64,000 nt of DNA. Origin: Leuctra nigra (taxonomy: Eukaryota > Arthropoda > Insecta > Plecoptera > Leuctridae). The notes beneath the pieces are model-generated. The model had not been told where the DNA came from. It did no database searches and was given only the letters and a program-made list of their open reading frames with translations. The stretch lies in the NCBI GenBank assembly GCA_934045905.1, contig OW203768.1, forward strand, positions 28,115,060-28,179,059. The letters run 5' to 3'. Within the stretch, counting starts at the first letter, position 1; the number at the start of each line of letters is the position of its first letter. Shown piece by piece: positions 1-64,000 of this stretch. The translations under genes were made by a program, and so were the position numbers.

Positions 1-976
1 GGAAACGCTTTGTGTATCGCGTTGATGAGTGAGCACCCGAACGCGCAACATCTCGAAACGAAACTTCGGAACGCACAAAACATAACATTTACATCCATAT
101 TAAATTGAAATAATATGACACACTTAGTCAGCAAAAGTACCTGATTTTTATTGAAACTGTGTCCATCTATACACTCTGGTAGCATAAAGAAAATCATATA
201 CAAGTTGCTTTGGAATAATTCACATTCATTTCGATACCATCACAATTCTGTCAATATATTTCAAACAGTTAAACATTTCAATAAGAGTACACTTTCTTGA
301 CCGATTGAGCTCGAATCTCTTTTTTTTCCTCTGTGTATTTCGCGTTACATTTTAAACAAAGTAACGGATCTGGCCAATTTTTTTTTTACAAAAGATTCAT
401 TACTATCCGTAGCAAAAGGCAATTTATTTCCAGCACAATCGATCCATTAATTTCATCGGAAACTTGATTAGTAGTTAGTGGAACTTGGCTTGGCAATATG
501 AAAGAAACGTCAACTCTGTGTGCCATTAAAACTGGAATCGGTTGACGGATCATCACCAAATTTTGCATTGTCATTGGCACCAGCAATAAGTGTAGTTTGA
601 CAAATCTTTAATGCACTTCAAGAGTAATAGACATTTTACTGACATTTGTATGCTTGCATTGTGCTTGTCTCTTATTTTACAAATTTTCAGCCCAATCAGT
701 CAAGAACATATGCACTTATTGACAGTTTTAATAACTGTGAGATACAAATTTTCCAGTGCCAATTGAATTGAATCTAATTTTCTATATGTACCAGGGTTCT
801 TAGATGATTTTGTCAAGTTTCGATGAAAAGCATATATTTTTATGTTGATTGAGTGGATTATATTTCAATTCAATATGAATGTATATGTTTTTGTGCGTTG
901 TGTACGCATTTCCGGTTCGAGAATTTGCACGTACCCGTGCTCGCTCATCAACGAGGTACACTGAGCGTTTTCCTAA
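1..976. mobile_element. Family B Helitron-like fragments, head to head
   Basis: The first 36 bases match the inverted 3' terminus of family B (the CGCGTTGATGAG-type block). Bases 930-976 carry the same terminus in the forward direction (GCTCGCTCATCAACG, then GAGCGTTTTCCTAA). No 5' terminus (GAGCGAGCG) lies between them. It therefore looks like two truncated copies joined tail to tail, or a rearranged one, cut by the window edge. The interior resembles that of other B copies. No coding potential is seen. Confidence 0.6.
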
Positions 977-1430
977 TAAGAGAAAATAGTAGTTTTAATA
1001 GCATTGCAAAATTTTTAGGGATAACATTTTAATAAGTGCAAAAATATAAACAATGCATTCTGTTACATCATGAGACCCTGATTGGGTACGATCTAAGTAT
1101 CTGTTGGATGTCGTTAGTTTTTGTCTTGTCATTGAATGTCATATGACATCTGTTGAAATAAATAAATAATAAAATAGTATTTAAAAGTGGTGATAGTAAC
1201 AGTTAGACAAATCATTTTGACATTGCTTCTATATCTTGTGATTGCGGAATGCAATCTTGTCAATACGTCTTTTCAGGTAAGAAAATGGTATATTTTCCGC
1301 CATTTCAAGCTGTAAACAAACTCTTGTGTGTGCTGGATTGCATGAAGTTTATTTTGAAGAAATAAAAGATAAATTAAGATGAAAAGTCAAATTGATTCTC
1401 ACAATCATAACCAATCTCGATATTAGATAT
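977..1430. other. No gene recognised
   Basis: AT-rich sequence without an ORF or domain. Around 1070-1170 a segment ending in AAATAAATAAATAATAAAA resembles the 3' tail of a LINE or mRNA, but nothing coding precedes it. Confidence 0.3.
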
Positions 1431-1818
1431 CAATACAACCAGCAGAAGTCTAAGTCCAATTATAACCCATTATAAAGTTAAATATTGAAACATGTTTTAT
1501 GTTCACACATGTCGGGAATATTTAAATTTATCTTTAATTTCCCTGCATTAACATAGTCCTTCAAAGCGGAGGTTAAAACTTAGGCTGATCTGACCATTTT
1601 AAGTTTTGACGAATCGGGAGATATTTTCATTTTTGAACCAATCGGAGGGCAGCTATCAAAAACTATACACGATTAAGAAATAATGATATTAGTATGTGTG
1701 CAAAATTTCAGCTCGATCGGAATAAAATTGTGCCTGTGCCGTCGGGCCAAACAACAAACAAAAAAGGGGAAAAAATGTCCAAAAGAGCATAAGGGAGTCG
1801 CTGGCTACGCTCGCTCAA
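1431..1818 (-). mobile_element. Family B fragment with 5' terminus
   Basis: Ends at 1818 in GCTACGCTCGCTCAA, the inverted 5' terminus of family B. The preceding bases (gaaccaatcgg, caaaatttcagctcgatcgg) are shared with other B copies. No matching 3' terminus is seen, so the copy is truncated. Confidence 0.55.
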
Positions 1819-2852
1819 AAGTAACAGGACTTTATTTTTAAAACATTATCTGACCATGCAATAACAGTGATAGTGGTTCATTCATACTCTGTGTTACAAA
1901 AGTACAATTCTGTAAAATCGCTTAACTAGAAGCATATATTTTATTATTTTAAAGTTGCAATTATTACCAAGATTGATGGTACGAGAAAAGAGCAGTTAAA
2001 TTTTGTCCAAGAACTACAAATAGTGTACACGCTCATCACTAAATTACTAGGAAATCGCTAGATGAATAACATATCTGTTGTGTCGTGTCTTTCCTACCTA
2101 CATACTTTTTCCAGAAATCTCGTTTGACAACCCATATTAAACACGTAAAATGACAATTAATACTTAACTGATTGGGCTTACAATGTGTAAAAGTTTAGAT
2201 TATATTAGTCTTGATCACCGTGCAAAATTTGAACTTAATCGGAACATTTTTATTGTCGACCAATAAGAAGATATTTTTAAATCTTATACCAATTTTAGGA
2301 TTTGGCCATTGTACTGCATCCGATTTGATATGCGCTTGCTCAAAAATGCTTTCATTTTACTGTAAATTGTGGACTGCTTTTCTGCTCTACAAGCCTTGGA
2401 GCAGAAGCAAAATAACGACAGATTAGATTGAAAATTAGCATAAATACCTAAAATGTTGGTACCAATTGCCATGCGAAGTTTTGTGTTGATCGGTCAATCA
2501 GCTTTAGTTTAAATTTTAAAAATCACAGAAAAGATGGTTTGAAATTTAAGCCCATAGGAAGATTTGGCTGAAACTTTGTAAGATTGGAGACAATGTTGGT
2601 CCTAATGACTTGTCAAAATTTCAAATTGATCGGAATAACCAATCGACAGTTTTTTTTTTTTAAATTTGAACCAATAACAGGATCCCTTTCAAAACGATCT
2701 TAGGGACCGCATATATTACGTTAGTATGTGTGCAAAATTTCAGATCGATTGGTTGTGCGGTTTGACCTGGGCAGTGCAGGAAAACAACAACAAAAAACAC
2801 TCAGAGAAAGTGCCATAAGAGTACCGTGGTGACGCTCGCTACGCTCGCTCAA
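1819..2852 (-). mobile_element. Family B fragment with 5' terminus
   Basis: A second inverted B copy ends at 2852 in GCTACGCTCGCTCAA, directly downstream of the previous one. Its interior repeats the B pattern of degenerate units (caaaatttcagatcgattgg, gaaccaataacagg). The far boundary is not defined. Confidence 0.5.
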
Positions 2853-3670
2853 AACAGTAGAGTTGTAAAAAAAATGTCAAAGAAAAATGCTACCCAATGA
2901 TTATAGATTATATTACTGGAATATGTTTGTTTAATTTTTTTACTTTTATAAAATGTTGTGTTTTTAGTATACCTTATTTTTATATCCATGGATACAGCAG
3001 CCGGGGCCGCGTATTTCCGAAACATACACGATTTCGGTCCCTATGTTATATATATACGATTGTGACTCCTTCCTCACGCAAGTGGCGGTAGATTTTTAAA
3101 TGTATAAAAATAACAAATGCCTCAATTATATTTGAGAAAGTATCTGCATCATTACCTAAACACGTAATAAAATTAATACATTGATATATTTATATTCACA
3201 CTTATTCATAGCTGCGTTATATTTACAAGCGTACTTACATAAAATGTATCAATATTATAAAGGGATTATTTTATTGCATGGAAAGGCATACTGTGTTCTG
3301 ATTTTTTTATTTTTTTTTTGAAATGGCCTAGAGCTCACACAGTTAATCCGTTAGAACTTAGAACTGATTTTGTGAGGCCATTGTCTACATGACATTCTGA
3401 AATGTTTAGCTAATTCGATTGAATTAGATTGAGGTTTTAATTTTTCCTTATGGATAGCATTATAAAGAAATGAGTTATCAAATCATTGCGTGATTTAATT
3501 TCTAATAGACTAAGACGTCCAATGCCATGTAAGGTATGAATGTAGTTAGGTACTTAAAAAATGCAACTGATATTTTTCATAGGTATGCATAAAGTACAAC
3601 CAATTCTAAAAACAGGTTCAGCCACAAAAGGAATGTTATGAATAAAATAAGACATGTCAGGTAATTCTTA
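2853..3670. other. No gene recognised
   Basis: AT-rich DNA. Around 3008-3035 it carries a segment (tatttccgaaacatacacg) that recurs inverted at about 6247-6275, so part of it belongs to a repeat family. Short ORFs here show no recognisable domain. Confidence 0.3.
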
Positions 3671-5529
3671 TCCCCATAAAAAACACTCCGTGTAAAAATA
3701 CCAGCCAAGTCTCTACAACTAAAAAAAATTATGAAATCTAAAAAATTCTGCACTGAAAAGTAGTGATATCAAAAAATGGTCCAAGTCAAAACTTTATTTG
3801 AAAATCAAAAAATACTTAGCGCATCGTGTATACATAGTTTAGAAGTATAGACCAGATAGAAAATATACATCAAATATACATAATACATGTAATATACCTA
3901 TTATGCCCTAAAAAAACGATGCGCCAAGTATTTTTTGATTTTCAAATAAAGTTTTGACTTGGACCATTTTTTGATATCACTACTTTTCAGTGCAGAATTT
4001 TTTAGATTTCATAATTTTTTTTAGTTGTAGAGACTTGGCTGGTATTTTTACACGGAGTGTTTTTTATGGGGATATCACTCCTTTTTTTAGTTTATTCTTA
4101 GAACTTGTGACGTCAATTGAACAATTACTAAATCCATTAAAAATAGTCGCCATTGACAATTTGGTTTACTAATGAAAATCTGCGTATGGTACTATATATT
4201 TGCTATAAATGATCTTTCATGAAGAATAGCAAAGGTTTCATTCCTATCAGTTAACCGAGTTCCGAGATATGGCAACACTTCGGTTTTCAAAATGGCTGCT
4301 GAACTTACTGCACTGCCACAAAGAATGTATATCTATAAATGATGTGTATCATTTTAAGTTTTCTGAATATGTATTCATTATATAGGAGGGGATTATAATA
4401 ATTTTTAAATTTGAATGATGTAATTTCCTGTCTTATAAATAGGAATTTCTAGTGTGACTGTTCCTATTTCATAGAGATGACCTTCCGAATCGTTTGGCGG
4501 TAGTTTCATACCGATCAGTCAACCAATTTTTAAGATATGACGTTACTTCCTGTTTCAAAATGGCTGCTGAAATCACTGACCCCTTGAATTATAATTTAAA
4601 CATGATTACATTTTATTATAAGCTGTCTCAAATAGTATATTTATTGTATCAAAATGTAAATTTGTGAGATTATTAAAATGTGTGACGTCATTTCCGGTTT
4701 CGGTATGGGAAACTGCAAATATTATTGATGATAATACATAAAGTTGACAGTCTAAATTGTTTAGCGCTGGTTTCGTTCAAATCTATTTAGCCGTTATTGA
4801 CATATGATGTCACTTCCGGTTTCAAAATGGCGGCTTCCGGTTGGTTTTATAATAAGTCAAATGAGATATCAAAAGTACATACGTTACATAAATAACAAAA
4901 TAATCGGATCAAATTTGTTGCCGAAATGCCAATCGATGTATTTCAAATTTCATGACGTCATTCCCGGTTTCGTTCACATAAATTTTAGTCTGTTGCTATT
5001 GATAATCCATAAAGTTTACCGTCTGAATCGTTTGGCGCAAATTTCGTTCCGATCGGTATAGCCGTTGTCGAGATATGACGTCACTTCCGGTTTCAAAATG
5101 GCGGCACAAAAAATTAATGGGGTGAAGGTTAAATCAGACGCCAAAAGTGCACACGTGGTAAAAATGTGAGATCTATCGGTTCAGCCGTTTAGGCTGTGGC
5201 CATGTTACCGGATTTGAATTCCAGGAGACTACTACTACTACTACTGAGATTATTATTATTATGAAAACCGCCCTAAAACACTGTTTTCACGGCCCTCTAG
5301 CGCGCAAAGGGCGTAACCTATTGTTCCCAAATTTGGTATATGTTGTAGGGTGGGCCATAGCTCGAAATTAAGATATATCGCAACAATGTGAGATTTTCCA
5401 ATTTTAAGATCCAGTAGGCCGAAAATGCCACTTTGATGCTTACAGTAAAAGTGGGTTTGCTCCAGCCTTTATATGAGAGTGTGCGCGCGCCGTACGACTT
5501 GGCTGGCGTGGAGCGACCGCTCCACTAGA
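3671..5529 (+). mobile_element. Family A Helitron-like element, complete copy
   Basis: It starts with CCCCATAAAAAACACTCCG and CCAGCCAAGTC and folds as a long inverted repeat (about 3671-3830 against 3915-4075). It continues through CRE/ETS-type motifs (near 4680, 4805, 4950, 5075) and ends in GACTTGGCTGG, the hairpin GTGGAGCGACCGCTCCAC and CTAG. The subterminal CCAGCCAAGTC/GACTTGGCTGG pair, the 3' hairpin and the CTAG end fit a non-autonomous Helitron or Helentron. There is no Rep/helicase ORF. A (CTA)n tract lies near 5230. The class assignment is inference. Confidence 0.65.
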
Positions 5530-5879
5530 TATTTTCTCATAAATTCGACTATTGAAAAAGGAATACAAAATGTTATTCAATAGTTAATAAAATAGGAACA
5601 CTGTATTCAAAAAAATACAAAATTGAAATCCACAATTGACAGCAAGGACACAATAATAATGTAGTACAACATAGGTATTTAAATAATTTACAAATATTAA
5701 ACCTATATTTTTGGTTATCATTGGCATTGCTAAAAGTTGATTGTAACCATCTCATAACCGCATCAAATGGGTACTTATCCATAATGGGTGCACAAAAGTA
5801 TTAATGTCAGACAAAGCTACAGGTAATATTCCTAAATTTTTATGTGTTTAAAAAACTTATTTTTAAAAATAACAACATT

Positions 5880-5999
5880 TATGTCGGTAAAACACACCAT
5901 TTTGACACTCAAAAGTGAACATTTTCATTCATAAATTTTAATTTTAAATTCCGTTTAAGTTTCTTTTTGAGGGTGAAAACGGTGTGTTTTACTAACATA
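5880..5999. repeat. Inverted repeat, probable MITE
   Basis: The arms read GTCGGTAAAACACACC at the left and GGTGTGTTTTACTAACAT at the right, and pair imperfectly over about 35 bases. A related but diverged arrangement (ggtaaaacacatg) lies near 25370. Target duplication was not resolved. The flanks 5530-5879 and 6000-6246 show no gene. Confidence 0.4.
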
Positions 6000-6246
6000 T
6001 ATGATAATGCTTTTTGAAGTATAGGGTTTAGTAAATCCAAACATATGTTCTATTCTTCACACAAAACTTCAAATATAATTTGAATTGAATAGAAAAATGT
6101 GATCATAGTATTCCCACCTCATATTTTCATTTATCATCACTAAATACTTTAATTTCACTAATAATCACCACGCTCCATGCTGGCCATCGACTACGCTATA
6201 TAACGCATGCGCCAGTGCCGTAGATCACAGGGGCGGAGTCAGGCCC

Positions 6247-8065
6247 CAAATCGTGTATGTTTCGGAAATACGCAACCGGCGTAGCCGCTTCTTTACAAAC
6301 CTAATTCGGCTCCAACGCTGGCACGCTATATTAGTACTGCGGCTTAGAGGAATGATCGTTCATGGGTTCAGTGGTGACCTCTAGTGAGTATAAATGTCTA
6401 TGGTCAAATTACATAAATCCTCATATCTTAACCAACATGTAAGCGAAAGTTTTGCTCTATAATGACCATCTGCAAAGTAAGTCCGTGTGATTTTAAAAAA
6501 AACGAAATTATAAAAATTTGCACAAATTGTCATTTGGAGGTAATTTGGGGTCAGATGGCAAAAATCGTATTTATTGACCTAGATTTAATTCTTTATTTTT
6601 TATAGCACATATGAAAATTATGTGTATATGATACATTTGAGATTTTGACCGTGAGGTAAGTGGTAGCCACTGGAGTGGTTAAAGTTTTTTAAAAAAATCA
6701 CATTTAATGGCGAAATCACATTTTGAATTGAAAATTGTTCTATTAAAACCAATTTTTTATTAGGTTTTGTTGTTATTCTAAACCAAAATGAATATTCAAA
6801 TTTTTACTATTTGGGCCCATTAGGCTCTTTCCTGCTTTTTGTCTGGTTTTTATCATCGTTTAACACTCATTTAAACAAATTTAAAATAAATTGATCAATA
6901 AATACGATTTTTGCAATTTGACCCCCAAATGACACATTGATTTTTTTTTATTTATTTTTTTATTTATTTTTAAATTACTTGTATGCAGATGGTCATTATT
7001 GAGCGAGCGAAGCGAGCGTCTCCTTTTGGCTCGTTTGGCACGGACCTCTGTTTTTTTTTGGTTTTTGGCTGCTAATAGCCGATACACAGGTTGCACCGTT
7101 TCAGCGATCGATCTAAAATTTTGCACACATGTAAAACCAACCTTCACTGTTTGCAGTCCCTAATTTTTTTGAAATGCATTTATTGGTTAAAATTTAAATA
7201 AATATCTCCGATAGGCTGAAAAATTAAAACGGTCTTCGATAATTCTGATCAAACTCATATTTTGGCTATACAGGTCAGAGTTTTTCTTCGATCGAGCTGA
7301 AATTTTGCACACATGTAAACCCAACCTAAACTGTTTGCAGGCCCTAATTATATTTGAAATCCATTCATTGGATAAAATTTAAATAAATGTCTCCTGATAG
7401 GCTTAAAAATTAAAACGGTCTTCGATAATTCTGCTTAAACTCATATTTTGCATGATCGTTAAGACCAATATTGTCTCTTATTTAACAAAATTTCATTTGA
7501 ATCAGTTAAGAACGTATGAACTTATTTACATTTTTTAATCTGTCAGTAATGAAGTATCGAAAGAATTGTTTTCCAGTGCCACTTGAATTGAATCTGATTT
7601 GCAATATTACCAGGGTGCTTAGATGCTATTTTCAAGTTTCGATGGAAAGCATAATATACTTTTTTATTGATTGAGTGATCATATTGCAATTAAATATGGA
7701 TGTATATGTTTTCTTTGCGTTGTGTACGCATTTCCGGTTCGAGAATTTGCACGTACCCGTGCTCGCTCATCAACGCGTTACACTGAGCGTTTTCCTAGTA
7801 GAGTAAACATTCACTCAAAATGTTGGTGCAGACATGAATTATCAGGATTGATATATTTTGACAGCCAGAGGTCACCACTGACTCCATGGGCAAAATCTCG
7901 AATGATATCATAGTCAAATCTTTTTGTATGTCCTGAGGAACATTTACACCAAATTTCATGCTTGTATCACAAAATAAACGATCATTCCTCTTAGCCGCTG
8001 CACTAATGTAGGTATAGCATGTCAGCGTTGGAGCCGACTTAGGTTAGTAAAGACCCCGGCTGGAC
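6247..8065. repeat. Foldback element with long inverted arms
   Basis: Bases about 6270-6560 (cggctccaacgctgg, gaggaatgatcgtt, gaccatctgc) reappear inverted across about 6880-8062, giving an imperfect palindrome centred near 6740. The right arm is interrupted by a family B copy at 6999-7798. Removing it joins the arm at gcagatggtcatta|tagag, the same sequence as the intact left arm near 6453-6476. No ORF is credible. Confidence 0.6.
6999..7798 (+). mobile_element. Family B Helitron-like element, complete copy
   Basis: Starts TTGAGCGAGCGAAGCGAGCG and ends GAGCGTTTTCCTAG, inserted between A (6998) and T (7799). Subterminal GAGCGAGC and GCTCGCTC are inverted copies of each other. CGCTC/GAGCG can pair just before the CTAG end. 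It is non-autonomous: no Rep or helicase coding. The empty site is preserved in the opposite arm of the host foldback element. Confidence 0.7.
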
Positions 8066-8763
8066 CGAGTTCTCATTAGAGCAGTCTAATGCAAAAGGGC
8101 AAGCAATAATATAATTGTACTACAATGTTGTCTACTTGTTGGATTCTAGCATGATTCCAACAGGCACGGACAGTCCTGATCTACAAGCAGAGAGATAAAA
8201 CAGATGTTGCAATAGAAATCAATGCGGCTTTACCAACACACCTGGTACATTTATCAACGTGGCCATTGTGAATCATATTCTACAAAAAGTCTCATCGACA
8301 ATATGATTTTGATTTTTCTGGATATTTGGTCATACATGTTGGGCCTTCAATGCGAACTTCAGCTATTCCGGATATACTTTAAGCTGTCATCGTGCACTTA
8401 CAACAAGACTAAGAAGTCTAGATCGTTGCGCGCGCCGCCTGATATGGAGTGCAAACTGGCCATGCTCTCTGGGTTAATTTCTAGCACCAAATCATGCTAA
8501 AAAAAAGTCTGCCTACTGCCCAAGTTGTCTTCCTAGTGGGGAAATTTGGAATCATTTACTTACGTCGGTGGCTCGGCCGGTAGCTGTTAATAGTTGTGGA
8601 AATCAAGAACGGTATCATTTTCGATTTAGAAGGCGCAGCTCACAATTCAAACAATTAAGGTAAACATTCTGTAATTCCGATGTTTGGGATGGATGGTTAA
8701 TTAAACTTCATTTAATTACAATAATATAAATATAAATATAATAAATAAATATCAATATTTAAA
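8066..8763. other. No gene recognised
   Basis: The reading frame around 8222-8500 is open but has no domain, codon signal or splice context that I recognise. No terminal repeats were found. Confidence 0.3.
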
Positions 8764-8841
8764 ATGCCCCGAAGGTGTTTTATACCAAAATGTGATTTAG
8801 TTTTTAGGAAAGTGACGAGATCCACTTTCAGTGCACAAAAG
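8764..8841 (+). CDS. Possible first exon with a THAP-like start
   Basis: An ATG opens 26 codons beginning MPRRCFIPKC and closes at a consensus donor (AAG|GTAAGC). M-x3-C-x4-C at the extreme N-terminus is how C2CH THAP zinc fingers begin in host proteins and in P-element-type transposases. The later C and H ligands would lie in the next exon, which I cannot locate. It may be a remnant of a domesticated or mobile THAP gene, or chance. Low confidence. Confidence 0.22.
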
Positions 8842-10748
8842 GTAAGCTGCTAATTTAAATGAAATTCATCATCATTTTATCATTGTATTCATTATTTATT
8901 TACAATAACGTACCTACTGCTCGGATAAAAATTGTGCACGTCAGTTATTGGATTCAATTACGAAATAATTACATACAAAAGTGTCAATCCCTTCAAATGT
9001 CAACAAAACATGTTAGAGTAGTGTTTCCTTTTCACTTCACAGTGATTTAAGTCATAAATGTTTGACTATAATCGTTGCTGTTTTAATATTATTATTTATT
9101 TTCAAAACACCAAAAAATATACAGTGTTTTGCTGGTAGTGGGAATTGGACAATCTCTATAGCACAAGTGCCCCACTACCAGTTGTAAAATAAATATATAC
9201 TATATTAATTGAAATAAAAGTCTCAAAAAGTCAACGTCTCAAAAGAAATATTTCATATGATCGTTTTGTTCCTATAACAAATAACCTTGTGACGGAACTC
9301 TGCTTGTAGCGCAATGGCTTCGCAAAACACGTATTTCTCAAACATGACTACGAACTTTATTTCACTACTCCAAAACTACTCATTGCCCCATAACCAAACT
9401 TGCTGAGGTTGTAGTTATACTAATGACTAGTAACATATATTTTATTGAGAATTTTAAAAGTGACCTTTTTTGAGGGGGGGGGCCTTATGGTCAAAATTTG
9501 GTTTGGTCACCCCTGTCGCAAAAATAATGTTTTGAAATTAATGAAACTTGTTCAAAGGTTGCGCCATTAGCAATATTTTCTAAAAAAGATCACTCCATTA
9601 TCTCAAACGGATCAAAAGATATGATTTATATTGTAATTACACCCCTGCTTAAAGTTGGTTTCTCTAGGGGTGCGTCCCTCCAACACCGTTAGAGATATGG
9701 CGAAACAAAAATACGTATGTGTTTCTTTAGGTTTATAAACAATTTTACCAAGTTTGACCAACATTAAAGATGGCGACGTAAATTGTTGGGCCGCTTTGGC
9801 ATGAAATAAGCCTTTTGAGGGTTAGTGGTTGGATAACACCCAGTTCATACGCCATTTGCTAACAAATAAAGATCAATGTACCTATTCCTCGGGCACTGTT
9901 TTCGCGACATTCTTCAGACTATGTTGAACTTTTGATCACATCACATTTGGACTTTCATCTCCCATGATCTTTGTGTTCCTTTGAACAAGGAACATTGATG
10001 TTAGTGTTAATCACAAAGAGGAACACAGAGAAACATGTTTGTGTATTATACCACAGACAAACACCTCTTAGGTGTTTCGTGGTCTAGTGACGGTATCAAA
10101 GTGTTTTATTTATGTGTATTCTAAATAAAAAACTAAAAAAAAGTATCCTGTCAACTGGAATTATACACTTTTGACAGCAGCCATTATCCTTCTTTACTTT
10201 ACTAATAAACAACTGTCTCCCTGGCAACGAAAGAGCAATGTTGCAACCAACTCTCTGCAGTGTGTATGTTGGCAATAATACAAATAATGCTTATAAAACG
10301 GTAAGTCGCGACTAAATCAAATTGTTTCACATTTATGTGACCAAAAGTATGCCATCTAAACACCAATAAATTACTCTCAGGTCAAAATAATGTAAATGTG
10401 GTATAAGTATGAGAAATGTCATGGTTTTAATTCTGAATTGTTATGTTGGCCAGCTTTTTCCAAATCACAACTTTTTTCTTTTCATTCAAAATCAATATAA
10501 AAACCTTTCATATTAAATTATATTTCTAATATAATCATTAACAAGAACTCGCTGGTAAATAAATATAAGTCCACAATATTTATATTAGAATATAATAATG
10601 ATTTGGATCGTATTATATTGTCGACAACTATCTCACTTGAACTCGAGTTAATAACGATGGCAAGACATTAATTAATGATCGCAATCAAAACCGTTTAAAA
10701 CAGATGTCAGAAAGTATAGTATCGAAATGGTTAAGGTCGGGGACAGGC
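8842..10748. other. No gene recognised; one short hairpin
   Basis: AT-rich DNA without domains. A perfect 11-bp inverted repeat (CTGGTAGTGGG and CCCACTACCAG) spans 9132-9181 and could be a small MITE end. A CACCTCTTAGGTG palindrome lies near 10065. Confidence 0.3.
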
Positions 10749-11766
10749 TGCCACGCCGGCGTCGTCGCCTCGGGCAGAAATAACCAGTGCCGGGCTAGCA
10801 ACAGCTGGAGATGGGTGTGGGCGGGTGATCTCGTGGTAGTTGACAAAGAGAGAGACACGACATGAGCGAGAGCAATAGGATCAGAACTAGGTGCTAGACT
10901 ATCAAGACATAAAGCTGTGATGTCCAGTTGACATTAATTATGGTTTTATTACATAACCTCAAGTGAGGAATAAATGAACAGTCAAATAAACACAACATAC
11001 AAATGATCAGAATGAGATAACAGATTACCGGGGGTTTGACCTCCTCGCGTAAATGGACTCTGTGTACAACACAGGTCGTAACCTCATCAGCTGTGTGCCT
11101 GGAGGCAACACAACACATGCAATTGAATGAATAGCAAATAAGACTGATACAATACAATGATAAATATAATAAACTCTTTACTTACACTCCTCCGTGATAA
11201 GATGCTCGCCGAATTACTTCGGACATTTACTTAAATAGAACTCGTACAGACGACGTTCTAAGATTACTGGACTTACTTAATACAATGTTGAATTTAGATA
11301 GGTTTGATGATCCGAAAAGGGTGCCCTTTCCCTGACTGCCTGACTCTCCGCGGAGACAATCCAAGTGTGGCCACACTTGATTGCAATACAAAAACTACGC
11401 AACGACAAAATACATTAACTACTCTATTTCAAGTAGGCCACAGGGGCACAATAATGATTCTGTTAACAAAGCTCAAGATTGAACCTGCAAGTAGGGGCTG
11501 GACGACCAGTCGCACTACGTTATATCCGCTACAACTTAGCGTGGTTACAATCTACATTTAAACACTACTCACGCGGCGATGTGAAGTCGACGACGGTCAG
11601 CCAGAGAAAGAGAATGAGCTCAGGTCGCCGATCCGCGAACTCGACTATCATTGACCATTGCGCATGACATCTTTTCTGCTCTAGGCGACCCTCCAAATAT
11701 GGGTACAAATGCCGGCTAATGGTAACGACTTGACGTTGGCGCCAGCGCCGAATTCAAACCGTTACA
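10749..11766 (-). repeat. 3' LTR of the Gypsy-type element
   Basis: 1018 bases with TG...CA ends on the minus strand, matching the copy at 12928-13945 wherever compared by eye. The minus-strand tract GGGGTTAACGGGGAA just outside (about 11767-11785) is a plausible polypurine primer. Confidence 0.85.
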
Positions 11767-11827
11767 ATTCCCCGTTAACCCCAACAAAAAGAAAATACAA
11801 TTTTCTTTTTCTTCGAGTTCTTACAGG

Positions 11828-12500
11828 CTAACTATCATAATAACTACGCAAATCCTTTATGTGCCAGGTTCCGATATCGCGTCCATCGAGGTCCTTGAGA
11901 CGGTAGATCAGCGGTGACGTTTTCTTGCTGATCTCGAACGGTCCTTCGTATCGAGGCGCTAGCTTGGCTGCATAGTTGTCGGCAGCGTTGGACAAGTGGA
12001 AGTCTCTCTTCAAGACTCGGTCGCCAACATGGAATTCCAGCGGGCGTCGTCGGAGGTTGTATCTCACGGCGTTTTGCTGAGGGCGCGTTTCAAACGAGCG
12101 CGAATATCTGTAAAAATAGATTTTAGTCCTTGCATCTTGTCAACATTGTCCGCGACAATAATAATCGCCATATCGATAGCGTCGGTGGTCTATACCACAC
12201 AGAATTATTTCACGACCCAAAGTTAACGTATGCATGTGTCTAGCCAGTTACTTCGTCCACTGCTGTACGTAGGGCACAACCTATTTTCGGCACATTCTTG
12301 TCCCATAGCATATGATTGTCGGTGATGTATGATCTCAGCATACCTAGAACAGTACAATTAGCGCGTTCCGTCGGGTTCGCTTGTGGATGACGTTTGTCGT
12401 TGTAGTGAAGAGTACTATGGTAGTCTGGACTCTTGAGCCATCTTCTTCCAAGGAGCTCCTATGAACTCAGGACCATGGTCACAAACTAAGATCTCTGCAG
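11828..12500 (-). pseudogene. Integrase remnant of the Gypsy-type element
   Basis: Minus-strand translation at 11828-12067 gives the C-terminal integrase region: FHVGDRVLKRDF, then APRYEGPFEI and DIGTWHIKDLR, the GPY/F-like fold typical of Ty3/Gypsy integrases. Further upstream, broken frames read CDHGPEF (catalytic core) and HPQANPTERAN, both integrase-core signatures. The frames are interrupted, so it is a relic. Integrase inserts the cDNA into host DNA; here only the C-terminal domain is an uninterrupted ORF. Confidence 0.75.
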
Positions 12501-12906
12501 TGTCGTACACTAAGAATACCTCGTCTTCTATCTTCTGCGCCACGAGTTTCGACTTCGCGGATCTCACAGGAAATAGTAGGCTGTATTTCCAAAAATGTGT
12601 CCGTCACCATCAAAGTTTTAGATACAGGTCACTGCTGTTTGCAGGCGCTCGCTTAAAGCATGAATTTCTTCTAACGACTCGGCTTCGTCCATGATGAAAA
12701 GATTACGTAACAGGGATAAATAATGACAGAACGATACAGCTCACCAGTATGCACGGCGTGTTCACGTAACTCGAAGGTCAAACGTATCTCGAGGTAATCG
12801 CAGCAAGCACAAGCGTCTGAAGGTCGTTGTTGTCCCACGTCGATTTTGGATTTGAGCACCAAAATGCCAACGTTCGGGCTCCACACGTCGCGTCTTGATC
12901 ACCAGG

Positions 12907-12924
12907 CCCCACGTTGGGGCGCCA
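12907..12924 (-). promoter_or_regulatory. tRNA primer-binding site of the LTR element
   Basis: Three bases inside the 5' LTR the minus strand reads TGGCGCCCCAACGTGGGG. This closely matches the complement of the 3' end of insect lysine tRNA (CTT) plus CCA, with one extra C. It fixes the element orientation as minus. Confidence 0.7.
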
Positions 12925-12927
12925 AAA

Positions 12928-13945
12928 TGCCACGCCGGCGTCGTCGCCTCGGGCAGAAATAACCAGTGCCGGGCTAGCAACAGCTGGAGATGGGTGTGGG
13001 CGGGTGATCTCGTGGTAGTTGACAAAGAGAGAGACACGACATGAGCGAGAGCAATAGGATCAGAACTAGGTGCTAGACTATCAAGACATAAAGCTGTGAT
13101 GTCCAGTTGACATTAATTATGGTTTTATTACATAACCTCAAGTGAGGAATAAATGAACAGTCAAATAAACACAACATACAAATGATCAGAATGAGATAAC
13201 AGATTACCGGGGGTTTGACCTCCTCGCGTAAATGGACTCTGTGTACAACACAGGTCGTAACCTCATCAGCTGTGTGCCTGGAGGCAACACAACACATGCA
13301 ATTGAATGAATAGCAAATAAGACTGATACAATACAATGATAAATATAATAAACTCTTTACTTACACTCCTCCGTGATAAGATGCTCGCCGAATTACTTCG
13401 GACATTTACTTAAATAGAACTCGTACAGACGACGTTCTAAGATTACTGGACTTACTTAATACAATGTTGAATTTAGATAGGTTTGATGATCCGAAAAGGG
13501 TGCCCTTTCCCTGACTGCCTGACTCTCCGCGGAGACAATCCAAGTGTGGCCACACTTGATTGCAATACAAAAACTACGCAACGACAAAATACATTAACTA
13601 CTCTATTTCAAGTAGGCCACAGGGGCACAATAATGATTCTGTTAACAAAGCTCAAGATTGAACCTGCAAGTAGGGGCTGGACGACCAGTCGCACTACGTT
13701 ATATCCGCTACAACTTAGCGTGGTTACAATCTACATTTAAACACTACTCACGCGGCGATGTGAAGTCGACGACGGTCAGCCAGAGAAAGAGAATGAGCTC
13801 AGGTCGCCGATCCGCGAACTCGACTATCATTGACCATTGCGCATGACATCTTTTCTGCTCTAGGCGACCCTCCAAATATGGGTACAAATGCCGGCTAATG
13901 GTAACGACTTGACGTTGGCGCCAGCGCCGAATTCAAACCGTTACA
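12928..13945 (-). repeat. 5' LTR of the Gypsy-type element
   Basis: 1018 bases, TG...CA on the minus strand, the partner of 10749-11766. The same short translations occur in both LTRs, consistent with near-identity and a young insertion. Confidence 0.85.
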
Positions 13946-14135
13946 AGGCTAAGTTGAATCCGCTCTAGCATGGGTCGGCCTGTACCTGGTAATGCTAAAC
14001 AGGGTTCATCTTTGCCTGTCACCGACCATAGATTCAATGCAAACTGATATTTTTTTATTATTCAATATATTACTCTTATTGGTATTTTCAAGATAAAGTC
14101 TATTTCCCAAACAAATGTATTGATTTATTTTACAG

Positions 14136-14222
14136 GGGACACAGATTGGCACCACTCTGTACGTTCTAACTGGTTTGTGCGAATCTACTGACAACACAAG
14201 ACATCAGACTCTGTTTCAAGCG
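14136..14222 (+). CDS. ELOVL-type fatty-acid elongase, upstream exon
   Basis: Begins after a pyrimidine-rich acceptor (TTTATTTTACAG) and ends at GCG|GTGAGT, 29 codons in phase 0 on both sides. It translates to a segment with LCESTDNTRH, aligning with the C-x-P-x-D stretch that precedes the catalytic region of ELOVL proteins. From this Cys to the DT closing the next exon is 34 residues, close to the family spacing. Exons before it (N-terminus and first membrane spans) are not seen and are probably upstream of the window. ELOVL enzymes are ER multispan condensing enzymes that add two carbons to acyl-CoA. The exon alone is weakly diagnostic; phase and spacing support it. Confidence 0.6.
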
Positions 14223-14328
14223 GTGAGTGAAGGAAGAAACAGCTGGAAGTCGGCTGGATTTATATAAGTTATCTAATGTGATTTAAATTTAGTTATAGTT
14301 GGACGTATCTACACAGTAAAAAATGATA

Positions 14329-14540
14329 AATCTAGTGGAGCGGTATCTTCACACCATATCAAGTCGTACGAAAAGCACACTTTCACTCAACATACCGTTA
14401 AAATGCCCAACTTTAAAATAAAAAGGCTTACGATCTAGTGGAGCGGTCGCTCCACGCCAGCCAAGTCGTACGGCGCGCACACACTCATATAAAAAGGCTG
14501 GAGCAACCCACTTTTACTGTTAGCATCTAAGTGACATAAC
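14329..14540 (-). mobile_element. Two adjacent family A 3' ends
   Basis: Inverted family A termini start at about 14331 (tctagtggagcgg, diverged hairpin) and again at about 14433 (ctagtggagcggtcgctccac, intact hairpin). Each is followed by the CAAGTCGTAC block. They look like two truncated copies, one inserted beside or into the other, in the first visible elongase intron. Confidence 0.6.
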
Positions 14541-15041
14541 TACTTTTTGCACCTAGCACTTCAATTATCCGAACGGACAACGGCAGAAGGCATAATATTA
14601 GTTATGGAAATTCAATGTGAATTAATTTCTAGCTTTTGATCGTTGTAAATTAATAAAATCAATCAATGATTGTAAGACACGGATTCTAGTGTATTTGATA
14701 AGCCTTGGTATTCTCTTAAGGTGAAGGATGTTATGTAAGAAGAGAGCCAGAAATAAGAATGAGGGAAATGATTGCAAGAATTGAAGATGGAAGCTGAAAA
14801 ACAGAGTTGTCTGAAGAAAGTAATTTTCCAATTGGGAAATATTCAAGTCAGGACAGGAATGGATAAAGAAGAGGAGCTAATGGAAGATTTTGCGGGTTTG
14901 ATGCAAGTGTATAAGCTTTTTTGGTGCAAGTATAAAAAAGGCGTTGTGGGACTACTAAGTAACTACAGAGACTACTCAGACACTTTGAATAAAGGTTTAC
15001 ATGTATAACTTAAAAACAATATTCTTGCGTATATACTGTGT
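14541..15041. other. Intronic DNA, no gene recognised
   Basis: An open frame at 14772-15008 on the plus strand encodes a lysine/glutamate-rich 78-residue peptide with no domain I recognise and no splice signals that would join it to the elongase. Probably fortuitous. Confidence 0.3.
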
Positions 15042-15189
15042 GGGGCCCTATTCTCTTAAGAGTTATCACGTCATAAGGTTATGATATGACGAAAAATCAT
15101 AATATTAGCATGGTGAGAGATAGGACAAATCTTCTTATGATATCATAACTTGGAGTAATGGCGTGATAACTGTTTCGGGAATAGACCCC
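15042..15189. mobile_element. Short MITE with terminal inverted repeats
   Basis: Left end GGGGCCCTATTCTC and right end GGGAATAGACCCC are imperfect inverted repeats. The inner pair GTTATCACG/CGTGATAAC is also complementary. Length is about 148 bases. The superfamily is not assigned. Confidence 0.55.
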
Positions 15190-15241
15190 TTGGTTATGTG
15201 TGTGGGGTGTTACCCCTGATCTAAGTTTAAAAGTATAGTAA

Positions 15242-15381
15242 GGGCCAGTCTTCAATACTTCTCTGTCTTCTTAATGGTTTATTAGGACTGTATTGTCATG
15301 GAAACAACAAATGACATTCCTACAAGTTGGAATAACTTTGTTAACTTGACTGGTCTAAGCAGAGTATTGAAAATCTGAGCC
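15242..15381. mobile_element. PIF/Harbinger-like MITE with TAA duplication
   Basis: 140 bases starting GGGCCAGTCTTCAATACT, with an inverted counterpart (AGTATTGAAAATCTGAGCC) at the right end. It is flanked by TAA on both sides (15239-15241 and 15382-15384), the 3-bp TWA duplication used by PIF/Harbinger elements. It ends 45 bases before an elongase exon. Confidence 0.65.
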
Positions 15382-15426
15382 TAAGATAGTTACGCAGTTT
15401 ATTAATAGACTTTGTGCTTTTTCTAG

Positions 15427-15483
15427 CTGCCCCAAATGGTTAACTGGACATTGCTTTCCAAGATGATCGAAATGATGGATACG
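15427..15483 (+). CDS. ELOVL-type fatty-acid elongase, exon ending in DT
   Basis: A 57-base exon bounded by TTTTTCTAG and ACG|GTGAGT, phase 0/0. It translates to 19 residues ending SKMIEMMDT, the family's S-K-x-x-E-x-x-DT motif just before the catalytic exon. In ELOVL proteins the following residues are FFVLRKK, which is how the next exon starts. Confidence 0.85.
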
Positions 15484-15608
15484 GTGAGTCTCCCAGTTCA
15501 TCTTTGTTTTCTCTCTCAATTGAGTTGTTGAAACACTAATACATTGAAACATTTCCAGCAAACTTCTTACGTACTGTAAATTATACCTATTTCTCGGATA
15601 CATCCTCA

Positions 15609-16459
15609 TTGAGCGAGCGAAGCGAGCGTCTCCTTTTGGCTCTTTTGGCACGGACCACTGTTTTTTCTTTTTGTGTGTTTTTTTTCTGTTACTGACGATA
15701 TACAAGTCACAGTTTTTCTTTGATCAAGCTGAAATTTTGCACACATGTACTGACCATTTCCGGGCATTGTAGACCCTAATTTTTTTGAAATCCCCTGATT
15801 GGTTCAAATTTAAAAAAAATATATCTTTCGATTGGTTGGTTTGATCAATTTGAAATTTTGACAAGTCATTATTACTAACATTTTACCCAATCATACAAAG
15901 TTTCAGCCAAATCCTCCCATTGGTTAAAATTTTAAACTATCTTAACTGTGATTTTTTAAATTTAAACTAGAACCGTTTGACCGATCAACTTAAAACTTTG
16001 CATGGTCATTGGGACCAACATTATCTGTGTTTTTTAAATTTTTTAGACACATCTGTGTTTAAATACAAAAGTTATTAACATTTTACGGACATTTTGCTTG
16101 TTGCTGTGGATCACGGCAACATTGACGCCTCAGTTCCAATGTTCCAAGGTAGTTAGAACAGGAACTTTCAAACGCATAATTATGACACTAATAATTAACA
16201 GATTGATCTGATATTGTGTATACACACTTATATCCTATGAGTGGTCCCAAGTATATTTTTGGAACAAGATCCTGTGATTTTTGAAAATTAACAAGGAACC
16301 ATTCAATCATAAAGGTTCAATCGATCGACTTAAAACTTTGTATGGTTATTTAGACCAATATTTTTGGAATTTTTGAAGATTTGTATACAAGATTTCGGTT
16401 CGAGGTGTTGCGCGTATCCGTGCTTGCTCATCAACGCGTTACTCAGAGCGTTATCCTAG
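15609..16459 (+). mobile_element. Family B Helitron-like element
   Basis: Starts TTGAGCGAGCGAAGCGAGCG after an A and ends TTATCCTAG followed by T, the same A/T context as other B copies. It is non-coding and lies in the elongase intron 3' of the 57-base exon. Confidence 0.65.
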
Positions 16460-16534
16460 TCTAATTATGAACTCGAACACTCACCAGAGTAGCAGAAAGA
16501 AGCTTGACTTAGCTCAAGCAATATGTATTAATTA

Positions 16535-17112
16535 CTAGGAAAACGCTCAGTGTTACGCGTTGATAAGCGAGCACCGGTTTGCAGCACATCTAACCAATCG
16601 ATCAAATAATCACAAATAATCCCACAAATAATTCCTCAAATAATCACTTGCAGGATTACATATAAAGAGTTCTAATTTTCTTCAGAAACTGGGAAGATTG
16701 CCACAAATCCTTATATTTACCAAATACTTCCCAAGAAAGCATCGCCAAACAGCAAGAATAATCATAGGCAGAATATGAACATTTTTCAATGTCAAAATAA
16801 TTGTGAAACAAATGTCAATGCCTTCTGATATACCTACAGAAATGCAGTAATCATGGTCCATTGGTATTTTATGAAAATTTCGTAGAAGATTTCTTTGCTA
16901 CGATACAAAAATCAAGTTTCCGATGAATCCATTGAAGCAAACTTGCTAAAAATCATTTTGACCACAACCAGAATAGTAATATAAGTTTTGTGAAAAATTG
17001 GCCTGGTCCATTTCTTCGTTTGGGAGGAGACGCCAGATGCACACACAGACGAAAAAAAACCCAGAGATTCGAGCCATAAGTTTCAAGTGGAGACGCTCGC
17101 TCCTCTCGCTTA
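16535..17112 (-). mobile_element. Family B Helitron-like element, inverted
   Basis: Left boundary CTAGGAAAACGCTC (inverted 3' end) preceded by A; right boundary GCTCGCTCCTCTCGCTTAA (diverged inverted 5' end). It is followed within 45 bases by the assembly gap. Confidence 0.6.
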
Positions 17113-17153
17113 ATTATTTCGAAAGGAATTAAGATAACAGTTTCCCACAGAGT

Positions 17154-17353
17154 NNNNNNNNNNNNNNNNNNNNNNNNNNNNNNNNNNNNNNNNNNNNNNN
17201 NNNNNNNNNNNNNNNNNNNNNNNNNNNNNNNNNNNNNNNNNNNNNNNNNNNNNNNNNNNNNNNNNNNNNNNNNNNNNNNNNNNNNNNNNNNNNNNNNNNN
17301 NNNNNNNNNNNNNNNNNNNNNNNNNNNNNNNNNNNNNNNNNNNNNNNNNNNNN
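17154..17353. other. Assembly gap
   Basis: Exactly 200 N, a conventional placeholder, so the true length is unknown. Confidence 0.99.
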
Positions 17354-17395
17354 TTTTTCAAGTTCATACGTAGACCGCTGTGGTTATTTGCAACA

Positions 17396-19330
17396 TTAAC
17401 TTCCCAACAGCGACTGCAGATCTTCCAAGTTGTCAGCCAGCAAGACTGTGTCGTCGGCGTATCTTATACTGTTCACCAGCTCCCCATTGATGACGATACC
17501 TTCTACTGCGCCATCCAAAGCTTCTGCCAGTATAGCTTCTGAGTAAATATCTAGTGGAGCGGTCGCTCCACCCAGCCAAGTCGTACTGTACAATCACACT
17601 CATGGAACATACCGTAAATGCCTAACAAACTGAGGAGCAGACCAACCACTTTTACTGTTAGCAACAACATGGCATTTCCGGCCTACTGGATCTCAAAATT
17701 GGGAAATCTCAAATTTTTACGAAAAATCTTAAATTCGAGCTATGGCCCACCCTAACACATATACCAAATTTAGGAACAGTAGGTTATTCCGTTTGTGAGG
17801 TACAGGGCCGTGAAAACATTGAAATAACACCCATTTAAAACCTATCTACATCTATGATGATAATTCAGATATCAGGAAACATCGCTGTCACCGCCACAAC
17901 TTAAGCGGCTAAACCGATCGATCTGAAATTTTACCAGGCGTCTGAGGTGCTTTTTGTTATGACTGGGTTTTTTGCCGCCATTTTGAAACCGAAAGTGACG
18001 TCATATCTCGAAAACGGCTAAAATGATCGGAACGAAATTTGTGCCAATCGAGTCAGACGGTTTATCTGTATGAAATATCAATATACAAAATATACATTTA
18101 CTATTACCGAAACCGGAAATTACGTCACAAAAATGACAAATCAGACTTTAATCACTTCTTACTACAATAACTACATATTCAGATAGCTAATACATAACAT
18201 TTATGTAAATAAATTCTAGGTGGCAGTGATTTCAGCCTCCATTTTGTTAACCGGAGTGATGTCATGTATCGAAAACGGCTGGAACGATTGAAACAAAGCT
18301 TTTGTTTTACTTCATGAAATATAATTTTAAGCACTATTTAGTACAAAACGCAACTTTCTTGTAACCAAATCGGAAAAGAAGTGAGTTCCCCATAAAAAGC
18401 ACTTTGTGTAATAAATCCAGCCAAGTATCTTCAACTTTAAAAATTCGGCACTGAAAAGAAGTAATGTCAATAAATTGGCCAATCCTGGGGGAAAATGGGC
18501 AAAAATTGAGAGATTCTTTTTTTGGGCATTTTTGTTATATTTTATGTAAATGTGTAGGTAGATTATATGGGGAAGTGATCTGATTCTGGGGAAGTGGCTC
18601 CACGACGCTGGCAGTGCTGGCATCCAGTGCTACACATGATAGAAGAGATCAACCAGTACATCCATGCCGTCATTGTCTATCAACTTGAGAAGTTCAGTGT
18701 ATACTTCATCCGGACCTGCAGCTTTGCCGTTCTTCGCCTGCCGAATAACACGTATCACCTCCTCACTCATGATAACTGGACCCATGTCTGCTTCAATTAC
18801 ATCGTGCTCCTCTTGCCTATCAACCTCAAATAACTGCTCTATGTAGACTGTACACAGTTTCAGTTTCTAATCAATATTAGCAACCAATTTGTTATTGTTG
18901 TCTACCAACACTCAAACCCCTCTTTTCCGATACACTCCCAAGGCATCTTTTATCTTCTTATGCAGATTAAAGCTGTCATGTTTCTGCTGCAGCAATTCTA
19001 TCTCGTGAAATTTTTCTGCCATCCACTCTTCTTTGGTGATTAATATTTTTGATCTGATCAATCTATGAATTTCCCAGTACTTTATGTGACTACAAGCCTT
19101 TCCAGAACCATTCCAGGCCAACGCATTTCACTGATACCGAGTATATCGATGTTCATTCTCTGCGTTTCTCTTGTTTTATTTGCTGACTTGCCAGATTCAA
19201 ACATACTTCGGACATTCCATGTCGCAATCTTGATGACTGACCCGGAGATTCTTAGCACCATCTGACCACTGTAGGTCTGCCGGGGACTGAGGGCCGTATT
19301 TGATGTGATGTTTACAAATTTCAAAAACAT
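17396..19330 (-). pseudogene. RTE-like non-LTR retrotransposon remnant
   Basis: Read on the minus strand, 19330-19080 encodes an apurinic-type endonuclease start (IATWNVRSMFESGK, then ILGISEMRWPG). Bases 18850-18620 encode the pre-RT region in broken frames. Bases 17540-17396 encode the RT core with YADDTVLLA. The order EN-RT and the wording of these motifs resemble RTE-type LINEs. Frameshifts, stops and a family A insertion between about 17550 and 18500 break it. It lies antisense in the elongase intron and is not functional. Confidence 0.7.
17550..18500 (-). mobile_element. Family A element inserted in the RTE remnant
   Basis: Inverted copy. The 3' hairpin (CTAGTGGAGCGGTCGCTCCAC) starts at 17551. 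CRE/ETS-type motifs occur near 17990, 18120 and 18245. One CCAGCCAAGTATC arm follows near 18389-18480. The second arm of the usual 5' palindrome seems missing. The insertion splits the RT core from the upstream RT. Confidence 0.6.
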
Positions 19331-19863
19331 TACTTTTGTAGGGAGAAAGTGACAGCTGATCGGAGTAGGGTTTCGAAAGGCTTTTACACGGTGCTCGGTA
19401 AAACGATCGCGTATAGAAAATGTTCAATAGCCTATACACTATAGACTTAACACTGTTTATGATATCAAGCTGAAATACAAAGTATTCAAATATACCATGA
19501 GGAGCAAAAAATCACCCTGTTTGATAGGTCACTAGAGAAACATACTAGATATAGCGCTAATAAAAAATTTAATTTTAAAAATAATGATTGATATTCGATC
19601 TTATATTAAATATGTTTTTCGGATCAAAACTAAAAAACACCTAACTTCATTTCACTTGATCCAATTGGATGGCTTATTTTCGCGCCGATTTTTCAATCAG
19701 TCTTGTTCAGCTAATGATAATCATCGTTTGGTTTTAACTAAACAAATATTATTGCCATTATCATTTGCATAACATGCTCGGTAATGGCTCGTAAATTATC
19801 CAGATTCACGTATGAAAAGTTTGATACTCGGAGCTGAAGTCATGATTATCTGTAATTTCCCAG

Positions 19864-19969
19864 GTGTTCTTCGTGCTGAGGAAGAAGAATAATCAGCTGA
19901 CGTTCCTTCACGTCTATCATCATTCTACTATGGCTATCCTCGTCTGGGTCTACGCCAAATACATTCAAG
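19864..19969 (+). CDS. ELOVL-type fatty-acid elongase, catalytic exon
   Basis: A 106-base exon after TTTCCCAG, starting phase 0 and ending phase 1 at CAAG|GTACAG. It encodes [20 protein letters not shown], the most diagnostic ELOVL stretch. The HVYHH histidine box is the catalytic H-x-x-H-H of the condensing enzyme on the ER membrane, and [10 protein letters not shown] is the family's conserved lead-in. It continues as a hydrophobic segment ([15 protein letters not shown]). The following 6.9-kb intron holds the antisense homeodomain-RT element. Confidence 0.95.
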
Positions 19970-20046
19970 GTACAGCAAATCCACATACAACAATCCGTAC
20001 AAAAAACACGAGATATTGTTATATTTGGCCCATCGCAGCCGCGTTT

Positions 20047-20155
20047 CTAGTGGAGCCGTCGCAAGCTCGCCAGCTCTCACACAACAAACCGTTCAAATGC
20101 CCAACTCAAATATAAAAAGGCTGAAATATGAAAAAGGCTGATATAAAGAGTGGCG
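20047..20155 (-). mobile_element. Family A 3' end, diverged
   Basis: The sequence tctagtggagccgtcgcaagctc followed by aaaaaggctg resembles the inverted 3' end of family A, with a decayed hairpin. Together with the A-like segment at 25030-25340 it may mark the two sides of one older copy split by later insertions. Confidence 0.4.
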
Positions 20156-20796
20156 TTTTCGGCCAACTACTGAATCCTTAAAATAGGATATCGGTCAAAG
20201 TTGATTTTGATGAACTTAAATTTAATTAAAACTTATATTGATGTTTGAAATATTCGCACACAAATAAACGTTTGAATATTTCAGATGCCTGCATTTTAAT
20301 CTATGGCAAATAGGTTCCACTATTTTAAATTTGGGTATTTTTAATTCTTTCCTTTTAAATTTGATTATTTATAAGCAAGACTAGTGTTGCAAGATGCAAT
20401 GAAAATTTTCAGAAAATTTCCAATGGTCGTTGAATATCGTTAAATGGTTTTGTTTTCTGTATTTTAATTGTTTATATGGAAAAAAAAATCATATCAATTA
20501 TTGATTATGATAAAATATAATAATTTAATTAAAAATTTTATTCAAACATATTGAAACAAATACAGTACATAGGAGTCAAATAATCATAAATCTTGCAGTT
20601 TTCATACACATTAAAACAATGGAATCAGTTTCCACAAGTAATTAAAAAAAAAATACTTTGAATTATCAAAGATGTCAATTAATCAATACATTAACATTAA
20701 AAAAACAGGACTATTTGAATACACACTACAAAGGCAAAATTAATTACATGTTCCTTAGTCAAATGCAATTACGATAGGAACAATGAAATTTAAAAT
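20156..20796 (-). other. 3' flank or UTR of the homeodomain-RT element
   Basis: AT-rich DNA downstream of the long ORF stop. On the minus strand an AATAAA lies near 20540. No long A tract or target duplication could be identified, so the 3' end of the element is not defined. Confidence 0.35.
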
Positions 20797-23700
20797 TTAC
20801 GGCAATCTGTATTGGACGTGGCCGGACACGTGTGTCACATAAATGTCTCTTGACCACCTGATTGCGTCACTTATCATTAGACGACGCATGATGTTGGTAT
20901 ATCCACTTTTAACTTTCAGTCGTCTAAACACCTCATCGTTTGCCTGCTCCCACCCACCAAGGCTGCCGACGACCACAGCGCCCACAAACACAGTGTAACC
21001 TTGGTTGCGTAACTGGATAGCGTGCGGCGAATATTTTTCAAGTTTCCGAAGACGTTGAGCGGTCATGGCCTCCAATCTGTTCTCAAAAGGAACACAGACA
21101 TCGACCACGTACGCCATCTTCTTCTCTTGGTTAATCACCACTATATCGGGCCGCTCTTCGCCCACTATCCCCGGCACGCGACGGTCCAGTGTGATGTCAC
21201 CCAGAGTATCTGGGATTGCCTGGGCTAGCCTGTTGACTATGGCGTTGTGCCTCTCTCGGATGGCGACGAACTGGGGCGGGCAGTGATTCAGCACATGTGG
21301 CAGCGTCTCATTCTGATAGCCACAGCGCCGACAACACTTGCTTCCGCCCGACACCCAACGTCTACATCCATTCAGAGGCACACAGCCCAGGCGCGCTCTG
21401 TGCACGAAGCGCCAGTCCGCGAAGCGTGTGAAGCGGCCGTCTCGCATGAAGTGGTTACTGTGCTTATGTCTTGACGTCACCTCATACACCTTGCCTTGAT
21501 CAGGTTTGGCAAGGAGGCGCTGACAGTAGAAGTCCGTGACCTGCTGACGCAGACGTCGCTGGAGGTGGCGCCTTGCCCCACCATCAATCCTCACCGGCGC
21601 CTGACCATCGTCACGACGCCCCCGCGGAATCTGGATTTCAAGTCCACCCCTCGCCTGACACCAGACCCACGATATTCCCGTCCAAGATGCAAGGCGACGC
21701 GAAGCGTTCCTGACACACGACCACGTTGTAGCAATGGTCCCGCTGTTGCGAGCAAAATGTCCGCGCATGCTCCCAGTCAAATACTCGGCCACATCGTAGT
21801 TGGAAGGATCCCGGCCAGTTTTAGAGCGGACAGCTGCCCGAAGGGTTGACCAAGCTAGCTGCCGCACAAAGACGTCATAGCATGTCAAGAGGCGGAAGCC
21901 CTGAACCAAGGTCGATATGTCCACAAGATCACTTAGAGGTAGTAGTCCTGCACCACCCATCGAGGTTGGCAAATACAAAACCTCGGCACTGACACGTTGT
22001 GGGAGGTACAACCAAGACTTGACCATTCGCTTGATTTCTCGGTCCGCCTCAGAGAGGGGAGCTTTTGCTACTCTCCCTCCTCTCAAAATGAAATCTAGCC
22101 GCGTCAAACAAAAAGTTTTTACCGCATCAATCTTCTGCCAAGGAGCAAGAGGGCTCTGGTTTATTAGTCTGACTTCGTCCGTTATGGCAGTAATTTCATC
22201 GAAGGGAGTTTGCGACACTCGAAAACCATTTGGCACACCTAAATACTGATACGTATCCCCCTCTTTCATAGCGCGAATGTTAGTTCCTTGCACTCGAAAC
22301 ACCGCGTCACCCACTCCAGATGTACCGCGGCAATCCACGTGGATAGCTGCGCATTTCGATGGGTTGAATGCGAGACCTGACCATGTGGCAGCAGACGTTG
22401 CCCTATCCAACAATAACTGAAGGTCCTCAGGAGATTTGCCCACCAACAAGAGATCATCCGCATAAGCCAATACCGAGACTTGCTGCTCATGGAGGTGATA
22501 ACCATGGCCAGATTTAGCAGCATCCAGTGAACGAAGCAACGGCTCGATGGCCAAATCAAAGACAATAGGGCTCAACGGGCACCCTTGCTTAACACCAGCC
22601 CGTATGTTAATTGGCTGAGATAATCCCGAAGATGACCTGACGACAGTAGTGTTGTCAGTATACAAGTCCTTTATAACCTCAACTAAATGCTCAGGTAAGC
22701 CGAACTCAACAAGAGTATTGAATATGTGTTGAAACGGAACTGAACCAAAAGCATTACACAGATCTAACCAAGCCATACATGTTTGCTGTTTTCGGCTGCG
22801 AGCGTGGTCCAGAATTGATTGTGCTACAAAATTATGTTCATGACACCCTTCATGTTCTAAAAAACCCTTCTGCGATGCTGAGAGTCTATCTGTTTTTGAT
22901 GCCCATAGCGTTAACCTATCAGCAATTACACCGGAGTATAGATTGCTTATAGTATCCGACAACGAGAGTGGTCGCCAACTAGTGACTTCATTCCTAGGTC
23001 CTTTCTTATAAATGAGCACTGTACGCGATCGACGCCAGCTATCCGGCACACGCTTTTCAATCAGGCATCGGTTGAATATAATAGTTACCTGAACACACGA
23101 TGGGTCCGCCAACTTCCAATCACCATAGGTAAGTCCATCCGGCCCTGGTGCAGTGTTTTTCATCCTACGAAGCCGTCGCAAGATTTCACGGGAGGTCAAT
23201 CTTGCAGTTAGCTCAGACGTATTCTCTTCAAGTGAGGGCACAAACATTGGAATATGATCCGGTTTTACACCTTGAGTGAACCCATCGTTACCCAACGTTA
23301 ATTGGAAGTGATCGACGAGCACTTGTTCTGGAATGTCACAAAAACCACCATGAACTTTATTTAAAACCTGAGCAACTGCTTTTTTACGATTAATCCTGTA
23401 CAGACGTTGCAAGTTAGCAGCCACTTGCGCCGGAGGAACCGACTCAGCTTGTTGACGTTGTCTCTGCTCCTCAAGGACCCGATGACGTCCACGATCGCGA
23501 CCAGCACCCTGACGTCCACAACCCCTTGTACCACGTCCACGAGATCCGCTGGGGACAGCTGCCATGTTTTCGGAGTCGCTCGACCTCTTCTTAGACGCAC
23601 CAAGCTCAGCCGACAAGTCGTCCACCAACGTTTGGAAAACATCCCAGGAATCCGACGCAGCATCAAACTTGTTCAGCCACCGACGTTGGAAGTCCTTCGC

Positions 23701-24435
23701 ACGTTGCCCAGGCTTGGAAACTGTGACAGGTTGAGGGGTCGTTACGACGTCGTTCACCTCCATTGTGATAGGACTAGAGGTCTGAGTGCGGACAGATGGA
23801 GTGTTTACATCTGAGCTGTCAGTATTTAATTCCTTACGCACCGGCGTACACCTCAAAAGTTGCAGTCTTCGCACGAGATCAATTTCTTCATCAGCATCAA
23901 GTGGTAGGAGCTGTGTCGATAAGTCAGACGGAGCGACCTCGTCTTCCGAGAGCGACATCCTCAGAAAGTGAGTCAATGATAGCGAGCTAGTGTTGTCAGC
24001 GCTATGCGGAGACGTAATTGGCTCACCCAGTTGCAGACCCGACGCGGGCGACGCTGCACGAATGAGCGCCTCGATACTTTCTCGCAGCGCCGCAACCCTG
24101 GGTCCTGGCTGCGGAGTACCAGGGACGTCTCCATTAATTGAACTGGAACTCACCGGTCTCATGATCTTCTCTCTCTTCCGCAACTTCGCTCGTCTGTTTT
24201 GAAACCAGACCTGCACTCGCGCCTCGCTGAGATCCAGCCTCCTACCCAGCTCCTCTCTCGCGAGCACATCTGGAAACAGATTTTCCAAGAACATCGCCTC
24301 CAACTGATGTATTTGAAAAGTCGTGAAAGTCGTCCGACATCGACGTGCCCTCTTCGGCCCCTCATCTTCATTGACGACGCCGGCGTCATCTTCGTCAAGG
24401 TCGCCAGACGGCGTCAATATACTGCTCATGTTCAT
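20797..24435 (-). CDS. Homeodomain-reverse transcriptase-endonuclease fusion
   Basis: A single uninterrupted 1212-residue ORF. Residues 11-26 are acidic. Residues 30-89 form a complete paired-like homeodomain with all core positions (R5, F8, L16, F20, W48, F49, Q50, N51, R53; [12 protein letters not shown]). Residues 297-320 are Arg/Gly-rich. Residues about 400-740 are a reverse transcriptase: [12 protein letters not shown], motif [11 protein letters not shown] (D558), [14 protein letters not shown] (658-661). A CX2CX8HX4C knuckle (C1035, C1038, H1047, C1052) is followed by RHN (1062-1064). A restriction-enzyme-like endonuclease has RPD (1095-1097), VDV (D1112) and K1131/K1134. This is the architecture of R2/R4/NeSL non-LTR retrotransposons, with a homeodomain where R2 proteins carry zinc fingers and Myb. 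All catalytic residues I can check are present. It is antisense in an elongase intron. A host gene is less likely because the RT and endonuclease look intact. Confidence 0.9.
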
Positions 24436-24635
24436 TCACTGTTTATAATATTACGATTAACTATGTTACTTAGAAATTCATTGAGATGAACATTGCAGTT
24501 CCCAAAGTCGCGCAGTTCAATAACATTACACACGCAACGATGATTCACTATAGATAGGTACACAATTAAACTGGTTGAGCGGAGCGGCTCAAGAGACGTC
24601 CGTTCACCGCGGCAGCCGAAAGAGAACTTATACAT
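24432..24635 (-). CDS. Upstream small ORF overlapping the long ORF by ATGA
   Basis: A 67-codon ORF whose TGA stop shares the bases ATGA with the start of the 1212-residue ORF. It has several Cys (for example CRGER and HRCVCN) but no recognised domain. Such overlaps permit termination-reinitiation, which some non-LTR retrotransposons use to express a downstream ORF. It could be an ORF1 relic, a translational control uORF or chance. Confidence 0.35.
24575..24592 (-). other. Hairpin in the 5' leader of the homeodomain-RT element
   Basis: TTGAGC and GCTCAA pair perfectly around a six-base loop. It lies in a GC-rich leader (24560-24630) that contrasts with the AT-rich flank beginning near 24636. 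R2-type elements often have structured self-cleaving 5' RNA, but I cannot show that fold here. Confidence 0.35.
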
Positions 24636-24685
24636 TTACACTATACATTATACACTATACATTATACATTTGTATAATACATTTA
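24636..24685. repeat. Imperfect tandem TATACATTA/CAC repeat
   Basis: Several units of ctatacattatac sit directly at the likely 5' junction of the homeodomain-RT element. They may be the insertion target or a by-product of integration. Confidence 0.5.
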
Positions 24686-25029
24686 CAGTCAAAACAAAAT
24701 ATAGGTGTGGAAATAAAAAGCATTAAAAATAATGGAATCATTTCAATGCAACAAGAATATAAAACAAAACACACATAAAAATACACAAATATTAAATAAA
24801 ACACAGGACGCAAAGCTAATCGAGCAAGTTTCTCTGCTTTTCCGGCCAAGTCGAGCTGAAGCTAAATCTTCTGTGTGTATGTACGCTATATGTCTACGCT
24901 TTCTATAACTAGATCATGAAAATTTACTCGGCGTAGCTTCACAATGCATTTAAAGTCACTGTGGACAGTGGGGGTCCATGCAGTTAACTATTGCAATCGT
25001 TTGTGCTACGTTTGTTTTGGTTTGTGTTG

Positions 25030-25340
25030 GTAAAAATTTCAGATCGATCGGCTCAGCCGTTTAGGCTGTGGCGGTGAAAGCGGTTTTTCCTGATATCTGA
25101 ATCATCTGAAGATCAAAGTGATGTAATTTCACTGTTTTCTTGGCCCTCTAGCTCGCAAATGGAATAACACATTGTTCCCTTATTTGGTATATGAGGTGAG
25201 GTGGGCCATAGCTCGAAATTAAGATATTTTGCAACAATGTGAGATTTTCCAATTTTGAGATCTAGAAGGCCGAAAATGCCATGTTGTTGCTTACAGTAAA
25301 TGTGTTTGGTCTGCTCCTCAGTTTATTATGCATTTATGCG
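25030..25340 (+). mobile_element. Family A fragment (3' conserved region)
   Basis: Shares with 45170-45490 the segments ggctcagccgtttaggctgtgg, gtgggccatagctcgaaattaag and ggccgaaaatgccatgttg. It stops before the terminal hairpin, so it is truncated. Confidence 0.6.
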
Positions 25341-26467
25341 ATCAAAATATATATTTTTTTAATAAGATTTGGTAAAACACATGTTTTTGAAACTCAAAAG
25401 TTTTAATTTTCATTTAGTGGATCAAATTCAGAATTCTAGTTGACCAAATTCTACCAACAATGATGTTGCAAATAAAACAAGAAATCACTCGGCAGGAATA
25501 CCTTTTTCGCGATAAAATGTGTTTTAATGAAAATTTAAACTTTGGAGCATGAAAATAGTGTGTGTGAATAAACCAACAAGCAAATCGGTATCCTTAAATT
25601 TGAGAGAAACACAAAAAATGTACTAAGAATTGACTGAGTGATGCTACCGCCCCACAGATTCTACCTGGCTACCAGAAGAGGGTATGCTCGTAGGTGATAC
25701 GATGAAATATTCGTTGGTATTAAGAAGATCGATTTGAAGGGAGGGGGGGGGGTCAGATTGTAGGTGTTGCGCCGATTAATGCACCACACAAATAGGTACA
25801 TTGAAATGTCATTAGAAAAACACCAATGATATTGAAGAATGATGAAACGTCATATGTGATAAAACGTCCAAAAAAGCTTTTGTTGCAATTTGTTTTGGGT
25901 GAAGGTCATTTTTTTGGCTTAGACTCGACACTAACTGTACTACATGAGACCGCTCTTATGACATTTTAGTAACTATTAAATTTTCATATCGGTTATTTAA
26001 TTGGATCTGGGCAGTAAAGGCAAAATAACATACTGAGAAAGAGGCCTAGAGTACAGTGGTGACGCTCGCCACGCTCTGAATGATTTTTTTTTAATTGAAG
26101 AGACTTTTTTAATTGATTGGTGGTATTTTTACATGTGTAAAATATTATAGATAGGTAATGTTGTGCCTTTTTGCGCTACTTAAATCGCAGCTGGCCGCAG
26201 TCAGCCGCGTAAACTTGCTTTACTTGAGGTCGGGGTTTGTTGTATAAAAGATGAAACCCATTCCACTTTTTAATACCTTTTAATTAATAATACAATAATA
26301 CAATACTTTAATCACAACTTATAATTCAGAACTCGAACCCCCATCTTTCGTCCGTCCATTCTTGCTATTCAACAATGTCTTTTCACACTCAAATATCTTG
26401 TGCTCCAATCGAGCATAATCTCTCTGATCAACCACTGAACCAATCAACTAATCAATTTCTAATTCGC
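25341..26467. other. Intronic DNA with repeat scraps, no gene
   Basis: Contains a diverged inverted repeat (gtaaaacacatg near 25370 against tgtgttttaatg near 25520) and a G-run near 25741-25753. Near 26055 there is a decayed family B 5' end (gacgctcgccacgctc). Confidence 0.35.
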
Positions 26468-26521
26468 CCATCAACTGAACTGAACTCAACTCAACTGAAC
26501 TGAACTGAGCTGAACTGAACT
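26468..26521. repeat. Pentanucleotide microsatellite (AACTG)n
   Basis: Imperfect iteration of ACTGA with AACTC variants in the elongase intron. Confidence 0.8.
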
Positions 26522-26890
26522 AACTCCTGTTTTTCGTTGTTTCCTCCTTATATTCCTGACCTCTGTCACCTCTCTCAAAATTACCTTAAAAGACAATAAC
26601 TACAAACACAACACCTAGATCTTGTGAAGAGAGTAGCTTACAAAACTGCAAGGCAATTAAAGCTATCTTAATAATGAACTCGCATTCATTATTTTGCAAG
26701 CCCTCATGCAAGGTTACTGACGCTTTCACAATCCAAGTGATAACAAACTCTCGTTTGTTATTACTTCGACCAATAAGGTATCAAAGGCAACTCTGGGCCA
26801 CAACAGTTAGTTACTACATTTCCATTGTGGAAACCAGTCTCAAGTAATCTTCAATTACAAACAACTGATTGGTTTTATTCTATTCCACAG

Positions 26891-27027
26891 GCGACCAAAT
26901 GATACTTACTTGTGCGATCAACACGTTTGTGCACGTGGTCATGTACACATACTACATGGTATCAGCGATGGGACCGCAATACCAGAAGTACCTCTGGTGG
27001 AAGAAGTACTTGACATGGTTGCAGTTG
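26891..27027 (+). CDS. ELOVL-type fatty-acid elongase, fourth visible exon
   Basis: A 137-base exon after TTCTATTCCACAG. It completes the split Gly codon of the previous exon and ends phase 0 at TTG|GTGAGT. It encodes [20 protein letters not shown] and then [16 protein letters not shown], the family's N-x-F-V-H-x-x-M-Y-x-Y-Y and K-Y-x-W-W-K-x-x-T-x-x-Q-L motifs, both needed for activity in ELOVL enzymes. Confidence 0.95.
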
Positions 27028-27109
27028 GTGAGTATAAATAATTCCACCTCTCTCCTAGCTCGGGATGTACAACGCAGGTGGAATATAATACGTAAACTTC
27101 ATGCCATAT

Positions 27110-27370
27110 AGTCTTGAGTCCTCTTTATTATGTGTAGTCCTATACCTGCCCATGTTATCTAGGACTCAAGACTGCATAGAACGGAGTTTAGGCTGATTGA
27201 TTTCGAAACATTGGTCTCGAAATCGTATGGACTTCCGAGTGGCTTTCTGCAACTCCGTACCCTAACTGAATTCGAGATCTACCCAGATCTCGAATCCGAT
27301 TAGACTACGGAGAGGCAGAGTTGAAACTTTGTGGACTAACTGAATTCAAGACCTGCACAGTTCTTGAATT
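27110..27370. repeat. Cluster of four hairpins beside the elongase exon
   Basis: Four inverted repeats in a row. 27110-27173: AGTCTTGAGTCCT, 13-bp arms. 27199-27224: GATTTCGA, 8-bp. 27270-27295: ATTCGAGATCT, 11-bp with a four-base loop. 27343-27370: AATTCAAGA, 9-bp. The last two share a ctaactgaattc lead-in, suggesting diverged tandem units. It starts 83 bases after the splice donor. Confidence 0.6.
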
Positions 27371-27460
27371 GTATGCATGACCAAATATTGTTATTAAAAT
27401 GTATACATGTTACTGACAGATGTGATAATCTGTAAGTGAGAATTTGCGTAAAAACACTAA

Positions 27461-27579
27461 GTCCCATGTATAATAATAAACCTTGCCGCTAGATGTCTCT
27501 GATTCATATATCTGTCTCTCTCACACTCGTATATGGATCAGGGACATCTAGCGGTGAGGTTAACTATTAGACATGGGAC
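27461..27579. mobile_element. Palindromic MITE with TAA duplication
   Basis: Ends GTCCCATG and CATGGGAC; the inner GCCGCTAGATGTC pairs with GACATCTAGCGG. It is flanked by TAA on both sides (27458-27460, 27580-27582), so PIF/Harbinger-like. Confidence 0.7.
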
Positions 27580-27650
27580 TAAGATTTTTTCTCAAAATCT
27601 CACAGAATGCATATATGTACTCGTTTGAAATAAAGCAGGCTTTAAACACG

Positions 27651-27778
27651 GGACACACTGTCAACTTCTGCGAGAGTGGAGAGTGGATAGCAGCTCTCTC
27701 ATCGGTTAACAGCTGCTACGTGACCGTTAAATAAGGTCACTCCACCCTCCACTTTTGCAGAAGTTGACAGTGTGTCCG
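27651..27778. mobile_element. Palindromic MITE
   Basis: GGACACACTGTCAACTTCTG at the left is repeated inverted (CAGAAGTTGACAGTGTGTCC) at the right. The target duplication is unclear. Confidence 0.65.
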
Positions 27779-27938
27779 GTGTATTAAGTAAAACTATCGC
27801 ATTTCGCGTAGTTATAATATTATCTCCCTTCACTTGTGATAGGAAAAGAACATTTAATATTATAATAATGATAATTGTGGGATTTAGTGAATCTCTCACT
27901 TAGGGATGGTGTTTTAGAGGTAACCAGCAAAATAAAAA

Positions 27939-27998
27939 TGCGCACCCCGACTAAGAATCGAACTTAGATCCTTTAACCATTAAGCTACCGGGGCGCAT
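27939..27998 (-). ncRNA. tRNA-like sequence lacking an anticodon arm
   Basis: The minus strand has complementary ends (ATGCGCCCCG with CGGGGTGCGCAT, one bulge), a D-arm-like GGTAGCTTAATGG and a perfect T-arm (CTAAG, loop TTCGATT, CTTAG). The anticodon arm is missing. It is probably a tRNA pseudogene or SINE head. Confidence 0.45.
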
Positions 27999-28243
27999 TC
28001 GTAAACAGCAAGTTAAGTTGCCATACAACTCTTGCAAGGCCGAGTATCTGACCTATAATATAATATGATAAGATATTTGAATAGGCAGAAAAGTAATCAA
28101 TCTTTATGATATGTTAAATACCTACCAATAAAAGCAATAATTTCTTATGGACCACGAAATCTTGAAATAACGTTTTTCCTTCCATTGGTTACTAGAAGAA
28201 AATTCACATCAAATAATTCCTAAGTGTTTGACTGAAATAATAT

Positions 28244-30050
28244 AGATTCGTTCCATTTAAAATCGTCCAATTTACGAAAAAATCGTTGCGGCATGAATTT
28301 TGATAATTTTCAAAATTTGCTAAGATATAACTTGATCCTAGCCGAGTTTAAATTATTTTTTTCAGATTTTTCAGATTCACCCTTCTCAAGTTACATGACC
28401 TTGAATATTGGCCTGAGTGGTAAAAATAGCTCAAGTAAGCTCTTTCAAAACTCGCTGTAATTTCCAAACGAATCGAGATAACGGGTTCCAGTAAATTTTG
28501 TACTCTTCAACATACTCCCGTATATCATTTTGGTTCTCATAATGTTTCTTGTACACCCTCTGCGTGACCTTCAAATCAGGGGTTGAATATTGAGTATAAT
28601 TTTGCAAAAATTTACTCTATTTGACGCTCGATTTCCTACCCAAGGGTTGTAAATATCAAGTCAATTATTTTTGTGAAATATCTACATATATATGGCTTAG
28701 TTTCAAACCTTCTTTGTTTAGTTAATTTTAGGTCTTCGTACATAAAATAAAGCTTCAAAAACTGAATTATTGACAAATTGTTACTTTTCAACCCCATTTG
28801 TACCCAAGAGGGCAAAGAGACAAAACTTTGAGTTGATGCTCGATTGGTAACTTATATATTGATGTTCAATATCTGCAAGTTTCGTTTTGTTATTCTACGT
28901 TTTGGAGAAATAGCGGGTATTTTTGTTTTTATATTAAATGGAATATAGTCAAATTGACTATGTTCCACCCCCCTTTTCCCCCAGAGGGCAAAGCGCCAAA
29001 AATGTGAGTTGGTGCTCGATTAGTGACTCATATATTAATATTTAATCCCTGAAAGTTTCGTTTTGTTCTTCGACTTTATGTAGAAATGGCAAGTAGTTTT
29101 GTTGAACCATTATTTTTTGTGTGTCTAGAAAATCCCCAAGTAAAATACCTATACGCATCAATCCGTTCAGAAATTAAATTATTTATGGTATTACGAAAAT
29201 ACGTGCCATTTCTGCATAAAGCCGAAGAAGTAAACAAAACTTTCAGGGATTGATTATCAATATATGAGTCACTAATCGAGCACAAAATCAAGTATTTGGC
29301 GCTTTGCCCCCTTGGGAAGATAGGGGGTTGAACATAGTCAATTTGACCATATTCCATTTAATGTTAAAACAAAAATACTCGCTATTTCTCCAAAACGTAG
29401 AATAACAAAACGAAACTTGCAGATATTGAACATCAATATATGAGTTACTAATCGAGCATCAACTCAAAGTTTTGGATCTTTGCCCTCTTGGGTACAAATG
29501 GGGTTGAAAAGTAACAATTTGTCAATAATTCAGTTTTTGAAGCTTTATTTTATGTACGAAGACTTAAAATTAACTAAACAAAAGAAGGTTAGTAACTAAG
29601 CCATATATACGTAGAATATCCACAAAAATAATTGACTTGATATTTACAACCCTTGGGTAGGAAATCGAGCGTCAAATACAGTAAAATTTGCAAAATTATA
29701 CTCGATCTTCAACCCCTGATTTGAAGGTCACGCAGAGAGTGTACGACAAACATTATGAGGACCAAAATGATAGACGGAAATATGTTGAAGAGTACAAAAT
29801 TTATTGGAACCAGTTATCTTGATTTGTTTGGAAATTACAGCGAGTTTTGAAAGAGCTTACTTAAGCTATTTTTACCACTCAGGCTAATGTCCAAGGTCAT
29901 GTAACTTGAGAAGGGTGAATCTGAAAAATCTGAAAAGATTAATTTGAGCTCAACTAGTATCAAGTTACAACTTAGCAAATTTTAAAAATTATCAAAAATC
30001 ATGCCGCAACGACCATTGGACGTTTTTCCGCGGAACGACCCTATAGAAAT
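28244..30050. repeat. Long foldback element, about 0.85-kb arms
   Basis: Bases 28244-29090 reappear inverted at about 29205-30050. Examples are cgttgcggcatga against tcatgccgcaacg, and ttctcaagttacatgacctt against aaggtcatgtaacttgagaa. Arms are diverged but continuous, with a spacer of about 115 bases. It sits in the last elongase intron. The 93-codon minus-strand frame spanning the centre shows no domain. Confidence 0.8.
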
Positions 30051-30924
30051 GACTTTAAATCTAAAAAATGTAAGCAAAAACGATTAGTTTGAATTTCAAG
30101 TACTATTTCATTCAATGAATATAGGGAATGTATGGTAAGTATAAGGTTTAGTAAAACATGAAAGGCAGATGTGATTTTAATAAGAATTCCATTTCATCAC
30201 AGGTCCACAACTTTTGACAGATCTAACAATCACATCATAAACAAACCACAGCTTTCTAGTCTCTTGTCAGATCCTTACAATTATACAAATACATTACTGT
30301 AAGGTCGTCTGAATTAAACCAATTTTCACATATTCGTCTTGGAAAGGAAAAGTTTTTAGGTGCATGAACCTGGCAACCTCCACGAAAGATATCGAGTTAT
30401 GATTATCCAGATAATTAGTGCCCAATTAGTATCAATTAGTGCCGTTGAATTCAGAATCAATGCCACTTCCCCTAGGAAGTTATTCCCAAAATTCACTGGG
30501 GAACGCAGCACCCCCCCCCCCCAACTCCCCACGAAAGATAGAATTTTGAAACACTTCAAATATTAAGCGCTCAATTAGTGCCAATTAGTGTCGTTGAATT
30601 CAGAATTAGTGTCACCACTACTGGGAAGTTATTCCCTAAAAGAAACACTTGGGGGTGTTAAGTTCACGCAGCACACACCACGAAAGATAGATTTTTGAAC
30701 TCTCATACTATTTAGTGCTCAATTAGTGTCAATTAGTGCCGATGAATTAAGAATTAGTGTCACCACTCCTGAGAAAATATTCGCAAATGGGTATTATCAC
30801 ACTATATTAGTTTCAGACATGTTGTTTTCATACATTTTTTTTTACTTGTTTCATGTTTCATTAATGTTTAAAATATTTCTTATATATTTGGGAAGCCCAC
30901 TGGAAAAAAGCGGAAGTGCGCCGT

Positions 30925-31330
30925 TCCATCGACAAACAAAGTGATCGACAAACCCACTTATCGACGCGCCAACTGATCGACACGCCAACTGGTCGACAAA
31001 GGTGCAGTACCGTCATGATACATGTTGCAAAAATGTGTCAATTGATCGACAAAAGTGTCAACCGATCGACAAAAGCGTTAACTGGTCGACACAAGTAGCT
31101 TGCCATGGCATAGGTTAACTGATCGACAAAAGTGTCAACTGATCGACAAAAGCGTTAACTGGTCGACACAAGTAGCTTGCCATGGTCAAATTTGACCATA
31201 GGTTAACTGATCGACAAAAGTGTCAACTGGACAAAAGCGTTAACTGGTCGACACAAGTTGCTTGCCATGGTCAAATTTGACCATAGGTTAACTGATCGAC
31301 AAAAGTGTCAACTGACTGATCGACAAAAAC
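30925..31330. repeat. GATCGACAAA minisatellite
   Basis: Repeats of ctgatcgacaaaagtgt and ctggtcgacacaagtagc are arranged in higher-order units of about 80-90 bases, each containing the palindromic ggtcaaatttgacc. Confidence 0.75.
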
Positions 31331-32840
31331 GAGGTGGAGAGGGCGATTAACAAAGCGAAGAATAGGAAAGCTTCAGGCCCGGATGAAATATCAACCGAAT
31401 TGCTGAAACTACTGCGTGAAAATGGAATACAAGTTTTGGTGAGATAGTTTAACTTAATTTATGATCAAGGCATTATTCCATCAGACTGGCTGAAGTCAAC
31501 GTTCGCCACCATACCCAAGAAGCCAAATGCAAGTGAGTGTAGCGATCATCGCACCATAAGCCTGATGAGTCATGTCTTGAAGATATTTCTGAGGGTAATT
31601 CACGAAATAATTTATCGTAAAATTGAGGAACGAATTGGTGCGACTCAGTTTGGTTTTCGTAATGGTATGGGAACGAGGGAAGCTCTGTTCAGTATACAAG
31701 TTCTTGTGCAGCTGTGCAGAGATGTAAATTGTGACGTCTTCTTGTGTTTCATTGATTTTGAAAAAGCTTTCGACAAAGTTCGACATAATAAATGGTAGAG
31801 GTACTGAAATCCACTGGTATTGACGACAAGGACCTCCGACTGATATCCAATTAATACTGGCATCAAAAGGCTACTGTTAGAGGAGGCGACAGAACAACCG
31901 AAGATATTGATATACGAAGAGGGGTGAGACAGGGTTGCATTCTGTCCCCATTGATCTTCAACATTTACTGGGAGCAAATATTCCAGGAGGCTCTACAGGG
32001 AATAGAGGAAGGAATCAATGTAAATGGTGTCCCGCTCAATAACTTGCGATATGCAGATGACACGGTGCTAATTGCGGCAAGTTTAGATGGATTACATAAT
32101 GTTGCTTGATCGCGTGACGGAGGTGTCCGGAATCTACGGCTTGAAACTGAATACCAAGAAAACTAAATATATGATTCGTATCTAAACACCCATTGGTCGA
32201 CACTGGTATTCAGGTCAGTGGGGTACCTCTAGAAAAAAACAAAAAAATTATATACTTAGGATGTACTCTAAATAGCGACTGGGATCATGCTTTGGAAATA
32301 AAGTGTCGTTTTGAGAAAGCTAGAGCAGCTCTTATTCGTTTTAGAAAAGTATTGTGTGCTCATGACCTTAGTTTAAGCCTGCGTATGAGAATGGTACGGT
32401 GTTACGTCTTTTCGGTTCTCCTTTATGGTGTAGAAACCTGGACACTCACTGAAACTGTCCTTAAGAAGATCGAGGCATTTGAAATGTGGGTGTACATGAG
32501 AATGCACCGTATAAGCTGGATGGATCGGGTACGAAATGAAGATGTCATGGTTCGAATGAAGAAGAGTAAGGAATAATATCGACCATCATGATACGAAAAT
32601 TTTCCTACTTTGGCCATGTCATGAGGCATCCAGAGACGTACAATATTATGCACCTTATTCAAGGGAAAATCATAGGAAAGCGGGGACCTGGAAGGAGACG
32701 AACTTCATGGCTGAAGAACCTGCGACAGTGGTTTGGTCAAACTACTGAGACACTGTTGAGAGTAGCAGTGGACAAGACAAAGATAGCCGACATGATCGCC
32801 GACGTTCGATAATCGGACATGGCATACAAGAAGAAGAGAA
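31330..32840 (+). pseudogene. RTE-like non-LTR retrotransposon remnant
   Basis: Broken plus-strand frames cover most of an RT. NKAKNRKASGPDEI and TIPKKPNASECSDHR lie near 31345-31560, FGFRNGMGTREALF near 31650, CFIDFEKAFDKV near 31750 and RRGVRQGCILSPLIFNIY near 31920. LRYADDTVL lies near 32050. The downstream domain LLYGVETWTL...EAFEMWVYMRM and RGPGRRRTSWL leads to a stop near 32812. In-frame stops and shifts (about 31450, 31796, 31852 and 32109) make it inactive. The endonuclease half is missing, so it is 5' truncated. The wording resembles the RTE-like remnant at 17396-19330. Confidence 0.8.
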
Positions 32841-33272
32841 AAGTTTTAAATCTCTCGAAATATTTAGAGCTCAATTAGTATAAATTATTGCCGTTGAATT
32901 CAGAATTCGTTCATCTACCTTTGGGAAGTTATTCGCGAATATCTCAGTGGGGTGCAATGACATATAAAGCTACTACTAGTACTATTAGCTTTATATGTCC
33001 ATAGGGGGGTTGGGGCGGGGGGTGTCCCATATAACTTCTTCCCAAGTTAAGTTAAATGTTTAAAATTCTCAAAATAATATGTAGTGCTCAAGGGCCAATT
33101 TGTGCCACTGAATTCAGAATTAGTGCCACTATCCCTGAGCAGTTATTCGCGAATATTTCTGGGGGGTGACCTCCCAGAAATTATAAATGGAGATGTTGCT
33201 AGTATCGGTGCTCGCTGATCAACGCGTTAATTCGATTGCCATAATCAACTAACGCCACATGATGTATTTCAG

Positions 33273-33470
33273 GTGCAGTTCTGTGTGATACTCGCGTACC
33301 TCACGGCCCTGCTGGTGTTCGACTGTGACCTTGACAAAACGCTGACGTACATTATGCTCGCACACATCACCAGTTTCCTCGTTCTCTTTGCCCTTTTCTA
33401 CAAGTCAACTTACAAGAAGACGGATCTCTTAAGTGTCAACAATAACGAGTTATCAAACAAAATTCAATAA
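33273..33470 (+). CDS. ELOVL-type fatty-acid elongase, terminal exon
   Basis: Begins after TGTATTTCAG in phase 0 and runs 65 codons to TAA. It encodes two hydrophobic segments (VQFCVILAYLTALLVF and IMLAHITSFLVLFALFY) and a basic tail (KSTYKKTDLL). In ELOVL proteins this is the last membrane span with a Lys-rich ER-retention-type tail. An AATAAA overlaps the stop codon, though the real polyadenylation signal may lie further on. The visible exons join to 194 residues; complete family members are commonly about 260-330. Confidence 0.9.
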   Translation: MQFCVILAYLTALLVFDCDLDKTLTYIMLAHITSFLVLFALFYKSTYKKTDLLSVNNNELSNKIQ

Positions 33471-34389
33471 ATTACTATCTTTATATTTGAATAGATGTAT
33501 AATTGTATAGAACGGATAAGAAACGTGGAATATTGAAATTAGGTATACATCACTAGGATGTAGACAAACAAAACATTATTATTGTGGGATAAATAGTTTT
33601 CAAGTTATTGATATGATCGATTAATGTATTCGAATTTAAAAATGCATTGAAATGGTTTAAACAGTAATGAAGACATAGACGTCGTGGGGCATTGTATTGC
33701 CATGTCAACAAATTATTCACCATCATGGTAACACATTGTTGAGGACTTAGAAATGACAACACGGGGCACTCATGTTACATATCAATTTTTCCGCCAAAAT
33801 GTCACATGAAATTTAAATTTGATATTTTATGAATTGAATGTTTTTTTCGTGTAATGTGTGAACTTGTCATTATTAATTGTGTTGATATTTACAAATAGAA
33901 ATGTAAGGAGTCTTCCCTATTGTAATCACTCAATATAACTGGCTTGATTGCTACCATGGGATCTAAATATGATAACTATTTACATATATAGGCACCGTGC
34001 GTTCAAATTCCAGCGCCTTGAATGAAAGAAATAGGAAAAATTGGTGTGAGATGATTTTAAACTGTTTTATTTCTCATTGGCCGTGACCTAGCAACCGGTC
34101 AAAAGTCAACAAATTACTGTGAAATTGTGAAATTGTGTACACTGAATTATTATTTTGATTGCGTATATACTCAATTGAGTACTACGTAATTGTACTGCGT
34201 AGTAAGATATGCGTAATATTTGCAGCAGCATAACGTAAAACTGAAGGGTTCAAAGCCAAAAATGACTAATCGCAATTATTAAAAATATTGAGATTTTAAT
34301 GTAATCACGTTCCACATAAACTAGCTGAATTAGATTTTTGAAGTTGACATTACGGTTTGTACATCAGTAGCAAGTGCTGATATCTACAA
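33471..34389. other. 3' flank of the elongase, no further gene
   Basis: AT-rich; may include the 3' UTR. No domain or repeat termini seen. Confidence 0.4.
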
Positions 34390-35240
34390 CTAGGATAACG
34401 CTCTGTGTAAAGCGTTGATGAGCGAGCACGGATATACGCGCGACACCTCAAACCGAAAATAATTCTTAAATTTCGTCACAGACTTGAATGAAAATCTTTA
34501 AAAATTCCTAAAATATAAGTACCTAAACCATGTATTAAGTTGAAGTTTTAAGATGATCGATCAAACGGTTCCTTGTTCATTTTCAAAAATTACAGAATCT
34601 CGTTCTAAAAATATACCTTTATAACACCACTCATATGTGTGTAAAAAATATCAGATCGTTATGTAGAGCGGTCATATTAGTTTCATATGCGTGTGAAAGT
34701 TTCTGCTCTAACTACCTTGGAACTGAAGAGTAGAAGTTGCCGTGATCAACATTTTCGAGAAATTTGACAGCCAACACGCAAAATGTCTGTAAAATATCAA
34801 TAACGTTTGGATTAGGGCACAGATTAGTCTGAAAATTTTCAAAAATGCAGATAATGTTAGTCCCAATGACAATGCAAAGTTAGTTGATCGGTCAAACGGT
34901 TCTAGTTTAAATTTCAAAAATCAATGGAAAGATGGTTTAAAATTTTAACTGATGGATTTGGCTGAAACTTTGTAAGGTTGGGGAAAATTTTGGGTCGTAA
35001 TGATTTGTCAAAATTTCAAATTGATCGGACTAACCAATCGAAAGATAATTTTTTTTAAATTTTGAACCAATCAGTGGATTTAAAAAAATTATGGTCTACA
35101 ACACCTAGAAATGTTTCGTACATGTGTGCAAAATTTCAGCTCTGTCGAAGAAAAACTTTGACTGTGTATAGCCTAGGAACAGAAAAAAAGAGGTTCGCGC
35201 TAAAAGAGCTTAAAAGGAGTCGATCGCTTCGCTCGCTCAA
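34390..35240 (-). mobile_element. Family B Helitron-like element, inverted
   Basis: Left boundary CTAGGATAACGCTC after A; right boundary CGCTTCGCTCGCTCAA. Its interior shares gaccaaatcag-type degenerate units with the other B copies. Non-coding. Confidence 0.65.
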
Positions 35241-35610
35241 AAATATTTTGGTTCTACAAAATATGTCATTCCTTGCGAGCCAAAAGTGACGATGTGACAT
35301 GATCAGACAAGATCTTGTATTTCATATCACATAATTTTGGCTGAATCCTCTATAGAGGATTCGGACCCTACCGGAAAAACCTATTCATTCATACTAATGT
35401 TCATAGGTATATGTTTAAGGAGGGACCATCATATTTCCCCTTTCCTAAGAATTCGTCGAAATTCTGCATATATATAAAAAATATTGCATTCTGTACCATA
35501 ATATGCCAAGAATACAGGCTGTTCAATTTACGCTTACAACGCCGTTAGGGTGAAACTAAGCAGCACCATTCAGACCCATCACCTGAATTCACACTTTGCA
35601 AACCTAAACT

Positions 35611-35725
35611 GTCCAAAGTGAATCCGCTAACTTGAATGTGCCACCTAAGTTGGCACATTCAAGAACTTAGGTGAACTTAGGCAGAACTTAGGTGGCACAT
35701 TCAAGTTAGCGGATTCACTTTGGAC
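35611..35725. mobile_element. Palindromic MITE with perfect 41-bp arms
   Basis: GTCCAAAGTGAATCCGCTAA and the following 21 bases are repeated exactly inverted, ending ATTCACTTTGGAC. Perfect arms imply a recent origin or gene conversion. Confidence 0.75.
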
Positions 35726-37599
35726 TCTTTTTATTTTGTTATGTTGGTGCTAGCGTAGTACATAATTTTTGTTGCCATCTTCACCACCATAGTCATTGTA
35801 AAGAAGATTTGAACAAAGCTGAACTAAAGCTGAACTAATTTCCGAGATATATCACTTCAAAGATACAGTCTTTCTTTCAAAATTAACATTGCAACCACAC
35901 AGGAAAAGGCATGCTGATATTTTCAAAAGTGTATTAAGCGGCTTTCCCACCCTAAGATTTCTTAAAAAAATTACGATATCGTGTATCAAGTACAATATTT
36001 AATTCTAACAGTTTTAAATGTACATGTTCCTGGATGATTTACTGAGCTATAAGGGGTTAACTGCTTTATTTCGACGATTTTCCTAATAAAAAGTTCAGTT
36101 TTACTGATAACATTGCGTTGCCATGGAGAAACGGTCCCCTAGACATTCGTAGTTTTTGCAAATTAGTGGAAATTTCAAGAAGACCGTGATTATATCGCTT
36201 GTCCCTCCTTAAGGGCCGGTCTTTGAACCTCTTGCTAAAGTCTTTGATAGCTTAGCTATCAGATAAACCTTTTGATAGCGTTAGCAGGCGTCTTTTAACT
36301 TCTTGATAGCGTTAGCTAGAGGATAAAATGAGCTATCAAAAAGATAAATCTGGCAAGAGGTTGAACCAGTAGATAAATATTTAGCAGGCAGTTTCTTGCT
36401 TATTTCCATGGCAACGATGGTAAAACAACAAATCAGTTAAAATGGCGGAAATATTTTATTTTGATTCTGATGATGCATTTATAGTGTTTATGCCAAAAGG
36501 GGAAGAACCAAGTGATTTGAACATTTAACCTCACATTTAACACCTTCTGCAATGTTTGTACACCAAGTTAAGAATTAATTATTAATTTTTATAGTTTTAA
36601 TACCTATGCATTTATTGCAGATAAACGTAGGCAATTAGTTCATTATTTGAGAGGATTATCTTCTTTGACATGCGATTTCCTCGCATCCAAAATTCCGCTC
36701 GCTGTGACGAAAACAACACTTACCGTGAAGAGTTTGTTGCGGATTGCGGATTGCGGAAAGCGATAATTGATAACTCAGTATTGTTTTAATGTATCTCTAG
36801 TTCTAAACAGATAGGTTCTTGCTACTGTAAAATATTTCACAATACATAGGCTACACATACATTGGAATAAATCATTGTTTTAAATGAAATTATTTTTACT
36901 CTCAAACATTATTTATGTGATTGGATTATTGAAGAAATTTACATTTTTTGGTTTAGGAATTTATTGAGATTCAGACTTGTTGATGAACATTGATAATGTA
37001 TTCACTTGATTGACTGAATATTGATTCCCACTGGCAAATTTATAAAGACGAATATAAACAATAATTTTTGTTTATCTTTATTTTAAAAATAATATTGCTT
37101 CAACACTACTTCATCAATTAGCAGTCAATCTGTTTTCTTCTCAGTTTTAATACGACACATATAACTGCTCTCTTGTGACTGCTTTCTTGAGTTGTGCTCT
37201 TCTGACAAGTTTGGCTCTGCGTTTGTCTCCTCTGAAAGACAATGCGTGGAGCTTGCTGATTACTGAAAGCAGAAACAACCAATTGACAGCCTTCTTGGGA
37301 AAATAATTTTGGAATGATTGGGTGGAATGTTACGAGATCAGGAAGGTGTTCGAGTTGAAGGAAGGGCAAACACCTTGAGTATTCAAAGAACCGCTTCAAC
37401 TGAAATTATAAACCGGTAACGAGGGTGCTCAGAAATTAAGTTCTGACGTTTAATGAAGACCGAGAGAATGAGAACATGATTCTTGAAGTGCAAGACAACT
37501 TTGGTGCAATAAAAATGTTAGTATTTACCGATGTTTCATCATTTCATGCACAGTACATTGAGACATTCAGAAAACTCTTTAACGTTATTCTCTGCTTAT

Positions 37600-37830
37600 G
37601 GGCATTAGGTAGGAACTCTTGGCTAAAGTAAAAACGGTATTGTATGAAACGGAATAGCTGCTGGTCAGATTCCTTGGAAATCAATCCTTGTCAATCAATG
37701 AAATCAGAGCTCACCTACTAGAGTTAATGACATGTTAGCTAGGACTGCATCGGATGATGTCATCAAATCTTTATCGGCCAATCCGTTCTTATGAATACCA
37801 TATTTACTTTGGCCAAGTGTATATTGGGTT
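37600..37830. mobile_element. MITE copy related to 52921-53131
   Basis: Shares aatcaatccttg, aatgaaatcagagctcacct and ggatgatg with the element at 52921-53131, with degraded ends. Confidence 0.5.
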
Positions 37831-38449
37831 TTATGGAAACCTTTCAGTGAATACATTATCACGATGGGACGTGCAAAATGACAATATAAATCGAGACCTC
37901 TTCACTTGCCGTGCCAAGATAGAGCTCGGACCTACGATCACCACACTTTACAGGGATTGGAAACTGTCTGACTAGCTGGCCATGGGTTTGGTCCCCTTGA
38001 ACACAACAAGCATAGAATAAGCTGCTGTGATGTCGCTCACGTGACACATGTCTTTATCTCCCGCCAGAACAGAATTCAAATATTCGACAATGCGCCATCA
38101 TCTTTAGCAGCGGCAAGTTTGAGAAGCTCTTTCAAACCTGGCGGCAATAGTGTGAATCAAATTAAAACACTCCAAAAGAATATTTTTTTTTTAAATTTCG
38201 CGGGTCACCGACCGGAAGTAAACGGGTGCAGGAAGTAATTGGGTGCAAATCGGCGGCCCAGACCCTGGGCCGCCTTCATTTAGCATTGGTCTTATGGGAG
38301 TGACGTCACAATTCGCAGACGGTTTCCAGTCCCTGTAAAGTGTGGTGATCGTAGCTCGGACATACATCAGTCGTTTGGCTTTGGCAAGTGAAATATTCCA
38401 GGTTTGATCCCCGATTCAACCGGATATATTTTACTTTAACATTCTTTCC

Positions 38450-38680
38450 TATCATGGTAGGTACACCCAACAAATCATAAAACGGTATTTGAACGAAAAA
38501 GATTGGATGCTGGTAAGGTTTATTGACAATCAATCCTTGTTATTATCAATGAAATCAGAGCTCACCTACTAGAGGTAGATGACGAGTAAGCATAGACTTA
38601 ATCGGATGATGCCATCACATTTTTTTCAGACAATCCATTTCTTTCAAATACCGTTTTATGCATTGTCGAGTGTACATTTA
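38450..38680. mobile_element. MITE copy related to 52921-53131
   Basis: A second diverged copy (ttattatcaatgaaatcag, cggatgatgccatca), with degraded terminal repeats around gtacacccaac and gtcgagtgtac. Confidence 0.5.
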
Positions 38681-39487
38681 CAATATTTAAATTCAGTAAA
38701 ATTATTGTAAAACCCGATTTACACGGTACTATTTTTTGAACAACTTCTGTGTCACATTCCCAGTTTTCACAAAATTTTGCATTTACACGAAGCAACTTTC
38801 TGTCACCGAACTTACAACATGTTCTAATTTCCTTCAAGAAATGTGGCAAAGACTGTTCCAAAGTCTGTGACACGTAGAGGTTGTTCAATAAATGTGACCC
38901 TGTAAATCGGGCCTTAGAGCTGTTCCTGTCAAAATGTTCGTCGCCGAACATTTTTTCTTGGAGTTGTGTCAACTCCGATGACAGTCTGTACCAACGATAA
39001 TTTTAATCTGAATTCTATTAAGAGCTCTATTTAAACTTAATCAATAACACACTCACCATGTGCGGACTGCAGAATCTTCAATCACACGACCGACCGCCTT
39101 GGCCCTCTCTTTCCTTATGTTGTTCCACCGAGTCTGAATTAAATTCATAGCTTATATTGTCCCATTCATCCTGCAGATGATAGAAAGAAAACGTGTTTTA
39201 CTGAAATAAGATCAACCATGTAGACATCCAATAAAACAGTATGTAGGTGAAGAAATTTTATGTGATATGATGTAGGAGTACAATGATATGAACAAGGAAG
39301 TACGGAAGTACTTCCTTTGTATGGAAGTACAAAATGTAAAAAATTATACTTCAAAGTAACTTACTATCTCTCTCCAAATATCTCCATCAGTTTCCTTATT
39401 TTCGATTATATTTTAACGCATTTTGGGTAATTATTTGATCTTCAAATATCACTTTGAGAAAATATATTGTTTCACTCACTTTTGTAA

Positions 39488-40139
39488 TTGAATCACTTAT
39501 TCAAGTAAGGGCATGAGTCCATGGTAAGTAGTTCTGAGATAAATGAAAAAAACTATATAAAACTTTGTAGTTATTTTTTAAAAAAAATAATAGTATTGAT
39601 TTAAATAGTAAAAAATATTAGCTTTTAAACCTGTTTGTCAGATTATTTATTTGACCCTTATAACATCAAAATTTTAGGACTTTTTTGCTCTGGACTCATG
39701 CCCTTACTTGAATACAAGTTCATTTCCCAGAACTGCATACACTAATAATGTTCAAAATAATGCTAATTCATATGATTTTGCTCAAATATCATTTATTCAA
39801 CAGAGCAGAAACTTTACAAGGAAGTACATATGAATATGTTAGTGAAATTAGTCATATTATGGCTTTTTGATGAAAAAGAAAAGAGCCTTTTATACTTGCA
39901 TGTATTCAAGAAAGGGCATGAGTCCACTTGCATGTATTCAAGAAAGGGCATAAGTCCATGGACTCATGCCCTTTCTTGAATACATGCAAGTTAGATTATT
40001 TATTTCCATCCCGTGTGGGATACGGACTGATGCCCTTTCTTCAGAATACGTGCGTCTATCATCAATAATGCGATTCCCACACTAAAGTTGATTTCGTAAT
40101 TTTGTGGACTGATGCCCTTACTTGAATAACTGATTCAAT
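39488..40139. mobile_element. MITE with iterated terminal motif
   Basis: Terminal inverted repeats of about 34 bases start TTGAATCACTTATTCAAG. The motif attcaagaaagggcatgagtc recurs inside in both directions (near 39685, 39905, 39935, 39965, 40025), about seven copies in all. It is nested in the Harbinger-like element. Confidence 0.65.
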
Positions 40140-40375
40140 TTGTTTGACATATTTGACAGCTAGTCAACAAGAACAGCTGACTGCGTAGAAGATGTTGCGC
40201 GTCAGTCAACAATGAAAATGTACTACCCACAAAAGAAATATCGGCTTAGCTAACGGACAGCTGGCAGCACCTTTTCTAGGGGTACAAAGACGCAATATTT
40301 TTTAGGTGCTTGCTAACTTTATCCGGTAGCCAGCTATCAAGGACTTTAGCAAGAGGTTCAAAGACCAGCCCTAAG

Positions 40376-41475
40376 TAGGTTTGAATATGTTTACTTCGTA
40401 GGTTTCATATTGTATTTCCGTTTTGATAGGTTTCAGTAGGTATGTAGGTTTTTATAGGAGCCAATAGGTATGTGTAATGTTAGGTCTCTGTAGGATCTGG
40501 TAGGTGACCAACAGGGTCTCTGTAGTAATAAGTAGGATCCAAAAGGGAAAACGTGAGTTGATAGGTATAGGATTCAATAGGATTGAATTTGATTCTGTTG
40601 GTATAGGAATACATAGGATTCTTGAGGATTTAAAAATATTACAATTTTGATTAATGGGCTTCTACGCTGCCATTTGCTCTCACTACGGAACGCTTGCTAC
40701 AATTGTTCATTTTTCCTTCCACGCGTGCGTCTGTACAAAATGACAGCTAGATGACAGCTCACTTATAACTTTTCTTGTATTTGAAATATAATGCCAAACT
40801 GTTATGTTCGGAGTGAAGGTAATCGGTTTAAAATGTAATATATACTTATTAAATAAAGAAATAGTTTCAATTACTTACTTTTTATACTGGAAGATCACTT
40901 TACGTTAAACAACTTCTTTTGTTTTCAATTCTGACAAAGTAGCAACCTGTCAACAAACATTTGACTGTTGCCATGGCAACCAGGTATGGTCATCTGTGAC
41001 GCGCTCTATTCTAGCTAGGAGTTTGGAAGCCCATTACTACGCCTTAATTATTAGTCTTTTTCACTTTAAGAGCACATATTTACAGATCAAGTGGCATTTG
41101 TTAACAGTGAGCAAAATTAAATTGAAGTGCATACCCAGGTCCGTCACGTGGAAGTCAGTCGTTCTCGTGACTCTGTAGCTACAGAGTCAGATGAGTTTTT
41201 AAGATGTAAAACTTCTCCTATTGAAAAATGTTCTGCCTATTTAAACATACTAAATCCTATGCAATTCTATTCCTATCGAATACTAATCAATCATATTCCT
41301 ACATAGACATGGAAATTAATATTCAAACGTATCCCTATTGAAGCATACTGAATCATATACCTACATAGATCAGGTAATTCCTACACAGACCAACTAAGGA
41401 ATATACCTATAGAAACATATGAACCAATAGGTTACCACTGATCCTATTGAGGATCAGTGGATCAGTATCCAGACC
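40376..41475. repeat. Family C: TAGG-rich inverted-arm element
   Basis: The left part (40376-40640) is a degenerate array around ataggtttcaataggattg. The right part (41200-41470) is its inverse (CCTA-rich, cctattgaatcatac). The middle holds attactacgccttaattatt, which recurs at 63617. A second copy is at 61410-64000. Near 40792 a tiny ORF (MPNCYVRSE) precedes a donor-like GTAATC. Confidence 0.55.
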
Positions 41476-41504
41476 TTCATAGACATATTGATTCCTAAAA
41501 ATAA

Positions 41505-41652
41505 TAAAAACAAGGAAGAATAATGTACCAAGTCAAAGTTAATAAAACACAACCTATAGAACGTTACACTGGTACGATTTACAAATACATTAAAAACAAC
41601 ACGCAATATTTCGGATACACTTTCAGTCAACATTCTTCAGGTGTACTACACT
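41505..41652 (-). repeat. Penelope terminal direct repeat, copy 1
   Basis: Contains aaggaagaataatg, gttaataaaacacaacc and cacgcaatatttcgga. It matches 47520-47664 in the same orientation with scattered differences. Confidence 0.7.
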
Positions 41653-41839
41653 GACGTGAAACCACCACGAAACGTCAGACCCCAAAGAAAAAAACACGTG
41701 ATGTAAACAAACCCGCCATCTACATCCGAGATAGTAGCCAGTCGGCTAATAAAACTACACCATGACGCATAGCGACACAGGCCAAAACCCAGTCCTCTTC
41801 GTCGAACAATATACGTCACCGCGCTAGTATATTAATTAT

Positions 41840-42170
41840 CATGTAACAATCTGTGAAATAGACGGCGTCAATACCGAACGCCATGACTCAGAAAAGAAAA
41901 AACTGCTCTCACCCACAATACCATCACCACACGCAAGGAGCGCTACCTCCACAAATTTACGTTTTTTATTGTTTCTTTCATGTAAAATATTTTCCGTCCC
42001 ATCCCATTGCATATGCATATGCATATGTGTCCAGGCATGTTCGGCAACTAATGAACTCCGAATCTTATGGTTCTTTACATTCTCTTTATGTTCCCAAACC
42101 TGTATTGCTAACGGCCGACCTGTTTCCCCGATGTATGCACATCACCACACTGACATGGCAAAGAATTAAC
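41840..42170 (-). pseudogene. GIY-YIG-type endonuclease remnant of the PLE
   Basis: The minus strand reads LPCQCGDVH, then in shifted frames WEHKENVKNHKIRSS and WTHMHM. This resembles the C-x-C-G-x-x-Y-I-G-E-T-G-R and EH segments of Penelope GIY-YIG domains, but the Y-IG core is mutated (HTSGKQVGR). Not functional. Confidence 0.6.
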
Positions 42171-42259
42171 ACTATCTTTTGACTTCTGGACGTCATCACT
42201 AGGTTTGGTGGAACAAAAAAGACTCCTCATAGTTGTCGCCGATTTAAACACAGTCCGTA

Positions 42260-42854
42260 TATTATGAGAGGCCAACAAGCGTCGAATTTTTTTCCGAGAA
42301 ACCTGGTATATAATCAATTCCTATTGTCTTAATTCTTTGTGTCAAAGACCGTCTCCTACCATCATTCGGCTTACCCCACCTATCCAACCGCAGAATACTG
42401 CCTAACAGCTTTCTAGGATACCCATTGGCTTCAAAAGAACAACGTAGCTTTAGTACTTTTTCCTGAAAAGACTTCTGGGTACTAGATAAAACAAGAGCCC
42501 GGGACATCAAGCACTTAACTACCCCTCTCTTGACTTGCTGCGTATGATACGACGAAACATTGAGGTATTGGTCCGTATGGGTAGGCTTTTATACACTGCA
42601 GTATTCAAACCCCCATCCTTCTTAGTAATTAAAATGTCTAAAAATTTTAACGCTCCTTCCTCCTCCATTTCCGTGGTGAATTTAATATTCTCATGAAAGC
42701 TATCAAGGTCCAACAACAAACCTTCCAAATCTGCCCGACCCTCCGACGGAATGATGGCAAATAAATCATCCACATATCTTCCCCACAAAAGAGGCTTACA
42801 AATACTCTTGGCCAGAACGTTTTCCTCCAAGTCCGTCAAATAAATGTCGGCTAA
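42260..42854 (-). pseudogene. Penelope-like reverse transcriptase, C-terminal half
   Basis: The minus strand encodes ADIYLTDLEENVLAK, then GRYVDDLFAIIP (catalytic YVDD), ENIKFTTEMEEEGALKFLD and ITKKDGGLNTAVY, all typical PLE RT wording. After a frameshift it continues as GVVKCLMSRALVLSS. The preceding motif lies on the other side of the MITE at 42855-43138. Confidence 0.8.
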
Positions 42855-43138
42855 AGCTGGGTTCCCATAATTCACATAGAATTCGCTTCCGGTTCGCTTC
42901 GCTTTCGCAAAATGGCTACCTTTTAACAAAGGAAATAGTCCATGTTTACATTCGCATGTTCACTTGTTTCGGTTTCGTTTCGGTTTCATCAAAGTTAAAA
43001 TTGGCTCAACTTTAACGAAACCGAAACACGGGAACATGCGAATGTAAACATGGACGATTTCCTTTGTTAAAAGGTAGCCATTTTGCGAAAGCGAAGCGAA
43101 CCGGAAGCGAATTCGATGTGAAGTATGGGAACTTAGCT
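42855..43138. mobile_element. PIF/Harbinger-like MITE inside the PLE
   Basis: 284 bases with long inverted arms (AGCTGGGTTCCCATAATTC at the left, its inverse with two changes at the right; inner CGCTTCCGGTTCGCTTCGC). It is flanked by TAA on both sides (42852-42854, 43139-43141). It splits the PLE RT between SPLL and ADIYL. Confidence 0.8.
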
Positions 43139-43196
43139 TAACAATGGAGAAAACGAACTGCCCATAGCAAGACCATCTAGCTGCAAGTAAAAGATA
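43139..43196 (-). pseudogene. PLE RT fragment between two insertions
   Basis: A 58-base island encoding QLDGLAMGSSFSPLL on the minus strand, the PLE G-L-x-M-G-S-x-x-S-P motif. It is trapped between the MITE and the family A element. Confidence 0.75.
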
Positions 43197-45550
43197 CCCA
43201 GAAAAAACACTCCGTGTAAAAATACCAGCCAAGTCTCTTTAACTATAAAAAAAAAATAGAAGAAATCTAAAAATTCAGCACTGAAAAGGAGTGATATCAA
43301 AAAAGGATCCAAGTCAACGAATTTTCCAAATTTTAATCGTACCATTGAAATAAAAATATCAACCCCCGAGAAATACTTAAAAAAAGGACTTGGCGCATCG
43401 TTTTTTTAAAGACACTTTTCTATCCTAAAAGTATAGGAAGAACTCTACAAGTATATTTTCCTGAGTATATCACATTCATTATCGACGAATCATACTACGT
43501 TTTAATATAACTAGTACTCTTACCTACTGGCAGTTTTGGTATTTTGTCAATATTCAGAGGAAATAAACGGATAAACGAATAACGAATAAACGGAAGCGGC
43601 CTAGTCTATTCGTTATTGCCACTATTTCTAGGGTCATATTAATCAATCATACTTCTCAATATCGTGACTGAGGGAAATAGCGAAAGCGCTCATTACAAGA
43701 AGGCCGTCAATGAGATTTGTATAAGTGACTAGTGCACTGAGCCATGCTGCTCAAATAATTACTGACTATATTTTTATCTAAAGTAATACGTTATGTAATT
43801 TATGAATTTTTTTGGTATAAAATGTTAATTAATAGCAATTAATTACACGGCGAGAAGGTTCAAAGTATAATGCTGTAGTAGGTATGTTGATGTACCCACA
43901 AAACTATAGGTACCTACCAATCACAAACACAACTGTTCTGTATTTATTGCTTGTAAGACAATGCTATGTTTCTTTGCGTACTTATATTTAAATTTAAAAT
44001 ATTTTACAGAATGTTCAATATTTAATTTGAAAGTTTTGTCCCAATTTTTCTAGGCATTTCTGAACTACGTAGTATGTGAGTGGCATAAGCTTAAGAATAG
44101 AAAAATGTCTTTAAAAAAACGATGCGCCAAGTCCTTTTTTAAAGTATTTCTCGGGGGTTGATATTTTTATTTCAATGGTACGATTAAAATTTTGAAAATT
44201 CGTTGACTTGGCTCCTTTTTTGATATCACTCCTTTTCAGTGCTGAATTTTTAGATTTCTTCTATTTTTTTTTATAGTTAAAGAGACTTGGCTGGTATTTT
44301 TACACGGAGTGTTTTTTCTGGGATATCACTTCTTTTGTTAGTTTATTCATACAGCTTGTAGCACATGTCCGAGCAGGGACTAATTTCTTTAAAAAAATAC
44401 GCCTCAACCGATTTGGTTACTATGAAAAGTTGCGTTTGGTATAAGATGAAAATGATTATCCAAGAAGAATAGCTTAAGTTTCGTTATAATCGATCCAGCC
44501 GTTTTCGATACATGACGTCACTTCCGGTTTTGAAATAGCGGCCGAATTCCGGTATAGGTAATAAGAAAACAATCTAGTTTTATCTAGTTGATACCTTCAT
44601 GAACGACCATCTGAATTCCTAATCCCTATATTTCCGTAAAATCGGTCATGCCGTTTGTAATATATGACGTCACTTCCGGTTTCATTTAGTGGTTCCTGCC
44701 GCCATTTCCGGTACCATTAATTTATTTATTCATTTTTCACAATTGATTTTTCAAATAAATAGCAGAATGAATACGCAGGAGCTAGTTCAGTTGCAATCGT
44801 TACAGGCGTTTTAGATATATGACGTCACTTCCGGTTTCAGGAATGGCGGCCGAGAACACTGCTACCTTGAATATATAAATTGTATTGTCTATGTTACAAT
44901 GTAAGTTAATTATGTACGTATTTTAAGTATAATTTGTTGAAATAAGTTAAATATTGCGTATTTATGACGTCACTTCCGGTTTAGAAAATAAGAAAATAAT
45001 ATTTTTTTTATTGATACTTCATATAGATGACCATTTAAATCGAATGGCGCTAATTTCGTTCTAATCGGTCCAGACGTTTTTGAGTTATGACGTCACTTCC
45101 GGTTTAAAAATGGCGGCACAAAAAATCACAAGAGGCAAGGTATCATCAGACGCCAAAAGTGCATATGTGGTAAAAGTTTCAGGTCGATCGATTTAGCCGT
45201 TTAGGCTGTGGCGCTGTCAACAGGGTTTCCTGATATCATCAGAATCATCATCTTCAGAATCAGAAAGTGGTGTAATTTCACTGTTTTCTCGGTCCTCTAG
45301 CGCGCAAATGGCATAACCTATTGTTCCCAAATTTGGTATATGTAGTGGGGTGGGCCATAGCTCGAAATTAAGACATTTCACAACAATGTGAGATTTTCCA
45401 ATTTTAAGATCCAGTAGGCCGAAAATGCCATGTTGTTGCTTACAGTAAAAGTGTTTGGTCTGCTCCTCAGTTTATTAGGCATTTACGGTATGTTGAGTGA
45501 CTGTGAGTGTATAGTACGACTTGGCTGGGTGGAGCGACCGCTCCACTAGA
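43197..45550 (+). mobile_element. Family A Helitron-like element inside the PLE
   Basis: Complete copy: CCCAGAAAAAACACTCC start, long 5' palindrome (43197-43420 against 44100-44325) and five CRE/ETS motifs (near 44515, 44665, 44820, 44965, 45090). The conserved 3' block (gtgggccatagctcg) ends in the hairpin GTGGAGCGACCGCTCCAC and CTAG. The PLE RT frame can be read through the junction if no target bases were duplicated. Confidence 0.7.
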
Positions 45551-45790
45551 TCACCAAATCGAAAATAACTAGATGACAGACACACACCAAGCATTATTCC
45601 TGCTATTGGAAGGCCGGTATGTTCCGCTAAGGTTCAATTACATTTTAACTTCTTCTTGACGACAACTATCGTCTCCTTGATGAGTACACTCGGAAATAAA
45701 TTGACGACATCAATACTCATCAAGAGGTCTGAACTATGCACCTTGAAGTAATTCCTGGACCTAGCTACTCGAGATTAACACAGACGAATC
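45551..45790 (-). pseudogene. PLE RT fragment upstream of the family A insertion
   Basis: Minus-strand frames read VHSSDLLMSIDVVNLFPSV (an RT motif A region with the catalytic Asp) and CLSSSYFRFG, normal PLE order upstream of LDGLAMG. Confidence 0.65.
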
Positions 45791-46317
45791 AGCCCCATTA
45801 CCCAAAGGCTTAAGGTAGCACAACTAATATCTCATATCTTCCAAATAAGCCTATTTTTGGCAGAGGTATCAATAATCACTATTTACACGATACTGTGAAA
45901 TATGAACAACTTCTCGTGTCTAGATTTTGAGATATTGTAGTTATAAATTCCTATTTTTAACATGTAGTCTTATGGGGGCCATTAAAATTATGACGATTTC
46001 CATGCTATTTTTGAATTTTGAATTTTACTGAGGTTCAACGTTTTTTCAAAAAACTGATTTCTAGATAGATAGTTGGACATTCTATTAGAAAAAAATTGAA
46101 AACAATACCAACGTGTGCTATTTTAAAAGTTATCAACCAAAAACTAAATGATTTCCCTATACCTCCTGTGTTACAGTTTTGTTCATTCTCGGAAGGCAAT
46201 AAATTGAAACCTCGCTATACGACAGGGGTTGCAAGTTAAATGACATTTTATGATTCATTTATACTTAAATATAGTTGAAATATAGGAAAACGTTTTCTGA
46301 ACTTGTAATTTCAAGAT

Positions 46318-47404
46318 TTATTTTTTGATATATATGTATAATGAAGGTACTACCTTAAGTATTTCCAAAATAAATTTAGACAACTTACTCCATGGAGAAT
46401 CCCTAGAGATCACAATCGATCTCAAAGGTAACCCAACTTGATGAACCTTAGGCAAACCATATACATGCGGCGGCTTGGCATAATGAGTCGTTAAACTGGA
46501 CCTCAACTAGCATCTGAAACATGATCAAACCTCTTCAACGTCCTATAAACCTTAGATTCAATAGAAGCCGTCGGATCTTTCTTCAAAATCTTATATTGAT
46601 CAGACGAAATTATATCTGCCATCTTAGATTCATTCATACACACACCTATCTAGCAACACCGTGGCTTTACCTTTATCTTCCGGTAATATGGTTAAAGATG
46701 TATCCTTACGTAGGCTTTTAATGATGGACAAGTCCTCTCTCGAACAATTAGGTTTAATCAGACCCGGATGCAATAAAAAGTCATTCAAGCTGTGGCGGAT
46801 ATTCTCCCTAAAAACCGGAGGAAACTCACCAATACTCGACTCTACGGATGCCACAACATCTAACTTGTTAACCCCCAGAGGTGTAAGAGCAAACCCCAGG
46901 CCTCTTGCCAAAACCACTTGTTCCTCAGCCGTAAAACACGGGACGAATGATTATTAACCACTCTAGAAGTATCATTCGAATGAGACAACGGCCCACCGGA
47001 CTGAATCAACGGTTCCCTACCCCGAAAACCACAACGCCTTTTTTCAAGCAACAATAAGTCAAATTTTCTAATGTGAGAAGACCTCACAGCGTCAAACACG
47101 TCATGATCATGGCAACGTTGAATATAGGCTAAAATGCAGTGTAAATTATCAAAGCCAGAACCTTTGATCCGTCCACAAACCCAGTCAATATCATTGTGAA
47201 AATGATAAATACATTGATTCTGAAACCGATCCTTAATCCCGATTTCTTAATCCGATCCTTCAGAAAAGCAGCAGAAGCCCGAAGTATGGCCAAACGACTC
47301 TCATGGGTGGACTCAAAAGGAATCTTAATCCTCAAACCTCTCGGAATAATGCCAGCCTCCTTACACCTACACAAGAACGTAAGATGATTCTTATGCTTAG
47401 CCAA
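46318..47404 (-). pseudogene. PLE N-terminal region and start of RT
   Basis: Overlapping broken minus-strand frames. AKHKNHLTFLCRCKEAGIIPRGLRIK is followed by NHSSRVLRL, LARGLGFALTP, DLSIIKSLRKDTSLTILPEDKG, and KPPHVYGLPKVH with PLRSIV. These are the N-terminal and first RT motifs of Penelope proteins. At least three frame changes are needed, so it is inactive. Confidence 0.7.
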
Positions 47405-47519
47405 GCACAGAAAAGTTTTTCCAACTTCCTACATCGCAGTTTAAGCTTCTGAAAATCATGCTTGTTCAGATGACGGGTGGATCACTACAGCTACCACCAA
47501 ATGCAGGTCCATACTGAGA

Positions 47520-47664
47520 TAATAACAATAGGTAAAAGGAAGAATAATGTTTTAAGTCATAGTTAATAAAACACAACCAATAGGAAGTTACAATGGTACG
47601 ATTTAAAAATACATTAAAAACAACACACAATATTTCGGACACACTTTCAGTCTCCTTCCTCATG
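47520..47664 (-). repeat. Penelope terminal direct repeat, copy 2
   Basis: Partner of 41505-41652, same orientation, at the 5' side of the PLE. The stretch 47665-48047 beyond it has no recognised feature. Confidence 0.7.
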
Positions 47665-49183
47665 TGTACACTCGGCCGCAGCAGTTCCTTCTGGCGACTG
47701 CAGGTTAGACAACTTTACATACAGCGCAGTGTTTTTGGTGCCTATTGACTAGATACTCTCAGAGCTTGTTTCCAGCAACAACCGATCGATAATGATGTAA
47801 ACAAATCAATCAAATCAAATGGCAGGACGTAAATAATACTTCCTAGACATTAATATGATGCGGTCTGAGAAAAGGGACCTTATGGTGAAATGGGTAGTTC
47901 CTAGTTATCTTTAACCAAAGACTTGCGTAAAAACACTTTTTATTTAACAAATAATACGATTACTTTAAATGGTTAACAAAACTAATATTATTAGAAATCT
48001 TGAGTTTTCACCACTATTCAGTGATCTTCTTTAGAAGTAGATTGAAACCCCATAAAAAAACACTCCGTGTAAAAATACCAGCCAAGTCTCTTCAACTATA
48101 AAAAAAAATAGAAGCAATCTAAAAATTCAGCACTGAATAGTAGTGATTGAGCGAGCGTAGCGAGCGTCTCCTTTCGGCTCATTTGGCACGGACCTCTGTT
48201 TTTTTTTTTTTTTTCTGTTGGGTGAGGCTGTACAGGTCAGAGTTTCTCTTCGATCGATCTGAAATTTTGCACACATGTAGAGACAACCTTTTCTGTTTGA
48301 AGGCTCCAAATTTTTTTTAAATCCATTCATTGGTTAAAATTGAAATAAACATCTCTTGATAGGTTGAAAAATGAAAATGGTCTTCGATAAATCTGATCAA
48401 TTCATATTTTGGCTATACAGGTCAGAGTTTTTCTTTGATCAGCTGAAATTTTGCAAACATGTGAAACCAACCTTTTCTGTTTGCAGACCATAATTTTTTT
48501 GAAATCCATTCATTGGTTAAAATTTGAATAAATATCTCCTGATAGGCTGAAAAATGAAAACGGTCTTCGATAATTCAGATCAAACTCATATTTTGCATGA
48601 TCATTAAGACCAACATTGTATCTTATTTAACAAAATTTCATCCCAATCAGTTAAGAACGTATGAACTTATTGACATTTTTAATATCTGTCAGTAATGAAG
48701 TATCCCAGAAAAAAACACTCCGTGTAAAAAAGGCAGCCAAGTCTCTTTACTTTAAAAAAATTCAACACCGAAAAGGAGTGATATCAAAAAAGGAGCCAAG
48801 TCAATGACATTTCCAAATATTTAATCGTATCTTTGAAATAAAAGTATAAACACCGAGAAATACTTTACAAAAGGACTTGGCGCATCGTTTTTTTAAAGAC
48901 ATCATTCTATCCTAAAAGTGGAAAGAAATTTACAAGTAGGTACATTTTCCTCTTTCTATTAGAGCCAGAATCTATGAATCAAGCTACTTTTAGTAATGAC
49001 TATTTTATAGTTTTGTCAATGGCGATAGAAGCATGATTTTATGCTGTAATATATAAGTAATATAAGGGTGAAAGAATTACATAACAATTGGAAGTGGTGA
49101 GAATGTAGGTTTCTTTGGAAAACTTCCATGGAGTCAGGAGTCAGGATCCTCATCAGTGTGTTGTGTCTAATGTCCGCCCGTCC

Positions 49184-49256
49184 GATCGGGTAGCTCAGTT
49201 GGTAGAGCTCTCGCCCGGCAAGTGAGAGGTCCCAAGTTCGTGCCCCGGTTCGGTCG
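49184..49256 (+). tRNA. tRNA-Ala(GGC)-like sequence, probably pseudogene
   Basis: Folds with a seven-pair acceptor (three of them G-T), D-stem GCTC/GAGC and anticodon stem CTCGC/GTGAG with GGC at 34-36. The T-stem has two mismatches (CCAAG/CCCGG), and position 33 is C not T. It sits inside a family A element, so it is likely a captured or SINE-derived tRNA rather than a working gene. Confidence 0.5.
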
Positions 49257-50160
49257 GATATTTTTCACAACACACATCCCTTCATATCAATTGGAAGTGG
49301 GCTCATACATATTCTTGCAGTACTGTTAATATGGCGATATTAGACTGGTATCTTTTCATAATTTGATCTTGACTGAAGGAAATCATGAAACGTTGTCAAA
49401 TAATTACTAACTAATGGAACACAATTATATATTTTTGAAGTGTCAAGTGTATAAAGTTAAATTTTTTAATAGAAATTCAATATGACTGTCTTCTTTGTGA
49501 AATGTATTTTTATAAAATGTGTATTAATAGAAATTGTTACATGATGTGAAGGTATAACGCATGATGAGACTTAATTATATTCACCACGAAACAATATTAC
49601 GAAGATAACTATTGTGTATATTTATAGAAAGCATAGACAACAAGTTTCATAGCGTATATATTCATATAGAAAATATTTTACAGAAGGTATGTATAATATG
49701 TACCTAATTGAAAGATGTTTCCCTATTATTCTAAACATTCAAAATGACGGTTGTATATAAATGGCACATGCTTATGAATAGAAAAATGTCTTTAAAAAAA
49801 CGATGCGCCAAGTCCTTTTGTAAAGTATTTCTCGGTGTTTATACTTTTATTTCAAAGATACGATTAAATATTTGGAAATGTCATTGACTTGGCTCCTTTT
49901 TTGATATCACTCCTTTTCGGTGTTGAATTTTTTTAAAGTAAAGAGACTTGGCTGCCTTTTTTACACGGAGTGTTTTTTTCTGGGATATCACTTCTTTTGT
50001 TAGTTTATTCATACAGCTTGTAGCACAGCTTGTGTCCGTGCAAGAACTTATTTCTTTAAAAAAATACGCCTATGCCGATTTGGATACTTAGAAAAGTTGC
50101 GTTTGGTATATAAGATTAAAATAATTATCCAAGAAGAATAGCTTTAAGTTTCGTTACAAT

Positions 50161-50700
50161 CGGTCCAGCCGTTTTCGATATATGACGTCACTTCCGGTTT
50201 TAGCAATGGCGGCCGAAAATAATGTCGTCTTGAATTCATAATTATTACTCCTACACATTTCCAAAATTTGGTTGCAATCGGTACAGCCGTTTTTGATATA
50301 TGACGTCACTTCCGGTTTTAACAATGGCGGCCGAAAATAATGTCGTCTTGAATTCATAATTATTAGTACAACACATTTCCAAAATTTGGTTGCAATCGGT
50401 ACAGCCATTTTCGATATATGACGTCACTTCCGGTTTTAACAATGGCGGCCGAAAATAATGTCGTCTTGAATTCATAATTATTAGTACAACACATTTCCAA
50501 AATTTGATTGCAATCGGTACAGCCATTTTCGATATTTGACGTCACTTCCGGTTTTAACAATGGCGGCCGAAAATAATGTCGTCTTGAATTCATAATTATT
50601 AGTCCAACACATTTCCAAACTTAGGTTGCAATCGGTACAACCGTTAACGATATATGACGTCACTTCCGGTTTTAAAAATGGCCGCCGAGAACAATGCAAC
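50161..50700. repeat. 118-bp tandem array with CRE/ETS/YY1-like motifs
   Basis: Four near-identical 118-base units start at 50161, 50279, 50397 and 50515; a diverged fifth starts at 50633. Each carries TGACGTCACTTCCGG and then aatggcggccg. The apparent repetitive ORFs on the minus strand are by-products. Confidence 0.9.
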
Positions 50701-52540
50701 CTTGAATTTATAATTATTTACAAAGTACGTTTACTTTTATCTGTTTTAAAGTATAAAGTGGTGAATTTAGCGTCATTTAGCATATTTATGACGTCATTTC
50801 CGGTATAGGTCATAAAATGTGTGACGTCATTTCCGGTTTCGATATTTGAATCATCAAATATTACTGATTACATAAAGTTGACCGTCTAAATCGTTTAGCG
50901 CTGGTTTTGTTCTAATCGTTTAGCCGTTTTTGAGACATGATGTCACTTCCGGTTTCAAAATGGCGGCTTCCGGTTGGTTTTATAACAAGTCAAATGAAAT
51001 ATCAAAAGTACAAACGTTACATAAATATCAAGACAATCGGATCAACAGTTGTTGCTGAAATGCAAATCGATGTATTTCAAATTTCATGACGTCATTTCCG
51101 GTTTATTTAAAATAATGTTCAGTCTTTTGATATTGATAATCCATATAGATGACCGTCTGAAACGATTGGCGCAAATTTCGTTCCGATCGGTCCAACCGTT
51201 GACGAGATATGACGTCACTTCCGGTTTCAAAATGGCGGCACAAAAAATTCATGGGGACAAGGTTAAATCAGACGCCAAAAGTGCACACGTGGTAAAAATG
51301 TGAGATCAATCGGTTCAGCCGTTTAGGCTGTGGCCTGTTTACCGGATTTTAGCTCCAGCCTACTACTACTACTAAGATTATTATTATGAAAACCGCCCTA
51401 AAACACTGTTTTCACGGCCCTCTAGCGCGCAAAGGGCGTAAACTATTGTTCCCAAATTTGGTATATGTTGTAGGGTGGGCCATAGCTCGAAATTAAGATA
51501 TTTCGCAACAATGTGAGATTTCTCAATTTTAAGATCCAGTAGGCCGAAAATGCCACTTTGATGCTTACAGTAAAAGTGGGTTTGCTCCAGCCTTTATATG
51601 AGAGTGTGCGCGCGCCGTACGACTTGGCTGGCGTGGAGCGACCGCTCCACTAGATCCAAATAAATGTTTTCCAGCGCCACTTGAATTGAATCTGATTTGC
51701 TATATTTACCAGGGTGCTTAGATGTTATTTTCACGTTTCGATGAAAAGCATAAACTTTTTTGTTGATTGAGTGATCATATTTTAATTCAATATGTATGGA
51801 TATGTTTTCTGTGCGTTGTGTACGCATTTCCGGTTCGAGAATTTGCACGTACCCGTGCTCGCTCATCAACGCGTTTCACTGAGCGTTTTCCTAGTATCAA
51901 AAAATGGGCCAAGTCAAAACTTATAATTTCAAAAACCAAAATATACTTGGCGCATCGTGGATATAAATAGTATTGAAGTATTGGCCAAAAATCAAATGTA
52001 CGTCGATATACATATGCTCTTAAAAACGATGCGCCAAGTGTATTTTGGTTTTTAAAATTATAAGTTTTGACTTGGCCCATTTTTTGATAGCACAACTTTT
52101 CAGTGCTGAATTTTTAGATTCCTTATATTTTTTTATAGTTGAAGAGACTTGGCTGGTATTTTTACAAGAAGTGTTTTTTTATGGGGATATCACTAATTTT
52201 GTTAGTTTATTTACACAACTTGTAACACATCTTATCGGAGCAACAATGACTAATTCCTTTAAAAAAATAAACCATTTCCGATTTGGATACTAAGAAAGGT
52301 TCGTTTGGTACTAAATAATGCTATATATGATATTACTAGGAAAACGCTCTGTGTAACGCGTTGATAAGCGAGCACGGATACGTACGACACCTCGAACCAT
52401 AATTCCTTAAAACACGGCAATAATATACTGAAGGCTAGAAGCATGATTCACTAAATTATATAAAAAATAACTGCATTTGTGTCTCATTGCAAGTTAGTAA
52501 CAGACACACACTCATGTGAAAGGAAAGGAGAAGGAGAAGA

Positions 52541-52813
52541 GAGATGAGACTCTGCAATATTTTCAGAGCTTACTCTGGGAGTAGTGCGTGGGATGAGATC
52601 AGGCAAAGACTCAGGAAAGCAGATTACCGTGGGAGAAGGGATCATGAAGAGAAGGTGAAGATAATAGAATCAAGAACTAACATAGGAAAGTATTCATTTG
52701 TGAGGAGAACAGTAGAAGAATGGAATAAACTTAAGGAAGGTGTAATAAAACCAATGCCAGGGAGTGTAGGGGAGTTTAAAGAGAGATTGATAAACCAACT
52801 GAGGCCAGAATGA
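52541..52813 (+). pseudogene. C-terminal tail of a LINE reverse transcriptase
   Basis: An 89-codon frame reads RRDHEEKVKIIESRTN, then YSFVRRTVEEWNKL, ending FKERLINQLRPE and a stop. This is the F-x-x-R-x-x-x-x-W-N-x-L type tail that closes many insect LINE ORF2 proteins. No RT core is nearby, so it is 5' truncated. Confidence 0.6.
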
Positions 52814-52920
52814 TAGATTATAGAAGAGGCATGGATGAATTTTCCTGAAATACGTTAGTCGTAGTAAGAAGATTTTTAGTTTGTATTAATGACCTACTAG
52901 TTACAAATATATTTTAGGTA

Positions 52921-53131
52921 CACTCCCCCAAATAATAAACGGTACTTGGTACAAAACGTATTGGCTGCTGGGCCGGTTCCTTGATAATCAATCCTTGTTA
53001 TTATCAATGAAATCAGAGCTCACCTAAAAGAGTTAGATAATGCGTTAGCACTGACTTCATTGGATGATGCCATCAAACCTTAATCAGTCAATTCATTTTC
53101 TTTCGAGTACCGTTTATTATTTGGGGGAGTG
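52921..53131. mobile_element. MITE with TA duplication
   Basis: Terminal inverted repeats CACTCCCCCAAATAATAAAC and its inverse with TA on both sides suggest a mariner-like non-autonomous element. Diverged relatives lie at about 37600 and 38450. Confidence 0.65.
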
Positions 53132-53199
53132 TACATACATTATTAATTATGACCATATCATAATTACTATTAGATTAATTACATTATCAAGATATTTTT

Positions 53200-53325
53200 T
53201 TGCTTAATAATATCAACACTATTATTATAATAATTATTATAGGTATTATTATTATTAAATTAAAATTAAGTGTTACCACCTGTATTAATACAATTTGTAA
53301 CTTAATAAATCAATCAATCAATCAA
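53200..53325. repeat. Low-complexity ATT and AATC tracts
   Basis: (TAT)n-like runs at 53217-53258 and a short (AATC)n at 53307-53327. Confidence 0.7.
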
Positions 53326-54104
53326 TGTGTATTTTTTGGAGTATTTAGGTGTGTATCAAAGGGATTTATTCCAAATAATAATTACAGAAACAAAACAGAT
53401 AAATAAACAATACAGATAAATACAGAGATTGAAACTCACAAAATAGGCTACATGACTTTATTTAAGAAATAGTATTCAAACAGTTACTTGCCGTTCCGTA
53501 CACTAGAGCAATTTCCTATTACCCAACACATTGTATTGTAACTATAAATATAACGTGATTTCATTTATCAACCAACCAACCAATCTATTTCTACAATCAA
53601 GCAGACATTTCGCTGGTCTACAAATAATTTGCTCAGCATTTGAAAGGATTGAAAGTAAGACTGCATGTTAAAACTTTTACGAACAATAAATACCTATACT
53701 ATCAGTTAAAATAAAATAAAAACTATAACCTCGCAGGTATTGCTATAACTATACCTATTTAACCGTAAAACGTATTCTAACAATAATCTATAGACAGCTG
53801 ACTGCTTCCGAGTTTGTTTTGAATGGGGTGCATCGAGCGGCCGCAACGGACTCCTCGAACCTACAATGCTATTTATATGGGAAAACACGATTTTTTTTAT
53901 TTATGGACGGATCTTTCTCAAAAACTATACAGGTCTAAGTAAGTATGAGATGAAGGTGTGTGCAACATTTCAGATCGATACGTTGACCAGTGCGACCTGG
54001 GTTGAAGCGACAAAAAAAAACACACACACAGAGAAAGTGCCGCAAGAGTCAAGTAGAGACGCTCGCTCCGCTCGCTTAACAAGATTGATATTGCAAATGA
54101 TATT

Positions 54105-54675
54105 ACATATCTTATATCTTACGTATGTAATTCTGATATCTCATTTGACTTGTTACAAAACCAACCGGAAGCCGTCATTGTTAAACCGGAAGTGACATCA
54201 AATCTTAATATAGGCTAAATAGATTTGAACGAAACCAGCGACACACAATTTAGACGGTCAACTTTATGTATTATCATCAGTTATATTTGCAGTTTCTTAT
54301 AGCAAAACCGGAAATGACGTCACACATTTTAAAAATCTCACAAATTTACATTTTGATACAATAAATACTATTTGAGACAGCTTATAATAAGATGTTATCA
54401 TGTGTAAATTAAAATTCAAGGGAGTAGGAATTTCAGCCGCCATTTTGAAACCGGAAGTAACGTCGTTTCTCGAAAACTGGTTAACTGATCAGTACGAAAC
54501 TAGCGCCAAATGATTCGGAAGGCCATCTTTATGGAATAGGAACAGTCAAACTAGAATGTTTTTATTTATGAGCCCGGAAATGACGTAATTCAAATTTAAA
54601 AATTATTATATTCCTTATTCTATTCAATGAATACATATTCAGAAAGTCTTAAATGATACACGTTCATTATAGATA
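54105..54675 (-). mobile_element. Family A fragment, inverted
   Basis: Contains inverted CRE/ETS motifs (ccggaagtgacatc near 54185, ccggaaatgacgtc near 54305, gaaaccggaagtaacg near 54450). It lacks the hairpin end and is cut at 54676 by a B copy. Confidence 0.6.
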
Positions 54676-55332
54676 CTAGGAAAACGCTCTGTGTAACGCG
54701 TTGATGAGCGAGCACGGACAGGCGCAACACCTCGAACCGAAATTATGTCTATCGAAAATATCATTAAAAGCCAATAATTCTTGAATTTCGTCAGACTCAA
54801 GTATAAAAATCTCAAAATTGTCCTAAAACATTAGTCCCAATAACCATGCAAAGCTTGAACCTTTTGAACCTTTCTGATTGAACTGTTCCTCGTTAATATT
54901 CAAAAATCACAGGATCTCTTAAAAAAAAATAGACCTGGGACCACTCATATGATAAAAGTGTGTGTACTTACACAATATTAGATCGATCTGTTGAATGGTC
55001 ATATCAGTTTCATACGTTTGAAAGTGTCTACTCTAACTACCTTGGAACTATAAAGAGTCGAAGTAGCCGTGATCAACATTTTCGAGAAATTTGACAGCCA
55101 ACACGCAAAATGTCCGTAAAACGTCAATAACTTTTGGATTGAAACATAGATTAGTCTGAAAATTGTCAAAAATGCAGATAATGTTAGTCCCAATGACCAT
55201 GCAAAGTTTTAAGTTGATCAGTCATACGGTTCAAGTTTAAATTTAAAAAATAACATAAAAGATTTTTTTAAATTTTAACCAATGGGAGGATTTGGCTGAA
55301 ACTTTGTAAGATTGGGTACAATGTTGGTCGCC
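54676..55332 (-). mobile_element. Family B element running into the gap
   Basis: Left boundary CTAGGAAAACGCTC after A. The interior matches 34480-35060 (atttgacagccaacacgcaaaatg). The other end is lost in the gap. Confidence 0.6.
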
Positions 55333-55532
55333 NNNNNNNNNNNNNNNNNNNNNNNNNNNNNNNNNNNNNNNNNNNNNNNNNNNNNNNNNNNNNNNNNNNN
55401 NNNNNNNNNNNNNNNNNNNNNNNNNNNNNNNNNNNNNNNNNNNNNNNNNNNNNNNNNNNNNNNNNNNNNNNNNNNNNNNNNNNNNNNNNNNNNNNNNNNN
55501 NNNNNNNNNNNNNNNNNNNNNNNNNNNNNNNN
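55333..55532. other. Assembly gap
   Basis: Exactly 200 N. Confidence 0.99.
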
Positions 55533-56065
55533 ACTTATTGCTGTTTTAAGTGTTTGAATATCTGTCCAAAGAGATTGATGGAAAAATATCAGTACAATAA
55601 TCTGTTATTTAATTGATCCAGAGTGTTTATGAAAAGTTGCAAGGAAAATTTGTAATAAATAATGTATAGTTAGTTATCTTTGATTGAATGGATCGTGCTA
55701 TAACTGCAATTGTTTGACCGATCATCACCAAATTTTGTAAGGTCATGTGTACCAGCATTATAAGTGATTTTTTACAAATCTGTAATGAGCTTCAAGAGTA
55801 ATAGAGATTTTACTGACATTTGTATACTTAATTTAAAACGGCCTATAGCCACTGCCACACCACCATTTGACCTATCAAATGGTCTTCGATTAATCTGATC
55901 AATCAAACTTATATTTTTAATGGTCGTTCAGACCAACATTGTCTCTTATTTTACAAATTTTCAGCCCTACCAGTCAACCATGTCAGTCACCAGTCACCAA
56001 CCAGTCAGTACATGTCGTGCGTGTCGGTGCTCGTTCATCAACGCGTTACACCGAGCGTTTTCCAA
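55533..56065 (+). mobile_element. Family B element emerging from the gap
   Basis: Runs to GAGCGTTTTCCAAG at 56065, a variant 3' end. Its interior is the inverse of that at 62560-63330. The 5' end is in the gap. Confidence 0.55.
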
Positions 56066-56231
56066 GTTTTAATCCTTTATTTGTCAATAATGATAGTACA
56101 AGTAAATATTCATGTGCCTCTAAAACCATAATTGATGGGGGTTAGAGAAGTGTTGGTTTGTTGATACTACACTATATAGACATATATAATAACATATAAA
56201 AACGTGCAAGTGCATCCGGCTTTTCTCAACA

Positions 56232-56400
56232 TCATATCTCAGAGTCTGCCGTCGCAATGAGACTGCGCAGTCCTGGCACAACACTCAGCAGCCCGCTGAC
56301 CGCGTCCAGAGCGTAGCGGAGTTTCTCCGAGTTGGAGTAGATGAAATGCACGCACCCGCAGTAGTTGAACACTGTCACGATCTTGTCCACTACCCACAAG
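56232..56400 (-). CDS. Fatty acyl-CoA reductase, terminal exon
   Basis: After the acceptor TATTGTTGCAG the exon completes an Ile codon and runs to a stop (ILWVVDKIVTVFNYCG to SLIATADSEI). It forms the C-terminal hydrophobic tail of the sterile domain of insect fatty acyl-CoA reductases. These ER or peroxisomal enzymes reduce acyl-CoA to fatty alcohol with NADPH. It follows the previous exon in matching phase across a 282-base intron holding a long ATTGT microsatellite. Confidence 0.75.
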
Positions 56401-56435
56401 CTGCAACAATAGCACAATATTACAGAAATGCACCT

Positions 56436-56596
56436 GTTGTATTGTATTGTATTGTATTGCACTGTATTGTATTGTATTGTATTGTATTGTATTGTATTGT
56501 ATTGTATTGTATTGTATTGTATTGTATTGTATTGTATTGTATTGTATTGTATTGTATTGTATTGTATTGTATTGTATTGTATTGTATTGTATTGGG
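56436..56596. repeat. Pentanucleotide microsatellite (ATTGT)n
   Basis: About 32 units of TTGTA, nearly perfect with one CACTG interruption, in the last reductase intron. Long repetitive ORFs on both strands are its by-products. Confidence 0.97.
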
Positions 56597-56682
56597 TGCT
56601 GGATTACTGCTTGGTTTTCGAATGGTGATTGATCTGCCATGAGGTTTCTGACATATTGTTGGAACCATATTATAATACTCAC

Positions 56683-56940
56683 ATCTTTATGTTCCTCCTG
56701 CACCTCGGCAGTGAAGAGAGATCCTCCTTCAGACAATACTGCCTCGCTCCTAGAAGACACTTCACGGCGTATTCGTTGTCATCAACTGTTTCGAAATCTA
56801 TCTTGAACTTCTCCTGGTCTTCTGCGCTCCTCATCTTGCGCATCGTCATGAACTTCTCGCTGCGGAACCGCCACTGGCGCGTGGCAAAGTATTCCAGCAC
56901 GTTCAAACCTTCCTGGATACGCCACTGAAGGCGCACCATA
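56683..56940 (-). CDS. Fatty acyl-CoA reductase, penultimate exon
   Basis: A 258-base exon bounded by CTTGTGCGCAG and AAGAT|GTGAGT. It encodes MVRLQWRIQEGLNVLEYFAT, then RQWRFRSEKFMTMRKM and, further on, FKIDFETVDDNEYAVKCLLG with ARQYCLKEDLSSLPR. This matches the sterile-domain signature of insect FARs (LEYF-x-x-x-x-W-x-F, then a D-W/D-x-Y-x-x-x-x-x-x-G-x-R-x-Y-x-L-K-E-D block). Phase joins both neighbours. Confidence 0.92.
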
Positions 56941-57344
56941 CTGCGCACAAGAATGTAACGTCAATTTATAATTTTCTCGGTTCGATCAATGTATGTATCT
57001 GATGTTGTAGTTTGTTATAGTTTTAGATGAGCCAGGGTCAGTATTTATCGGCCAGACTTAAAACTACAAACTTACTACTACTTAACTTACAAACTTAGGG
57101 TTATATCTTGGAACATTTTAGATTTTTTGCTTCTGTAATTATTATACGATGAGTTTTGGTGAAACATTAGCTATTTTCTCTTTTAATTTGCTCCAACGGC
57201 CGAACGCTTTAGCATCACCTAAGTCTGTAACTGAATGGAAACAAGCATGAAACATAGTTCAGAAAGGGAATTATTATTATCGTATGGTTTTTCATTGGAA
57301 CAATACAAGTAAACAATAGATAAACAAGAAAACAAATTATAAAT

Positions 57345-58450
57345 TTAAGTTATCAAGCCATTCGATCGCTTCTTCTGTCATATGCAAGATGTCTTCCTCC
57401 TCTCCTGGAAAGGCTAGCACGGGACAACTGCTCATGATGTGGTCTGTTGTCTGCTTCGGATGTCCGCAGACACAACTCGGATTGTGCGAAAAGCCCCATT
57501 TGTGCATCGAATAATTGAACCTCCCATGCTGGGTTCTTAACCTGTTCAGGTTGCACCAAGCTCTTCTACTAAGGTGAAAACCTGAGAGCCGGTCTCGGCT
57601 GTCGAAGTCATAAACTGGGCTGCTTCGATTAGTCTTTTTCCATTGGCTATTTCATAGTTCGTTGACATCGAAATTGCTCTCAAACAAACTTTTCGCCATG
57701 AGCAAAGGTGGATTCCGAGATCGCAAACGTTCATTTGGTGGCCTCAGCAAATCCTCACTGACTGGCAAGTCAGGGCTCTTCAGTATCTTTGAGTGCTCCC
57801 TCAATAGCGCCTGCTTTCTTCGGAGATCTGCTGGAGCAATGTTACTCAGCGCTGGTAACCATTCCAGTGGAGTAGATCGCACTGTGTCCGTGATCGTACG
57901 CATAGCTACGTTGAGTTGCGTGTCTACGTTATTGGTGTGACAGCTATTGAGCCACACCGGGGCACAATATTCCGCTGTTGAATATACCAGAGCAAGGGCG
58001 GAGAGGCGGATGCATCTCGCTAATGCACCCCAAGATGTTGTTGACAGTTTCTGCAGGATATTGTTGCGGGTTCGTAGTTTAGCTGCTGTGATTTCCAGAT
58101 GGGGTTTGTAAGTAAGAGTTCGGTCGAGTGTTACTCCCAAGTATTTAGGATTTTGATTGTGTTTTAACACCGCCCCATTGAAAACCACCTGCAGTTTTCT
58201 ATCAGCCTCCTTATTGTTTAGGTGAAAAGAAGTAACCTCGGTTTTGGTGACACTTGGCTGCAGCCGCCATTTCCTGCAGTATTCGCCGAGCCCCGCCAGA
58301 TCCTTAGTCAGCGTTTCTTCACCTTGGAGAAAATCCCTGTGTTGGAAAGCGTAGGCCATATCGTCGGCGTAGATGAATTTTCTCGCCCTTGACGGTGGTA
58401 AATCATGAGTATACAAATTGAAAAGCGATGGTGCAAGGACTGAGCCCTGG
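57345..58450 (-). pseudogene. Jockey-like LINE, 5' truncated, in the FAR intron
   Basis: Minus-strand frames begin at RT motif B (QGSVLAPSLFNLYTHDLP), then FIYADDMAYAFQ, KYLGVTLDRTLTYKPHL and STAEYCAPVWLNSC. They end in a Cys/His-rich tail (CVCGHPKQTTDHIMSSCPVL) after a frameshift near 57650. Wording and tail fit insect Jockey-type elements. The start at motif B indicates abortive reverse transcription. No poly-A tail was found. Confidence 0.82.
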
Positions 58451-59032
58451 GAAAAAATGAATGAAATGAAAATGAAAAAATGAATTCTGGGAAAAGAATG
58501 AAAAAAGAGTACAAAATCGAAATACAACAAAATTCAAAATCAAGGTTGGCGCAATGTTAAGAGACCACCACAAGAAGATCAAGAAGAAGATTAACGAGAA
58601 GGTATCGTGGTCGCGTGAAAATTCATTGCAATAAATTCTGTTAATTTGTATTAGCTCAAATTGCCTGTCGCTCTTATTGAATTTCGCTCATATTCCCCGT
58701 CGTTCTTATTGCAATGTCGCTCATTTGGGTTTCGCCCTTTTTGATTCACTCATTTGAGTTCGCTGTTTTTGTGTCGCTCTTATTGGATAGAACCATTAAC
58801 CAATCTGGTTCAATTTTATACAGCATGACTTCTCTTAGCGATATATTTATAATCAACACCTTGTTGTATAGGACTTGACTGGCACTGATAACCTTGCTGT
58901 AGAACGACACATATTATAATCTCATATCAAATAATATGACATGTTTTGATGCCGAAAAGTAGAAAGTAATAAACACTTGATACAGGATAATGCGGGGGAT
59001 CCAAGGATCACGTTGTCAACTTGAACACTGAC
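58451..59032. other. FAR intron, short AT-rich repeats, no gene
   Basis: Degenerate repeats around cgctcttattg, cgctcatttg and cgttcttattg occupy 58660-58790, a small diverged tandem array. Otherwise nothing recognised. Confidence 0.45.
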
Positions 59033-59332
59033 AATCTTTTCTGCCTGAAGATGAGCATCATGAAGTCGATGACGTATGCAGGCAGGAAGTGCAGGAAGAT
59101 GACGCACAAGTTGTGCATCAGCTTGCTCGTGCGCAGGTTTCCGTCGGGATACCAGATCGTCATCTCGAACGGGAAGTTGTCGATAATCTGGCGTCCCAAT
59201 TCTATGAACCTCCCCCAAGTGACGTCCCTGACGGCTGAGGCGGTGAGATTGTAGACGGGAACCTCGGCCGGTCTGCGGATAATCGGCGCTGCCGTAACTT
59301 TGATATTGCTGTCCCAGCAGTCGCGAGGGGCC
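59033..59332 (-). CDS. Fatty acyl-CoA reductase, third-last exon
   Basis: A 300-base exon with acceptor AAGTCCAG and donor AGATT|GTCAGT. It encodes EVPVYNLTASAVRDVTWGRF, a following segment ending FEMTIWYPDG, and a hydrophobic LCVIFLHFLPAYVIDFMML. This matches the FAR region after the Rossmann domain: P-V-Y-N, T-W-G-x-F, I-W-Y-P and the L-P-A-x-x-x-D membrane-associated stretch. The NADPH-binding Rossmann exons must lie beyond 59340; none is recognised before 64000, so they are probably outside the window. Confidence 0.92.
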
Positions 59333-59620
59333 CTGGACTTAAAGTGGGGCCCGAAGATTCGGATTCAATAGTTTATATAAAACCAAAAATATGGATAATC
59401 GAAAGTAATGAAAATAGTAGTAATTTGAAAAATTTAAATTGATGTTATCGACTATAATTATGTTAAAATCGCGTTAAAATGCACTAAATTCTATAGTGAA
59501 ATTCAGATTTTTTCCTAACCTACGCGGCCCGGACTTAAGTATTGTTGTAATCGAACGTAACATGTACCTTCACTACAAACCTTTACCTATACTACAAAAA
59601 TCGAAAGCAAGCAACTGTTA
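59333..59620. other. FAR intron, no feature seen
   Basis: AT-rich DNA with no exon or repeat terminus recognised. Confidence 0.4.
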
Positions 59621-61033
59621 TTGAGCGAGCGAAGCGAGCGTCTCCTTTTGGCTCATTTGGCACGGACCTCTGTTTTTTTTTGTTTTTTTGTTTTTGTTTT
59701 TGTTTTGTTTTTTCTGTTACTGACGATATACAGGTCAGAGTTTTTCTTCGATCGAGCTGAAATTTTGCACACGTGTTTGGACATTCTCTGGGCGTTGCAG
59801 ACCCTAATTTTTTTGAAATATACTGATTGGTTAAAATTTAAATAAACATCTCCTGATAGGTTGAAAAGTGAAAATGGTCCTCGACAAATCTGATCAAACT
59901 CAAATTTTGGCTATACATGTCTAGAGTTTTTCCTCGATCGAGCTGAAATTTTGCACACATGTAGAGACAAACTTTTCTGTTTGCAGACCCCAAAATTTTT
60001 TGAAATTTATTAATTGGCTAAAATTTAAATAAACATCTCCTGATGGTAGGTTGAAAAATGAAACTGGTCTTCGATAAATCTGATCAAAATCCTATTTTGG
60101 CTATACAGGTCAGAGTTTTTCTTTGATCGAGCTGAAATTTTGCACACATGTAAAACCAACCTTCTCTGTTTGCACACCATAATTATTTTGAAATCCATTC
60201 ATTGGTTAAAATTAAAATAAATATCTCCTGATAGGCTGAAAAATGAAAACGGTCTTCGATAATTCAGATCAAACTCATATTTTGCATGATCATTAAGACC
60301 AATATTGTCTCTTATTTTACAAAATTTCATCCCAATCAGTTAAGAACGTATGAACTTATTGACATTTTTAATATCTGTCAGTAATGAAGTATCGAAATGA
60401 ATGTTTTCCAGTGCCAATTGAATTGATTCTGATTTGCTTTATGAACCAGGTGCTTAGATGCTATTTTAAAGTTTCGATGAAAAGCATATACCTACTTTTA
60501 AGTTGATATCATAATCAGTGCTCGAAGTGGGCCGGTATGGGACGGTATGGTATACCGGTACTTCTTTACACATTTGATTTCATATCGTTACTTCTCAGAA
60601 AAAATGGAATGCTTAAAAAAAAATAAGTAATTTTAGAATCTAATTTACTCGTATTTCATGGTTATCTTTTGACTGCATATTTCAAGCATAACTATGAACT
60701 TTGAACATTCACTACAAGATAAAGTAACATTCATTATTTAATTTAGTTGTTTCATCAAGGTAAAAGACTAATCTAACTAATGACATGACAATGGTTGTCA
60801 GTGTAATTCTGAAATCTGGACCCTCATCTAATATCGTACCCCCCCCCCCCTACCCGCACGTGGTATTCTTATGTTACCATACCGCCACTATTTAATTCCT
60901 ACTTCGAGCACTGATCATAATCAATTCAATATGGTTGTATATATTTTCTGTGCGTTGTGTACGCATTTCCGGTTCGAGAATTTGCACGTACCCGTGCTCG
61001 CTCATCAACGCGTTACACTGAGCGTTTTCCTAG
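59621..61033 (+). mobile_element. Family B element with a nested hAT-like MITE
   Basis: Starts TTGAGCGAGCGAAGCGAGCG after A and ends GAGCGTTTTCCTAG before T. Its interior has three diverged repeats of gatcgagctgaaattttgca. It is interrupted by the MITE at 60517-60913. Confidence 0.72.
60517..60913. mobile_element. hAT-like MITE with 8-bp duplication
   Basis: 397 bases with terminal inverted repeats CAGTGCTCGAAGT and ACTTCGAGCACTG, flanked by ATCATAAT on both sides (60509-60516, 60914-60921). An 8-bp duplication and CAG-type ends are hAT hallmarks. Confidence 0.85.
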
Positions 61034-61110
61034 TAATACAAGTTTATTAGTGTCACAAAGTAGATATTTAAAAATTAGCACCAAAAATATGCTCTAATGA
61101 TTTGTATGGT

Positions 61111-61290
61111 ACAGTTCGTTTTTCCTATGTTTGAACTCTCTACAGACCGATACAACGTCAGGTTGTTCTGTTAGGCCGAGAAAGACAACATTGCAAGGTG
61201 AGCGCGCAATGAAGTCTTTCTCGGCCTAGCAGAACAACAGCTGACTGTGGCTCCATCTGGTGAGAGTTCAAACATAGGAAAAACGAACTG
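61111..61290. mobile_element. MITE with TA duplication and perfect 29-bp ends
   Basis: Terminal inverted repeats start CAGTTCGTTTTTCCTATG, perfect over 29 bases, with TA on each side. It is mariner-like. The inner aggccgagaaagac also pairs with gtctttctcggcct. Confidence 0.75.
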
Positions 61291-61667
61291 TATCTAGGCT
61301 TAAAAATTAGGGGTAGGGACCTTGAAAAATATCTAGATGATGGAGGGGGGGGGGGGGGAGGCTGAAATTTGAAGTTACGCCACTGACAAAAGGTGATACT
61401 TGTTCATAGGTATATGTTTAAGTAGGTTTGAATAGGTTTACTTCATAGGTTTCATAATTATGGTGTATGTGTCCGCTTTGATAGGTTTCAGTAGGTCTGT
61501 AGGTTTTTATAGGAGCCAGTAGGTATGTGTAATGTTAGGGCTCTGTAGCATCTGGAATAAGTAGGCTCCAATAGGGAAAAGGCGAGTTGATAGGTATAGG
61601 TTTCAGTAGGATTGAATAGGACTCTGTAGGTATAGGAATAAATAGGATTCTAGAGGTATTAAAAATA

Positions 61668-62489
61668 CTAGGAAAACGCTCAGTGTAATGCGTTGATGAG
61701 CGAGCACGGGTACGTGCAAATTCTCGAACCGGAAATGCGTACACACCGCAAAGAAAACATATATATCCATATTGTATTAAAATATGATCACTCCTCAACA
61801 TAAAAGTATGCTTTTCATCGAAACTTGAAAATAGCATCTAAGCACCCTGGTACCTAATATCAATTCAGATTCAATTCAAGTGGCGCTGGAAAACATTCAT
61901 TTCGATACTTCATATCTGACAGCTATTAAAAATGTCAATAAGTTCATACGTTCTTAACTGATTGGGATGAAAATTTGTAAAATAAGAGGCAATGTTGGTC
62001 CTGACGACCATGCAAAATATGAGTTTGATCAGATTTATATCAGACCATGAAAAGGGTGGTGGGGGTGCAAGGCATTATAAATTTAGCTTTACAACTGTCA
62101 TTAAAATGTCTATTACTCTTAAAGTTCATTATAGATTTTACAGATTTGTCAAAAAATAGGTACTTAAACTGCTGGTACCAATGACAATGCAAATTCTGGT
62201 GATAATCGGTCAAACGATTGCAGTTATATTGACACACAGAGTTTCTTTCATCCCCATTGCCAAGCACAGCATCAAGTACACACCAAGTTTCCGATGCAAC
62301 CAATGGATCAATCATGCTGAAAATCATTTTGACTATAACGAGAATAGTAATATAAGTTTCGTGAAAAAATTGGCCTGATCCCTTACTTCGTTTGGCAGGA
62401 GACGCCAAATGCACAAATAAACACACACACACAAAAACAGAGATTCGAGCCATACGTTTCAAGGGGAAACGCTCGCTACGCTCGCTCAA
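61668..62489 (-). mobile_element. Family B element in family C
   Basis: CTAGGAAAACGCTC to GCTACGCTCGCTCAA. Removing it gives aaaaata|ttaaaattttgattaa, matching aaaaatattacaattttgat in the uninterrupted family C copy. This proves a clean insertion without duplication. Confidence 0.8.
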
Positions 62490-62505
62490 TTAAAATTTTG
62501 ATTAA

Positions 62506-63612
62506 CTAGGAAAACGCTCGGTGTAACGCGTTGATGAGCGAGCACCGACACGCACGACTTCGCCAATCATAGCACGATCAATTCAATCAAAGATAACTAA
62601 CTATACTTTATTTATTACCAATTTTCCTTGCAGCTTTTTATAAACACTCTGGATCAATTAAATAACAGATTATTGGACTGATATTTTTCCATCAATCTCT
62701 TTGGACAGATATTCAAACACTTAAAACAGCAATAAGTCTGTAAATTCTTGACCGATTGGGCTGGAAATGTGTAAAATATGATGCTATCTATCTAGTCAAA
62801 ACGTTGTTTTCATAACTGTGAAACACAATCCATATCGTAAAATAAATTATTTTAGAAAAGGAATACCAATACCTATGTATATGAAATACCTACATTACAT
62901 TTTGACTACATTATGTATTGCAATATGATCAACTAAGAAAAGAATCTGTCTTACTTGATATTGAGAATAGCCATCTATAGACTTTGCTTTGCTACATAGA
63001 GCAACCCAGAATGCAGTGGAATTTCTGTTTTGAAATGTCATTTCTGACAGTTATTAAAACTGTCAATAAGTGCATCTATGTTCTTGACTGGTAGGGCTGA
63101 AAATTTGTAAAATAAGAGACAATGTTGGTCTGAACGACCATGCAAAATATGAGTTTGATTGATCAGATTAATCGAAGACCATTTGATAAGTCAAATGGTG
63201 GTGTGGCTATAGGCCGTTTTAAATTAAGTATACAAATGTCAGTAAAATCTCTATTACTCTTGAAGCTCATTACAGATTTGTAAAAAATCACTTATAATGC
63301 TGGTACACATAACCTTACAAAATTTGGTGATGATCGGTCAAACTATTGCAGTTATATACACAGAGTTTCCTTCATCCCCATTGCCAAGCTAACTATAACT
63401 ACACATCAAGTTTCCGATGCAACCAATGGAGCGAACTTGCTGAAAATCATTTTGACCATAACAAGAATAGTAATTTAAGTTGTGTGAAAAAATTGGCCTG
63501 ATCCATTACTTCGTTTGGCAGGAGACGCCAAATGCACAAATGCACACACAAAAAAAAACAACAGAGATTCGAGCCATAAGTTTTAAGTGGAGACGCTCGC
63601 TACGCTCGCTTG
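62506..63612 (-). mobile_element. Family B element, second in family C
   Basis: CTAGGAAAACGCTC at the left after A; GCTACGCTCGCTTGA at the right. Its interior is the inverse of 55533-56030. Only 16 bases separate it from the previous B copy. Confidence 0.7.
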
Positions 63613-64000
63613 ATTACTACACCTTAATTATTGGTCTTTTTCACTTTTAGAGCACATATTTATAGATCAAGTAGCATTTGTAATTAGTGTGCGAAATTAA
63701 ATTGAAGTGCATTCTCGGAGATTTGAACCCAGGTGCTTTACCTATTTAAACCTACTAAATCCTATGCAATCATATTCCTATTGAATCATACTTAATCATA
63801 TGCCTACGTACGATCAGGTAATTCCTATTCGAACATATCTTAATCGAAACCTACTCAATCATATACCTTTATAGAACTGTTAATTCCTATTCAAACTTAT
63901 CCCTATTGAATCCTACTCAATCATTTGCCTACATAGACCTGCTAATTCCTATTCAAACATATCCCTATTGAATCCTACTCAATCATATTCCTACATAGAC

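Follow-up and report, generated by a model that had tools for sequence, protein, structure and literature searches.

Genome sequence analysis identified a retrotransposon that is quite probably a Utopia-derived element into which a host-type, paired-like homeodomain (HD) of the Q50 type has been swapped, guiding insertion to homeodomain-type sites. The element lies in the window, the whole stretch of 64,000 nucleotides of Leuctra nigra DNA analysed here. If this reading is true, a natural retrotransposon with a restriction-like endonuclease (RLE) has been retargeted by domain swap to the sites used by a family of regulatory proteins. How RLE retrotransposons change their targets is an open question, and it matters for the engineering of R2 for gene insertion.

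Organization of the element

A single open reading frame (ORF) of 1212 codons occupies positions 20797-24435 of the minus strand, with its ATG at 24435; the plus strand in the same frame over these positions carries stops throughout. The features are as follows, all on the minus strand.

20534-24628, minus strand: whole retrotransposon copy, 5' end at 24628 and 3' end near 20534 (...GAATAAAATT), from alignment with other copies
24436-24628, minus strand: 5' UTR, its start common to the window, L002, L004 and L007 copies
20797-24435, minus strand: ORF of 1212 codons, from the open frame and a second intact copy
24169-24348, minus strand: HD, paired-like, Q50 (residues 30-89), from Pfam PF00046 and PDB matches to ALX4, aristaless and DUX4
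24037-24120, minus strand: post-HD linker motif of 28 residues (106-133), the motif start being common to a finger-like sister family
22234-23007, minus strand: reverse transcriptase (RT; residues 477-734), Pfam PF00078
22453-22464, minus strand: YADD catalytic motif (residues 658-661), A-D-D columns invariant
21280-21333, minus strand: CX2CX8HX4C knuckle (residues 1035-1052), read directly and conserved in alignment
21031-21150, minus strand: RLE core, PD...D (residues 1096-1135), from alignment with R2 proteins; P, D and D columns invariant
20495-20500, minus strand: TAATTG in the downstream flank of the window copy, with AATTG at +31 from the insertion point

Homeodomain (residues 31-87, E 2e-19) and RVT_1 (residues 477-734, E 3e-33) are the two Pfam families recognized in the ORF at E values up to 1. 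The YADD, CX2CX8HX4C and PD...D motifs are directly readable in the protein. The best relatives of solved structure are R2 proteins, matching over residues 341-839 and weakly over 1031-1176 at the endonuclease end, and an AlphaFold model of residues 13-1212 likewise resembled R2 structures most closely (9nl2, E 2.4e-48; 9nl3; 9dou; 8gh6). The HD was not confidently modelled, being a low-confidence region in this model and poor in an HD-only model, and its identification therefore rests on sequence: the domain is complete, with WFQNRRAK and with Q50, N51 and R53. The architecture given in the preliminary description, a 1212-codon ORF with a Q50 homeodomain, a YADD RT, a CX2CX8HX4C knuckle and a restriction-like endonuclease, was thus confirmed by Pfam and the R2 alignment, the strand being minus.

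The 5' UTR gave no Rfam match up to E 5, and a 5' ribozyme of known type, or any other Rfam family there, was accordingly rejected. The window copy is inserted antisense between an ELO-domain exon (19864 onward) and an ELO-like stretch near 26869, the latter recognized by eye. Elsewhere in the window, positions 49184-49256 gave a tRNA-family match scoring above the Rfam gathering threshold, and identical direct repeats at 10749-11048 and 12928-13227, 2179 bp apart with integrase-like frames between them (by eye), look like the remnant of an LTR element.

Dispersed copies and conservation of the homeodomain

A protein search of the 536-Mb genome gave at least 41 matches; 38 of 8169 first-look candidates were scored, and the counts below are lower bounds. 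A second copy on another contig (C3:31437688) retains an intact 1212-codon ORF, 99% identical to that of the window, and the HD is kept in six copies of the family (window, C3:31437688, C12, C4, C3:44.6 Mb and C13). Since the window, L002, L004 and L007 copies all start within 2 nt of one 5' end, 193 nt ahead of the ATG in the window and upstream of the HD, the HD is part of the unit that moves. Target-site duplications (TSDs) were found in 4 of 10 copies examined: 26 bp in L002, ending ...TATATAATTG; 32 bp in L021/L019; about 150 bp with one indel in L004; and 15 bp with 22 extra bases in L030/L003. Among the same 10 copies no TSD was evident for the window, L009/L006, L062, L063 and L064, and the comparison for L007/L008 gave weak matches only. 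The main-group copies are about 99% identical to one another. As judged from these dispersed copies, several of them with TSDs, the window element is a recently active non-LTR retrotransposon.

The co-occurrence of the HD and RT halves in dispersed copies, proposed as a check in the preliminary description, was seen in this family and also in a diverged second family. At C11:13547245 a 690-residue open frame runs from an HD through the same linker into the beginning of an RT, where a nested unrelated LINE interrupts it. The locus has a duplicate about 110 kb away (99.97% identical) and a degenerate relative at C1:65730814 (L039; DNA 93-96% identical). Tandem repeats of about 171 bp (L061:1-1884), with TAATTG in some units, reach the start of this family-2 HD ORF and may be either 5' UTR monomers or a satellite target. 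The window family and family 2 are 52% identical over the first 200 residues and 57% within the HD, and both keep WFQNRRAK. Compared between the two families, the Nei-Gojobori dN/dS is 0.17 in the HD, where dS is close to saturation at 1.9, and 0.34 in the linker that comes after it. By this measure, family 2 carries a homologous and constrained HD.

The HD might instead be a decaying passenger, acquired in a single capture and preserved by recent amplification without being needed. Between the window and C13 copies it is the fastest part of the protein (73% amino acid identity, or 27% of residues differing, vs 96% for residues 207-1212; dN/dS 0.58), and the C13 HD, with its recognition helix unchanged, has a one-residue deletion directly after the helix. 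The main-group copies, being so nearly identical, are little informative on this point. Against this stands the retention of WFQNRRAK, at the low dN/dS given above, by two families at near-saturated synonymous sites, which makes a mere passenger highly improbable. The C13 copy itself (C13:45458571-45462859; L030, L003) is a mosaic, 83% identical to the window copy over residues 1-207 and 96% over the remainder, with 636 bp between its two pieces; an N-terminal exchange between subfamilies may account for this pattern.

An accidental fusion to a host exon, or an assembly join, is a negligible alternative, ruled out by the intact second copy, the same junction in six copies on different contigs and the 5' end common to four of them; moreover, no intron interrupts the element's HD, whereas several exons of host HDs stop partway through the domain. 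The preliminary description would have taken the fusion as accidental if related copies lacked the HD and this one stood next to an assembly join or an exon of a host homeobox gene; this is not so within its own family, and it is the closest other family that is without an HD.

Sequences flanking the insertion points

Searches with the 3' end gave 15 and 14 places, and all 14 first-look candidates were scored each time. Twelve 3' junctions were usable, after exclusion of C9:8757751 (3'-truncated) and C13:51315228 (part of the L065 copy); C8:1268859 (L074), with a 3' UTR 71% identical, was held separate. Tail T-runs were stripped where no TSD fixed the end, GTTGTTTT was counted as tail in L008, and the A-run of L065 was trimmed. 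The TAAT hypothesis had been set in advance by the preliminary description; the 40-bp span and the cluster at +30 to +35 were picked after looking.

TAAT occurs 23 times in the flanks against 9.4 expected from AT-matched windows (p 0.0003), and in the same test on the 12 junctions the counts of TTAA, AAAT, AATA, TATA and ATAT were not significantly raised. In unbiased scans of the 40 bp downstream, AATT ranked top of 136 4-mers (12 of 12 sites vs 4.8 expected, p 3e-6), AATTG top of 512 5-mers (9 of 12 vs 1.4 expected, p 1.5e-7) and TAATTG top of 2080 6-mers (5 of 12 vs 0.4 expected, p 1.7e-5); three sites have AATT without AATTG. AATTG is part of the Q50 homeodomain site TAATTG, and passages of PMC12636397 give TAATTA as the monomer site that the Q50 paired-like HD of ALX4 binds with high affinity. 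Paired-dimer sites were rejected as the main signal, with no TAATN2ATTA and with TAATN3ATTA once in 40 bp and twice in 100 bp (unadjusted p 0.04 and 0.015). The steering to TAAT-rich homeobox sites proposed in the preliminary description thus appears, by junction statistics, to hold for TAAT-type sites; homeobox genes gave no sign of being insertion targets, the sites being single homeodomain-type sites in dispersed DNA.

The excess is confined to +0 to +36, with none at +36 to +72 (236 kb background). AATT starts at +20 to +36 in 10 of the 12 sites vs 2.4 expected, and plus-strand AATTG falls within one 6-bp span (+30 to +35, post hoc) in five sites, the maximum in 4000 simulations being four. 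The distance of the motif from the insertion point varies from +1 to +35. Tests against dinucleotide-shuffled versions of these flanks gave a concordant result, also without the window and L007/L008, and no homology was detected among the 12 flanks. The lone diverged copy, L074, has TAATTG at +37. On the 5' side, 10 sites showed no excess adjoining the insertion (AATT 3 vs 3.9 expected), and AATTG was present 36-72 bp upstream in 4 of 10 vs 1.3 expected (unadjusted p 0.03).

An unrelated poly-A LINE was used as control (20 of 41 listed places and the copy in L061, the flank L085 retaining some A-tail). In the first 40 bp of these 21 flanks AATT, AATTG/CAATT and TAATT/AATTA were found in 6, 4 and 3, vs 12, 9 and 9 of 12 for the HD family (Fisher 5e-5, 0.0025 and 0.0009). 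The control LINE (L061:3994-5772; 41 places listed) is itself very recent, with a poly-A end and dozens of copies 99-100% identical. In the finger-like sister family the motif was present in none of three junctions, too few to separate the HD from the body of the element; two further sister places (L075, L076) have no intact 3' end.

HD-guided targeting is, by these junction sequences, statistically well supported. It is possible, though unlikely, that the HD, genuine and conserved like the element itself, acts on the element's own promoter or RNA, on chromatin or in nuclear import, the preference for AATT coming from the endonuclease/RT part. The sister control for the body's own preference comprises three junctions, and the variable distance of the motif also favours such a role. 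On the other hand, the top k-mers of the unbiased scans match a Q50 homeodomain site, they lie mostly 20-36 bp from the nick and not at it, and the sister family has none in three.

In the mechanism of HD-guided insertion, the HD would dock on a TAATTG/TAATTA-type site in host DNA and bring the protein there, and the endonuclease would nick mostly about 20-35 bp upstream of the HD site and prime reverse transcription. The HD-bound subunit may also set the second-strand cut; since the TSD of L002 stops exactly after TAATTG, second-strand cleavage at the HD-bound end would fit. In vertebrate R2 structures the N-terminal domains contact DNA upstream of the nick, and for silkworm R2 a downstream site is mentioned for the zinc finger (ZnF) and Myb domains (passages of PMC12180492). 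The swap of targeting domain would have shifted the lineage to homeodomain-type sites. It is reasonably likely, altogether, that a LINE captured the HD of a developmental factor and picks its sites through HD-binding sites, with most nicks some 20-35 bp upstream of TAATTG/TAATTA, and that the HD plus linker later recombined onto a second, finger-type backbone.

Origin of the N-terminal module and comparison with known systems

Among PDB entries the HD is most similar to DUX4 (two domains), ALX4 and aristaless, and host HD exons of the same genome are up to 66% identical to it (L040, L041); L041 and L043 resemble homeobrain and rx. In the host genes L041, L043, L047 and L049 the match stops inside the HD, as at an intron, and in L040 it continues through. 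The element's HD has no such break, which would fit the capture of a spliced RNA or of a gene without introns.

The nearest RT relative in the same genome is the sister family of L010 (with L018, L025, L027 and L029), 48-53% identical over matched parts. Cys/His finger-like motifs were read by eye in its N-terminus (L067, L027), Pfam recognizing no zinc finger or other family in the N-terminal piece of L067; this miss and the upstream AATTG count are without bearing on the main tests. Pfam recognized no zinc fingers in P0012 or P0016, and only below the cut-off in L069 and P0014. In residues 1-330 of the window element, which have few cysteines, nothing but the HD rose above the cut-off. The sister family has GSPLPGPNVAALRASLEA after its finger-like motifs, and the HD families have an 18-residue motif and GTPKPGPKVAALRENMEA directly after the HD; these linkers match in one-against-one BLAST (E 3e-6 and 3e-5). 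The HD therefore sits upstream of a linker shared with an HD-less element, and this arrangement, together with the second HD family, supports the earlier proposal that a captured host homeodomain replaced the N-terminal module. The DNA-reading module would have been exchanged for the HD upstream of a retained linker, the order of modules in time being what we infer. In family 2 the HD-type linker runs through a GR-rich stretch and is followed by another WLERLE linker. Compared over spans that overlap but differ in extent, this second linker has 51% identity with L010 and 43% with the window element; the two linkers suggest that the HD module was recombined onto a second backbone.

A database search for RT relatives gave 290 hits, of which the best 120 were used. 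By eye, 14 of the 18 relatives inspected have Cys/His finger-like motifs within the first 330 residues. With an HMM built from the HDs of this genome, no HD was detected in the 123 RT relatives among the matches listed (P0001, P0009-P0130; several are fragments), the seven hits being ordinary homeobox proteins (P0002-P0008). These searches could overlook HD-bearing relatives outside this species, since the linker (residues 88-340) found nothing at E 0.01 and homeobox proteins dominate the search with residues 1-500.

A quick RT-RLE tree of 61 rows was drawn from 124 trimmed rows (of 128) and three outgroups (P0011 not entered, L024 too short), with database rows named as Utopia from the species list of PMC4640811. 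In this tree L010 is sister to the window element (SH-aLRT 99); around them stand ant, sawfly, turtle and other relatives, and a further family of the same genome (L011-L017) falls within the group. A U2 snRNA match lies 3' of the element in four of the seven loci of that family (L012, L013, L015, L016), and in L013 the element-U2 join at GTTCTTATCAG fits the Utopia site of PMC4640811. The RT of the window element is, by its tree position, within the Utopia clade of the R2 group, so that the RT phylogeny proposed at the outset identifies a Utopia-clade derivative. A U1 snRNA match (L022:3968-4130) adjoins a truncated Utopia-type copy. A U2-like target for the HD family was ruled out: no U2 match was found in the loci of five copies (L002, L004, L006, L008, L019), and the 12 junctions are without the U2 site, L006 alone beginning with the U2-like CCTTCTGTTCT.

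The kind of element is known, and the homeodomain as its targeting module was found nowhere in the literature searched. In agreement with the preliminary description, which knew of no non-LTR element of this architecture, no homeodomain LINE was found among the papers listed for homeodomains and retrotransposons in the open-licence literature; the term "homeo" is absent from the main text of PMC4640811 and from other papers on this retrotransposon group searched for it. The capture of a host regulatory DNA-binding domain by a retrotransposon is the reverse of the usual route of domestication. Relatives with different N-terminal modules occur together in this genome, namely a U2-inserted family, a dispersed finger-like sister and HD families with a predicted site, and whether this module alone sets the target is therefore directly testable.

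The element shares with Utopia a single ORF with RT, CCHC and RLE, an RT-RLE body nested in the clade, and a U2-inserted family in the same genome. It differs in its HD, where Utopia proteins carry between one and three zinc fingers at the N-terminus (some lineages also a protease or RNase H), in its dispersed homeodomain-type sites instead of U2 snRNA genes, and in TSDs of 15 to about 150 bp, none being reported for arthropod Utopia in the passages concerned of PMC4640811. By its RT placement the element is Utopia-derived, yet it lacks two defining features of the clade, the fingers and the U2 target. R2 proteins are the closest solved relatives by sequence and fold and likewise have N-terminal DNA-binding domains ahead of RT-CCHC-RLE; the window element lacks their ZnF plus Myb (by Pfam) and, with dispersed junctions, their 28S target. 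BLAG, the non-site-specific R2-like elements of German cockroach, are likewise dispersed RLE elements without Myb, and recombination between their N-terminal modules has been published (PMC7650587), but they have zinc fingers and belong to a different clade. Membership in BLAG was ruled out by the position outside in the tree, and 28% identity to the window element, of L073, a BLAG-like copy of the same genome (published motifs matched by eye) with an open frame of about 1088 residues. With the paired-like Q50 factors ALX4 and aristaless the element shares Q50, WFQNRRAK and the matching type of site, and it differs from them in that its HD is intronless and fused to a retrotransposon protein.
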